Assembly (NCBI GenBank): GCA_016865035.1 | Contig: CP018227.1 | Location: 714,001-778,000 of the forward strand | Direction of reading: 5' to 3' | DNA from: Kordiimonadales bacterium IMCC3096 | GTDB taxonomy: Bacteria > Pseudomonadota > Alphaproteobacteria > Minwuiales > Minwuiaceae | DNA: 64,000 bases | Part shown: one piece after another, positions 1 through 64,000 of the stretch | Position numbering within the stretch: the stretch's first letter is position 1 | Layout of the letters: the number at the start of each line of letters is the position of its first letter | The notes under the pieces: model-generated | The model's database searches: none | Seen by the model: the letters and a program-made list of their open reading frames with translations, nothing else | What the model was told of the DNA's origin: nothing | Program-made: the position numbers and the translations under genes

Positions 1-1892
1 TGTTTCACGGTCTTGGCGACCTTGCGGTCCTGAAACAGTTCCATGAAGGCTTCCAGAGGATCATAGCCTTCGGCACGGCGGTCGAAGATCAGGTCCTCCG
101 CGGCCTTCACCTCGGCCTCCGGGATCTGGTGCAGCGGCACGATCTTCGACGCATGCAGGATCGCGGCGTTCAGCCCCCGCTTCATCGCGTGGTCCAGGAA
201 GACCGAGTTCAGCACATGCCGCGCCGCCGCATTCAGGCCGAAGGAGATGTTGGAGAGGCCCAGCAGGATCTGGCAGTCGGGCAGTTCCTTCGATATCTGC
301 TCGATGGCGTCCAGGGTCCAGAGGCCCAGCTTACGGTCATCCTCGTTGCCCGTGCAGATGGTGAAGGTCAGCGGGTCGATGATCAGGTCACTGGCCGGCA
401 GCCCATGGCGGTTCACGGCGACATCGTGCAGCCGCTTCGCCACGCGCAGCTTGTCCTCGGCCCGCTTGGCCATGCCGTCCTCGTCGATGGTCAGGGCGAT
501 CATGGCCGCCCCGAAACGGCGCGCGAGGGTCAGCCGGGCGTCGGCCGGTTCCTCCCCGTCCTCGAAGTTGAAGGAATTGATGACCGCCTTGCCGCCATAG
601 AGTTTCAGGGCGTGTTCCAGCACCGGCAGTTCGGTGGAATCGATCACCAGCGGTGCCGTCAGGCTGCCCCGCATGCGCGAGAGCAATGCCGTCATGTCGG
701 CGATCTCGTCGCGCCCGACATAGGCGGCGCAGAGGTCGATGGCATGACTGCCCTCGCCTTCCTGATCACGGCCCATGGCGACACAGGCGTCGTAGTTCTC
801 CGCCGCCTGCAGTTCCCGGAACTTGCGCGACCCGTTGGCGTTGCAGCGTTCCCCGATGGCCAGCACAGCATTTTCCTGGCGCAGCGGCGTCTGGGTGAAG
901 AGTGATGCAATGGACGGCGTCCATTCGGGCGTGCGCGGGGCCGGTTCCGGACGACGGCGGTTGCGACCGAGATCGCTCAGCATCCGGTCCAGCGCCTGGA
1001 TATGTTCCGGCGTGGTGCCGCAACAGCCACCAATCAGATTGACGCCAAAGTCCGAGACGAAGCGGCGCAGCCATTCGGCCAGTTCGTCCGGGCGCAGGGG
1101 ATAGACCGTCTCCCCGTCGATCAGCTCCGGCAGTCCGGCGTTCGGCTGCACCGTGATCGGCACATCGACGCTTTCCGAGAGGAAGCGGACGTGCTCCATC
1201 ATCTCCTTCGGGCCGGTGGCGCAGTTCAGACCGATGGCATCGACGCTCATCGCCTTCAGGATGGTCGCGGCGGCGGCAATGTCGGCGCCGACCAGCATCG
1301 TCCCCGTGGTCTCCACGGTGACCTGGACAATCACCGGCACATCGACACCGGCAGCCTTGCGCGCGTCCTTCGCGCCATTCACCGCCGCCTTGATCTGCAG
1401 CGGATCCTGGCAGGTCTCGATCAGAATGCCATCGACCCCGCCGGAGATCAGCCCATCGGCCTGCAGGCGATAGGCCGCCTCGAGATCGTCATAGGCGATA
1501 TGGCCCAGGCTCGGCAGCTTGGTGCCGGGACCGATGGAGCCGAGCACGTAGAGGCGGACGCCATCCGCCTGCCGCGCCTCGTCCACCACCTCCCGCGCCA
1601 GCCGGGCAGCGCGCTGGTTCAGATCGAATGCCTCATCCGTCAGGTCGAACTCGCCCAGCGTGATGGGCGACGCGCCAAAGGTATTGGTCTGGATGATGTC
1701 GGAACCAGATTCGACGTAGCCACGGTGGATTTCCCGCACGATGTCGGGCCGGGTCCGGTTCAGGATCTCGGTGCAGTTTTCCTGCCCGCCGTAGTCGACT
1801 TCAATGTCCAGCCCCATGGCCTGCACACGGCTGCCCATGGCGCCGTCACAAAGCAGGACGTCGCTCTTCAGAGCCTCGATCAGATCACTCAT
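1..1892 (-). CDS. metH: Methionine synthase, cobalamin-dependent (C-terminal part beyond left edge)
   Basis: Transfers the methyl group of 5-methyl-tetrahydrofolate to homocysteine through cobalamin. The minus-strand frame is open from the ATG at 1892 to the window edge (about 630 residues). It begins MSDLIEALKSDVLLCDGAMG. The N-terminal homocysteine-binding domain shows the zinc cysteines in GLNCATGP and GGCCGTTPEH. The pterin-binding domain starts near residue 345 with IGERCNANGS. The visible sequence ends where the cobalamin cap domain should begin, so the cobalamin and activation domains cannot be judged from here. The start overlaps the metF stop in ATGA, implying translational coupling in the sahR-metF-metH unit. 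The domain assignment is secure; whether the gene is full length is unknown. Confidence 0.95.
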   Translation of the reverse strand, partial: MSDLIEALKSDVLLCDGAMGSRVQAMGLDIEVDYGGQENCTEILNRTRPDIVREIHRGYVESGSDIIQTNTFGASPITLGEFDLTDEAFDLNQRAARLAREVVDEARQADGVRLYVLGSIGPGTKLPSLGHIAYDDLEAAYRLQADGLISGGVDGILIETCQDPLQIKAAVNGAKDARKAAGVDVPVIVQVTVETTGTMLVGADIAAAATILKAMSVDAIGLNCATGPKEMMEHVRFLSESVDVPITVQPNAGLPELIDGETVYPLRPDELAEWLRRFVSDFGVNLIGGCCGTTPEHIQALDRMLSDLGRNRRRPEPAPRTPEWTPSIASLFTQTPLRQENAVLAIGERCNANGSRKFRELQAAENYDACVAMGRDQEGEGSHAIDLCAAYVGRDEIADMTALLSRMRGSLTAPLVIDSTELPVLEHALKLYGGKAVINSFNFEDGEEPADARLTLARRFGAAMIALTIDEDGMAKRAEDKLRVAKRLHDVAVNRHGLPASDLIIDPLTFTICTGNEDDRKLGLWTLDAIEQISKELPDCQILLGLSNISFGLNAAARHVLNSVFLDHAMKRGLNAAILHASKIVPLHQIPEAEVKAAEDLIFDRRAEGYDPLEAFMELFQDRKVAKTVK

Positions 1893-2812
1893 GCCCGCGC
1901 CGATGCCTCCGTCCCGGAAAGTGCGATCCGGTCGCCGGTCTGCGCCACGTCAATCCGGCGGCAGACCTCCGTCACCATGTCGGACTGGTTCAGGGTATAG
2001 AAATGGAAGCCGGGAACACCGTGCCGGGCCAGCCGCTGACACAGTTCGGCGGCCAGATCGACGGCGACCCGCTGGCGATCCCTGCGGCTGTCGCCCGCCG
2101 CCTCGATCCGGCGCACGACGAAGTCCGGAATCACCGCGCCACAGCCGGCTGCAAAGCGCCGCAACTGCTCCAGATCACGGATCGGCAGGATGCCGGGCAG
2201 GATCGGCTGCCAGATGCCCCGCGCGGTCGCCGCATCGCGGAACCGCAGATAGGCATCCGCATCGAAGAAGAACTGCGTGATGGCACGGTTGGCTCCGGCG
2301 TCGAACTTGGACTTGAGGTTGTCCAGATCAGCGGCGCTGTCGCGGGAGTCGGGGTGAACCTCCGGGTAGGCCGCGACCGAGATGTCGAAGTCATGGATCC
2401 GCCGCAGGCCGGCCACCAGATCGGCGGCGTTGGCGTACCCTTCCGGGTGCGGGCGGTAGGTCGTGTCACCGTTCTGCGGATCGCCGCGCAGGGCGACGAT
2501 GCGGCTGACACCGGCAGCCAGATAGTCACGCGCCACCGCGTCCACCGTTGCCTTCGACTGGGCCACGGCGGTCAGATGCGCGGCACCCTGGAGGCCGGTT
2601 GCGCCGCTGATGGCCTGGATGGTCTCCAGTGTGCCGGTCTGGGTCGTTCCCCCCGCACCATAGGTGACCGAGAAGAAGGCCGGTGCCGTGGTCGCAAGCT
2701 CCCGCGCGATGCGGGGCAGCTTTGCCGCCCCCTGTTCGGTCTTCGCCGGAAAGAACTCCAGCGAGATTTCCAGCGCGGGTCCGCTGGCGACATTCTTCAT
2801 CAACATGCTCAT
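1889..2812 (-). CDS. metF: Methylenetetrahydrofolate reductase
   Basis: Flavin enzyme that reduces 5,10-methylene-THF to 5-methyl-THF, the methyl donor for the MetH encoded next to it. At 307 aa it has normal bacterial MetF length. Family landmarks are EFFPAKTE near residue 20, the SVTYGAGG motif, the ALRGDPQNGD loop and the TQFFFDAD segment near residue 200. The start overlaps the upstream regulator's stop by ATGA, and its own stop overlaps the metH start by ATGA. All three genes are therefore probably translated from one mRNA made from the promoter region near 3.85 kb. Confidence 0.96.
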   Translation of the reverse strand: MSMLMKNVASGPALEISLEFFPAKTEQGAAKLPRIARELATTAPAFFSVTYGAGGTTQTGTLETIQAISGATGLQGAAHLTAVAQSKATVDAVARDYLAAGVSRIVALRGDPQNGDTTYRPHPEGYANAADLVAGLRRIHDFDISVAAYPEVHPDSRDSAADLDNLKSKFDAGANRAITQFFFDADAYLRFRDAATARGIWQPILPGILPIRDLEQLRRFAAGCGAVIPDFVVRRIEAAGDSRRDRQRVAVDLAAELCQRLARHGVPGFHFYTLNQSDMVTEVCRRIDVAQTGDRIALSGTEASARA

Positions 2813-3843
2813 GCCTCTTGATCCCCGGCAGCGCGGGTGGCGGACCAGAGTCCGACCGTCAGCGTCCTGCCCGGCAGGTGAAGGGTGTGTTCGGGTGTCA
2901 GGCCGGCCTCGGTGAACCAGGCCCGGATCTCGTCGTCGCCAAAGCCGAGGCGACGGTGTGCGTGTTCAGTGCGCAGGTCCTCCTGCGTGTGCGGCAGGAA
3001 ATCGACGACGACCAGCCGTCCGCCGGACCGCAGCATCGACGCCGCGATGGCGACAAGCTGGCGCGGTTCGTCCATGAAATGCAGGACCTGATGCGCGGTG
3101 ACCAGATCGAAGCTGCCTGGTGCGAAGGGCAGACGCAGGATGTCGCCCTGCCGCACCTGCACATGCTGATGTTCCGGCGTGTCCAGTGCTGCCCTGGCGA
3201 TGGACAGCATCTCAGGGTTCAGATCAACGCCGACGGCACGTTCCACCCGCCCGGAAAGGACGGAGAGCAGCCGACCGGTGCCCGTGCCAAGGTCCAGCAT
3301 GTCGTCGATGTCGTCGGTGCCCAGCACCGCATGCAGCGCGGTCTCCACCTCACGTTCGCTGACATGCAGCTTTCGCACTTCGTCCCAGCGGGCGGCGTTA
3401 CGGCTGAAATAGTCCTGGGCACGGCTGGCGCGCTGCTGGCGGACATTGTCCAGGCGCACCAGCTCGGTGGCGAGATCCGGGTCGCCCTGTTCGATCAGGT
3501 CATCCAGCGCGCTGGCCAGAACAGCGTGCGCCCCGTCGAGGGAGAGCCGGTAGTAGACCCAGGCCCCTTCCCGCGCGCGTTCCAGCAGGCCGGCGTCGCA
3601 GAGAAGCTTCAGATGGCGTGAAACCCGCGGCTGGCTCTGGCCGAGGATCCAGACCAGTTCCGACACGGTCAGTTCCGACCGGCGGCAGAGCGCCAGCAGT
3701 TTCAGCCGGGTCTCGTCACTCGCCGCCTTCAGCGCCAGCACCAGATCCGCCATGGGCATGCTGCCACCCGTCCTGGGTGCCAGCGGCGCGGGCGACGGCG
3801 TGACGTTTCCGGAGTCGAGCCTGATATGTTTCTGTTCAGCCAT
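2809..3843 (-). CDS. sahR: ArsR-family regulator fused to a methyltransferase-type domain, SahR-like
   Basis: An N-terminal ArsR winged helix (roughly residues 30-110 from the chosen start) contains DETRLKLLALC and the recognition-helix region QPRVSRHLKLL. A class I SAM-methyltransferase fold follows, with the glycine motif DLGTGTGRLL and then VDLNPEMLSIAR. This architecture and its position ahead of metF-metH match SahR, the proteobacterial repressor of SAM-cycle genes that senses S-adenosylhomocysteine through a methylase-derived domain. That role is family knowledge; here it is inferred. The start is uncertain: ATG 3843 (MAEQKHIRL) lacks a clear ribosome site, and ATGs at 3759 or 3753 just before the helix-turn-helix are alternatives. 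The stop overlaps metF. Confidence 0.82.
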   Translation of the reverse strand: MAEQKHIRLDSGNVTPSPAPLAPRTGGSMPMADLVLALKAASDETRLKLLALCRRSELTVSELVWILGQSQPRVSRHLKLLCDAGLLERAREGAWVYYRLSLDGAHAVLASALDDLIEQGDPDLATELVRLDNVRQQRASRAQDYFSRNAARWDEVRKLHVSEREVETALHAVLGTDDIDDMLDLGTGTGRLLSVLSGRVERAVGVDLNPEMLSIARAALDTPEHQHVQVRQGDILRLPFAPGSFDLVTAHQVLHFMDEPRQLVAIAASMLRSGGRLVVVDFLPHTQEDLRTEHAHRRLGFGDDEIRAWFTEAGLTPEHTLHLPGRTLTVGLWSATRAAGDQEA

Positions 3844-3852
3844 GAAATCAGG

Positions 3853-3872
3853 ATATGCACATTTCTTTATAT
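3853..3872. promoter_or_regulatory. Candidate operator for the SahR-like regulator
   Basis: An AT-rich imperfect inverted repeat with ATAT at both ends stands out from the GC-rich surroundings. It lies 10 bp before the chosen sahR start, between sahR and the divergent mlaC. ArsR-family repressors usually bind such imperfect palindromes in their own promoters. The link is positional; I did not compare it with a curated SahR motif. Confidence 0.4.
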
Positions 3873-4026
3873 TCACAAGAGCAATCCTGTGGCTCCAGCG
3901 CGACAGATCGGGTGTACCGGGCTTTTCAAGTGATCTCAGGTACGCCTCCGGGCCTCGCGGACCTTGACCTGACAGACCTGTTCGACGTTTCATCCGGCCC
4001 AGAACGGATCAGGGAATCATCGGACC

Positions 4027-4632
4027 ATGACTCGAAATGCTCTCATTCGACCGCTGGCAATGGTGTTCATGACTTTCGCGCTGTTTGCCACCGCACCGGT
4101 CATGTCTGCGGAATCGCCGAAACAGATGGTCGAGCGGCTGGGCGGGACTGCGGTCATGATCCTGGCAGACCCGGATACAGACCCGAGCGCGCGGACGCAG
4201 AAATTCGCGGAACTGTTCACCAGGGGCTTCGATCTGCCACTGGTCGCCCGCATCGTGCTTGGCCGCTACTGGCGGGTGGCAACGCCGGAACAGAAGACCG
4301 AGTACGTCAGCCTGTTCGAGGACTATGTGATCAATACCTATGCGAACCGTCTGAATTCCTATGCCGGCCAGACCCTGCGCATCACCGGCGCCAACCCGAT
4401 CAGCGACAATGAGACAATGGTGAGTTCGGTGATCGAACAGCCCCAGGGCGAGCCTGTGAAGGTCGACTGGCGGGTGCTGGATCGCGGCGGTGAACTGAAG
4501 ATCGTCGATGTGCTGGTGGAAGGTGTCAGCATGGCGATCAGCCAGCGCTCGGAATTCGGCGCCGTCATTGCCAACAATGGCGGCAATGTCGAGGCCCTGC
4601 TGGTCAGGCTGCGCGCCCAGAACAGCAAGTAG
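4027..4632 (+). CDS. mlaC: MlaC/Ttg2D-type phospholipid-binding periplasmic protein
   Basis: Soluble carrier of the Mla retrograde phospholipid pathway, which shuttles lipids between the outer-membrane MlaA and the inner-membrane MlaFEDB complex. The 201-aa product has a signal peptide ending near MSA-E (about residue 28). The MlaC fold is recognised by FAELFTRGFDLPLVARIVLG, then RYWRVATPEQ, then LFEDYVINTYANRL, with a C-terminal WRVLDRGGELKIVDV strand region. No other mla gene is nearby. It is followed 28 bp later by the sirtuin gene and could share its transcript. An unrelated ABC-linked toluene-tolerance paralogue role is possible. Confidence 0.88.
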   Translation: MTRNALIRPLAMVFMTFALFATAPVMSAESPKQMVERLGGTAVMILADPDTDPSARTQKFAELFTRGFDLPLVARIVLGRYWRVATPEQKTEYVSLFEDYVINTYANRLNSYAGQTLRITGANPISDNETMVSSVIEQPQGEPVKVDWRVLDRGGELKIVDVLVEGVSMAISQRSEFGAVIANNGGNVEALLVRLRAQNSK

Positions 4633-4660
4633 TCCCGGAGAATTCCGGGAAGGGGGAGGC

Positions 4661-5431
4661 ATGGCCATGGAAGGTTTCGCCAGTGCGGACGATGTTGCCG
4701 CGCTCCAGACCCTGATCAGGGATGCCAACCGGATCGTGTTCTTCACCGGGGCCGGAATCTCCACCGAGTCCGGCATTCCCGATTTCCGCAGTCCCGGCGG
4801 TCTCTGGACCAAGAACCAGCCCATCGACTTCGGCGACTTCATAGCGCGGGAGGACATGCGCCGCGAGTCATGGCGGCGCAAGTTCGCCATGGAGGAAACC
4901 TTCGCCAGTGCAACACCCAACCGGGGCCACCGGGCCGTGGAGAAACTGATCCGCGACGGCAAGGCCAGCGCCATCATCACCCAGAACGTCGATGGCCTGC
5001 ATCAGGCCAGCGGCGTGCCGGACGAGAAGGTGATCGAGCTGCATGGCAACTCCACCTATGCCACCTGCCTGGACTGCGGGCTGCGTCACGAACTGGACCT
5101 GATCCGCAAACACTTCGAGGCAGACGGCACCCTGCCCCACTGCAGGAACTGCGGCGGCATCGTGAAGACGGCCACGATCTCCTTCGGACAGAGCATGCCG
5201 ATCGCGGAGATGGAGCGGGCGGAGCGCGAAACGCTTGCCGCCGACCTCTGCATCGTTCTGGGATCGTCCCTCGTGGTCTATCCCGCTGCCGGATTCCCGC
5301 GACTGGCGAAGGAGAATGGCGCCGGGCTGGTCATCCTGAACCGCGACCCCACCGACCTGGACCGCTTTGCCGATCTGGTGCTGAACGCGGAGATCGGGCC
5401 TACCCTCGGCACCGCGGTCAATGTCAACTGA
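4661..5431 (+). CDS. cobB: NAD-dependent protein deacylase, sirtuin (CobB-type)
   Basis: Removes acyl groups from protein lysines using NAD+. Sirtuin motifs are present in order: GAGISTESGIPDFRS (NAD binding), TQNVDGLH, the catalytic histidine in ELHGN, two zinc pairs CLDC and CRNC, then GSSLVVYPAAG and ILNRDPT. At 256 aa the length is typical. ATG 4661 directly abuts a GGGGGAGG ribosome site; ATG 4667 has better spacing and is equally possible. The last 11 bp overlap the next gene, an acetyltransferase, so an opposing acetylate/deacetylate pair is encoded together. Confidence 0.93.
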   Translation: MAMEGFASADDVAALQTLIRDANRIVFFTGAGISTESGIPDFRSPGGLWTKNQPIDFGDFIAREDMRRESWRRKFAMEETFASATPNRGHRAVEKLIRDGKASAIITQNVDGLHQASGVPDEKVIELHGNSTYATCLDCGLRHELDLIRKHFEADGTLPHCRNCGGIVKTATISFGQSMPIAEMERAERETLAADLCIVLGSSLVVYPAAGFPRLAKENGAGLVILNRDPTDLDRFADLVLNAEIGPTLGTAVNVN

Positions 5432-5867
5432 GCCAACGGACAGCGGTGCCATCCGCCCCTATCGGACCGACGACCGCGATCAGGTCATCGACCTCTGGAC
5501 CGCCTGCGGTCTGACCCGGCCCTGGAACGATCCGGCAGCGGACATTCTGCGTTCGCTGGATACGGCGACATCGGAACTGTTCATCCACAGGGACGCGGAT
5601 CGCATCACCGGGACCCTGATGGTCGGCTACGACGGCCATCGTGGCTGGATGTACTATCTGGCCGCTGACCCCGCGCAGCGCGGCAAGGGCATCGCAAGGG
5701 CGCTGGTCGCGGTGGCGGAGGACTTCCTGCGCGGCCAGGGCTGCCCCAAGGTCGAACTGATGGTGCGCACCGACAATACTGCGGCGCTGGGGTTCTACGA
5801 CCGTCTCGGGTACGAGGCGCAGGACGTCACGGTTCGGGCGAAGTGGCTGAACGGCAACGCGCAGTAG
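5421..5867 (+). CDS. GNAT-family N-acetyltransferase, YpeA-like
   Basis: Small single-domain acetyl-CoA-dependent acetyltransferase of 148 aa. The acetyl-CoA pyrophosphate loop is AQRGKGIARAL (near residue 95). The C-terminal NTAALGFYDRLGYE segment is typical of the RimI/YpeA branch. The start codon lies inside the end of cobB in another frame, which implies coupled translation. Its substrate is unknown. Overlap with a deacylase makes a protein or small-molecule acetylation switch plausible, but that is inference only. Confidence 0.88.
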   Translation: MSTEPTDSGAIRPYRTDDRDQVIDLWTACGLTRPWNDPAADILRSLDTATSELFIHRDADRITGTLMVGYDGHRGWMYYLAADPAQRGKGIARALVAVAEDFLRGQGCPKVELMVRTDNTAALGFYDRLGYEAQDVTVRAKWLNGNAQ

Positions 5868-5892
5868 CCGGTACCGCCAGGCAGGCGCTCGC

Positions 5893-8022
<2,130 letters not shown>

Positions 8023-8058
8023 GGGGCGAAGCCTATCGCATCACCCGATGCGGCGTCA

Positions 8059-8373
8059 TCAGCCGCCGCTCTGGTCGCCTGCGGCCAGGGCAGCAAGTTC
8101 ACGACGCATGCGTGTGGCAAGGTCGTCCTCTTCCGGCTCGTCGCGCTCCACATGGCGCTGGTAGCTGGCGATCAGGGCATCACCGAGTTCCTTGGTGCTG
8201 ACCTTCTCCTCCGCGATCTCACGCAAGGCGACCACCGGGTTCTTGTCGTTGTCGCGCTCGACCAGAATTTCCGAGCCGCTCGAGATCGCGCGGGCACGCT
8301 GGGCGGCCAGCAGCACGAGATCGAAACGGTTCGAAACCTTGTCGATACAGTCTTCAACGGTAACGCGGGCCAT
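8059..8373 (-). CDS. rpoZ: RNA polymerase omega subunit
   Basis: Small core-enzyme subunit that assists assembly of beta-prime and, in many proteobacteria, forms part of a ppGpp site. The 104-aa product begins [20 protein letters not shown] and continues [11 protein letters not shown], the hallmark omega N-terminus, with [12 protein letters not shown] in the middle and an acidic tail. It is followed 36 bp later by rel, so the polymerase subunit and the ppGpp enzyme are probably cotranscribed. Confidence 0.97.
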
Positions 8374-8421
8374 GAAGGCACCTCCGGCACAGGTTGCGCA
8401 ATTCTGGAAAGTTCAGGGTCT

Positions 8422-8964
8422 CTAACGGCTCGCCGCCGCGCCTGCAACTTCTTTTTCGGCTTCCAGCAGGCTCACACCACTGGCGTCGGCCATCTGAAGC
8501 ATGTCGGCTGCGGTCTGGCCAGAGACCGGATGCCGCCAGTGCGGTGCGACCTCCCGCAAGGGCAGCAGCACGAACGCCCGATCAGCCATCCGCGGATGTG
8601 GCAGCTGCGGCACGCCATGGATACCGGTGGCGCTGAGAACACTGGTGCCATGGGCCAGCAGATCCAGGTCGATCCAGCGCGGTGCCCAGCGTTCCTGCCG
8701 CACGCGCCCGAACGACCATTCGATCTCGTGCAGGATCTGCAGCAGCCGCCCCGGCTCTTCCGCCGTCTCCAGCCGGGCCACGCCATTGACGTACCAGGGC
8801 TGCGGCGAGATGGACGGCGGGAACGGCGGCGTGACGTACCAGCGCGATCGCGCCGCGACATGAACCCCACGATCCGACAGGCGTTCCAGCGCTGCCTCCA
8901 GCGTGTTCTCCGGCGGTCCGTAGTCGGGGTGGGGCAGGTTGCCACCCAGTCCTATCAAGATCAT
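8422..8964 (-). CDS. folK: 6-hydroxymethyl-7,8-dihydropterin pyrophosphokinase
   Basis: Transfers pyrophosphate from ATP to 6-hydroxymethyl-dihydropterin in folate synthesis. The product is 180 aa. HPPK landmarks are IGLGGNLP at the N-terminus, WYVNGVARLET, the RWAPRWIDLDLLAHG signature with its two aspartates, and LPHPRMADRAFVLLPL. Start at 8964 is preferred because GGAGG lies five bases upstream; a longer in-frame reading from 9063 adds residues absent from the family. It precedes rpoZ and rel on the same strand. Confidence 0.94.
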   Translation of the reverse strand: MILIGLGGNLPHPDYGPPENTLEAALERLSDRGVHVAARSRWYVTPPFPPSISPQPWYVNGVARLETAEEPGRLLQILHEIEWSFGRVRQERWAPRWIDLDLLAHGTSVLSATGIHGVPQLPHPRMADRAFVLLPLREVAPHWRHPVSGQTAADMLQMADASGVSLLEAEKEVAGAAASR

Positions 8965-9153
8965 CCCGTCCTCCCGGCGCGCAGCCCGTTCACCCTGTCC
9001 GTCAGGCGTGGTTTTCACTGGCATTTCCAAGCCTTCCAGCCTATGCAGGGATAGCTCCGACAAAGGTCCTGAACCGGCTCGATTGCGCCATCAGGTGTCG
9101 CGATCCGGTGGAACGCGGAGCGCCATGGATAATTCATTGAAACGGTTTTGCAA

Positions 9154-9795
9154 ATGTCTGATCTCGACCTCGGATTTTACCCTTCCGAGAAGGTGGCCCT
9201 TTTTATTGACGGTGCCAATCTCTATGCCGCAGCCCGCACCCTGAACTTCGACATCGACTATCGGAAGCTGCGCACGGTATTCGCCAGGCACACCAATCTG
9301 GTCCGCGCCTTCTACTACACGGCGCTGCTGGAGGATCAGGAATATTCTCCCCTGCGCCCGCTGGTCGACTGGCTGGACTACAACGGTTTCACGATGGTGA
9401 CGAAGCCCGCGAAGGAGTTCGTCGGCCATGACGGACGACGCAAGGTCAAGGGCAACATGGACATCGAACTGGCCATCGACATGATGGAAATGGCCGGTTT
9501 CATCGATCACGCGGTCCTGTTCTCCGGCGACGGCGATTTTCGCAGCCTGGTGGAGGCCGTGCAGCGCCGTGGCCTGCGCTGCACCGTTGTCAGCACGATC
9601 AAGACCCAGCCGCCGATGATCGCCGATGAGCTGCGCAGGCAGGCTGACCGCTTCATCGAACTGCAGACGCTGCAGCCGCTGATCGGGCGGGAAGGCTTCG
9701 TGCGCCCGCAGAATCCGCGCCGTGACGATGCCCCGCGCGGCACCGTCCGCGATGATGAGGACGACGACGACTACGATGATGAACTGGTCAGCTGA
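9154..9795 (+). CDS. NYN-domain (LabA/DUF88-type) putative ribonuclease
   Basis: A PIN-like NYN domain covers roughly residues 10-165 of 213. Conserved acidic positions are in ALFIDGANLYAAAR, GNMDIELAIDMM and LFSGDGDFRSLVEAVQ, the arrangement expected for a metal-dependent RNase. The C-terminus is a low-complexity acidic tail (DDEDDDDYDD). ATG 9154 is used; a TTG six bases upstream is unlikely. Its divergent neighbour is folK and a uracil-DNA glycosylase follows 9 bp downstream. The RNA target is unknown. Confidence 0.88.
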   Translation: MSDLDLGFYPSEKVALFIDGANLYAAARTLNFDIDYRKLRTVFARHTNLVRAFYYTALLEDQEYSPLRPLVDWLDYNGFTMVTKPAKEFVGHDGRRKVKGNMDIELAIDMMEMAGFIDHAVLFSGDGDFRSLVEAVQRRGLRCTVVSTIKTQPPMIADELRRQADRFIELQTLQPLIGREGFVRPQNPRRDDAPRGTVRDDEDDDDYDDELVS

Positions 9796-9804
9796 CATCC
9801 GGCC

Positions 9805-10443
9805 ATGACCGCGCATGAACCGGCCCCGGACTGCACCCTGTGCCCGCGTCTGGTCGCGTTCCGGCAGGACAACCAGGCTGCCTATCCCGACTTTCACAAT
9901 GGTCCGGTCCCGGCCTTTGGCGATATCGGGGCACGCTTGCTTGTGGTCGGACTCGCCCCCGGGCTGAAGGGAGCGAACCGGACCGCTCGGCCTTTCACCG
10001 GCGACTATGCGGGTGACCTGCTCTACCCGTCGCTGATCGATGCCGGTTTCGCACGCGGGACCTATGGCGCGCATCCCGGCGACGGGCTGGAACTTGCGGA
10101 TTGCCGCATCACCAACGCGGTGCGCTGCGTTCCCCCGGCCAACAAGCCGACCGGGGACGAAGCCAAGACCTGTCGCCCGTACCTGGTGGCCGAGATCGCG
10201 GCAATGGCGAACCTTCAGGCGCTGCTGGCGCTGGGCCGGTTCGCCCATGAGGCCGTGATCCGCACCTTCGGACTGCGGCAGAAGGATCATGCCTTCGGCC
10301 ATGGTGCGATGCATCTGTTGCCGAACGGATTGCTGCTGGCCGACAGCTACCACTGCTCCCGCTACAACGTGAACACCAACCGGCTGACAGCGGAAATGTT
10401 CGCCGACGTGCTGGCGGCGCTCAGCGCGCGGATGGACGACTGA
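9805..10443 (+). CDS. Uracil-DNA glycosylase, family 4/5 type (UdgB-like)
   Basis: Base-excision repair enzyme removing uracil or other deaminated bases. Motif 1 reads GLAPGLKGANRTARPFTGD and motif 3 reads DSYHCSRYNVNTNRLT, closest to family 5 (UdgB). Four cysteines (CTLC near residues 10-13, RC near 105, TC near 120) fit the [4Fe-4S] cluster of these families. At 212 aa the size is right. It starts 9 bp after the NYN gene and faces a DNA-damage-type dioxygenase gene 25 bp away. Confidence 0.9.
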   Translation: MTAHEPAPDCTLCPRLVAFRQDNQAAYPDFHNGPVPAFGDIGARLLVVGLAPGLKGANRTARPFTGDYAGDLLYPSLIDAGFARGTYGAHPGDGLELADCRITNAVRCVPPANKPTGDEAKTCRPYLVAEIAAMANLQALLALGRFAHEAVIRTFGLRQKDHAFGHGAMHLLPNGLLLADSYHCSRYNVNTNRLTAEMFADVLAALSARMDD

Positions 10444-10468
10444 AGCTCCCGGCCCCCGACCGCTGGCC

Positions 10469-11155
10469 CTATCGGGCGTCGTGGAAGATCACGCCCAGGG
10501 TCTGGCGGTGTCCTGCAGTCACGGTGGAAACACCATGGCGCATGGTCACGCGAAAATCCCCGCGCTTGCCCGGCACGGGCCGCTGATTGACCGCAAACAG
10601 CAGGCCTTCGCCTTCGTCCAGCATGATTGCCTCCGCGCGGGACTGCATGCGCGGGCGCGCTTCAGTCAGGACAAATGCCCCGCCCCTGTAGGCGTCCGGC
10701 GCGCTGAGCATGACGACAAGCTGGATGGGAAAATGCATCTCCCCGTACAGGTCCTGGTGCAGGCGATTGTAGTCTCCGGGTCCGTAGTCAAGCAGCAGCG
10801 GTGTCGGTCGCACCTGACCCGCCTGGTGGCAGGCCGCCAGATAGTCCTCGTGCCTGTCGGGGAACCGTTCGGCCTTTCCCATGCGGTCCATCCACTGGTT
10901 GGCCAATGGCGCCAGTTCGGCATAGGCGTGGCGTCGGAGGTCGGCCACACCCTTCGGCAGCGGATAGGCAAAGTACTTGTAACTGCCCTGTCCGTAGCCA
11001 TGCCGCTGCATGATCACATGGTTGCGGAATGGCTTGTCTTCGGCAAACAGGGGACGCAGGGCAGCAGTTTCCCCGGTATCGAGCAGGCCCGGCAACCGCG
11101 CAAACCCGCGTTGGTCCAGCTCCGATCGGATCCTGTTCCAGTCCTGCACGTTCAT
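10469..11155 (-). CDS. 2OG-Fe(II) oxygenase, PF09859 (Oxygenase-NA) type
   Basis: A 228-aa non-haem iron dioxygenase. The C-terminal half carries the HxD of YNRLHQDLYGEMHFPIQ, the FVLTEARPRMQSR segment, the second iron histidine in RVTMRHGVS and the oxoglutarate arginine in AGHRQTLGVIFHD. This matches the Oxygenase-NA family, proposed to act on damaged nucleic acid; that function is annotation lore rather than something visible here. It is convergent with the uracil-DNA glycosylase, and its start overlaps the stop of the DMT exporter gene (ATGA). Confidence 0.85.
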   Translation of the reverse strand: MNVQDWNRIRSELDQRGFARLPGLLDTGETAALRPLFAEDKPFRNHVIMQRHGYGQGSYKYFAYPLPKGVADLRRHAYAELAPLANQWMDRMGKAERFPDRHEDYLAACHQAGQVRPTPLLLDYGPGDYNRLHQDLYGEMHFPIQLVVMLSAPDAYRGGAFVLTEARPRMQSRAEAIMLDEGEGLLFAVNQRPVPGKRGDFRVTMRHGVSTVTAGHRQTLGVIFHDAR

Positions 11156-12045
11156 GCCCGGATGAACCTGTCGAAGACCCGGCCATCGACACAGAGCAGA
11201 CCCGCGAAGATCAGCAGGAACCCGACGGCGGTGGACGGCGTGACCTGTTCATCCAGGAAGATGACACCCAGGGCCATGGCGCTCGGCGGAATCATGATGG
11301 TCACCAGCATGAGATTGGTCGCCCCGGCGGTGGCCAGGATGCGGAAGTAGAGGATATAGGCCAGCGCCGTGCAGAACGTCCCGAGCGTCACCCAGGCCAG
11401 CAGGACGCCGACGCCCGGCACCGCCGTCGGCACCCCCTCCACGAACAGGGCGACCGGCAGCATGATCAGGGTGGACGACGTCAGCATGCCGGCCCCGGAA
11501 ACCGTCGGGGCAAAGCGTTTCAGACGGCGGCCATACACACCGGCGAAGCTGTAGCAGAGCGCGGCACAGAGCACCGCGATCTGGCCAATCAGGCTGCCGT
11601 CAAGCCCGTGAAAGGCATCCGGACCCACCAGCACCGCGACGCCCCCCATGCCCAGGACGACCCCGGCAGTCCGCGTGACGGTTGCCTTTTCATCCTGTGT
11701 CAGCAGGTGCGCAACGATCACGACGAAGAGCGGTGTGGTGGCATTCAGGACAGAGGCCAGACCACCGGTGATCCAGGTCTGGCCCCAGAAGATCAGCGTG
11801 AAGGGTATGGCATTGTTCAGCAGGCCCATCACCAGCAGGTCCCGGAAGTCGGCCAGTGTGCGCGGCAAGGCAACACCGGAGACCAGCACGACAATCCAGA
11901 GGACCGTGGCACCGCAGGCCACCCGCCCCAGCACCAGGGTGAAGGGCCCGACCTCGGTCAGCGCAATCTCGACGAAGAAGAAGGTCGCCCCCCAGAGCAG
12001 CGAGAGCGCCAGCATCATCGTCCACTCCAACGCACCCATGCGCAT
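11152..12045 (-). CDS. EamA/DMT-superfamily membrane exporter
   Basis: 297-aa integral membrane protein with about ten hydrophobic helices in two EamA repeats. Each repeat is marked by segments such as LSLLWGATFFFVEIAL at the N-terminus and PSAMALGVIFLDEQVTPS near the C-terminus. This family exports metabolites or amino acids, but the substrate cannot be inferred. It is translationally coupled to the downstream oxygenase gene. An ATG at 12039 is an alternative start. Confidence 0.88.
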   Translation of the reverse strand: MRMGALEWTMMLALSLLWGATFFFVEIALTEVGPFTLVLGRVACGATVLWIVVLVSGVALPRTLADFRDLLVMGLLNNAIPFTLIFWGQTWITGGLASVLNATTPLFVVIVAHLLTQDEKATVTRTAGVVLGMGGVAVLVGPDAFHGLDGSLIGQIAVLCAALCYSFAGVYGRRLKRFAPTVSGAGMLTSSTLIMLPVALFVEGVPTAVPGVGVLLAWVTLGTFCTALAYILYFRILATAGATNLMLVTIMIPPSAMALGVIFLDEQVTPSTAVGFLLIFAGLLCVDGRVFDRFIRA

Positions 12046-12203
12046 CCGGTCTCACTCCCCTTCAAGGTCTCGCCTGCACGACCCTGCCCGTTTCCGCCTG
12101 CATCGGCTTCCCGCCCCTTGTTGTCAAAGCCTCTTTGCACAATCCGCTTGCCTTGGCGGCGGTGGCCCGGCATGGCTGCATCGACATGGAACGGGAGACG
12201 ACA

Positions 12204-13658
12204 ATGCGCAGGATCGGTCAGTTCATCGACGGTCAGGCAGTGCCTGACAGCGGCGGAACCACATTCGAGAGCATTGATCCGGCGACCGGTGAGACGCTGG
12301 CGACGGTTTCCACCGCAACGGCGGATGACATCGACAGCGCTGTTGCCGCCGCCGCCGCGGCCCAACGGGAGTGGCAGGCCACGGATGGCGCCCACAAGGC
12401 CGCGATCCTGAACCGTATCGCCGACGCCCTGACCGACCGTCGGCAGGAACTGGCGGAACTGGAAGTCGCCGATACGGGCAAGCCGATCTCGGAAGCGCCG
12501 GAGGCCGACATCGACAGTGCGGCGGACTGCTTCCGCTTCTTCGCCGGGGTGGCACGCAGCATTCGCGGGGAGAGCATCGACCTGCCGGATACGCTGATCT
12601 ACACCCGTCGCGAGCCATGGGGAGTCTGTGCCGGCATCGGCGCCTGGAACTACCCGATCCAGATCGCGAGCTGGAAGGCGGCGCCCGCCCTCGCCTGCGG
12701 CAACGCCATGGTCTTCAAGCCCAGCGAGATGACTCCACTGACCGCGATGGAACTGGCCGGCATCATTCATGAGGCCGGTGTCCCCCGGGGCCTCTACAAT
12801 GTCGTCAATGGCGCGGGGACCGTCGGGGCGGCCCTGGCTACCCATCCCGGCATCGCCAAGGTTTCCGTCACCGGTTCGGTCGGCACGGGCAAGCGGGTCA
12901 TGACCGGGGCCGCCGACAGCCTGAAGGCCGTCACCATGGAGCTTGGCGGCAAGTCGCCGCTGATCGTCTTTGCCGATGCCAATCTGGACGACGCTGTCTC
13001 GGCTGCCATGCTGGCCAACTTCTATACCCAGGGGGAAATCTGCACCAACGGCACCCGCGTCTTCGTGCACGCAAGCATCCGCGACGCTTTCCTGGAACAG
13101 CTTGTGCGCCGGACGGAAGCCATGATCGTCGGCGACCCGAAGGATCCGGCAACCCATGTCGGGGCGATGATCTCCGCCGCGCATCTGGAGAAGGTGCTGG
13201 CCTATGTCGAACAGGGCAAGGCGGCGGGCGCGCAGGTCCTGACCGGCGGGGAACGGCTGACGGGCGGCATCTATGACCGTGGTGCCTTCATGCGGCCGAC
13301 GGTCTTCGCCGGAGTCCGCGACGACATGGTGATCGCGCAGGAGGAGATCTTCGGCCCCGTCATGTCGGTGCTGGATTTCGAGGACGAGGACGAGGTGATC
13401 GCCCGCGCCAATGCCACCGAATTCGGCCTGGCGGCGGGACTGATGACGAATGACCTGAGCCGCGCGCACCGGGTCGCGGCGCAGCTTCAGGCCGGGACGG
13501 TCTGGGTCAATACCTACAATCTGACCCCCATCGAGATGCCCTTCGGCGGCGTCAAGCAGTCAGGTCTGGGGCGCGAGAACGGTCATGCGGCCATCGAGTA
13601 CTACACGCGGACCAAGAGCGTGCATGTCGGCCTGGGCCCGGTCGAAGCGCCCTACTGA
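12204..13658 (+). CDS. betB: Betaine aldehyde dehydrogenase
   Basis: Oxidises betaine aldehyde to glycine betaine with NAD(P)+. The product is 484 aa, as for BetB. The catalytic glutamate lies in MELGGKSPLIV and the catalytic cysteine in GEICTNGTRVFV, the latter nearly diagnostic of the BetB branch of ALDH. WVNTYNLTPIEMPFGGVKQS near the end also fits. Start 12204 has GGGAG seven bases upstream; ATG 12186 is in frame but less well placed. It is convergent with a BCCT carrier gene, and betA lies at the far right of the window. Confidence 0.94.
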   Translation: MRRIGQFIDGQAVPDSGGTTFESIDPATGETLATVSTATADDIDSAVAAAAAAQREWQATDGAHKAAILNRIADALTDRRQELAELEVADTGKPISEAPEADIDSAADCFRFFAGVARSIRGESIDLPDTLIYTRREPWGVCAGIGAWNYPIQIASWKAAPALACGNAMVFKPSEMTPLTAMELAGIIHEAGVPRGLYNVVNGAGTVGAALATHPGIAKVSVTGSVGTGKRVMTGAADSLKAVTMELGGKSPLIVFADANLDDAVSAAMLANFYTQGEICTNGTRVFVHASIRDAFLEQLVRRTEAMIVGDPKDPATHVGAMISAAHLEKVLAYVEQGKAAGAQVLTGGERLTGGIYDRGAFMRPTVFAGVRDDMVIAQEEIFGPVMSVLDFEDEDEVIARANATEFGLAAGLMTNDLSRAHRVAAQLQAGTVWVNTYNLTPIEMPFGGVKQSGLGRENGHAAIEYYTRTKSVHVGLGPVEAPY

Positions 13659-13688
13659 TTTCCATCGGCGGATGCCCCGCAGAAAGAA

Positions 13689-13717
13689 GGGGTGCCGGTG
13701 ATCGCCACCGGCACCCC
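13689..13717 (-). terminator. Intrinsic terminator between betB and the BCCT gene
   Basis: A perfect 12-bp stem (GGGGTGCCGGTG with its complement) encloses a 5-base loop. On the minus strand it is followed by TTCTTTCT, so it most clearly ends the BCCT transcript. The symmetric stem may also stop betB transcription. Confidence 0.75.
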
Positions 13718-13741
13718 TGATCGGCTGGTCCATGGAACGGA

Positions 13742-15298
13742 TCAGAGGCCGAGCTTTCGCTCCGCGCTCAATCCCCTGTAGATGCAGTAACACATCACCA
13801 CCATGATGATCGCAAAGGGGAAGCCCGTTGCGATCGCCGCTGCCTGCAGTGATCCCAGGCCACCGCCGAGCAACAGGGTGATGGCAACCAGCCCCTCGAA
13901 GACGCACCAGAACACCCGCTGGGCCACCGGCGCATCAATCTTGCCACCTGCCGTGATCGTGTCGATGACCAGCGAACCGGAATCGGACGAGGTCACGAAG
14001 AAGACGATCACCAGCACGATGCCGATGAAGGACACGACATTGGTCAGCGGCAGTGCCTCCGCCATCTTGAACAGCGAAAGTTCCGGCTGCCAGTTGGTCA
14101 CCGTGTCCACGACGCCGCCGTAGCCATTCTCCACATGTTGCCAGATCGCCGTGCCACCGAAGACATTCATCCACAGCACGCAGGCAATGGTCGGCACGAT
14201 CAGGACGCAGATGATGAATTCACGCACCGTCCGCCCCTTGGAAACGCGGGCGATGAACATGCCGACGAACGGCGACCAGGAAATCCACCAGGCCCAGTAG
14301 AACGTGGTCCAGCCATGCATGAACCCTGTGTCGTCGCGCCCGACCCAGTTGCTCAGTTCTGGCAGCGCCACCGCATAGTCGACGAGGCCGTTGAAGAAGC
14401 CGGAGATGATGAACAGCGTCGGCCCGACAACGATGACGAAGAGCATCAGGATCAGCGCCAGCACCATGTTCAGTTCCGACAGCCGCTTCACGCCACCATC
14501 CAGTCCCGCCAGGACCGAAAGCAGGGCCACTGCGGTGATACCGGCGATCAGGATGATCTTGGTCAGATCCGTCGCGGGAATGCCGAACAGGTAATCCAGA
14601 CCGGCGCTTGCCTGCTCCGCCCCGAAGCCGAGCGAGGTCGCAAGACCGAACAGGGTGGCAAAGACCGCCAGCGTATCGATGACATGGCCCGGCCAGCCCC
14701 AGACACGCTCCCCCAGGATCGGATAGAAGGCGGAGCGGATGGTCAGGGGGAGTCCCCGGCTGTAGGTGAAGAAGGCCAGTGCCAGCGCGATCACGGCATA
14801 GATCGCCCAGGGGTGCAGACCCCAGTGGAATATCGTCGCCGCCATGCCCATGGACATGGCTGCCTCCGTATCCGCCGGATCGACCCCCAGCGGCGGACTG
14901 AGGAAGTGGTTCACGGGCTCCAGCACGCCGAAGAACATCAGGCCGATGCCCATGCCCGCAGCAAAAAGCATGGCGAACCAGCCGGTGTAGGAATACTCCG
15001 GCCTGGCATCCTTGCCCCCCAGTCGGATCCTGCCCAGCGGCGAGACCACAAGAAACAGGCAGAACAACACGAAGATATTCGCCGCACCCATGAAGACCCA
15101 GTCGAAGGTCGATGTCAGCCAGGGCCGCAGATCACCGAAGAACTCGGCCGATCCGGCCGGAAACATCAGCACCAGTATGACAAACCCGACAATCAGAACC
15201 GCAGACACGAAGAAGACCGGATTGTGAACATCCAGTCCCATGATCTGCACGTTGTGTTGTCCGGGTTCGAAGTCGGAATCAGGTACAATGTCAGACAT
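13742..15298 (-). CDS. BCCT-family choline/betaine/carnitine transporter
   Basis: 518-aa secondary carrier with about 12 membrane helices. Family motifs are GMGIGLMFFGVLEPV, FHWGLHPWAIYA and the signature WAWWISWSPFVGMFIARVS followed by KGRTVREF. The GMGIG motif is the form found in sodium-coupled betaine carriers of this family. The long cytosolic C-terminal osmosensory tail of BetP is absent. Convergence with betB makes choline or betaine the likely substrate, but the motifs do not settle it. Confidence 0.92.
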   Translation of the reverse strand: MSDIVPDSDFEPGQHNVQIMGLDVHNPVFFVSAVLIVGFVILVLMFPAGSAEFFGDLRPWLTSTFDWVFMGAANIFVLFCLFLVVSPLGRIRLGGKDARPEYSYTGWFAMLFAAGMGIGLMFFGVLEPVNHFLSPPLGVDPADTEAAMSMGMAATIFHWGLHPWAIYAVIALALAFFTYSRGLPLTIRSAFYPILGERVWGWPGHVIDTLAVFATLFGLATSLGFGAEQASAGLDYLFGIPATDLTKIILIAGITAVALLSVLAGLDGGVKRLSELNMVLALILMLFVIVVGPTLFIISGFFNGLVDYAVALPELSNWVGRDDTGFMHGWTTFYWAWWISWSPFVGMFIARVSKGRTVREFIICVLIVPTIACVLWMNVFGGTAIWQHVENGYGGVVDTVTNWQPELSLFKMAEALPLTNVVSFIGIVLVIVFFVTSSDSGSLVIDTITAGGKIDAPVAQRVFWCVFEGLVAITLLLGGGLGSLQAAAIATGFPFAIIMVVMCYCIYRGLSAERKLGL

Positions 15299-15490
15299 TG
15301 AAGACCTCCCTCTCGATTATCCCATCGCCTCGCCCTCAAACGGGCCAGGCACTGAGCCTCCTGACCGTCCCGGGTGCGGAAATCTCGGGCCCCGCTTGCC
15401 GGAACATGCCCAACAGGCTGGCACCGAGCCTAGGCGGACTCTGTCCTGATTGCGACAGCCGCGGCCCGAAATGCCTGATTTTTCGGCAAA

Positions 15491-17437
15491 TCAGCCGGCT
15501 GCCGCACGTTTCACGGCGTCGATGGCGTCAGGGTTGCTGAGGGCGGAGAGGTCGCCCGGCGGCTCATCCAGGACCAGCGCGCGGATCACCCGGCGCATGA
15601 TCTTCAGCGACCGGGTCTTGGGCAGATCATCGACAAACAGGATCCGGGCCGGCTTGAACGCCTTGCCAAGACCGTCGGTGACGGCGACCGACAGGCGGCT
15701 CGCCAAAGCATCGTCCACGGTCACGCCCGCAGCGGGAATGGCGGCGACCAGAACGGCCTCCCCCTTCACCGGGTCGGGCAGGGCCACCGCAGCAGCCTCC
15801 GCGATCAGGCCGGTCGCCATGACCAGCCCCTCGATCTCCGCCGGTCCGGCCCGCTTGCCCGCAACCTGGATCGTATCGTCAGAACGGCCGTGCACGTACC
15901 ACAGGCCATCCGCATCCCGGCTGGCCCAGTCCCCATGGCGCCACATGTCGGGATACATGGACCAGTAGGTCTCGATGAAGCGGTCCGGGTCGCGCCAGAT
16001 GCCGCGACTGAGGCCTATGGACACGTCGCGCAGGACCAGCTCACCCACCTCCCCCGGTCCGACGCTGTTGCCGGACGCATCCACGATATCCGCCGCCATG
16101 CCCGGCAGGGGTCCGGCGAAGGAGCAGGGGCGCTGTGGCGTCAGCACGTTTCCGGCGATGAAACCGCCACTGATCTCGGTACCGCCGCAGACATTGATGA
16201 TGGGACAGCGCCCGCCACCGGCATGCTCGGAGAACCAGACCCAGGCTTCCTCCGTCCATGGCTCACCGGTGGATGCCAGGATGCGGATGGCTGAAAGGTC
16301 ATGCGCGGCGACATGTTCGGGGCCATGGCGCATCAGGCTCCGTATCGCGGTCGGCGCGATCCCGAAGAAGGTCGCCTTGTGCGCGGCGGCCAGCCGCCAG
16401 ATACGGCCCGCGTCGGGCCAGTCCGGCACGCCTTCGGCAATGATGAAGGTCGCACCGCGGGCAAAGGTTCCCGCCATCGAATAGGGACCGGTCACCCAGC
16501 CGAAATCCGCGAACCAGAACAGCCTGTCCTCGGTCTTCAGATCAAAGGACACACCGAAATCCAGCGCCCCCTTCACCGTGAACCCGCAGTGGGTCAGTAC
16601 CGTCCCCTTCGGACGGCCGGTGGTGCCGGAGGTATAGGCGATCATCAGGGGCTGGTCGGCATCGACCATCTGCATCGGCGTGCTGTCAGCCGACGTGACA
16701 TCCAGGTCATGCCACCAGACATCCCGGCCGCTGTTCATGACGACATCCCCGTCGCCGGTGCGCAGCACGATGGTATGGCGCAGCGTCGGCACATCCCTGG
16801 CGGCGCTGTCGATTACCGGTTTCATCGGGATGGTGCTGCCGCGCCGAATGGCCTGGTCGGCGGTGATCACGGCCACCGCCTCCGCATCGTTCAGCCGCTT
16901 CACGATCGCTTCGGCGCCGAATCCCGAGAACAGGGGAGAGATGATGGCACCGATCCGCGCCACGGCCAGGAACGCGACCGGCGTCTCGGGCAGCACGGGC
17001 ATGTAGATCCCGACCGCATCCCCCGGGCCGATCCCCAGGGCGTTCAGTCCGGCAGCCAGTTCGCGCACCTGCCGATCCATCTCCGCATAGGTCAGGGTGC
17101 GCTGGCTGTCGTCTTCCCCGTGCCAGATGATTGCCGGCTTTTCCCAGATGTCCGTGCCACGGTGACGGTCCAGGACATTGTCGCAGAAGTTCATCGTTCC
17201 ACCGACGCACCACCGTGCGTTGGGCAATCCGTCCGAGACATCGCGGACCTGCGTGTAGGGCTGGTCGAATCGGATATCCAGTGCGCGAATCGCGCTGTCC
17301 CAGAACCAGTCCGGTTCCGCCGCGGCACGCTCCAGCAAGTCACTCTCGCTGCGACAGCCAAGCCTTTCGACGAAGCGGGTCAGTTCCGCATTGTCGATGT
17401 ACTCCTGCGTGGGCTCCCACGTGAAACCGTTCTGCAT
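15491..17437 (-). CDS. Acetyl-CoA-synthetase-like AMP-forming acyl-CoA ligase
   Basis: 648-aa ANL-superfamily ligase activating a short-chain acid through an acyl-adenylate. It has an ACAS N-terminal segment (GGTMNFCDNVLDRH), the P-loop-like YTSGTTGRPKGTV, the VCGGTEISGG motif, the hinge WYVHGRSDDTIQVAGKR and the catalytic lysine in LPKTRSLKIMRR. Overall it resembles acetyl/propionyl-CoA or acetoacetyl-CoA synthetases; which acid is used is not visible. It is monocistronic and divergent from the TRAP transporter operon. The roughly 190 bp downstream, before the BCCT start, holds nothing recognisable. Confidence 0.87.
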   Translation of the reverse strand: MQNGFTWEPTQEYIDNAELTRFVERLGCRSESDLLERAAAEPDWFWDSAIRALDIRFDQPYTQVRDVSDGLPNARWCVGGTMNFCDNVLDRHRGTDIWEKPAIIWHGEDDSQRTLTYAEMDRQVRELAAGLNALGIGPGDAVGIYMPVLPETPVAFLAVARIGAIISPLFSGFGAEAIVKRLNDAEAVAVITADQAIRRGSTIPMKPVIDSAARDVPTLRHTIVLRTGDGDVVMNSGRDVWWHDLDVTSADSTPMQMVDADQPLMIAYTSGTTGRPKGTVLTHCGFTVKGALDFGVSFDLKTEDRLFWFADFGWVTGPYSMAGTFARGATFIIAEGVPDWPDAGRIWRLAAAHKATFFGIAPTAIRSLMRHGPEHVAAHDLSAIRILASTGEPWTEEAWVWFSEHAGGGRCPIINVCGGTEISGGFIAGNVLTPQRPCSFAGPLPGMAADIVDASGNSVGPGEVGELVLRDVSIGLSRGIWRDPDRFIETYWSMYPDMWRHGDWASRDADGLWYVHGRSDDTIQVAGKRAGPAEIEGLVMATGLIAEAAAVALPDPVKGEAVLVAAIPAAGVTVDDALASRLSVAVTDGLGKAFKPARILFVDDLPKTRSLKIMRRVIRALVLDEPPGDLSALSNPDAIDAVKRAAAG

Positions 17438-17535
17438 GCGCCGATCCTCCCCTGCACCACCTTGCGGAGTATGGCCGGATGCCCGTCACACAGGCAATTC
17501 CCGATCATTGAATAACGATCCATCCCGATAGGAGT

Positions 17536-17566
17536 TTGACAAAACAGCATTGTTCAGCCGGAATAG
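17536..17566 (+). promoter_or_regulatory. Candidate sigma-70 promoter for the TRAP operon
   Basis: A consensus TTGACA (17536-17541) lies about 65 bp before the dctP-type start. A weak -10-like GAATAG (17561-17566) follows at a rather long spacing. The region is AT-rich relative to its surroundings. The -35 box is convincing; the -10 box is not. Confidence 0.35.
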
Positions 17567-17604
17567 TTGGGTCGTAAAAAAAACAAGTCTGGGAGGGTTC
17601 AATA

Positions 17605-18660
17605 ATGAAATCCGGAATCATGAAATCTGCTGGTGTGATGGCACTGGCTGCGGTGGCGGCGCTGTCGTTCTCCGCTGGGGACGCGGAGGCCAAGAAGGTC
17701 CGCTGGAAGATGCACTCGGCATTCGGCAAGAATCTGGCCGTTATCGGCCCGGTCGGTTATCGCATCGCCGACTGGGTCAACAAGGCCAGCGACGGCGACT
17801 TCGATATCAAGGTGTTCGAGCCGGGCGCGCTTGCCGGTGGTTATGCCTACTACGATCCGGTCAGCCAGGGCGCGTTCGAGGCGGGCTACGGCACGCCGGG
17901 CGCGAACCAGGGCAAGAATTCCGCATTCGCATTCCTTTCGACCTGGCCGTTCGGTCCGGGTGCGCTGGAGTTCAATGCATGGCTGCAGTATGGCGGCGGC
18001 GTCGAGATCGGTGAGGAGCTCTACGGTCGCGACGGCATCAAGTACAATTACTGCGGCATGATCCCGCCGGAGACGTCGGGCTGGTTCCGGACCGAGATCA
18101 AGAGCCTGGAAGAGCTCAAGGGTCTGAAGATGCGCTTCTTCGGCATGGGCGCGAAGGTCATGCAGAAGTTCGGTGTGTCGACGCAGCAGCTTGCCGCAGG
18201 CGACATCTATCCGGCGCTTGAACTGGGCACGATCGATGCCACCGAGTTCTCGATGCCTGCCATCGACCGGACCCTTGGCTTCTACCAGATCGCCAAGTTC
18301 AACTACTATCCGGGCTGGCATCAGCAGTCGACCACGAACGAAGTCCTGATCAACCAGGGCAAGTGGGATGAACTGGACGACCAGAAGAAAGCAATCTTCG
18401 ACCTGGCCTGCAAGGCAAACATCGCGGTCGAAATGGCCGAGGGTGAGGCCCTGCAGCCTGCGGCCATGCTGGCCAACGAAGCTGATGGCGTGAAGAACGT
18501 CACCTGGCCCGACGCGGTGCTGGACCAGCTTCGTGAAGCCTGGACCACCGTCCTTGCCGAAGAGCAGGCGGCCAACCCGGACGTGAAGCGTCTCTATGCC
18601 AGCTACAGCGAGTTCCACGAGAGCTACAAGGCCTGGGGCGAGCGCGGCTACCTGAAGTAA
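17605..18660 (+). CDS. TRAP transporter periplasmic solute-binding protein (DctP/TakP-like)
   Basis: 351-aa exported binding protein whose signal peptide ends at about AEA-K (residue 29). The DctP fold is recognised by LKGLKMRFFGMGAKVMQKFG, the ALELGTIDATEFSMP loop and the FNYYPGWHQQ segment, which resembles the keto-acid binder TakP. The ligand is probably a carboxylate or keto acid; that is inference. GGGAGG precedes the ATG. Membrane subunits follow after a 187-bp gap with two hairpins, an arrangement expected to give more binding protein than permease. Confidence 0.92.
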   Translation: MKSGIMKSAGVMALAAVAALSFSAGDAEAKKVRWKMHSAFGKNLAVIGPVGYRIADWVNKASDGDFDIKVFEPGALAGGYAYYDPVSQGAFEAGYGTPGANQGKNSAFAFLSTWPFGPGALEFNAWLQYGGGVEIGEELYGRDGIKYNYCGMIPPETSGWFRTEIKSLEELKGLKMRFFGMGAKVMQKFGVSTQQLAAGDIYPALELGTIDATEFSMPAIDRTLGFYQIAKFNYYPGWHQQSTTNEVLINQGKWDELDDQKKAIFDLACKANIAVEMAEGEALQPAAMLANEADGVKNVTWPDAVLDQLREAWTTVLAEEQAANPDVKRLYASYSEFHESYKAWGERGYLK

Positions 18661-18673
18661 GATGTTTCGTGCC

Positions 18674-18703
18674 CTGCGACCCGGTCTCGTGATCGGGTCG
18701 CAG
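18674..18703 (+). terminator. Stem-loop between TRAP binding-protein and permease genes
   Basis: A 10-bp perfect stem (CTGCGACCCG with its complement) encloses a 10-base loop, starting 14 bases after the dctP stop. No T-run follows, so it may stabilise the 3' end of a processed dctP mRNA rather than terminate it. Confidence 0.5.
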
Positions 18704-18720
18704 CGACACGTGACTTGTCG

Positions 18721-18747
18721 CGACCGGCGCGCGCCCCGCGCCGGTCG
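18721..18747 (+). terminator. Partial terminator/attenuator between TRAP P and Q genes
   Basis: An 11-bp perfect GC stem (CGACCGGCGCG with its complement) encloses a 5-base loop and is followed by TTTCTTCT. This looks like a leaky intrinsic terminator inside the operon, since the permease genes downstream have no obvious promoter of their own. Confidence 0.65.
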
Positions 18748-18847
18748 TTTCTTCTGCCAATGAAACCGGCGACTTGTCCCTGCTGCGCAACCCTTGCGCC
18801 TCGGGGGGAAGATATGACCGGAATAGAACAGGGACGGGGCGCTTAAC

Positions 18848-19498
18848 ATGCTCAATTTTGCAGACGCCGTTGACAGGCTTGCGCGGTCCACCGGACGCGC
18901 CGTCAGCTGGCTGATCGTGCCGCTTATCTTCATCATCATGTTCGATGTGATCACGCGAAAGATCGACATCATCCGTCACTGGTCCGCGGACATCACGATC
19001 CAGACCGGCTATTCGGTCTCCTTCATCCTTCAGGACATGCAGTGGCACATCCACGGCATCCTGCTGATGTTTGCCTTTGGCGTCGGCTACCTGACAAACG
19101 CCCATGTGCGCGTTGACATCTTTCGCGAGATGGCGAGCCACCGATCCCAGGCAAAGATCGAACTCTTCGGGCTGCTGTTCATGGCTGTGCCGTTCCTCTG
19201 CCTCATGATCTGGAAATCGGTCGACATGGTGACCCTGTCCTACCATCAGGGTGAGGGGTCCGAATCCCTTGTCGGTATCCCCTGGCGCTATGTCATCAAG
19301 AGCTGCATGCCGATCGGCTTTGTCCTGGTGCTCGCCGCAGCCGTTGCGACGCTGATCCGAACCATCGTCTTTCTCTATGGTTCGGAGGAGAACAGCACGC
19401 GCGCCGAGGAGGAGATCCAGTACTTCACGGACAAGACCGTATTGCCGAAGGTTTCACTGGAGGATGACATCCTCGCCAAGCCGGCCGGGGAGCGCTGA
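18848..19498 (+). CDS. TRAP transporter small permease (DctQ)
   Basis: 216-aa membrane protein with four predicted helices: SWLIVPLIFIIMFDVITR at the N-terminus, then a segment around WHIHGILLMFAFGVGYL, LFGLLFMAVPFLCLMIW and a C-terminal one. The motif NAHVRVDIFRE is typical of DctQ. It pairs with the large permease 3 bp downstream. The C-terminal extension of about 40 residues is hydrophilic. Confidence 0.9.
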   Translation: MLNFADAVDRLARSTGRAVSWLIVPLIFIIMFDVITRKIDIIRHWSADITIQTGYSVSFILQDMQWHIHGILLMFAFGVGYLTNAHVRVDIFREMASHRSQAKIELFGLLFMAVPFLCLMIWKSVDMVTLSYHQGEGSESLVGIPWRYVIKSCMPIGFVLVLAAAVATLIRTIVFLYGSEENSTRAEEEIQYFTDKTVLPKVSLEDDILAKPAGER

Positions 19499-19501
19499 TC
19501 C

Positions 19502-21100
19502 ATGGAATTCATCGAATGGTTCCTTGACGACCACCTGTACGACTATCTCGGCGCCTACATGTTCCTGGCACTGGCCCTGACCCTGTTCACGGGCCTGCCT
19601 GTCGCCTTCGCCCTCGGCGGCATTTCCCTGCTGTTCGGTCTGGTCGGCATCTATCTGGAGATCATCGACTTCGCGGTCTTCTTCCAGGTCATCAACCGGG
19701 TCTGGGGCGGCGATGGCGCGTCCGGGGCGATCCAGAACCCCATACTTGTCGCCATTCCCTGCTTCGTCTTCATGGGGACGATGCTGGAACGGTCGCAGGT
19801 GGCGGCCGATCTGCTGCACATCCTGCAGGTGATGCTGAAACGCGTCCCCGGCGGTCTGGCGCTCTCGATCACCGCAATGGGCACGATCATGGCCGCAACC
19901 ACAGGCATCATCGGTGCCTCGGTCGTGATGATGACGCTGCTGGCATTGCCGACGATGATCAACCGCGGCTACGAGCATGCGCTGGCGACAGGCACGATCG
20001 CCGCCAGCGCCACACTCGGCATCCTGATCCCGCCGTCGATCATGCTGGTGCTGATGGCCAATCTGCTGGCGGTATCCGTGGGCAACCTGTTCATCGGTGC
20101 CGTCTTGCCGGGTCTCCTGCTGTCAGGCCTCTATTTCGCCTACATCATGACGCGGGCCACCCTGAACCCGAAATGCGCACCGCCGCTGCCTGACGAACTC
20201 ATCCAGGTGGATCCGACGAAGCGGGCCAATGTCATCCGTTTCTTCGCCTACGTCGGCGCGATACTGGTTGCCATGTACCTGCTGGAACAGCTCGGACTGG
20301 ACCAGATCAACTGGAGCCTGCTGGCATTCCTGGCGATCTTCGTGGTCGCCATGTGGGTAGGCCGAAAGGAAGGCAACACCATTTTCGGTGGCATCCTGAA
20401 GGGCTTCGTGCCGCCGATCTTCCTGATCATGATGGTGCTGGGTTCGATCTTTGCCGGCTGGGCGACGCCCACGGAGGCCGCCGGCATCGGTGCCTTCGGC
20501 AGCATGGTTCTGGCCTGGTTCAACCGCACGCTGAGCTGGAGTGTGATGCGCGAGGTCTGTCACCGGACCGGCCTGACGACCGCGATGATCTTCTTCATCT
20601 TCGTTGGTGCCACGGCCTTCTCGACCGTGTTCCGCAACGTCTATGGCGAGGACCTGATCATCGAGTTCATCGAGTGGCTGGAGCTCGGTCCCTGGCCGCT
20701 GCTGTTCCTGCTGATGTTCACCGTGTTCATCATGGGCTTCTTCTTCGATTTCCTTGAGATCACACTGATCATCCTTCCGGTGTTCTCCCCCGTAATCCGG
20801 GCGTTCGCACCGGAGTTCGCCGGACATCTGGGACTGGAGGGGCTGCCCTTCCAGCAGGTGCAGGATCAGGTGATCTACTGGTTTGCCATACTTGTGGCGG
20901 TGAACCTGCAGACATCGTTCCTGACACCTCCATTCGGATTTGCGCTCTTCTACATGAAGGGCGTGGCGCCGAAGGAAGTGAAGATGCAGGACATCTACAA
21001 GGGCATCATCCCCTTCGTGATGCTGCAGCTCGTCGGCCTCGGCTTCGTCGTGCTGTTCCCGCAGATCACGCTCTGGCTGCCAAATCTGATGTTGCAATGA
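19502..21100 (+). CDS. TRAP transporter large permease (DctM)
   Basis: 532-aa ion-coupled translocation subunit with about 12 helices. Features include TGLPVAFALGGISLLFG near the N-terminus, the FVFMGTMLERS loop, ASATLGILIPPSIMLVLM and GWATPTEAAGIGAFG, all hallmarks of DctM. It is slightly longer than usual (about 430-450 aa), owing to a loop near residues 220-265. It is probably translationally linked to dctQ and is followed by a strong terminator. Confidence 0.93.
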   Translation: MEFIEWFLDDHLYDYLGAYMFLALALTLFTGLPVAFALGGISLLFGLVGIYLEIIDFAVFFQVINRVWGGDGASGAIQNPILVAIPCFVFMGTMLERSQVAADLLHILQVMLKRVPGGLALSITAMGTIMAATTGIIGASVVMMTLLALPTMINRGYEHALATGTIAASATLGILIPPSIMLVLMANLLAVSVGNLFIGAVLPGLLLSGLYFAYIMTRATLNPKCAPPLPDELIQVDPTKRANVIRFFAYVGAILVAMYLLEQLGLDQINWSLLAFLAIFVVAMWVGRKEGNTIFGGILKGFVPPIFLIMMVLGSIFAGWATPTEAAGIGAFGSMVLAWFNRTLSWSVMREVCHRTGLTTAMIFFIFVGATAFSTVFRNVYGEDLIIEFIEWLELGPWPLLFLLMFTVFIMGFFFDFLEITLIILPVFSPVIRAFAPEFAGHLGLEGLPFQQVQDQVIYWFAILVAVNLQTSFLTPPFGFALFYMKGVAPKEVKMQDIYKGIIPFVMLQLVGLGFVVLFPQITLWLPNLMLQ

Positions 21101-21124
21101 CGCTGCTTCAGTACTGAAACGGCC

Positions 21125-21156
21125 CCGGCCCGCGCTTCATCGGAAGCGCGGGCCGG
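21125..21156 (+). terminator. Terminator of the TRAP operon
   Basis: A 14-bp perfect stem (CCGGCCCGCGCTTC with its complement) with an ATCG tetraloop, followed by TTTCG, 25 bp after the dctM stop. The symmetric stem may also serve the opposing membrane-protein gene. Confidence 0.75.
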
Positions 21157-21220
21157 TTTCGTCTGGTGTGACTGCCGTGGAGCCGGGACGCCAGCTGAAA
21201 CGGGGTCCTGGCGTGTTGCC

Positions 21221-21718
21221 CTACTTCTCCGGTGGCGGATGGTCGCCGCGCACCGCGTCACCCCATTCGTCGAGCAGCCGCTTGCGTTGCGAAACCGCCC
21301 TGGAGCGCAGGCGGGCGCTGGCAATATCGACCCAGGCCCGGGCAATGAAGGGCGCGGCGAACAGCAGGGCGAAACCGATGGCGCATGCGGCCAGGTTGAT
21401 CAGCATGTACTCAGGATCGACCATCAGGCGGAATGCACCGTCGAAGGTCCCGTCACCGCTCCAGTGCGCCACGATCCCGGGCAATGCACCGGAAAGGTTC
21501 ATGCCGAAGACCGTCGCCATGGCCCCTGGCACACGCAGCATGCGGGTCATGGCGAGCAGCAGGGTCGGCAGCATGTAGATCATCATCAGGGCAAAGGTTG
21601 CCGGCGCGACGGGCAGCAGCAGAAGGGAGCCGAACATCAGCAGCAGCGTGGTCCTGCCGCCACTCTCCCGTTTGGCCTTCTTCGCCTTCGGATTGGCATC
21701 TGCTGTCGCGGCACTCAC
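21221..21718 (-). CDS. Small multi-pass membrane protein of unknown function, coupled to a pseudokinase
   Basis: 165 aa from an inferred GTG start at 21718 whose GTGA overlaps the upstream pseudokinase stop. It has a basic N-terminus (KAKKAKRESGGR), two hydrophobic segments near residues 22-60 (LLLMFGSLLLLPV and FALMMIYMLPTLLLA), a polar loop, and further hydrophobic segments near 105-130 (LINLAACAIGFALLF). The C-terminal tail is charged. I do not recognise a family. The overlap suggests stoichiometric synthesis with the pseudokinase, which also ends in a membrane helix, so the two may form one complex. Confidence 0.75.
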   Translation of the reverse strand: MSAATADANPKAKKAKRESGGRTTLLLMFGSLLLLPVAPATFALMMIYMLPTLLLAMTRMLRVPGAMATVFGMNLSGALPGIVAHWSGDGTFDGAFRLMVDPEYMLINLAACAIGFALLFAAPFIARAWVDIASARLRSRAVSQRKRLLDEWGDAVRGDHPPPEK

Positions 21719-23730
21719 AGGATCGCCTCCATCGAGAAGTAGAAGACTGTCAGGAAGCAGACCGAAAGGCTGAACATCTGCGCGTAGCGATAGCCGCGAT
21801 GCATCGCCAGTGCGCGCTGTCCGGGACCGAATTCAGAAAGCTGGGCGATGACATGCTCCAGATGATTGTACTGGGCCACCGCCTGCTCGAACTCGGCCTT
21901 GTCCTGGTCCAGGGTCCGGAGAAGGTCCAGTTCCGCCAGCAGGGCCGACAGGTCGCCGCGCTTGACCAGGCTCTCGATCTTCTTCTCGACCACCATGCGC
22001 CGCACCCTGCTCTGCAGCGTCTTTGTCACCGGCCCGAGAGCGCTGGCGAAAGCCCGCGTGATTCCCGGCACCGGGACCCGGTGATGCATCTCCTGCAGTT
22101 CAGCCATGAACCGGGCCGCCCGGATCAGCCCGTCGATACCCTTGTCACCGTTGGGTATCGTCCGCAGGCTGCGTTCCAGCCGCCGGTCATGCGCTGCCAG
22201 GAAAGCGGCCGAGTGCTGGGCCAGCGCAAAGTCCGCATCGGCATCGTCCGAGAGCTTGCGATCCAGGGCCGACATCAGTTCGCCCGGCGTGCGCGGCATC
22301 TCCGACATGACTTCCGGGCCGAGACAGGGCTGGCGCTGCAGCAATTCGTAGAGCACCCGCTCAACCCCGAAGCCGACACGACCTGATTCCTTGGCGACGG
22401 CACGGATCCGCGTCAGGATATTGGCCGGCAGCCCGGCACGCACCGCCCGTCCGCCAACCCGAAGCCATTCATCCAGCAGCGAAGAGTTCACCAGACGCGC
22501 AAAGTCATCGCGCCAGTCCGCATCGTTGCTCGTGAAGGCATGCCAGAGACCGCCAGCCAGACCGGAGCTGGTGCAGTTGACCGAGCGATACCGGATCGGT
22601 CCCCCCGGATCGAGCGCCAGAATGGATCGGCAGACCAGATCCGCCTTCTCCTCCTTCGTGACCGACTTCGTCTGGGAAACCAGTTCCAGGCCACGCCGAA
22701 CGATGTCAGCCCCCGCCTCATCCACCAGAATATTGCGCAGCCATTTCTCGACACGCCCGTTCAGGATCAGGGCAACGGCATCCTCCGGGTTCTTCTGGAT
22801 CGCCTGGGCGAGAAGCTGCGGCGAGAAGAACTCGGCATCGCGGAAGATGAAGGGACGCGTGGCGCGTCGACCGCCGCCCGACGGGCGCGGCATGTCGAAG
22901 ATGCCGTTCATCCAGCGGTTCAGGTCATCATGGGTCCAGCGCCGGTCATCCTCGTCGCGCAGGCTGCCCGCGAACATCACCTGGATGGCGGTGGCGAACT
23001 TGCGCCGCTTCAGCAGCACATCGTACGACCCGCGCAGGACACGTTGGGCATAGAGCTCGTCCGGCTTCATCCCCCTGGCGGGCTGTTCGCCCGTCAGCAT
23101 CTGGAAAACGGAGACGGCGAAGGCAAAGACGTCGTCACAAGACAGGCCGTCACCGCGTCCCGTCTGCTGGGCCAGCTGGATGCCGATGGGTTCGAACACG
23201 GGTGGCTGATACATCCCCGGCAGGCCAACCAGGCACTGGTCCAGCAGGATGTCCCCGCCACGGGTCAGCAGGATGGTCTCGGGCCGGATGCTGCGATGGA
23301 CCAGGCCGCGTTGCTGCAGTTCCTGCATCGCGGGTATCAGCCCGGGAATGATCGTGCCCATCAGGTCCGCTTCGCGCACTTTCGGCATGCCCTGCATGAC
23401 GGGAATTGCGGACCGGTGATTGAACACGATGGCCCCGACATGCTTGCCATTGCCCTGGCGCAGGATGCCGGACGCCTGTGGTCCGCGCATGCGTTTCAGG
23501 GGCTTCTCCTGCAACACCGCGACCATGTCGTGGCGCACGAAGGTGTCCGGCGGAGTCAGCAGGGCAAACAGGTCCGCATCCGGATCCTGCTTGTCCTTCA
23601 CCATGCAGGCCTGGGCGTCGGGCCGGGACAGCTGGGACAGGGGCTGGTCCGTCCGGATGAGGTAACGTCCCTCCAGAATCAGCCCATGCCCGTCGTCAGT
23701 GATCGGTCCCTCGCTGATCTTTGCCATCAT
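21715..23730 (-). CDS. Protein-kinase-like protein lacking catalytic residues, membrane-anchored
   Basis: 671 aa from ATG 23730; an upstream TTG at 23757 is in frame but unlikely. The N-terminal 260 residues follow a Hanks-type kinase C-lobe, but the catalytic loop reads HRSIRPETILL instead of HRDxKPxN (residues 145-155). The DFG position reads DQC (164-166), and no clear VAIK lysine is visible. Subdomain IX is preserved as DDVFAFAVSVFQMLTGEQP. A long alpha-helical, Arg-rich C-terminal region with coiled-coil character (near 580-640) is followed by a final hydrophobic helix (SLSVCFLTVFYF). It is probably a scaffold or nucleotide sensor rather than an enzyme. Coupled to the membrane-protein gene after it. 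Confidence 0.82.
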   Translation of the reverse strand: MMAKISEGPITDDGHGLILEGRYLIRTDQPLSQLSRPDAQACMVKDKQDPDADLFALLTPPDTFVRHDMVAVLQEKPLKRMRGPQASGILRQGNGKHVGAIVFNHRSAIPVMQGMPKVREADLMGTIIPGLIPAMQELQQRGLVHRSIRPETILLTRGGDILLDQCLVGLPGMYQPPVFEPIGIQLAQQTGRGDGLSCDDVFAFAVSVFQMLTGEQPARGMKPDELYAQRVLRGSYDVLLKRRKFATAIQVMFAGSLRDEDDRRWTHDDLNRWMNGIFDMPRPSGGGRRATRPFIFRDAEFFSPQLLAQAIQKNPEDAVALILNGRVEKWLRNILVDEAGADIVRRGLELVSQTKSVTKEEKADLVCRSILALDPGGPIRYRSVNCTSSGLAGGLWHAFTSNDADWRDDFARLVNSSLLDEWLRVGGRAVRAGLPANILTRIRAVAKESGRVGFGVERVLYELLQRQPCLGPEVMSEMPRTPGELMSALDRKLSDDADADFALAQHSAAFLAAHDRRLERSLRTIPNGDKGIDGLIRAARFMAELQEMHHRVPVPGITRAFASALGPVTKTLQSRVRRMVVEKKIESLVKRGDLSALLAELDLLRTLDQDKAEFEQAVAQYNHLEHVIAQLSEFGPGQRALAMHRGYRYAQMFSLSVCFLTVFYFSMEAIL

Positions 23731-23903
23731 GCCCTGCGAACGCGGTTGTCGGATCAATGGAGAACGGGGTCTCCCGGTTGCGTCGCAGTCTCTTCGATCA
23801 AGCTGAATGAAGGGTTAAGGCTGGCTTCCGGAACTGTTGACCGGCAGTCATTTGATGGTCAGCATGACGGCAATCAAGAAACTTGCAAATCTGGGAGACA
23901 ATC

Positions 23904-24980
23904 ATGGCGACAAGGCATCTCTACACCCTTCCGGTGGAGCAGACCCAGTGGCATTTCGACGGTGCCACGGAGATCAATTTCACCTGGGAATATGATGACG
24001 AGCGGGAAACGCTGCTGCAGCTCTACGACAAGGGCAAGAAGCAGCAGTGGGATGCGGCGGAGCGCATTGACTGGTCGGAGGAAGTGGACTGGGACAACCC
24101 CATGTCGCTGCCCGACGAAAGCATTGCCATCTTCGGGTCCGACGCCTGGAACAAGATGAACGACAAGAACAAGGCGGAAGTGCGCCGTCACCTGCAGTCG
24201 GGCACCATCAGCCAGTTCCTGCACGGTGAGCAGGGTGCCCTGATCGCCACGGCGAAGATCGTCGCCACGGTGCCGGATGCGGATTCCAAGTTCTACGCTG
24301 CGACGCAGGTGATGGACGAGGCGCGGCATGTGGAGGCCTTTTCCCGCCTGCTGCACGAGAAGGTGCAGCTTGCCTATCCGATCACGCCCGGCCTGAAGAC
24401 CCTGCTGGAACAGGGCCTGACCGACCGTCGCTGGGACATGACCTATCTGACCATGCAGATCCTGATCGAGGGGCTGGCGCTGGCCGCGTTCCAGCGGCTG
24501 CGCGATCAGGCCGGCAACACGCTGGCCCAGGCCGTCAACGCCTATGTCATGCAGGACGAGGCCCGGCACGTGGCCTTCGGGCGGCTGGCACTGCGCGACT
24601 ACTATCCGCAACTGAGCGACGCCGAGCGCAAGGAGCGCGAGGAATTCGTGGTCGAAGCCTGCTACCACATGCGTGACCGTTTCCTGCAGACCGAGGTCTG
24701 GGAGAATATCGGCTTCTCACAGGCCGAGATCGCCAAGGTCGTCGACAAGAGCGAGGTCATGGGCCAGTTCCGCCAGCGCCTGTTCACCCGCATCGTGCCG
24801 ACCGTGAAGGACATCGGCCTCTGGGGCGAGGGTGTCCGCAAGGCCTACAACGACATGGGCGTGATCCAGTATTCGGAGATCGATGCCGAAGCCCTGCTGG
24901 AACATGACAACAAGGTTGCCGAGGACTTCGACGCGAAGAAGTTCGTCGAGCGCGAGGTCGGGGTGGCGGCGGCCGAATAG
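23904..24980 (+). CDS. Ferritin-like diiron protein (AurF/R2-like)
   Basis: 358 aa with a four-helix carboxylate-bridged diiron signature. A glutamate lies in FLHGEQGAL, the first ExxH in MDEARHVEAFSR, a third-helix glutamate in ILIEGLALAAF and the second ExxH in QDEARHVAFGR. This E/ExxH/E/ExxH set is shared by R2-like oxidases, AurF-type N-oxygenases and other ferritin-like monooxygenases; which one applies cannot be told. GGGAG precedes ATG 23904. No reductase or ferredoxin gene is adjacent, so its electron donor is unknown. Confidence 0.85.
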   Translation: MATRHLYTLPVEQTQWHFDGATEINFTWEYDDERETLLQLYDKGKKQQWDAAERIDWSEEVDWDNPMSLPDESIAIFGSDAWNKMNDKNKAEVRRHLQSGTISQFLHGEQGALIATAKIVATVPDADSKFYAATQVMDEARHVEAFSRLLHEKVQLAYPITPGLKTLLEQGLTDRRWDMTYLTMQILIEGLALAAFQRLRDQAGNTLAQAVNAYVMQDEARHVAFGRLALRDYYPQLSDAERKEREEFVVEACYHMRDRFLQTEVWENIGFSQAEIAKVVDKSEVMGQFRQRLFTRIVPTVKDIGLWGEGVRKAYNDMGVIQYSEIDAEALLEHDNKVAEDFDAKKFVEREVGVAAAE

Positions 24981-25085
24981 ACCGCCCGCACCGCATCGCG
25001 AAACCTTTTCCGGGGGCGTCCGCAGACTTGTGCTGTGGGCGCCTTTCCGTTGTTATCGACTGAACCTGCCTGCCGGAGTCCTGCC

Positions 25086-25952
25086 ATGACCTACACCAGC
25101 CTTGTCCTTTCCGTGACCGATCACGTCGCCTTGGTCGAACTCGACCGGCCGGAAAAGATGAACGCCATGAACCGGGCCTTCTGGCAGGAGATGGTGGATG
25201 TGTTCGCGGAGATCGGGGAGCGGACGGATGTGCGCTGCGTGGTGATCTCGGGCCGTGGCCGGCATTTCACCTCCGGCCTCGACCTGCAGGATTTCGCCAC
25301 GCTGTTCCAGTCGAACAGCAAGGCCGAACCGGCGCGGGAGCGGCATCGCCTGCGCCGCACGGTGCTGGAGATGCAGGAGACATTCAACGTCATCGAACGC
25401 TGCCAGGTCCCGGTGCTGGCCGCGATCCACGGAGCCTGCATCGGTGGCGGCGTTGACCTGATCACCGCCTGTGACTGCCGCTACGCCAGCGCCGATGCCT
25501 TCATCGCGATTCAGGAAATCAATATCGGCATGGCCGCCGATGTCGGCACGCTGCAGCGCCTGCCGCATCTGATCCCGCAGGGGGTGGCGCGGGAACTGGC
25601 CTTCACCGGCCGGCGCATGCCCGCATCGGAGGCGATGCGCCATGGCCTGCTGAACGAGGTCTTTGACGATCAGGCAGCCATGATGGCGCATGTCATGGAT
25701 GTCGCGAAACAGATCGCCGCCCGCTCCCCGCTCGCCATGGCAGGCGTGAAGGAGATGCTGAACTATGCCCGCGATCACTCGGTATCGGATGCGCTGAACT
25801 ATGTCGCCACCTGGAACGCGGCGATGCTGATCGGCGACGATGTCCCGACCGCCATCCAGGCCCAGATGGCAAAGCAGGAAGCCGGCTTCGCCGACCTTGA
25901 GGCCCCTGCCAATATCGTGCAGCGCAAGGGCCATCGGTCCGGCACGCTGTGA
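25086..25952 (+). CDS. Enoyl-CoA hydratase/isomerase, dienoyl-CoA isomerase-like
   Basis: 288-aa crotonase. Oxyanion-hole segments are SGRGRHFTSGLDL and HGACIGGGVDLI. The active-site run QEINIGMAADVGTLQRLP matches the delta3,5-delta2,4-dienoyl-CoA isomerase (ECH1) branch, whose catalytic acids are a Glu and an Asp in this stretch. The likely role is rearranging double bonds during beta-oxidation of unsaturated acyl-CoA. Its stop overlaps the GTG start of an ABC ATPase gene. Confidence 0.88.
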   Translation: MTYTSLVLSVTDHVALVELDRPEKMNAMNRAFWQEMVDVFAEIGERTDVRCVVISGRGRHFTSGLDLQDFATLFQSNSKAEPARERHRLRRTVLEMQETFNVIERCQVPVLAAIHGACIGGGVDLITACDCRYASADAFIAIQEINIGMAADVGTLQRLPHLIPQGVARELAFTGRRMPASEAMRHGLLNEVFDDQAAMMAHVMDVAKQIAARSPLAMAGVKEMLNYARDHSVSDALNYVATWNAAMLIGDDVPTAIQAQMAKQEAGFADLEAPANIVQRKGHRSGTL

Positions 25953-26746
25953 GCCCGGCACCGGACATGTCCCCGATCCTGTCCATTGCCGGGGTCAGCC
26001 ACCACTACGGCGCGAAGCAGGCATTGAACGACGTCAGCTTCGAGGTCCGGAAGGGGTCTTTTGCCCTGCTGCTTGGTCCCAACGGGGCGGGGAAGTCGAC
26101 CCTCTATACCCTGCTTACGCAGTTGCTGCCCCTGCAGGCCGGGCGCATCGCCATCGCCGGACACGACATTTCGACCGCCCCCCGCGCCGCGCTGGCCGGG
26201 CTTGGCATCGTGTTCCAGGCCCAGACGCTGGATCTCGACCTGTCCGTCGAACAGAACCTGCGCTACTTCGCCCGCCTGCGGGGCATGAGCGGCAAGGACG
26301 CCAGCCGCCGCATCGACGCGCAGCTGGAACGCCTGTCCCTGAGTGACCGGCGAAGAGACCGGGTGCGGGCGCTGAATGGCGGTCACCGGCGGCGGCTGGA
26401 GATCGCGCGCGCCCTGCTGCACCAGCCGCAGGTGCTGCTGCTGGACGAGCCCACCGTCGGTCTGGACATTCCGACCCGCCAGCGCATTGTCGATGATGTG
26501 CATGACCTTGCCAGCGACGGACAGGCGACCGTTCTCTGGGCCACGCATCTGATCGACGAGGCCCGGGCCGGCGACCGCATCGTGCTGCTGCATCAGGGGG
26601 CGGTGCGGACGCAGGGGGAGGCGCGTGCCCTGCTGGACGAACATGACTGCGACGACCTGGCCACGCTGTTCAACCAGCTGACCGAACGCAAGCCACAGGC
26701 CCCGCTGAAGGGCCTGACCCGGCAGGATGCGGGAGGGGCGGCATGA
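25949..26746 (+). CDS. ABC transporter ATPase of an ABC-2 exporter
   Basis: 265 aa. Walker A is GPNGAGKST, the signature is the variant LNGGHRRRLEIARAL (instead of LSGGQ), Walker B is VLLLDEPTVGLD and the H-loop lies in LWATHLIDEA. The variant signature and the LWATHLIDE run recall the ATPases paired with PQQ-alcohol-dehydrogenase-linked exporters (PedABC type), but no PQQ gene is visible here. GTG 25949 overlaps the crotonase stop; ATG 25967 is an alternative start. The permease start overlaps its stop. Confidence 0.9.
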   Translation: MSPAPDMSPILSIAGVSHHYGAKQALNDVSFEVRKGSFALLLGPNGAGKSTLYTLLTQLLPLQAGRIAIAGHDISTAPRAALAGLGIVFQAQTLDLDLSVEQNLRYFARLRGMSGKDASRRIDAQLERLSLSDRRRDRVRALNGGHRRRLEIARALLHQPQVLLLDEPTVGLDIPTRQRIVDDVHDLASDGQATVLWATHLIDEARAGDRIVLLHQGAVRTQGEARALLDEHDCDDLATLFNQLTERKPQAPLKGLTRQDAGGAA

Positions 26747-27552
26747 CCAATCACTGGCTGCGCTGCATGCATGGAATCCTGATCCGGGAGACCCTGCGCT
26801 TCTTCCAGCAGCGGGAGCGGTTTCTGGCGGCACTGGTGCGCCCGCTGGTCTGGCTGATCGTCTTCGCCGCCGGATTCCGTACCGCGCTGGGCCTGTCGAT
26901 CATCGATCCCTACACGACATACATCCCCTACGAGGTCTACATCGTGCCCGGGCTGGCGGCGATGGTGATCCTGTTCAACGGCATGCAGAGTTCGCTGTCG
27001 CTGGTCTATGACCGGGAAATGGGGTCGATGCGGATGCTGCTGACGACGCCGCTGCCGCGCTGGTACCTGATCTTCTGCCGCCTGCTGGCCGGATCCTTCG
27101 TCTCCATCCTGCAGGTCTACGCCTTCCTGCTGATCGCGCTGGCCTTTGGCGTCGATCTGCCCGTCAGCGGCCTGATCGCGGTGCTGCCGTCGCTGCTGCT
27201 GGGCGGGCTGATGCTGGGCAGCCTCGGTCTGGTGCTGGCTGCCGCCATCAAGCAACTGGAGAACTTCGCCGGGATCATGAACTTCGTCATCTTCCCGATG
27301 TTCTTCCTGTCTTCCGCGCTCTATCCGCTGTGGAAGATGCAGGAAACCAGCGAGACGCTCTACTGGATCTGCCAGATCAATCCCTTCACCCATGTGGTGG
27401 AATTCATCCGCTTCTCGCTCTATTGGCAGGCGGCGCCCGCACACCTGGGCTGGTCCCTGCTGGCCTTCGTGCTGTTCGCCGGTGCGGCGCTGTGGATCTA
27501 TTCCCCCGCACGTGGTCTGCGGGGCGGGGGCGGCGGTCCGCCGGGGCGTTGA
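26743..27552 (+). CDS. ABC-2-type transporter permease
   Basis: 269 aa with six hydrophobic segments. The N-terminal cytosolic part (GILIRETLRFFQQRERF) leads into VRPLVWLIVFAAGFR. NGMQSSLSLVYDREMGSMRM is the conserved ABC-2 cytosolic loop and MNFVIFPMFFLSSALYPL is the re-entrant region. A GGGAGGGG ribosome site lies within the ATPase gene, and ATGA overlap couples the two. The cargo is unknown. The last residues are Gly/Arg-rich. Confidence 0.9.
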   Translation: MTNHWLRCMHGILIRETLRFFQQRERFLAALVRPLVWLIVFAAGFRTALGLSIIDPYTTYIPYEVYIVPGLAAMVILFNGMQSSLSLVYDREMGSMRMLLTTPLPRWYLIFCRLLAGSFVSILQVYAFLLIALAFGVDLPVSGLIAVLPSLLLGGLMLGSLGLVLAAAIKQLENFAGIMNFVIFPMFFLSSALYPLWKMQETSETLYWICQINPFTHVVEFIRFSLYWQAAPAHLGWSLLAFVLFAGAALWIYSPARGLRGGGGGPPGR

Positions 27553-27752
27553 TGCCAGCCCGGTCAAACGGCTGAACCAGCCAGTCCTGCGTCAGATCCT
27601 TCCCTGCATATCGGCTCTTGCGCCGGCAGACCCTGGCCGATTCCCTGACGCGCCGACGGAACAGCGAATGTGACAGGACAAACCGCTGGCCCCCTTCCCC
27701 TGCCCGGCCCGGCCTGTCATCATTCCTTCACACTGTTGCAAGGGGGTTGCTG

Positions 27753-28157
27753 ATGGGAGAGGTGGTCAATCTCGACGACTACAGTACCGAAGCCCGGCGG
27801 GGACGTGCATCCGTGCCGGGCGCAACAAGACAGTCAGGAAACAGCGCCGGCACCATGGATGTCTGTTTCGACCGGCGGGAACTCGGTCGCATCCTGAATG
27901 TCTATGGCAACATGGTGGCGAACGGCCACTGGCGCGACTACGCCATCGCCCACGGGCCGGAGCAGGCGACATTCGCCGTCTTCCAGCGCGCAGCCGAATC
28001 GCCGCTGTTCCGCATCACCAAGACCCCGAAACTGGACCGCAAGCAGGGTGCCTTTCAGGTACTCTCCCGCGACGGCCGCGTGCTGAAACGGGGCCATGAC
28101 CTCGATGCAGTGCTGCGTGTCTTCGACAGCCGTCGTTTCAGCGTGGTGGACGACTGA
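27753..28157 (+). CDS. DUF2794-family protein
   Basis: 134-aa soluble protein. After a variable N-terminus of about 35 residues, the family core runs VCFDRRELGRILNVYGNMV, then WRDYAIAHGPEQATFAVFQR, RITKTPKLDRKQGAFQVLS and GRVLKRGHDLDAVLRVFDS. This is the alphaproteobacterial DUF2794 pattern; its function is unknown. ATG 27753 is chosen because AGGGGG lies about eight bases upstream. A nearly gene-free 200 bp precedes it and nothing there is recognisable. Confidence 0.85.
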   Translation: MGEVVNLDDYSTEARRGRASVPGATRQSGNSAGTMDVCFDRRELGRILNVYGNMVANGHWRDYAIAHGPEQATFAVFQRAAESPLFRITKTPKLDRKQGAFQVLSRDGRVLKRGHDLDAVLRVFDSRRFSVVDD

Positions 28158-28254
28158 ACAACGTGGCAGGGTGCATTGCCTGATACGGACCATCCAAGGT
28201 CCGGCGGCAAGGCTGTGCGAAAACGGCACTCACGATCGGGGAGGATGGATCGGC

Positions 28255-29787
28255 ATGACGGGAGAGATCATCAGCGGCAACCGGGTTCTGACCATGGAAC
28301 AGCGGACGCTGAACACGGCCAGGGCGGCGCGGGCGCTGCATGAATCAGGCATCGGCCTGGACGACTGCGTCGCACTTTACCTGCGCAATGACTTTCCCTT
28401 CTTCGAGGCCTCGGGCGCCTGCGCCCAGATTGGTGCCTATGCCACCCCGATCAACTGGCATTACACGGCGGAGGAAGCCACCTACATCCTGCGTGACTGC
28501 GACGCGAAGGTGGTGGTGATCCATTCCGACCTGCTGCCGCCGATCCAGGACTCGATCCCCGATGGCGTGCTGGTCGTCGTGGTGCCGACACCGGACGAGA
28601 TCGCGGCAGCCTATGGCGTCAATGCAGCGGTGGACCTGCCGGAGGGCGCGGTGCTCTGGTCGGACTTCATTGCCGACCGGGAACCCTGGACCGAACTGCC
28701 GCCTGCCAGCCGTGGCACCATGATCTATACCTCCGGCACCACCGGTAACCCGAAGGGCGTGCGGCGTGATCCGATGGACGAGGACGCGCAGGCCCAGACC
28801 ACGCAGATGGTCTTCGAAGGCTTCGGCGTTCCCGCCGATTCCTCCGGCATCCGCTGTGCCATGACCGGGCCGATGTACCACAGTGCCCCCAATGCCTATG
28901 GCCTGGCGGCGGCCCGCGGTGGCGGCACGATCTACCTGCAGGCGCGCTTCGATGCCGAGGACCTGCTGCGGATGATCGACGAACTGAAGCTGACCCACAT
29001 GCATGTGGTGCCGACCATGTTCGTCCGCCTGCTACGCCTGCCGCCGGAGGTTCGCGCGAAATACGATGTCTCCAGCCTGGTGCACGTCATCCATGGCGCG
29101 GCCCCCTGCCCGCCGGATGCGAAGAAGCAGATGATCGACTGGTGGGGACCGGTGATCTACGAATATTACGGCTCGACGGAGAACGGCATCGTCACCGTGG
29201 TCACCAGCGAGATGGCGCTGTCCAAGCACGGCACGGTGGGCAAGCCGATCGCGGGCAATGTCATCCGAATCCTGGACGATGACGGCAAGGATGTACCGAC
29301 GGGCGAGATCGGCGAGGTCTACATCTGGCGCCCGAACCGCACCGACTTCACCTACAACAAGCGTGATGCCGCGCGGAAGGAAATGGAAATCGACGGTTTC
29401 CTGACCAACGGCGACATGGGCTGGCTGGACGAGGACGGCTGCCTGTTCCTGGCCGACCGCAAGAACGACATGGTGATATCCGGTGGCGTGAACATCTACC
29501 CCGCCGAGATCGAGAAGGTGCTGATCGGTTGCCCCGGTGTGCGGGACTGCGCCGTCTTCGGCATTCCGGACGCGGAGTTCGGCGAGTCCCTGGCCGCCCA
29601 TATCGAGGTCACGGACCCAAGCCTGGCACCGGAGGACGTGCAGTCCTTCCTGCGCCAGCACCTGGCCAAGTTCAAGGTACCCCGCAAGGTGGTGATCGAC
29701 GAAGCCCTGCCGCGCGAGGATTCGGGCAAGATCTTCAAGCGCAAGATCCGAGAACCCTATTGGGCCGGGATGCCCCGCCGCATCTGA
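28255..29787 (+). CDS. AMP-forming acyl-CoA ligase (fatty-acid/bile-acid-CoA ligase type)
   Basis: 510-aa ANL ligase. The phosphate loop is MIYTSGTTGNPKGVRR. YGSTENGIVTVV is the A5 motif, WLDEDGCLFLADRKNDMVISGG covers A7-A8 with the hinge (quoted in part), and the C-terminal catalytic lysine is in REDSGKIFKRKIR. It resembles FadD-like ligases that use medium or cyclic carboxylates. GGGGAGG lies about ten bases before ATG 28255. It is convergent with aidB. Neighbouring acyl-CoA enzymes suggest a catabolic role. Confidence 0.88.
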   Translation: MTGEIISGNRVLTMEQRTLNTARAARALHESGIGLDDCVALYLRNDFPFFEASGACAQIGAYATPINWHYTAEEATYILRDCDAKVVVIHSDLLPPIQDSIPDGVLVVVVPTPDEIAAAYGVNAAVDLPEGAVLWSDFIADREPWTELPPASRGTMIYTSGTTGNPKGVRRDPMDEDAQAQTTQMVFEGFGVPADSSGIRCAMTGPMYHSAPNAYGLAAARGGGTIYLQARFDAEDLLRMIDELKLTHMHVVPTMFVRLLRLPPEVRAKYDVSSLVHVIHGAAPCPPDAKKQMIDWWGPVIYEYYGSTENGIVTVVTSEMALSKHGTVGKPIAGNVIRILDDDGKDVPTGEIGEVYIWRPNRTDFTYNKRDAARKEMEIDGFLTNGDMGWLDEDGCLFLADRKNDMVISGGVNIYPAEIEKVLIGCPGVRDCAVFGIPDAEFGESLAAHIEVTDPSLAPEDVQSFLRQHLAKFKVPRKVVIDEALPREDSGKIFKRKIREPYWAGMPRRI

Positions 29788-29827
29788 ACGGCGGCGCGGT
29801 CGCCGGACAGCAGGACGTGTCGCCCCC

Positions 29828-31501
29828 TCACGCCGCGACGGGGGTTGCGCGATCAATCATCGGCTGCAGCTCCAGACCCGGTTCCAGGGTGCCGAAGGCG
29901 TGGCCCCAGTTGCCGTCGAGGCGGCTGGCGAGGAAGGCGTTGGCGACGGCTGTCGGCGCGTGGGCGGTCAGCAGCGTGGCCTGCAGTGTCAGCGCCATCC
30001 GCTCCACCACCGCACGGGCACGGAACTCGATATCCTCCAGCCGTCCCAGTTCCGCCATCAGACCGTCGATGGCCCGGTCGAGGCGGGTATCGCGTCCGCG
30101 CGCGGCACTGATCTCGGCCACGAAGGCCTCCACCGATTCCGGCTCCCGCTGCATGGCGCGCAGCACGTCCAGGCAGATGACATTGCCCGACCCCTCCCAG
30201 ATGCCGTTCAGCGGTGACTCACGATAGAGGCGCGGCAGGATGGTCTCCTCCACATAGCCCGCACCCCCCAGACACTCCATGGCTTCGCCCACCACCACGC
30301 CGACGCGCTTGCAGGTCCAGTACTTGCCGACCGCGACGCCCAGGCGGGCAAAGGCTGCGGCCTGCTCATCGCTCGCGCCCTCGTCGAAGGCGCGGGCAAG
30401 GCGCATGGACAGCATGGTCGCGGCCTCCTGCTCCAGCGACAGGTCGGCGACGACATTGCGCATCAGCGGCTGCTGCGACAGCTTCCGCTGGAACGCCATT
30501 CGGTGCTCCACATGGTGTCCGGCCTGAATCACGGCCTGCCGCATCAGGGCCGTCGGGCCGATGGTGCAGTCCAGCCGCGTGTGGGTGACCATGGAGATGA
30601 TGGTGCGGACGCCGCGCCCTTCCTCCCCCACCATCATCGCCTCGGCCCCGTGATACTCGATCTCGCTGGAGGCATTCGACTTGTTGCCCAGCTTGTCCTT
30701 CAGGCGCTGAAGCTGGATGGCGTTGCGACTGCCGTCCTGACGCCAGCGCGGCACCAGAAAGCAGGAAACACCGGCATCCTCCTCCGTATAGGCCAGGGTC
30801 AGGAAGGCATCGCACATGGGGGCGGAACAGAACCACTTGTGGCCGGTCAGCTCATAGATCTCCCCCGGCCCCTGACGGCCGCGCGCCACCGCACGCGTGG
30901 TATTGGCGCGGATGTCGGACCCGCCCTGCTTCTCCGTCATCGCCATGCCCATGGTCAGTCCCGACTTCTGCGCGGCGGGGATGGAGCGGCTGTCGTAGGA
31001 CCGGCTCATCACACCTTCCTGCCAGAAGGCCGTCGCCTCCGGCTGGTGCTGCAGGGCGGGTTTCACGGCGTAGGTCATGGTCAGCGGGCAGCAGACCCCC
31101 GCCTCCACCTGATACATCATGTACAGCATGGCCGCGTGAGCCACGTGACCGCCGGGCTTGCCCTCCCAGGCAATGGAGTGCTGTCCATGCTTCATGCCCA
31201 GCGCCATCAGGGCGTGGTAGCCGGGATGGAACTCCGCCTCGTCCACCCGCTGGCCGTAGCGGTCATGGGTCTTCAGCACCGGCGGAAAGACATTGGCAAG
31301 TCGGCCGTGCTCCAGGGTCTCCGACAGTCCCAGTTCGGCACCATAGGCATCGACTGCCCCGGCGTGCGCCGCCGCACCTTCCCGCGTCAGGGCTTCCACC
31401 AGCGCCGGGTCTGAGCGGCAGAGATTGTAGTCCTCCAGCGGCGGCGGCTGGTTGAAGACGTCATGCGTCGCCAGATCGGTGCGCGGATTGTGGGCAGCCA
31501 T
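29828..31501 (-). CDS. aidB: AidB-like acyl-CoA dehydrogenase-family flavoprotein
   Basis: 557 aa, longer than standard acyl-CoA dehydrogenases (about 380 aa), as for AidB. Diagnostic stretches are FNQPPPLEDYNLCRSD at the N-terminus, GMAMTEKQGGSDIRANTT, LTGHKWFCSAPMCDAFL and LGGAGYVEETILPRLYRE. E. coli AidB is a DNA-binding flavoprotein of the adaptive response to alkylation; many relatives may simply oxidise acyl-CoAs. GGGAGGA lies before ATG 31501. No ada, alkA or alkB is beside it; the surroundings are acyl-CoA genes. Confidence 0.9.
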   Translation of the reverse strand: MAAHNPRTDLATHDVFNQPPPLEDYNLCRSDPALVEALTREGAAAHAGAVDAYGAELGLSETLEHGRLANVFPPVLKTHDRYGQRVDEAEFHPGYHALMALGMKHGQHSIAWEGKPGGHVAHAAMLYMMYQVEAGVCCPLTMTYAVKPALQHQPEATAFWQEGVMSRSYDSRSIPAAQKSGLTMGMAMTEKQGGSDIRANTTRAVARGRQGPGEIYELTGHKWFCSAPMCDAFLTLAYTEEDAGVSCFLVPRWRQDGSRNAIQLQRLKDKLGNKSNASSEIEYHGAEAMMVGEEGRGVRTIISMVTHTRLDCTIGPTALMRQAVIQAGHHVEHRMAFQRKLSQQPLMRNVVADLSLEQEAATMLSMRLARAFDEGASDEQAAAFARLGVAVGKYWTCKRVGVVVGEAMECLGGAGYVEETILPRLYRESPLNGIWEGSGNVICLDVLRAMQREPESVEAFVAEISAARGRDTRLDRAIDGLMAELGRLEDIEFRARAVVERMALTLQATLLTAHAPTAVANAFLASRLDGNWGHAFGTLEPGLELQPMIDRATPVAA

Positions 31502-31590
31502 GGCGATTCCTCCCTTGTCGCGACATGTCTCTGGCGGTGAGTATGGGCACAGCCGACAGACAATGGCAATCGACGCGGAGGAGGCGTGCA

Positions 31591-32871
31591 ATGGTCGACC
31601 AGGAACTGGCGAAACGTATCGTGGCGGAGGTGGATCGCGGCTTCGACGCGCAGATCGCCTTCACGCAGGACCTTGTCCGCTTCCCCTCCCAGCGGGGTCA
31701 GGAGCATACCGCCCAGGACTTCCTGCATGACGCCTTTGCCGACCGTGGCCTGAAGATGGACCGATGGACCATCGACGTGGGCGACATCGAGCATCATCCG
31801 GGCTTCTCCCCAGTCAATGTTTCCTACGACAATGCGGTCAATGTGGTCGGCACCCATCGCCCGCGTCAGAAGACCGGCCGGTCCCTGATCCTGAACGGTC
31901 ATGTCGATGTGGTCCCTGTCGGCCCCCTCGACATGTGGACCGCCCCACCCTATGAGCCGCGCATCGATGGCGACTGGCTGTATGGTCGTGGTTCCGGCGA
32001 CATGAAGGCCGGGATCGCCGCCAACCTGTTCGCGCTGGATGCGCTGAAACGGGCCGGGGTGCAGCCTGCCGCGACGGTCTACATGCAGTCGGTCACCGAA
32101 GAGGAATGCACCGGAAACGGCGCTCTCGCCTGTCTGACACGCGGCTATCACGCCGACGCGGTGCTGATCACGGAACCGACACACGACTGCCTGGTGCGCG
32201 CCAATGTGGGCGTGCTCTGGTTCCAGGTGGAGGTGCGGGGCCGCCCGGCGCATGTCTATGAATCCACCGTCGGCTCCAGCGCCATCATCGCCGCCTACAG
32301 CCTGATCAACGCCCTGCAGGGCCTGGAAACCGAGATGAATGCGGAGAAGGGCGAGCACCGCTATTTCGAGGACATGGCCAAGCCGATCACCATCAACATC
32401 GGCAAGATCGCGGGCGGAGACTGGGCTTCCTCCGTCCCGGCGTGGTGCCGCTTCGACGTGCGGGCCGGCATCTATCCCGGCACCTCGGTGGAGGAGGCGA
32501 AGCAGCGCGTCGAGCAGGCCCTGCGGTCGGCCTGCATCGACGATCCGTTCCTGTCCAACCATCCGCCCAGCGTCACCTACAATGGCTTCACGGCGGAGGG
32601 CTATACGCTGGAACCTGGCTCGGATGCGGAGGCCTGCCTGGCCGCGGCGCACCAGCGCGTGCGGGACGTGGCCCTGACCGATGCGACCATTCCCGCCTAC
32701 CTGGATGCGCGCGTGGCGGTGCTCTATGACGACACGCCCGCCCTTGTCTACGGGCCGGTGTCGGAACATATCCATGGCTTCGACGAACGCGTCAGCATCA
32801 GCTCGACGCGGGAGGTCACGCGCACGGTAGCGCTGTTCATGGCCGACTGGTGCGGCGTGGAAACGGTTTGA
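31591..32871 (+). CDS. M20-family metallohydrolase (ArgE/DapE-like)
   Basis: 426-aa zinc-dependent amidohydrolase or peptidase. Metal ligands are visible as H in LNGHVDVVPV, D in YGRGSGDMKAG, the acid pair in VTEEECTGNG, a further acid in LITEPTHD and the last H in SEHIHGFDE. A dimerisation domain lies around residues 210-330. GGAGGAGG precedes the ATG six bases away. It is divergent from aidB. The family removes N-acyl groups from amino acids or related compounds; the substrate is not deducible. Confidence 0.88.
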   Translation: MVDQELAKRIVAEVDRGFDAQIAFTQDLVRFPSQRGQEHTAQDFLHDAFADRGLKMDRWTIDVGDIEHHPGFSPVNVSYDNAVNVVGTHRPRQKTGRSLILNGHVDVVPVGPLDMWTAPPYEPRIDGDWLYGRGSGDMKAGIAANLFALDALKRAGVQPAATVYMQSVTEEECTGNGALACLTRGYHADAVLITEPTHDCLVRANVGVLWFQVEVRGRPAHVYESTVGSSAIIAAYSLINALQGLETEMNAEKGEHRYFEDMAKPITINIGKIAGGDWASSVPAWCRFDVRAGIYPGTSVEEAKQRVEQALRSACIDDPFLSNHPPSVTYNGFTAEGYTLEPGSDAEACLAAAHQRVRDVALTDATIPAYLDARVAVLYDDTPALVYGPVSEHIHGFDERVSISSTREVTRTVALFMADWCGVETV

Positions 32872-32901
32872 GTCACTTGCGCGCTGACTGAGTCGTTTGC
32901 G
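32870..32901. repeat. Two 12-bp direct repeats with 20-bp period
   Basis: GAGTCACTTGCG (32870-32881) and GAGTCGTTTGCG (32890-32901) differ at two positions and are spaced about two helical turns apart, just before the MDR oxidoreductase gene and overlapping the end of the M20 gene. The arrangement could be an activator site but may be chance. Confidence 0.3.
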
Positions 32902-32937
32902 GTCCATGGACAAACACCACAACGGGGAGACAACAAC

Positions 32938-33948
<1,011 letters not shown>

Positions 33949-33982
33949 GCCAGGCCTGTACCGCCCGACCCATTGCGGACAG

Positions 33983-34013
33983 CGGCGCTCGCGGATCAGG
34001 TCCGCGAGCGCCG
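33983..34013. terminator. Bidirectional terminator between MDR and SDR genes
   Basis: A 13-bp perfect stem (CGGCGCTCGCGGA with its complement) and a 5-base loop lie between two convergent stops. No T-run follows on either strand, but the position and symmetry suit a shared terminator. Confidence 0.6.
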
Positions 34014-34023
34014 TGTCGGGGCC

Positions 34024-34800
34024 TCAGCCGCCGGAGATGGTCACGCCACCATCGACGCTGATGGTCTGACCGGTGAGGAAGCTGCCTTCCTTCGACGCCA
34101 TGTAGACGGCGAGGCCGGCGATCTCCTCAGGCTCACCAATGCGGTTCAGCGGCGCCTGCGCCTCCGAGCGGGCGCGGAACTTCGGGTCTTCCCAGAGCGC
34201 GCGGGCGAAGTCGGTCTTGATCAGGCCCGGCGCGATGGCGTTTGCACGGATGTTGTGGTGGCCGAACTCGCAGGCCAGGTTCCGCACCAGCTGCATGTCG
34301 GCGGCCTTGGAGATGCAGTAGCCGCCGATCACCTTCGATCCGCGATGCCCGCCGATGGAGGACACGATGATGATCGCGCCGTCCTTCCGCTCGATCATTT
34401 CCGGGATCACCATCGAGCACAGCCAATGGTTCGACTTGATGTTCACGTTCATGATCTTGTCGAAGGCATCGTCAGGGATGTCGAGCGAGGAACCGTAGTA
34501 GGGGTTCACCGCCGCATTGCCGACCAGGATGTCGATGGGACCGAATTCCTTGCGGGTTTCCGCAACCAGCTGCTCCAGCTGTTCCTTGTAGGAAATGTTG
34601 CACGGAATGCCGATGGCCCTGCCGCCATTTGCGGCGTGGTTGGCATTGATGTCCTTGGTGACGGCCTCCACCGCGTCCGCCTTGCGGCTGGAGACGACGA
34701 CATTGGCACCCTGCTTCGCGAAGGCCTCCGCGATGGCCTTGCCGATGCCCTTCGTGGAACCGGTAACGATGGCGGTCTTGCCGCGCAGATCAAACATCAT
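34024..34800 (-). CDS. Short-chain dehydrogenase/reductase
   Basis: 258-aa classical SDR. The cofactor motif is TGSTKGIGKAIAEAF, the NAAVNP motif replaces NNAG, the catalytic serine lies in IIIVSSIGGHRGS and YxxxK in GGYCISKAADM. The substrate-loop end and C-terminus (LTGQTISVDGG) are standard. Start 34800 is chosen because GGGGGAGAG lies about eight bases upstream; the frame stays open further but without family similarity. It is close in form to dehydrogenases acting on 3-hydroxyacyl or alcohol substrates; the role is not defined. Confidence 0.9.
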   Translation of the reverse strand: MMFDLRGKTAIVTGSTKGIGKAIAEAFAKQGANVVVSSRKADAVEAVTKDINANHAANGGRAIGIPCNISYKEQLEQLVAETRKEFGPIDILVGNAAVNPYYGSSLDIPDDAFDKIMNVNIKSNHWLCSMVIPEMIERKDGAIIIVSSIGGHRGSKVIGGYCISKAADMQLVRNLACEFGHHNIRANAIAPGLIKTDFARALWEDPKFRARSEAQAPLNRIGEPEEIAGLAVYMASKEGSFLTGQTISVDGGVTISGG

Positions 34801-34910
34801 GGTCTTGCTCTCCCCCTCAGGTTTCCGGCCCGGATGCCGGTGGCTGCCGGGCACATTAGATGGTTCTCGCACGGGATGGAATCGGTGCTGCGGCGATAGT
34901 GGCCATTCCG

Positions 34911-35693
34911 CTATCGCCGGACGGCCAGCGCCTCCACCGGCAGCCCGTTGCCGCGCCAGGCGGCATAGAGCTCCAGCGCCAGATAATCGTCGGAGCCGAG
35001 TGCGCCAGGTTCCGCCAGACGCTGGTCGTCGCAGAACCGGAAGCGGCGATGCACCGACCCGACCTCTCCCCAGCGCAGCAGGTACCCGGGCAGCCCATTG
35101 GTCTGACCCTGCGTCAGTTGCTCCCCCCGCAACCACAGGCCGACGCGTTCGTCGTGGCACTGGAAGCAGGCCAGGTTCATCTGGCCCCGCCGTTCGGTAT
35201 AGAGGGCCCGACCGCGATCGAGGTAGGGACGGGCAGCGCCATCCACGCGCACGGCCATCGGCATCCCGTCGGAGCGTTCCCGCACGGCGAGCATCAGCGA
35301 CAGCATGGCCTCCGACCCCAGCGCCAGCGCAGGTGCGGACATGCGCACCGTCCGGCAGCGGTTGATCTGTCCCTCCAGCGCGGTCAGCGCCCCATCCACC
35401 ACCTTCGGAAACGTCGTGGCGGCACCGCGCAGATCAGCAGCGCCGTGACAGTCCGCGCAGGCCTTCTTCGCCGCACCCTCGACCCGGCTGAAGGCACTCT
35501 GCCCCCGCTCCAGCCAGAACAGTGCCGGATTGGCAAAGCTGTCGCGCTGCATCTCCTGCACAGCGGGGGTCGCAAGCGCATGGCCCGATACGGGCGGCGC
35601 GGGCCGGTCAGGCATGTCTTCCGCCATTGCCGGACGGGCGGGCGTGAACCAGATAGAAGCTGCAACCAGCAGCGAGAAGAGGAACCCGTTCAT
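34911..35693 (-). CDS. soxA: Sulfur-oxidation dihaem cytochrome c SoxA
   Basis: SoxA subunit of SoxAX, which attaches thiosulfate to the SoxYZ carrier in the periplasm. A signal peptide ends at AMA-E (about residue 24). Two CxxCH haem sites are CADCH (79-83) and CFQCH (176-180). Cys113 in INRCR and Cys221 in RRFRFCDDQ match the distal haem ligands of dihaem SoxA. The ending YLALELYAAWRGNGLPVEAL is diagnostic. No soxX, soxYZ, soxB or soxCD is in the window, so this gene is isolated. Its ATG shares CATG with the divergent VOC gene, and no good ribosome site precedes it. Confidence 0.9.
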   Translation of the reverse strand: MNGFLFSLLVAASIWFTPARPAMAEDMPDRPAPPVSGHALATPAVQEMQRDSFANPALFWLERGQSAFSRVEGAAKKACADCHGAADLRGAATTFPKVVDGALTALEGQINRCRTVRMSAPALALGSEAMLSLMLAVRERSDGMPMAVRVDGAARPYLDRGRALYTERRGQMNLACFQCHDERVGLWLRGEQLTQGQTNGLPGYLLRWGEVGSVHRRFRFCDDQRLAEPGALGSDDYLALELYAAWRGNGLPVEALAVRR

Positions 35694-36081
35694 GTCACTG
35701 AGTATCGCAAGGATCGATCATGTTGTCCTTCACGTCAGCGAGATGGACCGCGCCCTCGACTTCTACACCAATGTCCTGGGCTGCGAAGTCGCCCGCACGG
35801 TCGAGAGCCTGGGGCTGGTCCAGATGCGTGCCGGGGCCAGCATGATCGACCTGGTACCTGGCCGTGATCCGGAAGCCTCCACCCCGGCGGCGCGGAACAT
35901 GGATCACTTCTGTGTCCGCGTGGATCCATGGGACGAGACGGCCATCCGCGACCACCTTGCGGCGCACGGTGTGGCGGTGGGCGAGACCAGGACACGTGTC
36001 GGCGCGGAGGGCGCCGGTCCGTCGATCTACCTCACCGACCCGGACGGCAATGTCGTCGAACTGAAAGGTCCGGCCACCTGA
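35692..36081 (+). CDS. VOC-superfamily (glyoxalase/bleomycin-resistance fold) protein
   Basis: 129-aa single VOC module pair. It has the first metal-ligand-like H in IDHVVLHVSEMD, LDFYTNVLGCEV, H in NMDHFCVRVD and the terminal acid in YLTDPDGNVVELKG. This is the virulence-type VOC pattern seen in glyoxalase I-like and extradiol-like proteins; the substrate is unknown. AGAGGA lies about nine bases upstream, inside soxA's signal-peptide codons, and the start codon overlaps that of soxA on the other strand. Confidence 0.86.
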   Translation: MSLSIARIDHVVLHVSEMDRALDFYTNVLGCEVARTVESLGLVQMRAGASMIDLVPGRDPEASTPAARNMDHFCVRVDPWDETAIRDHLAAHGVAVGETRTRVGAEGAGPSIYLTDPDGNVVELKGPAT

Positions 36082-36109
36082 CCGCTATCACCATTCACTG
36101 GTAAACGCT

Positions 36110-36139
36110 TTGTTCAGCATGATTGGTTAGCGCTACACT
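36110..36139 (+). promoter_or_regulatory. Candidate promoter of the HD-GYP-like/heparinase-like operon
   Basis: TTGTTC and TACACT are separated by 18 bp, ending 28 bp before the ATG of the sensor gene, in a locally AT-rich stretch. It is a plausible sigma-70-type promoter by spacing. Confidence 0.35.
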
Positions 36140-36167
36140 GGTCTGCACCTTTCAGGCTGGACCTGTC

Positions 36168-38237
36168 ATGACCGAAACAAGCGTTTCCGCGATTTCCGAT
36201 GCCATAGGCGGTGACCGGCGCCAGATGCGTCGGCGCGCCGCGCGGGCCCTTGTGGCGCTGCTGCTCGTGGCGATCGTGGCGGTGCTGGGCATTGTCTGGT
36301 TCGCGGACAGTGAACGTGACCGCCTGACTGCCGAATGGGAGATCCGCCTGGGCCTGGTGGCCGACAGTCGCAAGGCGGCCGTGGAGGACTGGCTCAACGA
36401 ACGTCGCGGCGAAGTGCTCCGACTGGCGGCAAACCGCACCGTGCAGTTCCATCTGGTCGACCTTGCCGACCCGGAACTGGCGCGGGAGGAAACCGACAGC
36501 AGCCGCCTCTATATCGAAGGGCTGATGACGTCAGAGGCAGAACGTGGCGGCTACCTGTCGCCGCGCGGTCAGGTGGCGACGGCTGGCCACGATACGTCTG
36601 CCCAGGGTGGTCTGATCCTGCTGGATGCCAGCAACAACATTGTCGCCCAGACCCCCGGCGCACCTGATCCGACATCCCTGTTGCCGGACAGTCTGCGACC
36701 CGGCCAGGTCCGGGTTTCGCCCCCGTTCGCGGCGGGTGACGGCACGGCCATGATCGCGCTGTTCAGTGCCATCAGCGCCCCCGAAGGCAGCACCGATGGC
36801 GGGATCGGCCTGCTTGTGGCCATCCGACCGCTCGGTGATGACTTCTTTCATCGGCTGGAACAACCCGGCGACACGACAAGCGGTGCCGAGACCTTCCTGA
36901 CAGATTTCAACGACAGCCATATCCGCTATCTGAGTCCTCTCGACGACGGGGCCGCGCCGCTCACGCGCCAGATCCCGGCCTCCATGGCCGAGCGGGCGGC
37001 GGTCGCCCTGCAGGGCATGCCGGCCGGCAGTGGCAGCTTCGTCGGCTATGCCGGTGATGAGGTACTGGCGGTCAGCCGACAGATCATCGGTACCGGCTGG
37101 ACACTGATCCGGCAGATCCCGAGCGACCAGGCCCTGTCCGGTGGCATTCGCCGCATCTGGCTGATCTCGGGCACCCTGTTGCTGGCGCTGCTGCTGGCAG
37201 CCGCCACTGTAGTCGCCGTCTGGCGTCACGCCATCAGCGACCGGCTGGCGGATGCGGCGAGCAACCTGTCGGTCGCACTGAAGGAATCCGACCGCCTGAG
37301 CCGTCTGCTGCGCAACGTGGCAGACGCTGTCCCCAACGGCATCACAGCGGTCGACCGGGAGGAGAAGGTACTGTTCGGCAACCGCGCCGCCTTCGACCAC
37401 ATCGGTATCCCGGCGAATGAGGCGGAGGGCATGCCGCTGATCAACCTGCTCGGCCCCGGCGGCAGCGCCCCCCTGCATGCGGCCAACGCCATGGTGCGGG
37501 AAGGCCATCAGACCATGCGGTACGTGGACGACCACGGGGCCGGGGCGAATCGTTCCGTGATCCAGCGCATTCATGTGCCGCTGGATGACGATGGCGTGCT
37601 GATTGTCGCCGAGAACTTGACCGAGATCGTCGTGGAGCGGGAAGCGCGGGCGGCACAGCTTGATGCGCTGGTCAACGTCCTGGTCGATCTGATTGACGCC
37701 CGTGACCAGTTTGCCGCGTACCATTCGCATCGGGTTGCACGGCTTTCGCGGCGGATGGCCGAAGCCATGAAGCTGCCCAGACCGCAGATCGTGGCAGCGG
37801 AAACCGCCGCACGCCTGATGAACCTGGGCAAGCTGCGCATCGATCCGGCGATCCTGACCAAGACGGAGGGGCTGACCCCCGATGAACTGGCCGAGGTCCG
37901 CGACAGCATCCTGCATTCCGCAGATCTAGTGGAGGGTATTCCCTTCGATGGACCGGTGGTCGAGACCCTGCGTCAGATGCAGGAGCGTCTGGACGGCAGT
38001 GGTCGACCGAACGGGGTCAGTGGCGACAACCTGCTGGTTCCGGCCCAGATCGTCTCCCTGGCGAACGCCTATGTTGCCCTGATCAGCGAACGTGCCCATC
38101 GGGCCGCGCGCACGCCGGAGCAGGCACTGGAACAGCTCTGGCCGGAAGCCGAGAAGACCTGGCGGCGCACGGTCATTGCGGCGCTGGTGCAAGCCAATGA
38201 CGCGGCCGCAGAGGCGGAGTCCGGCGGAGACAACTGA
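36168..38237 (+). CDS. Membrane sensor with periplasmic domain, PAS-like domain and degenerate HD-GYP domain
   Basis: 689 aa. The first membrane helix (residues 26-46) is followed by a periplasmic dCache-like sensor (47-325), a second helix (330-352), a PAS-like region (380-490) and an HD-GYP-like domain (505-680). Working HD-GYP c-di-GMP phosphodiesterases need HD, HHE and GYP motifs. Here HD is MN (551-552, retaining LGKL), the HHE position is QMQE (603-606) and GYP is GRP (612-614), while the shape around HSHRVARLSRRMAEA and DGSGRPNG is kept. It is therefore probably not a phosphodiesterase; it may bind nucleotide or a partner. The stop overlaps the next start as TGATG. Confidence 0.85.
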   Translation: MTETSVSAISDAIGGDRRQMRRRAARALVALLLVAIVAVLGIVWFADSERDRLTAEWEIRLGLVADSRKAAVEDWLNERRGEVLRLAANRTVQFHLVDLADPELAREETDSSRLYIEGLMTSEAERGGYLSPRGQVATAGHDTSAQGGLILLDASNNIVAQTPGAPDPTSLLPDSLRPGQVRVSPPFAAGDGTAMIALFSAISAPEGSTDGGIGLLVAIRPLGDDFFHRLEQPGDTTSGAETFLTDFNDSHIRYLSPLDDGAAPLTRQIPASMAERAAVALQGMPAGSGSFVGYAGDEVLAVSRQIIGTGWTLIRQIPSDQALSGGIRRIWLISGTLLLALLLAAATVVAVWRHAISDRLADAASNLSVALKESDRLSRLLRNVADAVPNGITAVDREEKVLFGNRAAFDHIGIPANEAEGMPLINLLGPGGSAPLHAANAMVREGHQTMRYVDDHGAGANRSVIQRIHVPLDDDGVLIVAENLTEIVVEREARAAQLDALVNVLVDLIDARDQFAAYHSHRVARLSRRMAEAMKLPRPQIVAAETAARLMNLGKLRIDPAILTKTEGLTPDELAEVRDSILHSADLVEGIPFDGPVVETLRQMQERLDGSGRPNGVSGDNLLVPAQIVSLANAYVALISERAHRAARTPEQALEQLWPEAEKTWRRTVIAALVQANDAAAEAESGGDN

Positions 38238-40720
38238 TGCGGAGCCTGTTACGGCATCTGGTTGTCGGTACGGCTCTGACCGCCGGTCTCTCTGCGGGTC
38301 TCCCTGCCCCGGCTGTCGCGGACGGCTGGTACGACCCGCACCAGAATCCACCGACCCTGCCGCGCAGCCTGCAGGACTGGATCACCCCGCAGGGTGGCAA
38401 GGAAATGCGGGAGATGCCGGAGGACAATCTGGTCGCGCTGGAGAACCCACCGGCCTTCGGCTGGCGTTCGGGGCAGGACCGCTACAGTTTCGAGGTCCGG
38501 ATCGCGCGCGACGGCCAGCGCTACATGCAGTTCGTGACGCAGGCAACCGCGTTCCGGCCCGACCGTCCGATGGAACCGGGCAGATATACCTGGCAGGTGC
38601 GACGGCTGGATTCCTACGGTCGCCCCCTGCCCGACAGGAGCAGCCGGGTCGCCGATCCCGAAGGCTGGTCCACACCGAGGATCTTCGAAGTCCGACAGGA
38701 TGGAATAAACCTCTCCGTCCCGCCCGTCTGGGACGCCTTCGACCGCGCCAAGGCACGCAAGCGCCCGCGGTCACTGCCTGCGGACCCTGCGAGCGGTCGG
38801 TTCGACCCCGCGCTTCTGACCCCGGCACAATGGCAGGTGTTCGAGACCGTCGCCCGCCGCTTTCTGAAGGAGGCCCCGGAAGCCGAGGCCTTCGCCCGGC
38901 AGCGCAGCGACGGCAGCCGTTCCGCCCTTCGCCAGATCATGCGCAGGATCGACGATGCCCTGGCGGTCGCGAAGGTGCATCGGCAGCAGGCGGTTCGCCG
39001 GCAGGCGACGCAGGTGGCGCTGCTCTATCTCGACAACCTGATCGGGGAGAACCCGCTGGGCCGCACCGGCCACGACGGCAATGACCTGCTGAACATCCGG
39101 CTGGCGAAGACCGTGGCCCGTGCCTACGACATCCTGAAGAGCGACATGGACCGTCAGACCCAGCTTCGGGTCCAGCGTCATATCGAGGACAGGACGCAAC
39201 CGGCCTTCGACTATTTCATGCTGAACGACCACGGAAATCTGGAGCAGTTCGCACTCAGTTCGCACGGGTTCCAGATCATGACCCATGTGCTGGCCATCGC
39301 GTCACTGTTGAGCGGTGATTCCGACCGCGCCCGGCTCTGGTTCCGCGACAGCTACCCCCTCATCTCCATGATCGTGACACCTTGGGGTGGCGGTGACGGT
39401 GGCTATTCCAACGGCGTGAACTACGGCGTCTGGGAATTCGTCAATCACGTCGACAGCTGGGACGTGATCCACAACAGCACCGGCTTTCCCTATTTCGATA
39501 CCGCATGGGTACGGAACTTTGCGGAGTTCCTGACCTATTTCGCCCCGCCGGGTGTCGCCTATACAGGGTTCGGCGACGGCGGCGAGTATCTGCGTCCCGA
39601 ACTCTGGTCGGAGATCGCCCGACTCTATTCCGAACGCGGTCGCGGTGCCTTTGCGGACCCGCTGCTGGACGGCTGGCAATCCCATCTGGTGGCCCGGACA
39701 GGCAAGGCTGCGCCACTGACCAATGCCCTGCTGTGGCCCCGGCTGTTCAGCGATCAGAGCGACAACCCCGACCCCGCGCTGCAACTGGATGCCATCCCCG
39801 ATGCAGCGATCTTCCCCGACATCGGCTGGGGTGTGATCCACACCGACATCAGCGACCCCGAACGCTATTCGGTCCTGTTCAAGTCGAGCCAGTTCGGCTC
39901 CTTCAGTCACAGCCACGCCGACCAGAACGCCTTCACCATCATGGGACGGGGGCAACCGCTGCTGCTCGACAGCGGCTACTACGACGACTACCGCTCGAAG
40001 CATCATGATGGCTGGACGCGCCAGACGCGGGCACACAACGCCATCACCTTCGACGGTGGGATGGGGCAACCCATCGACGATCCAGGCGCCAGGGGCCGCC
40101 TGCTGGGATACTGGCGCTGTGGCGGGGTCGTGGTCATGCGCGGTGATGCGTCCGGCGCCTATGGCCAGGGCATCAGCCGCGCGCTGCGGACCCTCATTTC
40201 CCTGCCCGGCGGTCGGGTGCTCGTCGCTGACCGGATGGTTGCCGACAGGGAACGAAAGTGGGAATGGAACTTCCATGCCGCCGAGCCGCTGACCGACACC
40301 GACAGGAATTTCGCCGTCGTGCGCAATGGCGCTGCCCGCGCCGCCATTCAGGTGCTCGCAGGACCGGACCTGGAACTGGCACAGTCGAAGGGTTTCCCGT
40401 TTCCGGCCAGGACGAAGAACGGCATCGCCCCCGTCGACCAGTTTCACGCCGCCTTCACCAGCCGTCGCGCCACACCGTCACTCGACATGCTGACCCTGAT
40501 CGACCTGGACCGCGACAGTCGGGCGACGGACGCCACGGCGCGGATGACAGGCAGCGGTCGGGTCAGTTTCAAAGTCGGGCGCTACGCCGGTACCATCGAC
40601 GATGGCAAGGTCAGCCTGAACATCGACGGTGCGGCAGTCGATCGGGCAACCTGCGCCGTTCCACCCCCCGAACCGATAGAGGCACAGAGCGTGAAACTGC
40701 GCCTCGGTGGACGGAACTAG
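38237..40720 (+). CDS. Secreted heparinase II/III-like (DUF4962-type) protein
   Basis: 827 aa with a signal peptide ending at AVA-D (about residue 29). An N-terminal Ig-like DUF4962-type segment (45-160, with RYTWQVRRLDSYG) precedes an alpha/alpha-toroid domain (190-500) and a heparinase II/III beta-sandwich (560-820) with SHSHADQNAF, the central His motif of these lyases. A Tyr/His-rich stretch YFMLNDHGNLEQF fits the lyase active site. The family cleaves uronate-containing polysaccharides such as alginate or glycosaminoglycans; the substrate is inferred only as an acidic polysaccharide. Coupled by TGATG to the upstream sensor gene. Confidence 0.85.
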   Translation: MRSLLRHLVVGTALTAGLSAGLPAPAVADGWYDPHQNPPTLPRSLQDWITPQGGKEMREMPEDNLVALENPPAFGWRSGQDRYSFEVRIARDGQRYMQFVTQATAFRPDRPMEPGRYTWQVRRLDSYGRPLPDRSSRVADPEGWSTPRIFEVRQDGINLSVPPVWDAFDRAKARKRPRSLPADPASGRFDPALLTPAQWQVFETVARRFLKEAPEAEAFARQRSDGSRSALRQIMRRIDDALAVAKVHRQQAVRRQATQVALLYLDNLIGENPLGRTGHDGNDLLNIRLAKTVARAYDILKSDMDRQTQLRVQRHIEDRTQPAFDYFMLNDHGNLEQFALSSHGFQIMTHVLAIASLLSGDSDRARLWFRDSYPLISMIVTPWGGGDGGYSNGVNYGVWEFVNHVDSWDVIHNSTGFPYFDTAWVRNFAEFLTYFAPPGVAYTGFGDGGEYLRPELWSEIARLYSERGRGAFADPLLDGWQSHLVARTGKAAPLTNALLWPRLFSDQSDNPDPALQLDAIPDAAIFPDIGWGVIHTDISDPERYSVLFKSSQFGSFSHSHADQNAFTIMGRGQPLLLDSGYYDDYRSKHHDGWTRQTRAHNAITFDGGMGQPIDDPGARGRLLGYWRCGGVVVMRGDASGAYGQGISRALRTLISLPGGRVLVADRMVADRERKWEWNFHAAEPLTDTDRNFAVVRNGAARAAIQVLAGPDLELAQSKGFPFPARTKNGIAPVDQFHAAFTSRRATPSLDMLTLIDLDRDSRATDATARMTGSGRVSFKVGRYAGTIDDGKVSLNIDGAAVDRATCAVPPPEPIEAQSVKLRLGGRN

Positions 40721-40753
40721 CCAGCATCGCCCCGCCGTTCCACCCGCCCCCGA

Positions 40754-42988
40754 TCAGAACACCTGCTCAACGCTCCAGCGCGTCTGGCCGGGCGGCGGGA
40801 AACGTCCGGCATACTGCAGTTCGATCCGCACGGTGCCGTCCGTCCGGCGCGGCAAGCCGAGGCGCAGCGTGCCCTCCGGCGTGCGCCATTCGCTGATGCG
40901 GATCAGTTCGTTGCTGTTGATCTGCTGCACGAAATCGGCACCGAACTCACCACGCTCGAACACCTCCGGGGTGCCATAGCGCTGGATCAGGATGCGCTGG
41001 ATATCCTGGAACACCTGCTGCACGCCGACAGGATCTCCGGTTGCCACCAGATCGAAGATGGCAGCGGATTTCACCAGTCGGGCCCCGTCATGCAGCAGGG
41101 CAATCCGTTGCGGATTGGCGACCTGCGGCAGATAGGCCGCCTGATAGACAACCGCGCCGGGCTGTTCGACGCCTCCGCTGATCCCGGCAGCCTGCAAGCG
41201 CCCGCGTGCCTCGGCCAGCGACATGCTGGGTGTCAGGTCGATCAGGTCCAGCTCCGCCGGAAACTCACCCTCTGCAATCGGAATCAGCGACGGGGAGACG
41301 GCGGCCTGCGCAGCCTGCCGGTCTTCCGCCGTGGCCTTCTGGAACGCCAGCGTATAGAAGACGCCCACCCGATAGGCAGACGTGAACCCGCCTGGTTCCG
41401 GCTGGCGATGGAACAGATCCACCGAGGTACCGAAACTGTGGGGGCCTGTGCGGTAGGCATAGTTGGCGGACAGGGTATGCGCTGCCGACTCCAGCACGTT
41501 GTTGCCTGCCTGATCCTGGAACAGGAAACGGTAGTTGGCGTTCAGAGAATGGTTGCCGCGAAACATGTTGGCCGCCAGCGTGGCGCCGAAGTCTGCCTCG
41601 TCATTGCCCGCACCCTTGATCAGCCGCCAGAGCAGGCCCGGAGTCACGCTGCCGCGAAACCCGCCCAGTTCCAGACCATGTGTCGCGTTCAGCGCCACCT
41701 CCCGCGTCGTCGCCAGCGTGTTGGCCGCCTGATCGTCCACGTGCTGGTAGAACAGGTTGGCCCGCCCGGTCCAGCCGCTGGCAATCGGTGCCGAGAGGCC
41801 GAGACGGGATGAGGCCGTCAGGGATTCAGTGGTGCTGTTGTCGTTCTCGACATCCTGCAGGAAGCTGTCCCAGGTCATGGAGACGGTACGGCTGTCGCTC
41901 AGCCGAAGAGGGCCACTGACCGTCACGCCCGCAACCTGGGTGTCGGTGCTGTTGGCACGCGTGAAGGCGTCCGTGAACTGTTGCAGGCGACCGCGCAGTG
42001 CCAGCCCGTTCTCCAGCCTGTATCCGGCCCGCAGGTCGAACGTGCGGCGGTCGGAGGAGACGACACCACCGTTCGGCTGGAACTCCGCCCCGGTCTGGTC
42101 GAAGCGGAAACTGTAGGTAAGCGGAGAGCTTTCGGAGCGGCCACTGACCTGCGCCAGCACCGAATAGTCCAGTGCGTCGGTCTGGCCGGCACCGCCGTTG
42201 CCGATGTCCCCGTTCAGCAGCGCCATCTCGCCCTCGAAACTGAGGATCTGGCTGCCGACCCGCCGATCATGGACTCCGGCGAAGCTGCCGGTCACCTGAT
42301 TGCGGTCAGGGGTGGCACCATCCGCCTGCCGGAAGCCATGCACGAGGCTGAAGGAGTAGGTGCTGCCCCCGTTCTCCGTCAGCCACGACGCCCCATTGAA
42401 ATAGTCGTCGAACCAGTTCTCGAAGGCACTGCCGACATAGGTCTGCTGATTGGAACCGGAACTGAACTGCAGGGAATGGGTACCGTCGAGCCATCCGACC
42501 TGGGGCTGCAACTCAAGCTGCCCACCCTTCAGCGCACGCTGCAGGGTCCGAAAGCTGTAGAAACCGAAGAAATCGCCAGCCTCCGCGCGCAGTGGCACCG
42601 ATCCGTCACCCTTGGTCCAGGTCAGGTTCGCGCGCTCCGGCACGATGCCGCGATTGGCGGAGCGAAACTCCGAACTGTTCACGACACCGTCGAAACTGCC
42701 GCGCAGGAAATTCCAGGGGGAGTAGCGCCGTTCCAGGTTCAGGTGCACCTCGTCGAAGAAATCGAAGGCATTGTCCGGATTGGGGTTGGCGCTGGCGTCA
42801 CCGGCCACCCCCGACTGTTCCGCCCGGAACGTGTTGGTCCCGTCGATGCGCCATTCCGGCAGGGGATCGCCATACTGGCCGATCTCCAGTGCCTCCTGCG
42901 CACTTGCGCCTTCCAGAGCAACCGCAGCGGCTCCCGCCACGACGAGCGGGCGCAACCTCACCCCCATACGTCCCGCCCCTTCCCTCAT
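40754..42988 (-). CDS. Outer-membrane beta-barrel-like protein with soluble C-terminal domain
   Basis: 744 aa with a signal peptide ending near ASA-Q (residue 30). Residues 40-560 are rich in alternating aromatic/polar beta strands, for example YSFSLVHGFRQAD and YRLENGLALRGRLQQF, spaced like the strands of a large barrel. The chain ends in Phe (WSVEQVF), as outer-membrane proteins often do, but the last 170 residues look soluble (DLTPSMSLAEARGRLQAAGI). I do not recognise a family. It is the last gene of a four-gene overlapping unit; its ATG overlaps the preceding stop (ATGA). MGVRLRPL at 42967 is an alternative start. Confidence 0.72.
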   Translation of the reverse strand: MREGAGRMGVRLRPLVVAGAAAVALEGASAQEALEIGQYGDPLPEWRIDGTNTFRAEQSGVAGDASANPNPDNAFDFFDEVHLNLERRYSPWNFLRGSFDGVVNSSEFRSANRGIVPERANLTWTKGDGSVPLRAEAGDFFGFYSFRTLQRALKGGQLELQPQVGWLDGTHSLQFSSGSNQQTYVGSAFENWFDDYFNGASWLTENGGSTYSFSLVHGFRQADGATPDRNQVTGSFAGVHDRRVGSQILSFEGEMALLNGDIGNGGAGQTDALDYSVLAQVSGRSESSPLTYSFRFDQTGAEFQPNGGVVSSDRRTFDLRAGYRLENGLALRGRLQQFTDAFTRANSTDTQVAGVTVSGPLRLSDSRTVSMTWDSFLQDVENDNSTTESLTASSRLGLSAPIASGWTGRANLFYQHVDDQAANTLATTREVALNATHGLELGGFRGSVTPGLLWRLIKGAGNDEADFGATLAANMFRGNHSLNANYRFLFQDQAGNNVLESAAHTLSANYAYRTGPHSFGTSVDLFHRQPEPGGFTSAYRVGVFYTLAFQKATAEDRQAAQAAVSPSLIPIAEGEFPAELDLIDLTPSMSLAEARGRLQAAGISGGVEQPGAVVYQAAYLPQVANPQRIALLHDGARLVKSAAIFDLVATGDPVGVQQVFQDIQRILIQRYGTPEVFERGEFGADFVQQINSNELIRISEWRTPEGTLRLGLPRRTDGTVRIELQYAGRFPPPGQTRWSVEQVF

Positions 42989-43488
42989 CCGTCGATTTCC
43001 TGGAACTCCATCACGAAGTCATTGGTTCCGGTCAGCACGACGAAGCCCAGCGTCTGGTCCGTGAACTCGATCCGGGTCCGCACGGTGGCCGAGACCGTGC
43101 TGACGATACGACGCTCACCGTCATCGGTGGTCAGCCGGGCCTGCTGCACGGTCTGCACCCCCTGCACCGCCTGGATCCTCAGTACCGCATCGCGCGGGAC
43201 CTTGATGTCCTGGTTCTCTACCAGCCGGGCGCGATCGACGAAGTCGTCGGCGACATAGCTGCCCTGGTTGCCGGAATTCCAGTCGCGGGCGAAATCGGCA
43301 AGGAACCGCTCCACCTCTGCCCGTGGCACCGGGTTCACACGGGCCACCCGCACAGCGCCCGTTGGCAGCAACGCCGCGGACTGGTCCGGTGTCTGGATCC
43401 GATTGAGCCGCCGCAGTTCCCGTGCCTCCAGCAGGGTCGTCGTGAACAGGATGCTCAGGATCAGAAGAATGCCGGTCTTTCCCATCAT
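42985..43488 (-). CDS. Exported NTF2-like small protein of unknown function
   Basis: 167 aa. The N-terminal hydrophobic run (GILLILSILFTTTLLEA) is a signal peptide or anchor. The remainder resembles an NTF2/SnoaL-like fold: an amphipathic helix VERFLADFARDWNSGN, a DDFVDRARLV segment, then long beta strands (RRIVSTVSATVRTRIEF, LGFVVLTGTNDFVMEFQ). No catalytic motif is apparent. ATG 43488 overlaps the upstream stop; ATG 43485 is an alternative. Probably a periplasmic partner of the barrel-like and large secreted proteins encoded beside it. Confidence 0.7.
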   Translation of the reverse strand: MMGKTGILLILSILFTTTLLEARELRRLNRIQTPDQSAALLPTGAVRVARVNPVPRAEVERFLADFARDWNSGNQGSYVADDFVDRARLVENQDIKVPRDAVLRIQAVQGVQTVQQARLTTDDGERRIVSTVSATVRTRIEFTDQTLGFVVLTGTNDFVMEFQEIDG

Positions 43489-44213
43489 GCCACCTGCTGG
43501 ATTGCATTGACGGTAAAGCTGAACTCACCACCGCCCAGCGCGGAGACCGTCACCGTGATCTGGACAGTAAATCCGTTCGTCGCCTTGATCGTGACCGTGG
43601 TCGGCGTGTCGAGCGGGACATCAACATCGATTGCACCCGGTGGATCGAACTCGAACAGGCCGACGAGCCTGTCGGGAAACACCTCCGCCGCCGTGAAGTC
43701 TACCCCACCATTCGCCGGGATCTGTGCGATCAGGGCCGAACCCGTGCTGCCGTCAGCCACGACCGTGCAGTCGCCGGTGTTGGGGTCGATATCCAGCGAT
43801 GCAAAGCGGAAATCGGGCGGTGCCGTGCCGCTGGCCTGCATCTGCACCGTGACGCCCTGGCAATTGGCAAGTCCGCCGCCACCGCCGCCATTGTTGTTAC
43901 CCTGGTTCGCGTTAACGGCATCTTCCAGAGACGCGAACACCTGTCCATTGTTGTTGCGCACCGGGTCGATCTGGTTCAGCGGGTTGTTGCCGTTGATGAT
44001 CGTGACCTGCTTCAGCACCCGGCTGACGAACTGCCTGTTCGTCTGCAGCCGAGTCACGTTGTTGCCGCCGGTTCCGGGTGCGACGATACGGATCGAGGTC
44101 TTGCCGGTACCGACACTGACCTCACCGCCCTGCGCCAGGACGGGTCCGGCCGCGAACAGGAGTGCGCCGACGCAGCCGGCCCTGATTGCGGCCCGGAAGA
44201 GAGAACTGACCAT
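43485..44213 (-). CDS. Exported Gly/Asn-rich protein with Ig-like end, unknown function
   Basis: 242 aa with a signal peptide ending at VLA-Q (about residue 27). A middle linker is extremely Asn/Gly-rich (NQGNNNGGGGGGLANC). Only a few cysteines are present, and the two in ANCQG and GDCTV could pair. The C-terminal 60 residues look like an Ig-like sandwich (TPTTVTIKATNGFTVQITV). ATG 44213 overlaps the preceding stop as TGATG; GTG 44216 is also possible. No family recognised. It probably works with the flanking exported proteins. Confidence 0.7.
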   Translation of the reverse strand: MVSSLFRAAIRAGCVGALLFAAGPVLAQGGEVSVGTGKTSIRIVAPGTGGNNVTRLQTNRQFVSRVLKQVTIINGNNPLNQIDPVRNNNGQVFASLEDAVNANQGNNNGGGGGGLANCQGVTVQMQASGTAPPDFRFASLDIDPNTGDCTVVADGSTGSALIAQIPANGGVDFTAAEVFPDRLVGLFEFDPPGAIDVDVPLDTPTTVTIKATNGFTVQITVTVSALGGGEFSFTVNAIQQVA

Positions 44214-47200
44214 CACTGCGCCCCCTCTTCCCGGGAGACATCACCGACGATGCGGATCAGTTCCACCTCGATGGGGGCTTCGCGGCCAATCAGCTGCGGG
44301 TCATCGGCTATGGTCAGCGTGTTGACGCAAAGTCCTGCATTGCCGCTGACCGGTGCCAGGGTGACGAAGGACCTGTCGAAAGTCCCGAAGGCCGGATCGG
44401 CCTGCCAACGGCAGTCGAAGTCCCCCGCGTCGTCGAAGGGCACATTCAGCACATTGGCGAAGATCACCACCGACTGTCCCGGCGCTGCCGTGTTGGGAAT
44501 GCGGAAGGTGAATTGCGGCGGCCCGAGCACGGGACCGTCGTCGCCGAGCCGGAACTCGCCCAGCACCCGCCCGCCCTGTGCGATCACCTGGGCGGCGCGC
44601 ACGGCATCGGGCGCGACCTCGGCAACAGCCTCCGCCGCCGCATCACCCTTCTCGAAGGTGCCGTCGATCGTGCCGCCGTCACGCAGCACGAAACGGGCGC
44701 GGTAGGACGCCATGTCGGCAGGGCCGAAGACCTCCAGCACGGTCTGAATGCCATTGCCGCCCTCGCGCTGCTTCACGTTCAGCTTGTTCACGGTGACGAA
44801 GGCCGAATCGCTGTTGGACCGGCGTGGCGGCAGTATGAAGCGCGGGCTGCTGCCGGGCGAAACCTCCTGCGGCGCCACCCGCGCCACGAAGTTTCCCGTG
44901 TCACGGGTGGAAGTGTCGGCACCGCCGCCCAGTGCATCGAAGCTTGCGCGCAGGGTGTCGCCGTCGAAGCGCAGGAAGCCGTTGCCGATCACCCGCGCAT
45001 CGAAGAAGCGCAGCGGTGCCTCGATCCTGGGGCCACCGGTCAGCACCTGAACGCCGAACTGGCCGAAATCATTGCGCCGGGCAGGAATGAAGATGTCCTT
45101 CGCCGCAATGCCGACATTGGTGTCCTTCGCCACCAGGCGCAGGTCATTGCCGACGATGCTGGCAACCACTTCCTTGCTGCCGCGGGCCAGGATGACGCCG
45201 TCCGGTGACAGCAGTTCGGCGGTCACATTGTATCGCTTGCCCGTCGCCTCCGCGAGGTCCGTCGCGGTGAGTGAGGTCGAGGCCACGGAAACGCCGCCCT
45301 GGCTGCGGAACCGGGCCAACGGCGTGGTCACCTGCACGCCGTTGTCCGCACTCCACCTGACGCGATAGCCGGACATGCGGGCGGGGCCATCAACGATGAT
45401 ACGCACCGCGTTCTGGGTGACCAGGTCGATGACCGGGTCGAAGAACTCGGCGGCGGCGGTCAGCGGCTCCACCTCCATCCCGATGCCGTTCGCCGTCAGG
45501 TCAAGGGTCTTCTCGAAATACCTGTCGCCCAGATCGTCTTCGATGAAGACCGTGTAGGTACCGGAGCCCGGGCGCAGCGCCGTGAAGGCGACACCCGTCC
45601 CGTCCTGGGCCGCGTTGAAGTCACCCACGCCGGAAAAGGACAGCGGGGTTCCACGCCCGATGCGGCTGACGCCGTCCGGTGCGGTCAGCTCCACCGAGAT
45701 CAGGTCCATGCGGAAACCGGTACGGAGGGCGGAAACATCGTCGTCCAGGCTGATGAAGGCATCCAGGTCACGGTCCTGATCCAGCATGTTGCCATCGGCC
45801 CTGATCGAGGACTCCAGCACCATCTCGACATCGGTGATCTTGACGACGTCGATCCTGACCTCGTCCGTGATGTCATCCATTCTCGGCAGGAAATCACGGC
45901 AGGTGGTGGCCGAATCGCCCGTGACGGTCGGGCGCTGGGTGAAGTCGACCAGCGCCCTGGCGGTCGCCACGACCCGATCGGTCCCGATCTCGCGCCCCTG
46001 GATCATGCTCACGATCCCGTCGTGTACCTTGGTGAAACGGGTACCGGAAAGCTGCGGCCGGATACCGAAGCTGGGACCGGAATCAAAGAACCGCTGGGAC
46101 CGGATACGCTCCACCAGTTCATCACGCACCTGAACCTGGAAACGACAGTCGCGGCGGCTGTCGATCTGGTGCCGTCCCATCACCACGAAGGGCACCGCAT
46201 GGGGAACACCGGTCATCCGCTGGGTCAGCGGGTCCGCGGCCAGACGCTGCGTCCTGCCCATGTCGATGGCCATGTTCACCAGCACGACGTTGCCACCGGC
46301 CTGCTGCGCGCGTCGGGTCTGGCGCTGCGCAATCGCATTCGGCAGTTCATCGATCAGCGCCTGCAACGCGTCCAGGGCCTTCACCAGTTCGCCACGGTTC
46401 GTGTAGGCGGGTCCCTTCAGGAAATTGACCTGCCCCTTTGATATTTCCGGACGTTCCAGGCCGGTTCGGCGGATTTCGTCGAACAGGGCGCTGACCCGCT
46501 GCTGCGCGGCATCGATCTGGTCCCGGAGGTCGCGATCCTCCCGCGAGATGATGGCGAGCGCGGCCAGCGCCTCCTGCCCCAGGGCATTGTCGCGCTGGCG
46601 CAGCGCATTCAGTTCCCGGGTCGCCTCGCTGACGGCTTCATGGGCGCGGCGGGCAACCGGGATCAGACTGGCCTTGACCGAAACGATCGGCCGCATCAGG
46701 CCACCAACACTGATCGCCTTGTCGAAACCACGCTCGAAGCTGTCCAGTTCAGCCCCAAGGGCGGCAACGCGCTTCGGGTCGCGCACGGCGGCGTCCTGCA
46801 ACTGGACACCCCAGAGATCGAGCCGACGCGGCCCCTCCACAGTCAGGCCGGTACGGATCTCCCGCAGGTTCTCCACCAGTCGCTCGGTCAGTTCCAGGTC
46901 GCGCAGTTCCGCGCGCCGCACCTCTTCCCTGAACTCTGCCAGAACCTCCTGGCGGCGAGGAACGTCGAAGATGGTGATGACACCCAGTTCCGACAGCTTC
47001 CGCACCGAGCGGGCGTTGGCGATGAAGGGATTCTTGCTCGTCGTGGCGAGGATGTTCAGGCTTGCACCGAGCACGGCAGTTCCCGTGCCCTGCTTGTTGG
47101 TGTCGTCCACGATGTCCTTCACAAGGGTATAGACCTTGTGGCTGTTCTTGATCCGGTCCGCCGAACCCTTGATCTTCTGCAGCCGTTCGAACTGTTCCGC

Positions 47201-47500
47201 CCGCAGCTTGATGAACAGCGTCTCAAGCTGCTTGTTGATGATGGCGTTCGACAGGTTGAGGCCGGAATCGATGGCCTGGTTCAACTGCTCCGACAACAGT
47301 TCCTCATGCTCGCGCATGCTGTTGATCAGACCCCGATTGGTCTCGATGGTGTCCTGGATTCCCGCAGCAAGCTCGCCCATCTGCTCGATCTGGGTAGGCG
47401 CACTCTGGGCCTGCGCGCCGTTCGGCACAAGCGCCAGGATCACGAGTCCCGCCGTCAGCAAGGCCCCACGAAAGAAATCTACAACGGTCCCGTTGTCCAT
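44213..47500 (-). CDS. Large exported coiled-coil/beta-rich protein of unknown function
   Basis: 1095 aa. A signal peptide ends at AQA-Q (about residue 31). The first 400 residues are helical with coiled-coil heptads (IEQMGELAAGIQDTIETN, ELRDLELTERLVENLREI). The remaining 690 are beta-rich and domain-repetitive, as in extracellular Ig-like proteins (GTYTVFIEDDLGDRYFEK, SDSAFVTVNKLNV). About four cysteines lie in this half. ATG 47500 is chosen because CAGGGG precedes it and the signal peptide begins there. It is the first gene of the overlapping four-gene unit. I recognise no homologue; a role in surface or envelope architecture is inferred. Confidence 0.75.
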   Translation of the reverse strand: MDNGTVVDFFRGALLTAGLVILALVPNGAQAQSAPTQIEQMGELAAGIQDTIETNRGLINSMREHEELLSEQLNQAIDSGLNLSNAIINKQLETLFIKLRAEQFERLQKIKGSADRIKNSHKVYTLVKDIVDDTNKQGTGTAVLGASLNILATTSKNPFIANARSVRKLSELGVITIFDVPRRQEVLAEFREEVRRAELRDLELTERLVENLREIRTGLTVEGPRRLDLWGVQLQDAAVRDPKRVAALGAELDSFERGFDKAISVGGLMRPIVSVKASLIPVARRAHEAVSEATRELNALRQRDNALGQEALAALAIISREDRDLRDQIDAAQQRVSALFDEIRRTGLERPEISKGQVNFLKGPAYTNRGELVKALDALQALIDELPNAIAQRQTRRAQQAGGNVVLVNMAIDMGRTQRLAADPLTQRMTGVPHAVPFVVMGRHQIDSRRDCRFQVQVRDELVERIRSQRFFDSGPSFGIRPQLSGTRFTKVHDGIVSMIQGREIGTDRVVATARALVDFTQRPTVTGDSATTCRDFLPRMDDITDEVRIDVVKITDVEMVLESSIRADGNMLDQDRDLDAFISLDDDVSALRTGFRMDLISVELTAPDGVSRIGRGTPLSFSGVGDFNAAQDGTGVAFTALRPGSGTYTVFIEDDLGDRYFEKTLDLTANGIGMEVEPLTAAAEFFDPVIDLVTQNAVRIIVDGPARMSGYRVRWSADNGVQVTTPLARFRSQGGVSVASTSLTATDLAEATGKRYNVTAELLSPDGVILARGSKEVVASIVGNDLRLVAKDTNVGIAAKDIFIPARRNDFGQFGVQVLTGGPRIEAPLRFFDARVIGNGFLRFDGDTLRASFDALGGGADTSTRDTGNFVARVAPQEVSPGSSPRFILPPRRSNSDSAFVTVNKLNVKQREGGNGIQTVLEVFGPADMASYRARFVLRDGGTIDGTFEKGDAAAEAVAEVAPDAVRAAQVIAQGGRVLGEFRLGDDGPVLGPPQFTFRIPNTAAPGQSVVIFANVLNVPFDDAGDFDCRWQADPAFGTFDRSFVTLAPVSGNAGLCVNTLTIADDPQLIGREAPIEVELIRIVGDVSREEGAQ

Positions 47501-47711
47501 CCGCACAATCCCCTGAATACCGACCTGCATGTCATGAGATGGATAACCCGGAGTTTTACTGTTGCAACGCACAACTGCAAGACTCACCAACCCACACGTG
47601 CACATTTTTTCAGGCGGGCAACAGGCAGGGGGCGAAGGCTATTCGTCAGGAAAATCGCGAACGAGAGCGCTGTCACACTTCATTGCCCGCTCGCAAGAAA
47701 GTGAACGTGGC

Positions 47712-49286
47712 TCACCAGTAGCCGAAGCGGTAACCGCGCTGGAACGCCATGCCGGTCGAGTCGCGGATCCAGTCATCGCCGATGCCGACGCGGGTCCGGC
47801 GCTGGTACAGCCAGTCGAACAGCCGCGCCTGCAATCCGTCACGAATGTCGCCATGCCCCGGGTCTGTCCCCAGATCCTGCTGCTCCAGAGGATCGTTCTG
47901 CAGGTCGTAGAGTTCCGGACGGAAGCGGACGTGGTGGATGTATTTCCACCGCCCCGTCCGGATCATGCAGGCCCGGGCGTCCATGGGCGCAAGGTCCAGG
48001 GTCTTGCGGGCATGGCGCAGGGAATAGTCGCACTCCGCAAAGACCGCATCGCGCCAGTCTTCGGTACGGGCCTCCCCGAGCAGAAACGGTGCCAGCGAGC
48101 GCCCTTCCAGCCGCTGCCCCGGAACCGCGCCGCCCAGCCTCTCGATGAAGGTGGGAATCAGGTCGATGGCCTCCACCATCTCCTCGACGACCGTGCCGCG
48201 CGTCGCATCGGCAGCGGGCGACGGGTCGGCAATGATCAGCGGGATGCGCAGTGCATCCTCGTAGAACAGCTCCTTCTCCCCCAGCCCATGGTCGCCCAGA
48301 TAGTCGCCATGATCGCTGGTGAAGACGATCAGCGTGTCCTTCAGCAGACCCTTCCGCTCCATGAAGTCGAACAGGCGGCCCAGATGGTCGTCGATCTGTT
48401 CGATCAGCCCCATGTAGGCCGGGATCACGGTGTTGCGGCATTCATCCTCCCGGAAGGCTATCGACTCCGGGTGCTGGCGAAAGGCGTCCAGCACCGGATG
48501 CGGCGCCTCTTCCCCCAGCCCCCGGTTTCCGGGCAGGACATCAGCCGCGCCGTAGCGGGCGTGATAGGGCGCGGGCGCGATATAGGGCCAGTGCGGCTTG
48601 ATATAGGACAGATGCAGGCACCAGGGTGCCTCACCGGCCTGGGTCATGAAATCCATTGCGCGGCGGGTCATGTAGGGGGTCTCGCTGTCCTCCTCCCGCA
48701 CCACGGCGGCGAACCGGGCGTTGCGCATCAGCCAGCCGGACGGATCCTCCCCGTCATCGCGCTGCACGGAATTCGCGACCTCGTGCCAGAGGTTGGTGCC
48801 CTGATAGCCCTGTGCCCGAAGATAATGCTCGTAGGCCACCTCCGGCACGTAGGGGGCCAGGCGGTGCAGGCCGTCATCCCGGTCGAAGGGCTCGAAGCCG
48901 CATTCGGCCAGGAACTGTCCCCTGCCCGTCGCGGGATCCAGCCCCAGCCGCCTGATCCCGGCCTCATCCGCCTTCATGTGGGTCTTGCCGGCGAGCGCCG
49001 TCCTCAGACCCAGCGGTGCCAGATAGTCGCCCAGCGTCCATTCGTCGGTCCGCAGCGGATAGTTGTTGTAGGTCGCGCCATGGCTGACCGCGTAGCGCCC
49101 GGTATAGAACGACATGCGCGACGGACCGCAGACCGCCGCCTGGACAAAGCTGTTCGCGAAACGGACACCACGTGCCGCCAGCGCGTCGATCACCGGGGTG
49201 CGCAGGGTCGGATGCCCGGTGCAGCCGAGATAATCGTGCCGCAACTGATCCGCCATGATGAACAGGATGTTTTTCGGCCGCGTCAT
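47712..49286 (-). CDS. Sulfatase/phosphonate-monoester-hydrolase-type alkaline phosphatase superfamily enzyme
   Basis: 524 aa. The formylglycine nucleophile motif is CGPSR (Cys53), followed by MSFYTGRYAVSHG. Metal ligands are D13 in IMADQLRHD and DH in TSDHGDYLGDHGLGEK. KTHMKADE, a conserved Lys/His region, lies near residue 105. The sequence around CGPSR is closest to phosphonate monoester hydrolases, which also split phosphodiesters and sulfate esters; the true substrate is not known. It needs a formylglycine-generating activity that is not encoded here. Its ATG overlaps the methyltransferase stop. Confidence 0.88.
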   Translation of the reverse strand: MTRPKNILFIMADQLRHDYLGCTGHPTLRTPVIDALAARGVRFANSFVQAAVCGPSRMSFYTGRYAVSHGATYNNYPLRTDEWTLGDYLAPLGLRTALAGKTHMKADEAGIRRLGLDPATGRGQFLAECGFEPFDRDDGLHRLAPYVPEVAYEHYLRAQGYQGTNLWHEVANSVQRDDGEDPSGWLMRNARFAAVVREEDSETPYMTRRAMDFMTQAGEAPWCLHLSYIKPHWPYIAPAPYHARYGAADVLPGNRGLGEEAPHPVLDAFRQHPESIAFREDECRNTVIPAYMGLIEQIDDHLGRLFDFMERKGLLKDTLIVFTSDHGDYLGDHGLGEKELFYEDALRIPLIIADPSPAADATRGTVVEEMVEAIDLIPTFIERLGGAVPGQRLEGRSLAPFLLGEARTEDWRDAVFAECDYSLRHARKTLDLAPMDARACMIRTGRWKYIHHVRFRPELYDLQNDPLEQQDLGTDPGHGDIRDGLQARLFDWLYQRRTRVGIGDDWIRDSTGMAFQRGYRFGYW

Positions 49287-50041
49287 CGGTCGCTGTCTCC
49301 GTCCCTGGTGCTGGTACGTGTCGCCGGGGCCAGCGCCGGGGCGGAGCGGATGCGCCTGCGCCGCTTTTCCCGCAATGGCGTGACCGCAAAGACCTGCTTT
49401 GACACCTCGACCATCACAAGCCCTGCAAAACCCGGCCAGACCCGTGTTCCCACACGCTCGAACAGCCTGTTGGCGCGCAGCAGCGGTCGCCAGCCAAGCG
49501 GTGGGAAATGCAGTGCCATGTTGGTCTGCTCCGGCAGGAACATGTTGGCGCGCAGCAGGCGTGAAAGCTGTCCGGTGGTATAGGGATGGCCGTGTCCGAA
49601 CGGCGTATGCTCCGCCCGTGACCAGAGTCCGCGACGGTTCGGCACGATGAACAGGGCACGTCCGCCACTGTCCATCACCCGCCAGATCTCGCGCAGCAGG
49701 GGCCTGGCCGCTTCCGTCGTCTCCAGCGCGTGGACGACGATGATCCTGTCCATGCTCTGGTCCGGCAGCGGCAGCTCCAGCTCGTCACCCAGAAAGACAC
49801 GGTTCGGACCTTCGCGGGGCCAGTGCTGGATACCCTGGTTGGCGGGCATCGCCGCAATCACCCGGTCAGCCTGCTCCAGGAACGGCCGGATGAAGGGGGT
49901 GGCATAGCCGATTCCCAGTATCTTCTGTCCGCGCACATCGGGCCAGAGCTGGGCCAGCGACTGCCGCACGTGGCGACGGACCAGGTGCCCGAGAGGTGCC
50001 GAATAGAACTGGCTGAGGTCGATGATGTCCGGACGCCACAT
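49283..50041 (-). CDS. Class I SAM-dependent methyltransferase
   Basis: 252 aa. The SAM site is ILGIGYATPF rather than a full GxGxG. Motif II is HALETTEAARPLLREIWRV, then GGRALFIVPNRRGLWS. A similar methyltransferase often sits beside gloB in alphaproteobacteria, but no gloB is here. The C-terminal 40 residues are Arg/Pro-rich. The substrate is unknown. Translationally coupled (ATGA) to the phosphonate-hydrolase-type gene, so a common pathway is possible. Confidence 0.84.
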   Translation of the reverse strand: MWRPDIIDLSQFYSAPLGHLVRRHVRQSLAQLWPDVRGQKILGIGYATPFIRPFLEQADRVIAAMPANQGIQHWPREGPNRVFLGDELELPLPDQSMDRIIVVHALETTEAARPLLREIWRVMDSGGRALFIVPNRRGLWSRAEHTPFGHGHPYTTGQLSRLLRANMFLPEQTNMALHFPPLGWRPLLRANRLFERVGTRVWPGFAGLVMVEVSKQVFAVTPLREKRRRRIRSAPALAPATRTSTRDGDSDR

Positions 50042-50102
50042 GTGTCGCCTGCAGTCCCCGTATCAGGTTCCCATCCCGTGCCAGGATCCAGCGGCTTCCG
50101 GG

Positions 50103-50990
50103 TCAGATGGGATCATGCGGCGCGCGACGCAGCATGTCGAGGCTGGCCAGTACCGCCCCGCCCGTGATCAGCAGACACGCCAGCCCGACCTGCCAGGTCG
50201 CCACCGCCTGCCCCGCAGCCACCAGCACCAGCGTGGACAGAAGCGGGGCAAGGTAGGCAGCGGCACCCAGCACGCGCAGGTCGCCACGCTTCGTGGCATG
50301 GTCCCAGAGGAAGAACGCGCCCCCCACCGGCCCCAGACCAAGACCCAGGATCGCCAGCCACTCGATACCGACCGGCATGACCGTGGTCTCGAACGACAGA
50401 TGCAGCACAAGCGCGCCGATGGCGGTAACGCCGCAGAAGCCCCCGACGGCATCCGTCGGCACCTCGGCAAAGCGGCGGTTGAGCACGGAATAGCTCGACC
50501 AGATCAGCGCGCAGGCCATTGCCGCCAGATAGCCTGACAGGAATGCCGGATCGAAGCGCAGTCCCTTGCGTGCAACGATCAGCACCGCGCCGGTGAACCC
50601 CAGCAGCGCCCCGACGACATGAATGGCCTTCAGGCGCTGCCCCGGCAGCAGGGCCGAGAAGAGCACGATCAGCAGCGGCCAGAGATAGGCGATCAGGCTC
50701 GCCTCCACCACCGGTGCATTGCGCAACGCCACGAAATACATGGCGTGATATCCGAACAGCCCGGCAACCCCCAGCAGCCATACCGCCGGTGGGTGCCGCA
50801 GCCGTCGCAGCGGGTTCTGTCCGCGTCGGCCCCAGACCATCAGCGCGATCAGAAAGGCTATCGCGAAACTCATCGCCGTCAGTTGCAGCGGCGGCACCGA
50901 TCCACTGGCAGCCGTCATCAGGGCGAGCAGGGCCCAGGAGAGAACCGCCGCAATTCCGATAAGGGTTGCACGCGTAGTCGCTTGTGGCAT
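50103..50990 (-). CDS. EamA/DMT-superfamily membrane exporter
   Basis: 295-aa ten-helix protein in two EamA halves. Segments include AAVLSWALLALMTAASG at the N-terminus and AYLWPLLIVLFSALLPGQRL with the typical mid-protein motif, then LLITGGAVLASLDML at the end. It is distinct in sequence from the other DMT gene at 11 kb. The substrate is not deducible. It lies 61 bp after a minus-strand methyltransferase and head-to-head with the racemase-family gene. Confidence 0.88.
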   Translation of the reverse strand: MPQATTRATLIGIAAVLSWALLALMTAASGSVPPLQLTAMSFAIAFLIALMVWGRRGQNPLRRLRHPPAVWLLGVAGLFGYHAMYFVALRNAPVVEASLIAYLWPLLIVLFSALLPGQRLKAIHVVGALLGFTGAVLIVARKGLRFDPAFLSGYLAAMACALIWSSYSVLNRRFAEVPTDAVGGFCGVTAIGALVLHLSFETTVMPVGIEWLAILGLGLGPVGGAFFLWDHATKRGDLRVLGAAAYLAPLLSTLVLVAAGQAVATWQVGLACLLITGGAVLASLDMLRRAPHDPI

Positions 50991-51054
50991 CAGTGCACTC
51001 TGTGGTTCACAGGAGACGGTGCGGCGACGGTGCCACAGTCGGGAGGATCATGTC

Positions 51055-51693
51055 TTGGGCGAACTGGTATTCTTCCATACGGCGGACAGCAACGTCGATC
51101 TGTTCGAGACTGCCGCGCGGACAGCCGGGCTGCCCGGTGCCCGCCGTCATGTGGTCCGGCCGGCCCTGCTGGAGTCCGCCCGCATCGCCGGCGGTCTGAA
51201 CGAGACGATTCGCAGCAATGCCGCGAGTCAGATGGTCGAGTCCCTGGAAGGTGCAGACCGCCTGATCTGCACCTGTTCGACCCTCGGTCCGGTGGCGGAC
51301 ACCCTGGCCGGGATGGGGCGTCCCGTCATACGGGTCGACCGGGCGCTGGCGGAGGCGGCGGTTACCCGGGGCCCGCGAATCGCGGCGCTGGTCACGCTGA
51401 ACTCCACCATCGAACCGACCCGGGATCTGTTTCAGTCGGTCGCCGGAAAGCTGGACCGCCATATCCGCCTGGATCTTATCATCGTCGAGGGTGCGGCCCA
51501 GCTTCTGGCGGATGGGGACATCACCGGCTATGCCCGCGCCATTGCCAATGCCGTCGATGCCACCCCCGACGAATATGATGCGATCGCCCTGGCCCAGGCC
51601 TCCATGGCACCGGCGGCGCAACTGGCGCAGCGGCCCGTGATGACCAGCCCCGCGACCGCGATGCGTGCCCTGGCTGCGGAACTGGATGCCTGA
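51055..51693 (+). CDS. Asp/Glu/hydantoin racemase-family protein
   Basis: 212 aa. The frame has no ATG at the right place: an out-of-frame ATG (51050) lies just after GGGAGG, while TTG 51055 is in frame and eight bases from that site, so a TTG start is inferred (MGELVFFHTADSN). The first catalytic Cys of the fold is in LICTCSTLGPVAD; a second Cys is not obvious where SxxT-like LVTLNSTIEPT lies, so it may not be a standard two-Cys racemase. The region before the start holds nothing else. Confidence 0.78.
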   Translation: MGELVFFHTADSNVDLFETAARTAGLPGARRHVVRPALLESARIAGGLNETIRSNAASQMVESLEGADRLICTCSTLGPVADTLAGMGRPVIRVDRALAEAAVTRGPRIAALVTLNSTIEPTRDLFQSVAGKLDRHIRLDLIIVEGAAQLLADGDITGYARAIANAVDATPDEYDAIALAQASMAPAAQLAQRPVMTSPATAMRALAAELDA

Positions 51694-51787
51694 GCATGAC
51701 TGTCGTGCTCCGCAGATGCTCGACAGCCCTGTCGCGGCCCAATATTGTCGCGCGCAGATGATCAATTCCTGGGGAGGAGCATGAAGG

Positions 51788-52984
51788 ATGGATCTGGCGT
51801 TCTCGCCCGACGAACAGGCCTTTCGCGCTGAAGTCCGCACCTTTCTGGAGGCGGAGCTGCCTGACGATCTGCGCCACAAGGTGCGCCAGCGCCAGGAGCT
51901 GGAGCGCGAGGACTATCTGCGTTGGCAGCGGATACTGCATGCCCGCGGATGGATCGCCGGTTCATGGCCGAAGGAGTATGGCGGCTGCGACTGGACCCCG
52001 GCACAGCGCCACATCTTCGACGAGGAATGCCATGCCGCCGATGCGCCGCCGCTGCTGCCGTTCGGGCTGCAGATGGTTGGTCCGGTGATCTTCACCTTCG
52101 GTCGACCGGACCAGAAGGAATTCTTCCTGCCGCGCCTGCTGTCCGGCGAACACTGGTGGTGCCAGGGCTATTCGGAGCCGGGATCGGGTTCGGACCTCGC
52201 CAGCCTGCAGACCGCCGCGGTGCGCGACGGTGATGACTACATCATCAACGGCCAGAAGATCTGGACCTCGCTGGCGCACCATGCCGACTGGATCTTCTGC
52301 CTGGTCCGCACCAGGAAGGAAGGCAAGCACCAGGAAGGCATCAGTTTCCTGCTGATCGACATGAAGACACCGGGCATCACGGTGCGCCCGCTGATCCTGA
52401 TGGATCAGGGCCATCACGTGAACGAGGTCTTCTTCGAGAACGTCCGCGTACCGGTTGCCAACCGCATCGGGGAAGAGAACAGGGGCTGGACCTACGCCAA
52501 GTTCCTGCTCGGCAACGAACGCGCCGGCATCGCGGAAGTGGCCTGGAACAAGAAGCTGCTGCAGCGGCTGAAGGAAATGGCCGCAGATACACCCGCCAGT
52601 GGCGACAGGCTGCTCGACGATGCGGTATTTTCCCGCAAGGTGGCCGAAACGGAGGTAAAGCTTACCGCGCTGGAGTATTGCAATCTCCGTATCCTCGCCG
52701 CTATGCAGGAGGGATCGCCCCCGGGCGGTGAGGCCAGTATGCTGAAGCTGTTGGGTTCGGAGGTGACGCAGGCCATTACCGAATTGACGGTGGAGGCCTT
52801 GGGTTACTATGCCGCGCCCTATGAATTGGCAGACCGGACTCCAGGCAGCAACTGGTCTCCGGTGGGGCCGGAGGCGGCTGAGGGTGTCATGGGGCAACAC
52901 CTGTTCATGCGGGCAATCACCATTGCCGGCGGGTCGAGTGAGGTTCAGAAGAACATCATCGCGAAGATGGTGTTAGGATTGTAG
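51788..52984 (+). CDS. pimC: Acyl-CoA dehydrogenase, large-subunit type (PimC-like)
   Basis: 398-aa FAD enzyme with a standard ACAD fold. FAD and substrate segments are GYSEPGSGSDLASLQT and NGQKIWTSLAHHADW, and the C-terminal motif is TIAGGSSEVQKNIIAK. The next gene encodes a second, dissimilar acyl-CoA dehydrogenase, so the pair probably forms a heteromer, as in pimeloyl-CoA dehydrogenase PimC/PimD. The substrate may be a dicarboxylic or other long acyl-CoA; that is inference. ATG 51788 is preceded by GAAGG and, further up, GGGGAGGAG. Confidence 0.82.
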   Translation: MDLAFSPDEQAFRAEVRTFLEAELPDDLRHKVRQRQELEREDYLRWQRILHARGWIAGSWPKEYGGCDWTPAQRHIFDEECHAADAPPLLPFGLQMVGPVIFTFGRPDQKEFFLPRLLSGEHWWCQGYSEPGSGSDLASLQTAAVRDGDDYIINGQKIWTSLAHHADWIFCLVRTRKEGKHQEGISFLLIDMKTPGITVRPLILMDQGHHVNEVFFENVRVPVANRIGEENRGWTYAKFLLGNERAGIAEVAWNKKLLQRLKEMAADTPASGDRLLDDAVFSRKVAETEVKLTALEYCNLRILAAMQEGSPPGGEASMLKLLGSEVTQAITELTVEALGYYAAPYELADRTPGSNWSPVGPEAAEGVMGQHLFMRAITIAGGSSEVQKNIIAKMVLGL

Positions 52985-53041
52985 ACGGGTGCCGCGCTGG
53001 CGGTATTCCGGGATCATGTGGCGGGGAGGATACAGGGCCCG

Positions 53042-54172
<1,131 letters not shown>

Positions 54173-54199
54173 GCCCGGCTTCAGACGTCGAGACAGATC

Positions 54200-54229
54200 A
54201 TCCCGGCCAGGCCCCGCCTGCGCCGGGAT
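54200..54229 (+). terminator. Terminator of the acyl-CoA dehydrogenase pair
   Basis: Two nested perfect stems (ATCCCGGC with its complement outside, CAGGC/GCCTG inside, one bulged base) are followed by TTTTCTTT, 27 bp after the stop of the small-subunit gene. Confidence 0.78.
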
Positions 54230-54301
54230 TTTCTTTGGCGATTGCGCGACCGGGGCGGAGCGCAAAGAATGCGGTCATTCAAGGCCAACGGAATCACGCT
54301 C

Positions 54302-55561
54302 ATGAAACGTCCGCTTCTCGCCCTGCTTCTCCTTCTTCCGCTTCTCGCATCCGGGGCGCAGGCCGCATCCCTGCCTGAGGGCGATGCACGTGAACTGGGT
54401 TTCAGCCCCGAAGGTCTCGCGGCACTGGACAGTGAATTGCTTGACCGGATCGGGAACGGGGCGTTCCCCGGGGCGGTCGTGCTGATCGCGCGCCACGGCA
54501 GGATCGCGCATCTGGGACTGCTGGGCAGCCGCACGCCCGATGGCTCGCCGATGACCGCCGACACGCTGTTCCGCATCTATTCCATGACCAAGCCGGTCGT
54601 CTCCGTCGCGGCGCTGGCACTGGTGGAGCGCGGCCTGATCGATCTCGACCAGCCGCTGAGCGACTTCATTCCCGCCTTCGCCGCCACCCGCGTCGCAACA
54701 GGTCGCCTGGACGGTGACGGCGAGATCGAGACCGTGCCGGCGGAACGTCCGATCACCATCCGCGACCTGATGCGCCACACCTCCGGCCTGACCTACGGCT
54801 TCTTCGGGCAGGGCGTGGTGCGGCAGGCCTATCGGAACGCGGCAGCAGGCGGCGCGGGCCTGTCGAACGTGCAGGCCGCAGCCTATCTCGCCACCCTGCC
54901 GCTGGAGCACCCGCCCGGCACGACATGGGAATACAGCCGCGCCACCGACGTGCTCGGCGCGGTGGTGGAGATTGCCTATGGCAAGCCCCTGAGCCAGGCA
55001 CTCGCGGAACTCGTCCTGCAGCCGTTGCGGATGCAGGACACCGGCTTCGTCGTGACTGATCCGGCCGATCATCCGCGCATTGCCGAACCGAAGCCCCGCG
55101 ACGGCATCGTCGGCAGCATCAGCCTGTACGATCCGCGCGTGCCCCGTCCGTCCGAGTCAGGCGGTGGCGGGCTGATCTCCACGGTCGGAGACTATGCGCG
55201 CTTCGCCCAGATGCTACTGAACGGCGGGGAACTGGACGGTGTCCGTGTCCTGAAGCCCGAGACCGTCGCCCTGATGACCCGCGACCACACCATCTCGGAA
55301 GGGCTGAAGCCCGGAAAGTACTACATCCCCGGCCGGGGCTATGGCTTCGGGCTCGGCGTTGCGGTGCGCATCTCCGACCAGGACGCAATCCTGCCCGGAA
55401 CACTCGGCGACTATTACTGGGGCGGCGCGGGCGGCACCTACTTCTTCGTGGACCCGCAGCAGGACATGTTCGCTGTCTACATGATGCAGTCGCCGCAGAA
55501 CCGCCGGACCCTGCGCAACGTCATTCGCAAGGGCGTCTATGGTGCCATGAACGCTCGCTAA
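54302..55561 (+). CDS. Secreted beta-lactamase-fold (class C) serine hydrolase
   Basis: 419 aa with a signal peptide ending at AQA-A (residue 22). The catalytic SxxK is SMTK in FRIYSMTKPVVS, the YxN-like motif is YSR (WEYSRATDVLG), and the third motif lies near WGGAGGTYFFVD (glycine-rich, in place of KTG). The overall pattern is that of the beta-lactamase-related/esterase family rather than a true AmpC. Target and expression are unknown. An upstream ATG at 54269 with GGAG ahead of it is an alternative start that lengthens the n-region. Convergent with the HIT gene. Confidence 0.86.
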   Translation: MKRPLLALLLLLPLLASGAQAASLPEGDARELGFSPEGLAALDSELLDRIGNGAFPGAVVLIARHGRIAHLGLLGSRTPDGSPMTADTLFRIYSMTKPVVSVAALALVERGLIDLDQPLSDFIPAFAATRVATGRLDGDGEIETVPAERPITIRDLMRHTSGLTYGFFGQGVVRQAYRNAAAGGAGLSNVQAAAYLATLPLEHPPGTTWEYSRATDVLGAVVEIAYGKPLSQALAELVLQPLRMQDTGFVVTDPADHPRIAEPKPRDGIVGSISLYDPRVPRPSESGGGGLISTVGDYARFAQMLLNGGELDGVRVLKPETVALMTRDHTISEGLKPGKYYIPGRGYGFGLGVAVRISDQDAILPGTLGDYYWGGAGGTYFFVDPQQDMFAVYMMQSPQNRRTLRNVIRKGVYGAMNAR

Positions 55562-55634
55562 GTTCCGGTTGCCCGGCGACCGCATCCGCGCGGCCCTGGG
55601 GGGCGAGGCCCCGGGTCGCAGGGCGATCCAGGGC

Positions 55635-55997
55635 TCAGTCCTTGCGGACCATCCGGCCCAGCGGGCGACCGCCGAAGATGTGGACGTGGAAGTGGAACAC
55701 CACTTGGCCGGCACTGGCGCCATTGTTGGTGGTCAGGCGGAAGCCTTCGCCCGCGACGCCAGCGACCTCTGCAGTTTCACTGACGGAGCGCCAGAAGCCG
55801 GTGATTTCCTCCGCCGGGGCCTTCGCCATGAAATCCTCGAAATCGACATAGGCACCCTTCGGGATCACGAGCACATGTACCGGCGTCTGCGGCTGGATAT
55901 CCTCGAACGCCAGCGCGAACTCGGTCTCGTGCACCTTCTTGCAGGGCAGTTCGCCGCGCAGGATCTTCGCGAAGACGTTGTCGTTGTCATAGCTCAT
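55635..55997 (-). CDS. HIT-family nucleotide hydrolase (HinT-like)
   Basis: 120 aa. The histidine triad is HFHVHIFGG near residue 100. The N-terminus has VFAKILRGELPCKKVHET and the middle has TPVHVLVIPKGAYVDF, as in HinT purine phosphoramidases. It starts 5 bp after the hisE stop and probably rides on the his transcript as its last gene. Confidence 0.92.
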   Translation of the reverse strand: MSYDNDNVFAKILRGELPCKKVHETEFALAFEDIQPQTPVHVLVIPKGAYVDFEDFMAKAPAEEITGFWRSVSETAEVAGVAGEGFRLTTNNGASAGQVVFHFHVHIFGGRPLGRMVRKD

Positions 55998-56002
55998 CGG
56001 TC

Positions 56003-56332
56003 TCAGTCCTCCTTGCGGGATGCCTTTTCGGCGATACCGGAAATGCCTTCGCGCCGTGCCAGTTCGGCCATGACCTCACCCGGTTCGATGCCAAGGTGGG
56101 ACCAGAGCACGGTCAGGTGAAACAGCAGGTCCGCGCTCTCGGAGACGACCTTGTCCCGCCCCTCGCTGACGGCGGCAAGCGCGGTCTCCACCGCTTCCTC
56201 ACCGACCTTCTGCGCGATCTTCGAAGTGCCCTTCGCGTGCAACCGCGCGACGTAGGATGTCTCCGGGTCGGCTGACTTGCGCTGCTCCGCCAGCGCGTAC
56301 AGGCGCTGCAGCATGTCCGGACTGTCACTCAT
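56003..56332 (-). CDS. hisE: Phosphoribosyl-ATP pyrophosphatase
   Basis: Hydrolyses phosphoribosyl-ATP to phosphoribosyl-AMP in histidine synthesis. The 109-aa product is the separate HisE domain (not fused to HisI). The active-site helix residues lie in [19 protein letters not shown] and in [13 protein letters not shown]. Its ATG overlaps the hisF stop (ATGA). hisI is not in the window. Confidence 0.95.
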
Positions 56333-57108
56333 GCCGTGGCCTCCTCCGCCAGCAGGCGCACCGGCACACCGGCGGCGGCCATGTGCGCCTTGGTCTCAGG
56401 GATCGAAAAGGTGCCGAAATGAAAGATCGAGGCGGCGAGGACGGCCGAGGCATGGCCGTCGCGCACCCCCTCCACCATGTGATCCAGGGTTCCGACACCA
56501 CCCGAGGCAATGACCGGAATACCGACCGCATCTGCCACCGTGCGAGTCAGGGCAATGTCGAAACCGATCTTGGCGCCGTCACGGTCCATGGAGGTCAGCA
56601 GGATCTCGCCCGCACCCAGCCCCTCCATGCGGCGCGCCCATTCGACGGCATCGATGCCTGTCGGCTCCCGCCCGCCATGGGTGAAGATCTCCCAGCGGTC
56701 GGGGCCGACCGACTTCGCGTCGATGGCGACTGTGATGCACTGGCTGCCGAACTTGGTCGCCGCCTCCCCCACGAACTCCGGGCGGTGAACGGCGGCGGTA
56801 TTGATGGAGACCTTGTCGGCACCGGCCAGCAGCAACTGCCGCACGTCGTCGTTGGTGCGCACACCACCGCCGACCGTCAGCGGCATGAAGCAGCGTTCCG
56901 CCGTACGCGCCACCACATCGAACAGGATACCGCGCTTCTCGTGGCTGGCGGTGATGTCCAGGAAGCAGAGTTCGTCGGCCCCGGCGGCATCATAGACCGT
57001 CGCCTGCTCCACCGGATCGCCTGCATCGCGCAGATCGACGAAGTTGATGCCCTTCACCACGCGCCCGTCCTTCACGTCGAGGCAGGGAATGATGCGTGCC
57101 TTCAGCAT
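56329..57108 (-). CDS. hisF: Imidazole glycerol phosphate synthase cyclase subunit
   Basis: 259-aa (beta-alpha)8 barrel that uses ammonia from HisH to close the imidazole ring. The catalytic Asp lies in [12 protein letters not shown] (N-terminus) and the second in AIDAKSVG near residue 130. Phosphate-binding segments are [12 protein letters not shown] and SINTAAV. Order hisA-hisF-hisE with 3-4 bp gaps or overlaps shows one operon. Confidence 0.96.
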
Positions 57109-57111
57109 GGG

Positions 57112-57837
57112 TCAGGCCCCCGCCACGGACAGCGCTTCCGCAGGGTCGATGCGACCGTCATAGAGTGCGCGGCCAATGATGACCCCTTCGATACCGGCAT
57201 CGGCCACCGCCTTCAGCCGGTGAATGTCGTCGATGCCCGCAACGCCGCCGGAGGCGATGACCGGCAGACCGGAGACACGCGCCAGCTCCGCCGTTGCCTC
57301 GACATTCACACCCTGCAGGGCACCGTCGCGGTCGATGTCGGTATAGACGATGGCGGCCACCCCGGCGTCGGCAAAGGCCAGCGCCAGATCGGTCGCCTTC
57401 ATCTCCGACTGCTCGGCCCAGCCCTCCACCGCGACCTGCCCGCCACGCGCATCGATGCCCACCACGATCCGCTCCGGGTAGTCCCGGCAGGCAGCGCGGA
57501 CCGTCTCCGGATCCCGCAGGGCCATGGTGCCGAGAATGACCCGCGCCACCCCGGCAGCCAGCCAGGCGTCGATCGCGGCCCGGTCCCTGATGCCACCACC
57601 AAGCTGCACCGGGCGATCCGTGGCGGCCAGCACGGCGCGCACGGCATCGGCATTGCTCGAACGGCCGTCGAAGGCCCCGTTCAGATCCACAAGATGCAGC
57701 CGCGTGAAACCGGCATCGCGAAACCGCCGCGCCTGGTCCGCCGGATCGGGATTGAACTCCGTCGAGTCTTCCATGCGCCCCTGCAGCAGCCGCACGCAGC
57801 GTCCGTCCTTCAGGTCGATTGCGGGGTAGATATTCAT
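57112..57837 (-). CDS. hisA: ProFAR isomerase HisA
   Basis: Isomerises ProFAR to PRFAR in histidine synthesis. The 241-aa barrel begins [20 protein letters not shown], with the first catalytic Asp in AIDLKDG and the second in [23 protein letters not shown] is the phosphate site. Its ATG overlaps the stop of the upstream GNAT gene (ATGA). Confidence 0.96.
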
Positions 57838-58394
57838 TTCTTCGCTCCCGGCTTGCGCCTGTGCGCCAGTTCCTTGGTGTAGAAATATCCGGTCACATAG
57901 TCCTCGCCCACCAGCGCGTAGTTCTCCCGCACGCCCCAGCGGGTGAACCCGCCCTGTTCGTAGATCTGGATCGCCGCGGTCTGTGTCTCGCGCACATCCA
58001 GGTCGATCTGCTCGAACCCATCCTTGCGCGCCACATCTTCCGCCATCTGCAGCAGGCCGCGCGCCAGACCCAACCCCCGCGCATGGGGGGCGATGAAGAA
58101 GGTCGTGAGGCGCGCGATGTGACCCTGGGCATGATTGTGGCGCGAGGGCCGCAGCAACTGGATCGAGCCGACGATATGCCCGTCCAGCCAGGCCACAAAG
58201 ACCTCCCGTTCCGGCATCAGCACGACACCCTTCCAGTAGGACTCCATCACCGCGCGGCGCGGCACGGTCAGCCAGCCGAAGCCGTTGCCATCGACGATGG
58301 CCGCCTCCGTGGCGTCGCAGAGGTCCTGCAGGTCCACCTCCTCGATGGACTTGAGCTGCTGGATATCCGTTGACGGTTTCCGATCCACGGCCAT
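57834..58394 (-). CDS. GNAT-family acetyltransferase embedded in the his operon
   Basis: 186 aa from ATG 58394, which shares one base with the hisH stop (TGATG); an upstream ATG at 58406 is possible. The N-terminal 30 residues are atypical and the GNAT core follows: [16 protein letters not shown], the acetyl-CoA loop [28 protein letters not shown] and [11 protein letters not shown]. It is wedged between hisH and hisA with overlaps on both sides, so it must be made in step with histidine enzymes. The substrate is unknown; a role in histidine metabolism is inference from position. Confidence 0.87.
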
Positions 58395-59035
58395 CACGGG
58401 GCCCATTCAAGGAAGTTGCGGATCAGGCGCAGGCCCACTGCCTGGCTCTTTTCCGGGTGAAACTGGGTGCCGATCATGGTGTCCCGCCCGACGGCAGCCA
58501 CAACAGGACCGCCATAATCGACCTCTGCCAGCCGGTGCGCGGGCTCCACATCCCTGAAGGCATAGGAATGCACGAAATAGGCGTGCGCACCCTCACCCAG
58601 TCCGGCAAAGACCGGATGCGGCGTCCGCAGCACCAGTTCGTTCCAGCCCATGTGCGGGATCTTCAGCGCCGGATCGGCCGGCGTGATCCGGTCAACCGTT
58701 CCCTCGATCCAGCCAAACCCTTCGTGATGGCCATGCTCCAGTCCCGCGTCCGCCATCAACTGCATGCCGACACAGATACCGAAGAAGGGGCGCGCGCGGG
58801 TGATCGCCGCCTCCTCGACCGCTTCCCGCAGGCCGGGGATGGCGCTCAGGCCCGCGCGGCAATCGGCAAAGGCCCCGACCCCCGGCAGCACCACCCGATC
58901 CGCCGCCGCGACCCGTTCCGGCGCGCCGGAGACTTCGATGCGGATGTCCGAGCCGAGTTCGCGCGCTGCCCGCTCGAACGACTTCGCAGCCGAATGCAAG
59001 TTGCCGGATCCGTAATCGACGATGACCGTCAGCAT
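58394..59035 (-). CDS. hisH: Imidazole glycerol phosphate synthase glutaminase subunit
   Basis: 213-aa glutamine amidotransferase that supplies ammonia to HisF. The nucleophile lies in [11 protein letters not shown], and the His/Glu pair in TQFHPEKS. It begins [16 protein letters not shown]. Start 59035 is used, since the longer frame upstream lacks family similarity. Overlaps the GNAT gene downstream. Confidence 0.96.
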
Positions 59036-59072
59036 GGCCGTCGCCGCGCCGCACGCGCCCGCTTCGCCATGC

Positions 59073-59672
59073 TCACAGGCTGCCGCCCAGCACGCCCTTG
59101 GTGGAGGGCACGGCGTCCGACTTGCGCGGATCGATGTCCAGCGCATCGCGCAGCGCCCGCGCCAACCCCTTGAAGCAGCTCTCCGCTATGTGGTGGTTGT
59201 TCTCTCCGTACAGGTTCTCTACATGCAGCGTGATGCCACCTGCCTGCGCGAAGGCCTGGAACCATTCCTTGAACAGTTCGGTATCGAAATCCCCCAGCTT
59301 CGGTCGCGAGAACCCGACCCGCCAGATCAGGTAGGGCCGGTTCGAGACATCCAGCGCCACACGGGTCAGCGTCTCGTCCATCGGGATCAGTGCCGAGCCA
59401 TAGCGGGTGATGCCGGCGCGGTCGCCCAGCGCCTCCGCCAGGGCCGTGCCGATGGCGATACCGGTATCCTCCACCGTGTGGTGGAAATCGATGTGGGTGT
59501 CGCCCTTTGCCCGGACCGTGAGGTCGATCAGACTGTGCCGGGAAAGCTGTTCCAGCATGTGATCCAGAAAGCCGATACCGGTGTCGATGGTGTAGATGCC
59601 GGTGCCGTCGACATTCAGTTCGACGGAAATCTCGGTTTCCTTGGTACGGCGGTCATAGCTGGCCTGGCGCAT
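59073..59672 (-). CDS. hisB: Imidazoleglycerol-phosphate dehydratase
   Basis: 199-aa HisB (dehydratase only, without the phosphatase domain of enterobacteria). Metal-binding repeats are visible as [12 protein letters not shown] and DFHHTVED in the first half and [11 protein letters not shown] in the second. It is the first gene of the his unit seen here, 37 bp before hisH; hisG, hisD, hisI and hisC are elsewhere. Confidence 0.96.
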
Positions 59673-59750
59673 GGCGCGGTTCCTTGATCAGTCACGGCGG
59701 AGACGCGCTCTATAGCAAGTGCGGCGTCACGGTCAAAGCCACAGAGGGCC

Positions 59751-59984
59751 TCAGAAGCCCACACCACCACTGGGCGTGCGCCGCATCAGCACGCCCTCAT
59801 CGGCGTTTCGGCTGCGGCATCGGTGATATTCCGGGTCGGATGGCCCGGCATCCGACCAGCCGCAGGACACGCCGCCGATGCGGGTCGGTCCCGTATCGAC
59901 GATCTCACAGCCACACAACACGCCCACGGTCAGCAGGACGGCGAGCGGACGCAACCAGACACGGATGGCGAGAATCTGTTCCAT
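59751..59984 (-). CDS. Possible small lipoprotein
   Basis: 77 aa. The N-terminus has a hydrophobic run ending in LCGC (VLLTVGVLCGCEIVD), a lipobox-like pattern with Cys in place of the usual second residue. The rest is short and lacks any motif (SCGWSDAGPSDPEYHRC has a Cys pair). No good ribosome site precedes ATG 59984. It lies between divergent hisB and pgi and may be a chance frame. Outside it the roughly 420 bp between hisB and pgi hold no other recognisable element. Confidence 0.4.
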   Translation of the reverse strand: MEQILAIRVWLRPLAVLLTVGVLCGCEIVDTGPTRIGGVSCGWSDAGPSDPEYHRCRSRNADEGVLMRRTPSGGVGF

Positions 59985-60091
59985 GGGCGATATGTAGTAT
60001 GTTTGGCGTTACAGGGGAATCGGTGGTTGCACATGGCACTGTCGATTTCCAGTTCTGTCCGCATCGGTCCAATCAGGCGGTGAGCATCTCC

Positions 60092-61378
60092 ATGACCCTT
60101 CCCTTCCAGCATTTCGTCCAGCCGTCCCTGCAGCCGACCGTGGGCGAAAGCGGCCTCGATACCGGCACATACGCACAGTTGCTGGTGGACGCTGCCCCGG
60201 CAGTGGCGAGGATTCGGGCCGATCTGGCAGCGGGCGAACTCCCCTGCTTCGGACTGGCGAGTCGGCGCGACGATCTGGAAGCCCTGGTGCCGGTCGCGGA
60301 CCGGATCCGCGGCAGATACCGCCATTGTGTCGTGCTGGGCACAGGTGGCTCCAGCCTTGGAGCGCAGACCCTGCTGGCGCTGGCCGCGCCGGAGGATCGG
60401 GCACGGCTGATCCTGCCCGACAACCTGGACGGACGCGGCTTCGCAGAGTTGCTGGCCGGGCTGGACCCGGAGACGACCTTCTTCCTCTCCGTGTCCAAGT
60501 CGGGCGGCACCACCGAGACGCTGGCTCAGACCCTCGTGGTGCTGGACTGGTTGCGCAAACGGCTCAGTCCCGGCGCCATTCCCGGTCACCTGATGGCCAT
60601 CGCCGAACCCGGCGACAATGCCCTGCGGCGCCTGTGCGAGATCCACGGCGTCGAGGTTCTGGATCATGACCCGAAGGTCGGTGGCCGGTTTTCCGTCCTG
60701 TCGCTGGTTGGCCTGCTGCCCGCGATGATCGCCGGGCTGGACGCACATGCCGTCCGCAGCGGCGCGGCGCAACTGTTCGAATCCCTGCTGACGGACGAGG
60801 CCGCGCCGCCTGTGGCCGGTGCTGCGGTCGCCGTGGGTCTGGCGCAGCACAGGGGCCGCAGCCAGCAGGTCATCATGCCCTATGCCGGCTCGCTGGAGCG
60901 GCTGTCCATGTGGCACCGCCAGCTCTGGGCGGAGAGCCTCGGCAAGGACGGCACAGGCCTGACCCCGGTCGCGGCACTGGGGCCGGTCGACCAGCACAGC
61001 CAGTTGCAGCTCTGGCTTGATGGCCCGGCTGACAAGAGTTTCACGGTGCTGACAGTGGCCGAACCCGATCCCGGCCCGACCATCGCGCCCGATCTGGTGA
61101 CCGATCCGGCCCTGGCCTATCTGTCCGGCCAGAGCCTGGGGGCCATCGTCCAGACACAGGCGCGGGCAACGATGGAGACGCTGGTTGCCACCGGGCATCC
61201 CGTGCGCATGATCCGCCTGCCCCGGCTGGACGAGAAGTCGGTGGGCGGCCTGCTGATGCATTTCATGCTGGAGACCGTGATTGCCGCGCACCTGCTGGGT
61301 GTCGATCCGTTCGGACAGCCTGCTGTCGAGACCAGCAAGCGGCTGACGCGGGAGTATCTCTCGGTCGCGGCCAGTTGA
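60092..61378 (+). CDS. pgi: Glucose-6-phosphate isomerase
   Basis: Interconverts glucose-6-phosphate and fructose-6-phosphate. The 428-aa product is on the short side for bacterial PGI. Phosphoglucose-isomerase motifs are [33 protein letters not shown] and the region [30 protein letters not shown] and [16 protein letters not shown] also match the family. ATG 60092 is preceded by GGCGGTGAG; GTG 60080 is in frame. Its stop shares a base with the mutL start (TGATG), an unusual coupling. Confidence 0.93.
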
Positions 61379-63234
61379 TGTCCACGCTTCGCCGACTGCC
61401 GGAGACCACCGTCAACCGCATCGCCGCCGGTGAAGTGATCGAGCGGCCGGCGAGCGCGGTCAAGGAACTGGTGGAGAACAGCCTGGACGCCGGTGCCGGC
61501 CGGATCGAGATCGTGCTGCGGGAGGGCGGGCGATCCCTGATCTCCGTCGATGACGACGGCCACGGCATGAGCGCCGATGACCTGAGCCTTGCCATCGAGC
61601 GTCATGCGACCTCCAAGCTGCCCGATGACGACCTGATGGACATCCGCCATCTCGGCTTCCGTGGGGAGGCGCTGCCCTCCATCGGGGCCGTGGCGCGCCT
61701 GCGCATCGACAGTCGCCGGCAGGATGCCGACACCGGCTGGGCCATTCAGGTGGATGGCGGGCGGCTTTCGGCCCCCGAGCCGTCTTCGCGCGCGCGGGGA
61801 ACGCGGGTGGAAGTGCGGGACCTGTTCTTTGCCACCCCGGCGCGGCTGAAGTTCCTGAAGACCGACCGGGCCGAATTCGGTGCCACGCTGGACATGATCA
61901 AGCGGCTGGCCATGGCGCACCCGGAAGTGGGCTTCACCCTGAAGGACGACCAGCGCACCGCGTTCCAGGCCGGGGCGGAACAGGGCGAACTGCTGGATGC
62001 CCGCGCCGCGCGCCTGGCCCGTGTCATGGGCCGGGAGTTCGTCGAGAATGCGCTGCCGGTGGAGGCGGACCGCGACGGTATCCGCCTGACCGGGCTGGCG
62101 GGCGTGCCGACCTACAACCGGGGCAACGCCACGCAGCAGTACATGTTCGTCAATGGCCGTCCGGTGCGGGACAAGCTGTTCACCGGCGCGGTGCGCGGTG
62201 CCTATCAGGATTTCCTGTCCGGCGGGCGGCACGCCGTGCTGGTGCTGTTCCTGGAGGTCGATCCGGCCTTCGTGGACGTCAATGTCCACCCGGCGAAGGC
62301 TGAGGTGCGGCTTCGCGAACCGGGTGTGGTGCGCGGCCTGATCGTCGGCGGCCTGCGCAGCGTGCTGGCGGCGGCGGGGCATCGTGCCTCCACAACTGTC
62401 GCCGGGCAGGCCCTCGGCGCCTTCCGCGCCGGCACCCAGCCGGAAACGCCCCGGTTCAGCATGCCGCTGCGCGGCGGTGGTGGCGGCAGCTACATGCCCC
62501 GTCAGGACAGCGCTGCCGCGCGCGAAGCCTTCGCGGCCTGGCAAAGCCCGGAGGGCGGATTGTCAGGCGTGGCTGAATCGGCAGTACGCGAATTCATCGA
62601 CCCCTCGGGCCGCGTCGAGACGCAGGCAGCGGATGCCCCGGCCCCGTCAGCGGATTTCCCGCTGGGGGTTGCACGTGGGCAGGTCCACGGTACCTACATC
62701 GTCGCCCAGACCATGGATGGCATCGTGCTGGTGGACCAGCATGCGGCGCATGAGCGCCTGGTCTATGAACGGATGAAACGGCAACTGGACGAGAACGGTG
62801 TCGCCCGGCAGGGCCTGCTGCTGCCCGAAGTGGTCGAGATGGAAGAGACGGATGCCGACCGCATCGCCGCCCGGGCGGATGAACTGGCGTCCCTCGGCCT
62901 CATTCTGGAACGGTTCGGACCCGGCGCCATTGTCGTGCGCGAGACGCCAGCCCTGCTGGGTCAGTGCGACATTCGCGGCCTGCTGAACGATCTGGCCGAC
63001 GAGCTGGCAGAGTTCGATCAGGCTACGGGCCTGAAGGACCGGCTGCAGGATGTCTGCTCCACCATGGCCTGCCACGGCTCCGTCCGCGCGGGACGCCGCC
63101 TGAACGCCGAGGAAATGAACGCCCTGCTGCGCGAGATGGAACGCACCCCGCACTCCGGCCAGTGCAACCACGGCCGCCCGACCTACGTCGAACTGCACCT
63201 GAACGACATCGAACGGCTGTTCGGACGGCGGTAG
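61378..63234 (+). CDS. mutL: DNA mismatch repair protein MutL, endonuclease type
   Basis: 618 aa. The N-terminal GHKL ATPase carries the [15 protein letters not shown] and [12 protein letters not shown] motifs. The C-terminal domain has the endonuclease motif [12 protein letters not shown], with the ACR-like ACHGSVRAG and C-terminal [11 protein letters not shown]. It therefore belongs to the latent-nuclease MutL group found outside the MutH-containing gammaproteobacteria. Start 61378 overlaps the pgi stop. Confidence 0.96.
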
Positions 63235-63250
63235 GGAAGCAGCGCCGAAG

Positions 63251-64000
63251 TCACCGCTGGCTCGTCTCCCTCGCCGGGTTGAGCCAGGGCGTGCGGTCGT
63301 CCGGGGTCAGCATGGAACCGCCGAGGATATCGTCGGCCATCTTCTCGCCCACCATGATCGACGGGCCGTTGAGGTTGCCGTTGGTGATCTGGGGGAAGAT
63401 GGAGCTGTCGACCACGCGCAGGGCATCGACGCCGATCACGCGTCCCTGTGGGTCCACCACGCTGCGGCTGTCCTCCGGGTCGCCCATGCGACAGGTGCCG
63501 CAGGGATGGTAGGCACTCTCCACCGCCTCCCGAATGAAATCGTCCAGCGCGGCATCATCCTGAACATCCGCCCCCGGCGCGATCTCCGGCCCGGCGAAAG
63601 GTTCGAAGGCGGGCTGGGCGAAGATCTCCCGCGTCAGGCGGATGCAGGTGCGGAAATCGGCCCAGTCCTTGTCCGTGGACATGTAGTTGAACAGGATCGA
63701 CGGATCGGCCTTCGCATCCGCCGAGGTCAGTTGCACCCGCCCGCGCGACGGCGACCGCATCGGCCCGACATGCGCCTGAAACCCGTGCGCCTTGGCCGGG
63801 GCCTTGCCGTCATAGCGGATGGCGACCGGCAGGAAATGGTACTGGATATCCGGGTAAGGCACCCCGGCGGCGGAGCGGATGAAGGCTGCGGCCTCGAAGT
63901 GGTTGGTCGCCCCATGCCCGGTCTTCGTGAACAGCCATTGCGCCCCGATCATCGCCTTCGAGAACAGGTTGAGGTGGCTGTAGAGGCTGATCGGCTGCAG
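63251..64000 (-). CDS. betA: Choline dehydrogenase (GMC oxidoreductase), N-terminus beyond right edge
   Basis: Only the C-terminal 249 residues are in the window; the frame is open to the right edge. [20 protein letters not shown], then [20 protein letters not shown], are characteristic of BetA. The catalytic His lies in [13 protein letters not shown] and the Asn in [16 protein letters not shown], as in GMC oxidases. It converts choline to betaine aldehyde, the substrate of the BetB encoded near 13 kb. The FAD-binding GxGxxG is outside the window. Confidence 0.93.

Follow-up and report, generated by a model that had tools for sequence, protein, structure and literature searches.

Four adjacent genes on the minus strand of the window, by which we mean the whole 64,000-nucleotide stretch of DNA analyzed here, raise the question of whether their products work together in the cell envelope and what such a set might do. 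We suggest that the genes, named A to D, make up a single operon encoding a so far undescribed envelope system, in which B-C-D is the core and D a wide conduit, a reading which, with the roles proposed below, we hold at slightly less than an even chance. The narrower statement that B-C-D is one unit is well supported.

Organization of the four-gene unit

The unit comprises gene A (44213..47500, 1095 aa), gene B (43485..44216, 243 aa), gene C (42985..43488, 167 aa), and gene D (40754..42988, 744 aa), all on the minus strand. The preliminary description of this locus gave overlaps of 1 to 4 bp; we found exactly 4 nt at each of the A/B, B/C, and C/D junctions. The N-termini, which had been described as signal peptides or hydrophobic, are signal-peptide-like in all four proteins when judged by eye. 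The open reading frames and the composition were likewise confirmed, and one correction was needed, for the terminal Phe of D. A sulfatase gene lies upstream of A across a gap of 211 nt, and a heparinase-like gene converges on D across 33 nt; because of the gap before A and the short gap to the convergent gene after D, A to D look like an operon of their own. In a scan for promoter- and terminator-like sites, the count was not above chance.

For gene A, the longest open reading frame starts at 47605, and the 47500 start is supported because the frames of three orthologues from the same genus, Minwuia (Alphaproteobacteria), start there or nearby, at the equivalent of residues 33 to 42 of the 47605 frame. 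The N-terminal part of A is helix-leaning at residues ~150 to 400 and mixed beyond, according to Chou-Fasman averages, a weak method.

No Pfam or NCBIfam model was reached at its curated cut-off by any of the four proteins, in agreement with the earlier statement that no family could be recognized for A to C, and no already described system was matched by the four genes. A literature search with narrow terms found no title or abstract start describing such a unit. By sequence against the PDB, the best E values were 0.012 for A, 0.11 for B, and 1.5 for C, and the D profile had no match at E up to 5. The best Pfam E values among the family members, each from a single member, were 0.048 (9 B members), 0.039 (11 C members), and 0.058 (11 D members). 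NCBIfam gave two weak matches among the 11 D members, each in one member: TIGR03016, a PEP-CTERM-associated outer-membrane protein (E 0.014), and GSU2204 (E 0.015). The PADLOC tables and the PHROGs carry no cut-off, and a match of A to PDC-S39 in the former (E 0.0072) and of B to a PHROG of unknown function in the latter (E 0.0087) were taken as chance.

The flanking genes suggest a reading in which the sulfatase and heparinase-like neighbors mark D as a porin for a sulfated polymer, and these neighbors are indeed found at this locus (locus 1) in the window and in G001, G002, and G004. However, they were not seen at the four stretches carrying the paralogous locus 2 or in L037 to L042, locus 2 adjoins urea-transport genes (read by eye), and D and the heparinase-like gene point toward each other, so we consider a polysaccharide system very unlikely. 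Homologues of the heparinase-like gene also occur in G003 and G006 (59%), with no other window neighbor beside them, and at a contig end in G005 (75%).

Gene D and its predicted barrel

The preliminary description had claimed a barrel-like part plus a soluble domain in D. Both were recovered in a structure model, which contains 26 consecutive strand elements over residues 47 to 550, predicted to form an outer-membrane-type barrel, and a C-terminal α/β domain (residues ~575 to 744). The model is of modest quality (mean pLDDT 61.8, pTM 0.48; 65 of residues 106 to 193 below 50), and in it the last barrel strand likely ends near residue 550. The terminal Phe that had been taken as a barrel sign does not serve as one, as it sits in the C-terminal domain and is conserved among the locus-1 orthologues only; in the other D members the last residue is N, I, R, P, or Q. 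Hydrophobicity alternation in the barrel region is 0.73, compared with 0.53 (sd 0.04) in shuffled sequences, but the C-terminal domain also reaches 0.70, so high alternation is not specific to the barrel. In one D homologue the N-terminal part matches SPOR (E 4.2e-13), consistent with a periplasmic location of that end. The C-terminal domain also stands alone in an exported protein of G202 (L041), and the stand-alone copies in G202:C112 and G758:C15 were set aside.

To our knowledge, few outer-membrane barrels of this width have a known job. The jobs of such wide barrels, some of them covered in PMC7198977, are LPS insertion, pilus assembly, and electron conduction. MtrB was the top match of the D model in both Foldseek (E 1e-9, TM-score 0.37) and VIA (Z 17.5, rmsd 8.1, 467 residues aligned over 42 to 551). 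The second-best VIA row had a Z of 15.2 with 276 residues aligned; after MtrB came porins at Z ~15, followed by the PapC usher and LptD at Z 13 to 14. According to PMC7198977, MtrB and LptD have 26 strands and FimD has 24, and MtrB sheathes MtrA.

These matches raise the possibility that D is a haem-free relative of the MtrB/PioB sheath, which wraps A or B as a fixed trans-outer-membrane conduit and is not an export channel. The rank of MtrB in both searches and its strand number speak for such a sheath. However, the match may reflect strand number only, considering the low TM-score, the 9 to 10% identity, and the rmsd of 8 to 11 between D and MtrB, and LptD also aligns to D over 437 residues (Z 13.7). 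Furthermore, none of the 22 proteins checked, taken from the locus in the window and its relatives, has a CxxCH motif, so there is no cytochrome partner among them, which speaks against a haem conduit of the known type; the only frame of the whole window with two CxxCH motifs is 34913-35717. We therefore regard the haem-free sheath as an unlikely explanation.

Genes C and B

Gene C was earlier described as NTF2-like. Its structure model (mean pLDDT 68.7) retrieved mostly NTF2-superfamily rows in VIA, with Z scores of only 5.7 to 6.6. The rows were mainly NTF2-like, isomerase, CaMKII-hub, ARC6/PARC6, Tim44, and mitoribosome chains; we take the mitoribosome chains to be mL45, and several of the rows presumably belong to the NTF2-like superfamily. 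In Foldseek, PARC6 was matched with an E of 3.5e-3 and a probability of 0.98, a capping-protein row ranked ahead of it (E 2.4e-3), and CsgG chains stood low in the list (ranks 47 to 48, probability 0.08 to 0.21). On these models C probably has an NTF2-like fold, the hallmark of which is a helix packed on a curved antiparallel sheet; the assignment is consistent but weak.

The Gly/Asn linker that had been claimed for the second gene corresponds to residues 81 to 120 of B (45% G+N). B also carries the motif GNNPLN..DP, and its C-terminal part is beta-leaning. The pattern [AGS][TN]NP[FL][ND], which was derived from the B genes themselves, has six matches in 185,203 ORF residues from 10 loci, each in the gene just upstream of C. 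Outside Minwuia, B homologues were identified by their place, this pattern, and C-terminal strands; B of G231, G128, and G088 has GFDPL[SN]E at the motif position instead. At one locus B contains ten repeats of ~19 aa, and at another repeats were seen by eye.

An exported protein with repeats beside a wide barrel could also belong to a fiber system, either chaperone-usher-like or amyloid-export-like, with C as chaperone, D as pore, and B as fiber subunit. Such a system would agree with the ushers among the fold matches of D, the ten repeats in B, and a FecR-domain protein that adjoins B at another locus. However, Tandem Repeats Finder reported no array at window positions 40000-50000, and no usher or PapD-type family appeared in the Pfam scans (E up to 1 for A to D; 11 C, 11 D, and 9 B members). 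Pfam holds models for CsgG, CsgE, CsgF, and the curlin repeat, and none of these was matched in scans of A to D, the paralogous locus, the neighbors, and the family members. FapF-, FapC-, and FapD-type matches were also missing from the Pfam and NCBIfam scans, libraries which may not hold Fap models. We consider that a fiber system has a small chance of being correct.

Distribution and synteny of B-C-D

A D profile built from Minwuia sequences only matched 8 of 385 genomes of the class. Seven matches were full length; the eighth, in G015, was weak (E 3.3e-4), covered the barrel only, had neither B nor C adjoining, and was set aside. The C profile matched exactly the seven genomes with full-length D, and the B profile matched six of the 385, all within these seven. 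In the seventh genome, G088, the B position is occupied by a frame with a 4-nt overlap with C and a B-like end. Because the C profile includes sequences of all seven lineages and the B profile those of most of them, the matches within the seven are largely by construction, and the absence elsewhere is the informative part. Outside the class, D was matched in 6 of 398 genomes of the phylum besides the window's own: nearly full length in G549, G526, and G643, cut at a contig end in G511, and partial in G556 and G567. Within the class to which G549 belongs it was found in 1 of 48 genomes, and within the family of G526 in 4 of 74 (three partial; the same four already found). The distribution of the unit is thus very patchy.

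At all 14 loci with a complete D and upstream sequence, B, C, and D are adjacent. These are four locus-1 and four locus-2 stretches together with G202, G231, G128, G088, G549, and G643; eight are from Minwuia and two from genomes outside the class, and, with G231 and G128 being close, the 14 represent about seven diverged lineages. The junctions range from a 10-nt overlap to a 10-nt gap, with a 4-nt overlap at 25 of 28. Left out of this count were G526 and G511 (contig ends upstream), G567 (fragments), G556 (D cut at a contig end, gene order D-FecR-B-C), and G758 (D with two in-frame stops, C directly before D); the row G526:C194 (E 7.1e-6, positions 306 to 455) was set aside. Except for D C-terminal domains that stand alone, some fragments, and an additional C near the edge of a contig (G002:C11), the homologues are not scattered. 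Conserved synteny, which the preliminary description had proposed as a check on a putative joint assembly, is strong for B-C-D and partial for A, through its C-terminal domain of ~190 residues.

The tree of C correlates with that of D (r = 0.87, 14 sequences, with none of 2000 permutations reaching this value), a correlation which is inflated by recent orthologues, and the deep nodes have low support (50 to 64) and differ in topology. Neither D nor C of the window matched any of 72,556 plasmid records, and the D profile had no match in IMG/VR, so there is no sign of a mobile element.

Gene A is much less widespread. It is present in 4 of 60 genomes, the window's genome counted, and in four of seven genomes of the same genus; it was not found in G003, G005 (89% complete), or G006 of that genus, and it is absent or replaced elsewhere.

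A second locus and a kinase-like companion

The window's genome carries a second D, outside the window, at 2.84 Mb of its single 4.29-Mb contig. The gene order of this second locus (L003) is Z, Y, K, A2, B2, C2, D2, with the urea-transport genes after D2. B2, C2, and D2 are 35%, 34%, and 37% identical to B, C, and D of the window. A2 is split into two frames in the window's genome and is a single frame in G001, G002, and G004, three genomes of the same genus in which both loci are maintained. A and A2 have only the last ~190 residues in common (24% identity, hhalign probability 94), and the protein in the corresponding position of one distant genome shares this domain as well.

K, which lies ahead of A2, is large and exported, and part of it is kinase-like. 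Its profile matched 8 of 230 genomes of the class, namely the seven with B-C-D, at the B-C-D loci, and G043, where the match was short and weak (positions 703 to 777 only) and was set aside. Since the profile was built with sequences from six of the seven (all but G128), the informative part is the absence of K from the other genomes of the class. The motif D..P.N, as in the catalytic loop of kinases, is invariant in six sequences (D800, P803, N805), and protein kinases lead the list of PDB matches over residues ~711 to 885 with a best E of only 0.032; a Pfam kinase model was not matched. K was not seen in the stretches from outside the class, some of which end near D, and it is missing from the window's locus. 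K is thus part of the system in Alphaproteobacteria, of which the locus in the window is a paralogue lacking K. A companion of this kind also raises the question of phosphorylation outside the cytoplasm.

The proposed system and its relation to known systems

Three genes that travel together in the same order in distant bacteria probably encode one undescribed cell-envelope machine. On the basis of topology, and by analogy with the way other equally wide barrels operate, we infer that D would be the conduit, C an adaptor, and A and B the proteins displayed or exported. D would form a wide, ~26-stranded barrel in the outer membrane, with its C-terminal domain facing the periplasm. C would be an NTF2-like periplasmic partner docking on D and on a client. 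B would be a small secreted protein that likely touches C or D through its GNNPFN segment and displays the remainder, and A a large exported partner that may be held in D or passed through it. K, which is present as well at locus 2 and in the other Alphaproteobacteria with the unit, would there take the part of A among the displayed or exported proteins. The placement in the membrane, the choice of the protein that crosses the barrel, and the purpose, which may be the display of a surface structure, are parts of the same proposal. Against it stand the modest quality of the D model, the very patchy distribution, the order D-FecR-B-C at one locus, the differing deep nodes of the C and D trees, and the facts that A is not universal, that K is missing from the window's locus, and that a purely structural role for D fits the same data.

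If a barrel, an NTF2-like protein, and a secreted protein with a shared motif are inherited together in Alphaproteobacteria and in other lineages, with no Pfam or NCBIfam match, they would add to the known means of building or loading the cell surface. A bolder version, which we think quite unlikely, is that a sheath barrel of ~26 strands, free of haem and served by an NTF2-like adaptor, constitutes a new class of outer-membrane machine that places large exported proteins, some with a protein-kinase-like domain, across or outside the outer membrane.

Compared with known systems, the unit resembles MtrB/PioB in having partner genes in the operon, and it would also share a ~26-strand outer-membrane-type barrel if the modest model of D, for which MtrB is the best structural match, is correct. 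It differs in the lack of CxxCH motifs in the 22 proteins, the extra C-terminal domain of D, and the absence of a family-level sequence match. With the FimD/PapC ushers it shares a wide barrel encoded alongside a small exported protein, C, which would act in the periplasm; however, C looks NTF2-like, and ushers appear in the fold lists of D and not in the Pfam scans, so that any relation to them would be one of fold alone. The likeness to curli (CsgG/E/F) and Fap lies in the small exported accessory proteins and, at one locus each, in a repeat-bearing B and a FecR-domain protein. The difference from curli is that no curli-family Pfam model is matched and that D is modeled as a single large barrel chain, unlike CsgG, which is an oligomeric pore.

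Second locus and gene neighborhood

The second locus of the Minwuia genome (L003), a diverged copy of the window's unit, carries the gene of the exported 1102-aa protein K (L003:2621-5929), which has a kinase-like catalytic-loop motif. When 230 genomes of the class were searched, relatives of K were found to adjoin B-C-D in all seven unit-bearing genomes. The A2 gene at this locus (L003:5926-8299) is broken across two reading frames, whereas it is a single open frame in three same-genus genomes; the disruption is either a true frameshift or a sequencing error.

In the window, each side of the unit is bordered by an overlapping pair of genes: PAS/HD-domain and heparinase-like genes at 36123-40720, and a sulfatase gene with a further ORF at 47712-50041. 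The unit is likewise flanked by PAS/HD, heparinase-like, and sulfatase genes in three same-genus genomes. Additional copies lie at contig edges, namely one of C (G002:C11:193-660) and a partial one of A with a sulfatase gene (L008, on G001:C167), and these possibly represent strain mixtures or a third locus.

Variation among homologs and an adjoining regulator

The B homolog of G549, a genome from outside Alphaproteobacteria, contains ten repeats of about 19 aa, corresponding to 57-nt units in the DNA, which precede the GTNPFN motif (L058:11363-12649). At L059:1-5326, the D homolog has a SPOR match at its N-terminus, and the genes after it encode two small exported proteins and one that bears repeats of about 20 aa. 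The C-terminal domain of D also occurs on its own, in a 196-aa exported protein (L041:2893-3483) that is perhaps lipid-anchored, judging from a lipobox read by eye.

A LuxR-type regulator adjoins the unit at L038:14469-15335 and L039:4710-5546. Pfam identifies its autoinducer-binding domain in the L038 copy, and the presence of such a regulator beside the unit hints at quorum control at these two loci.
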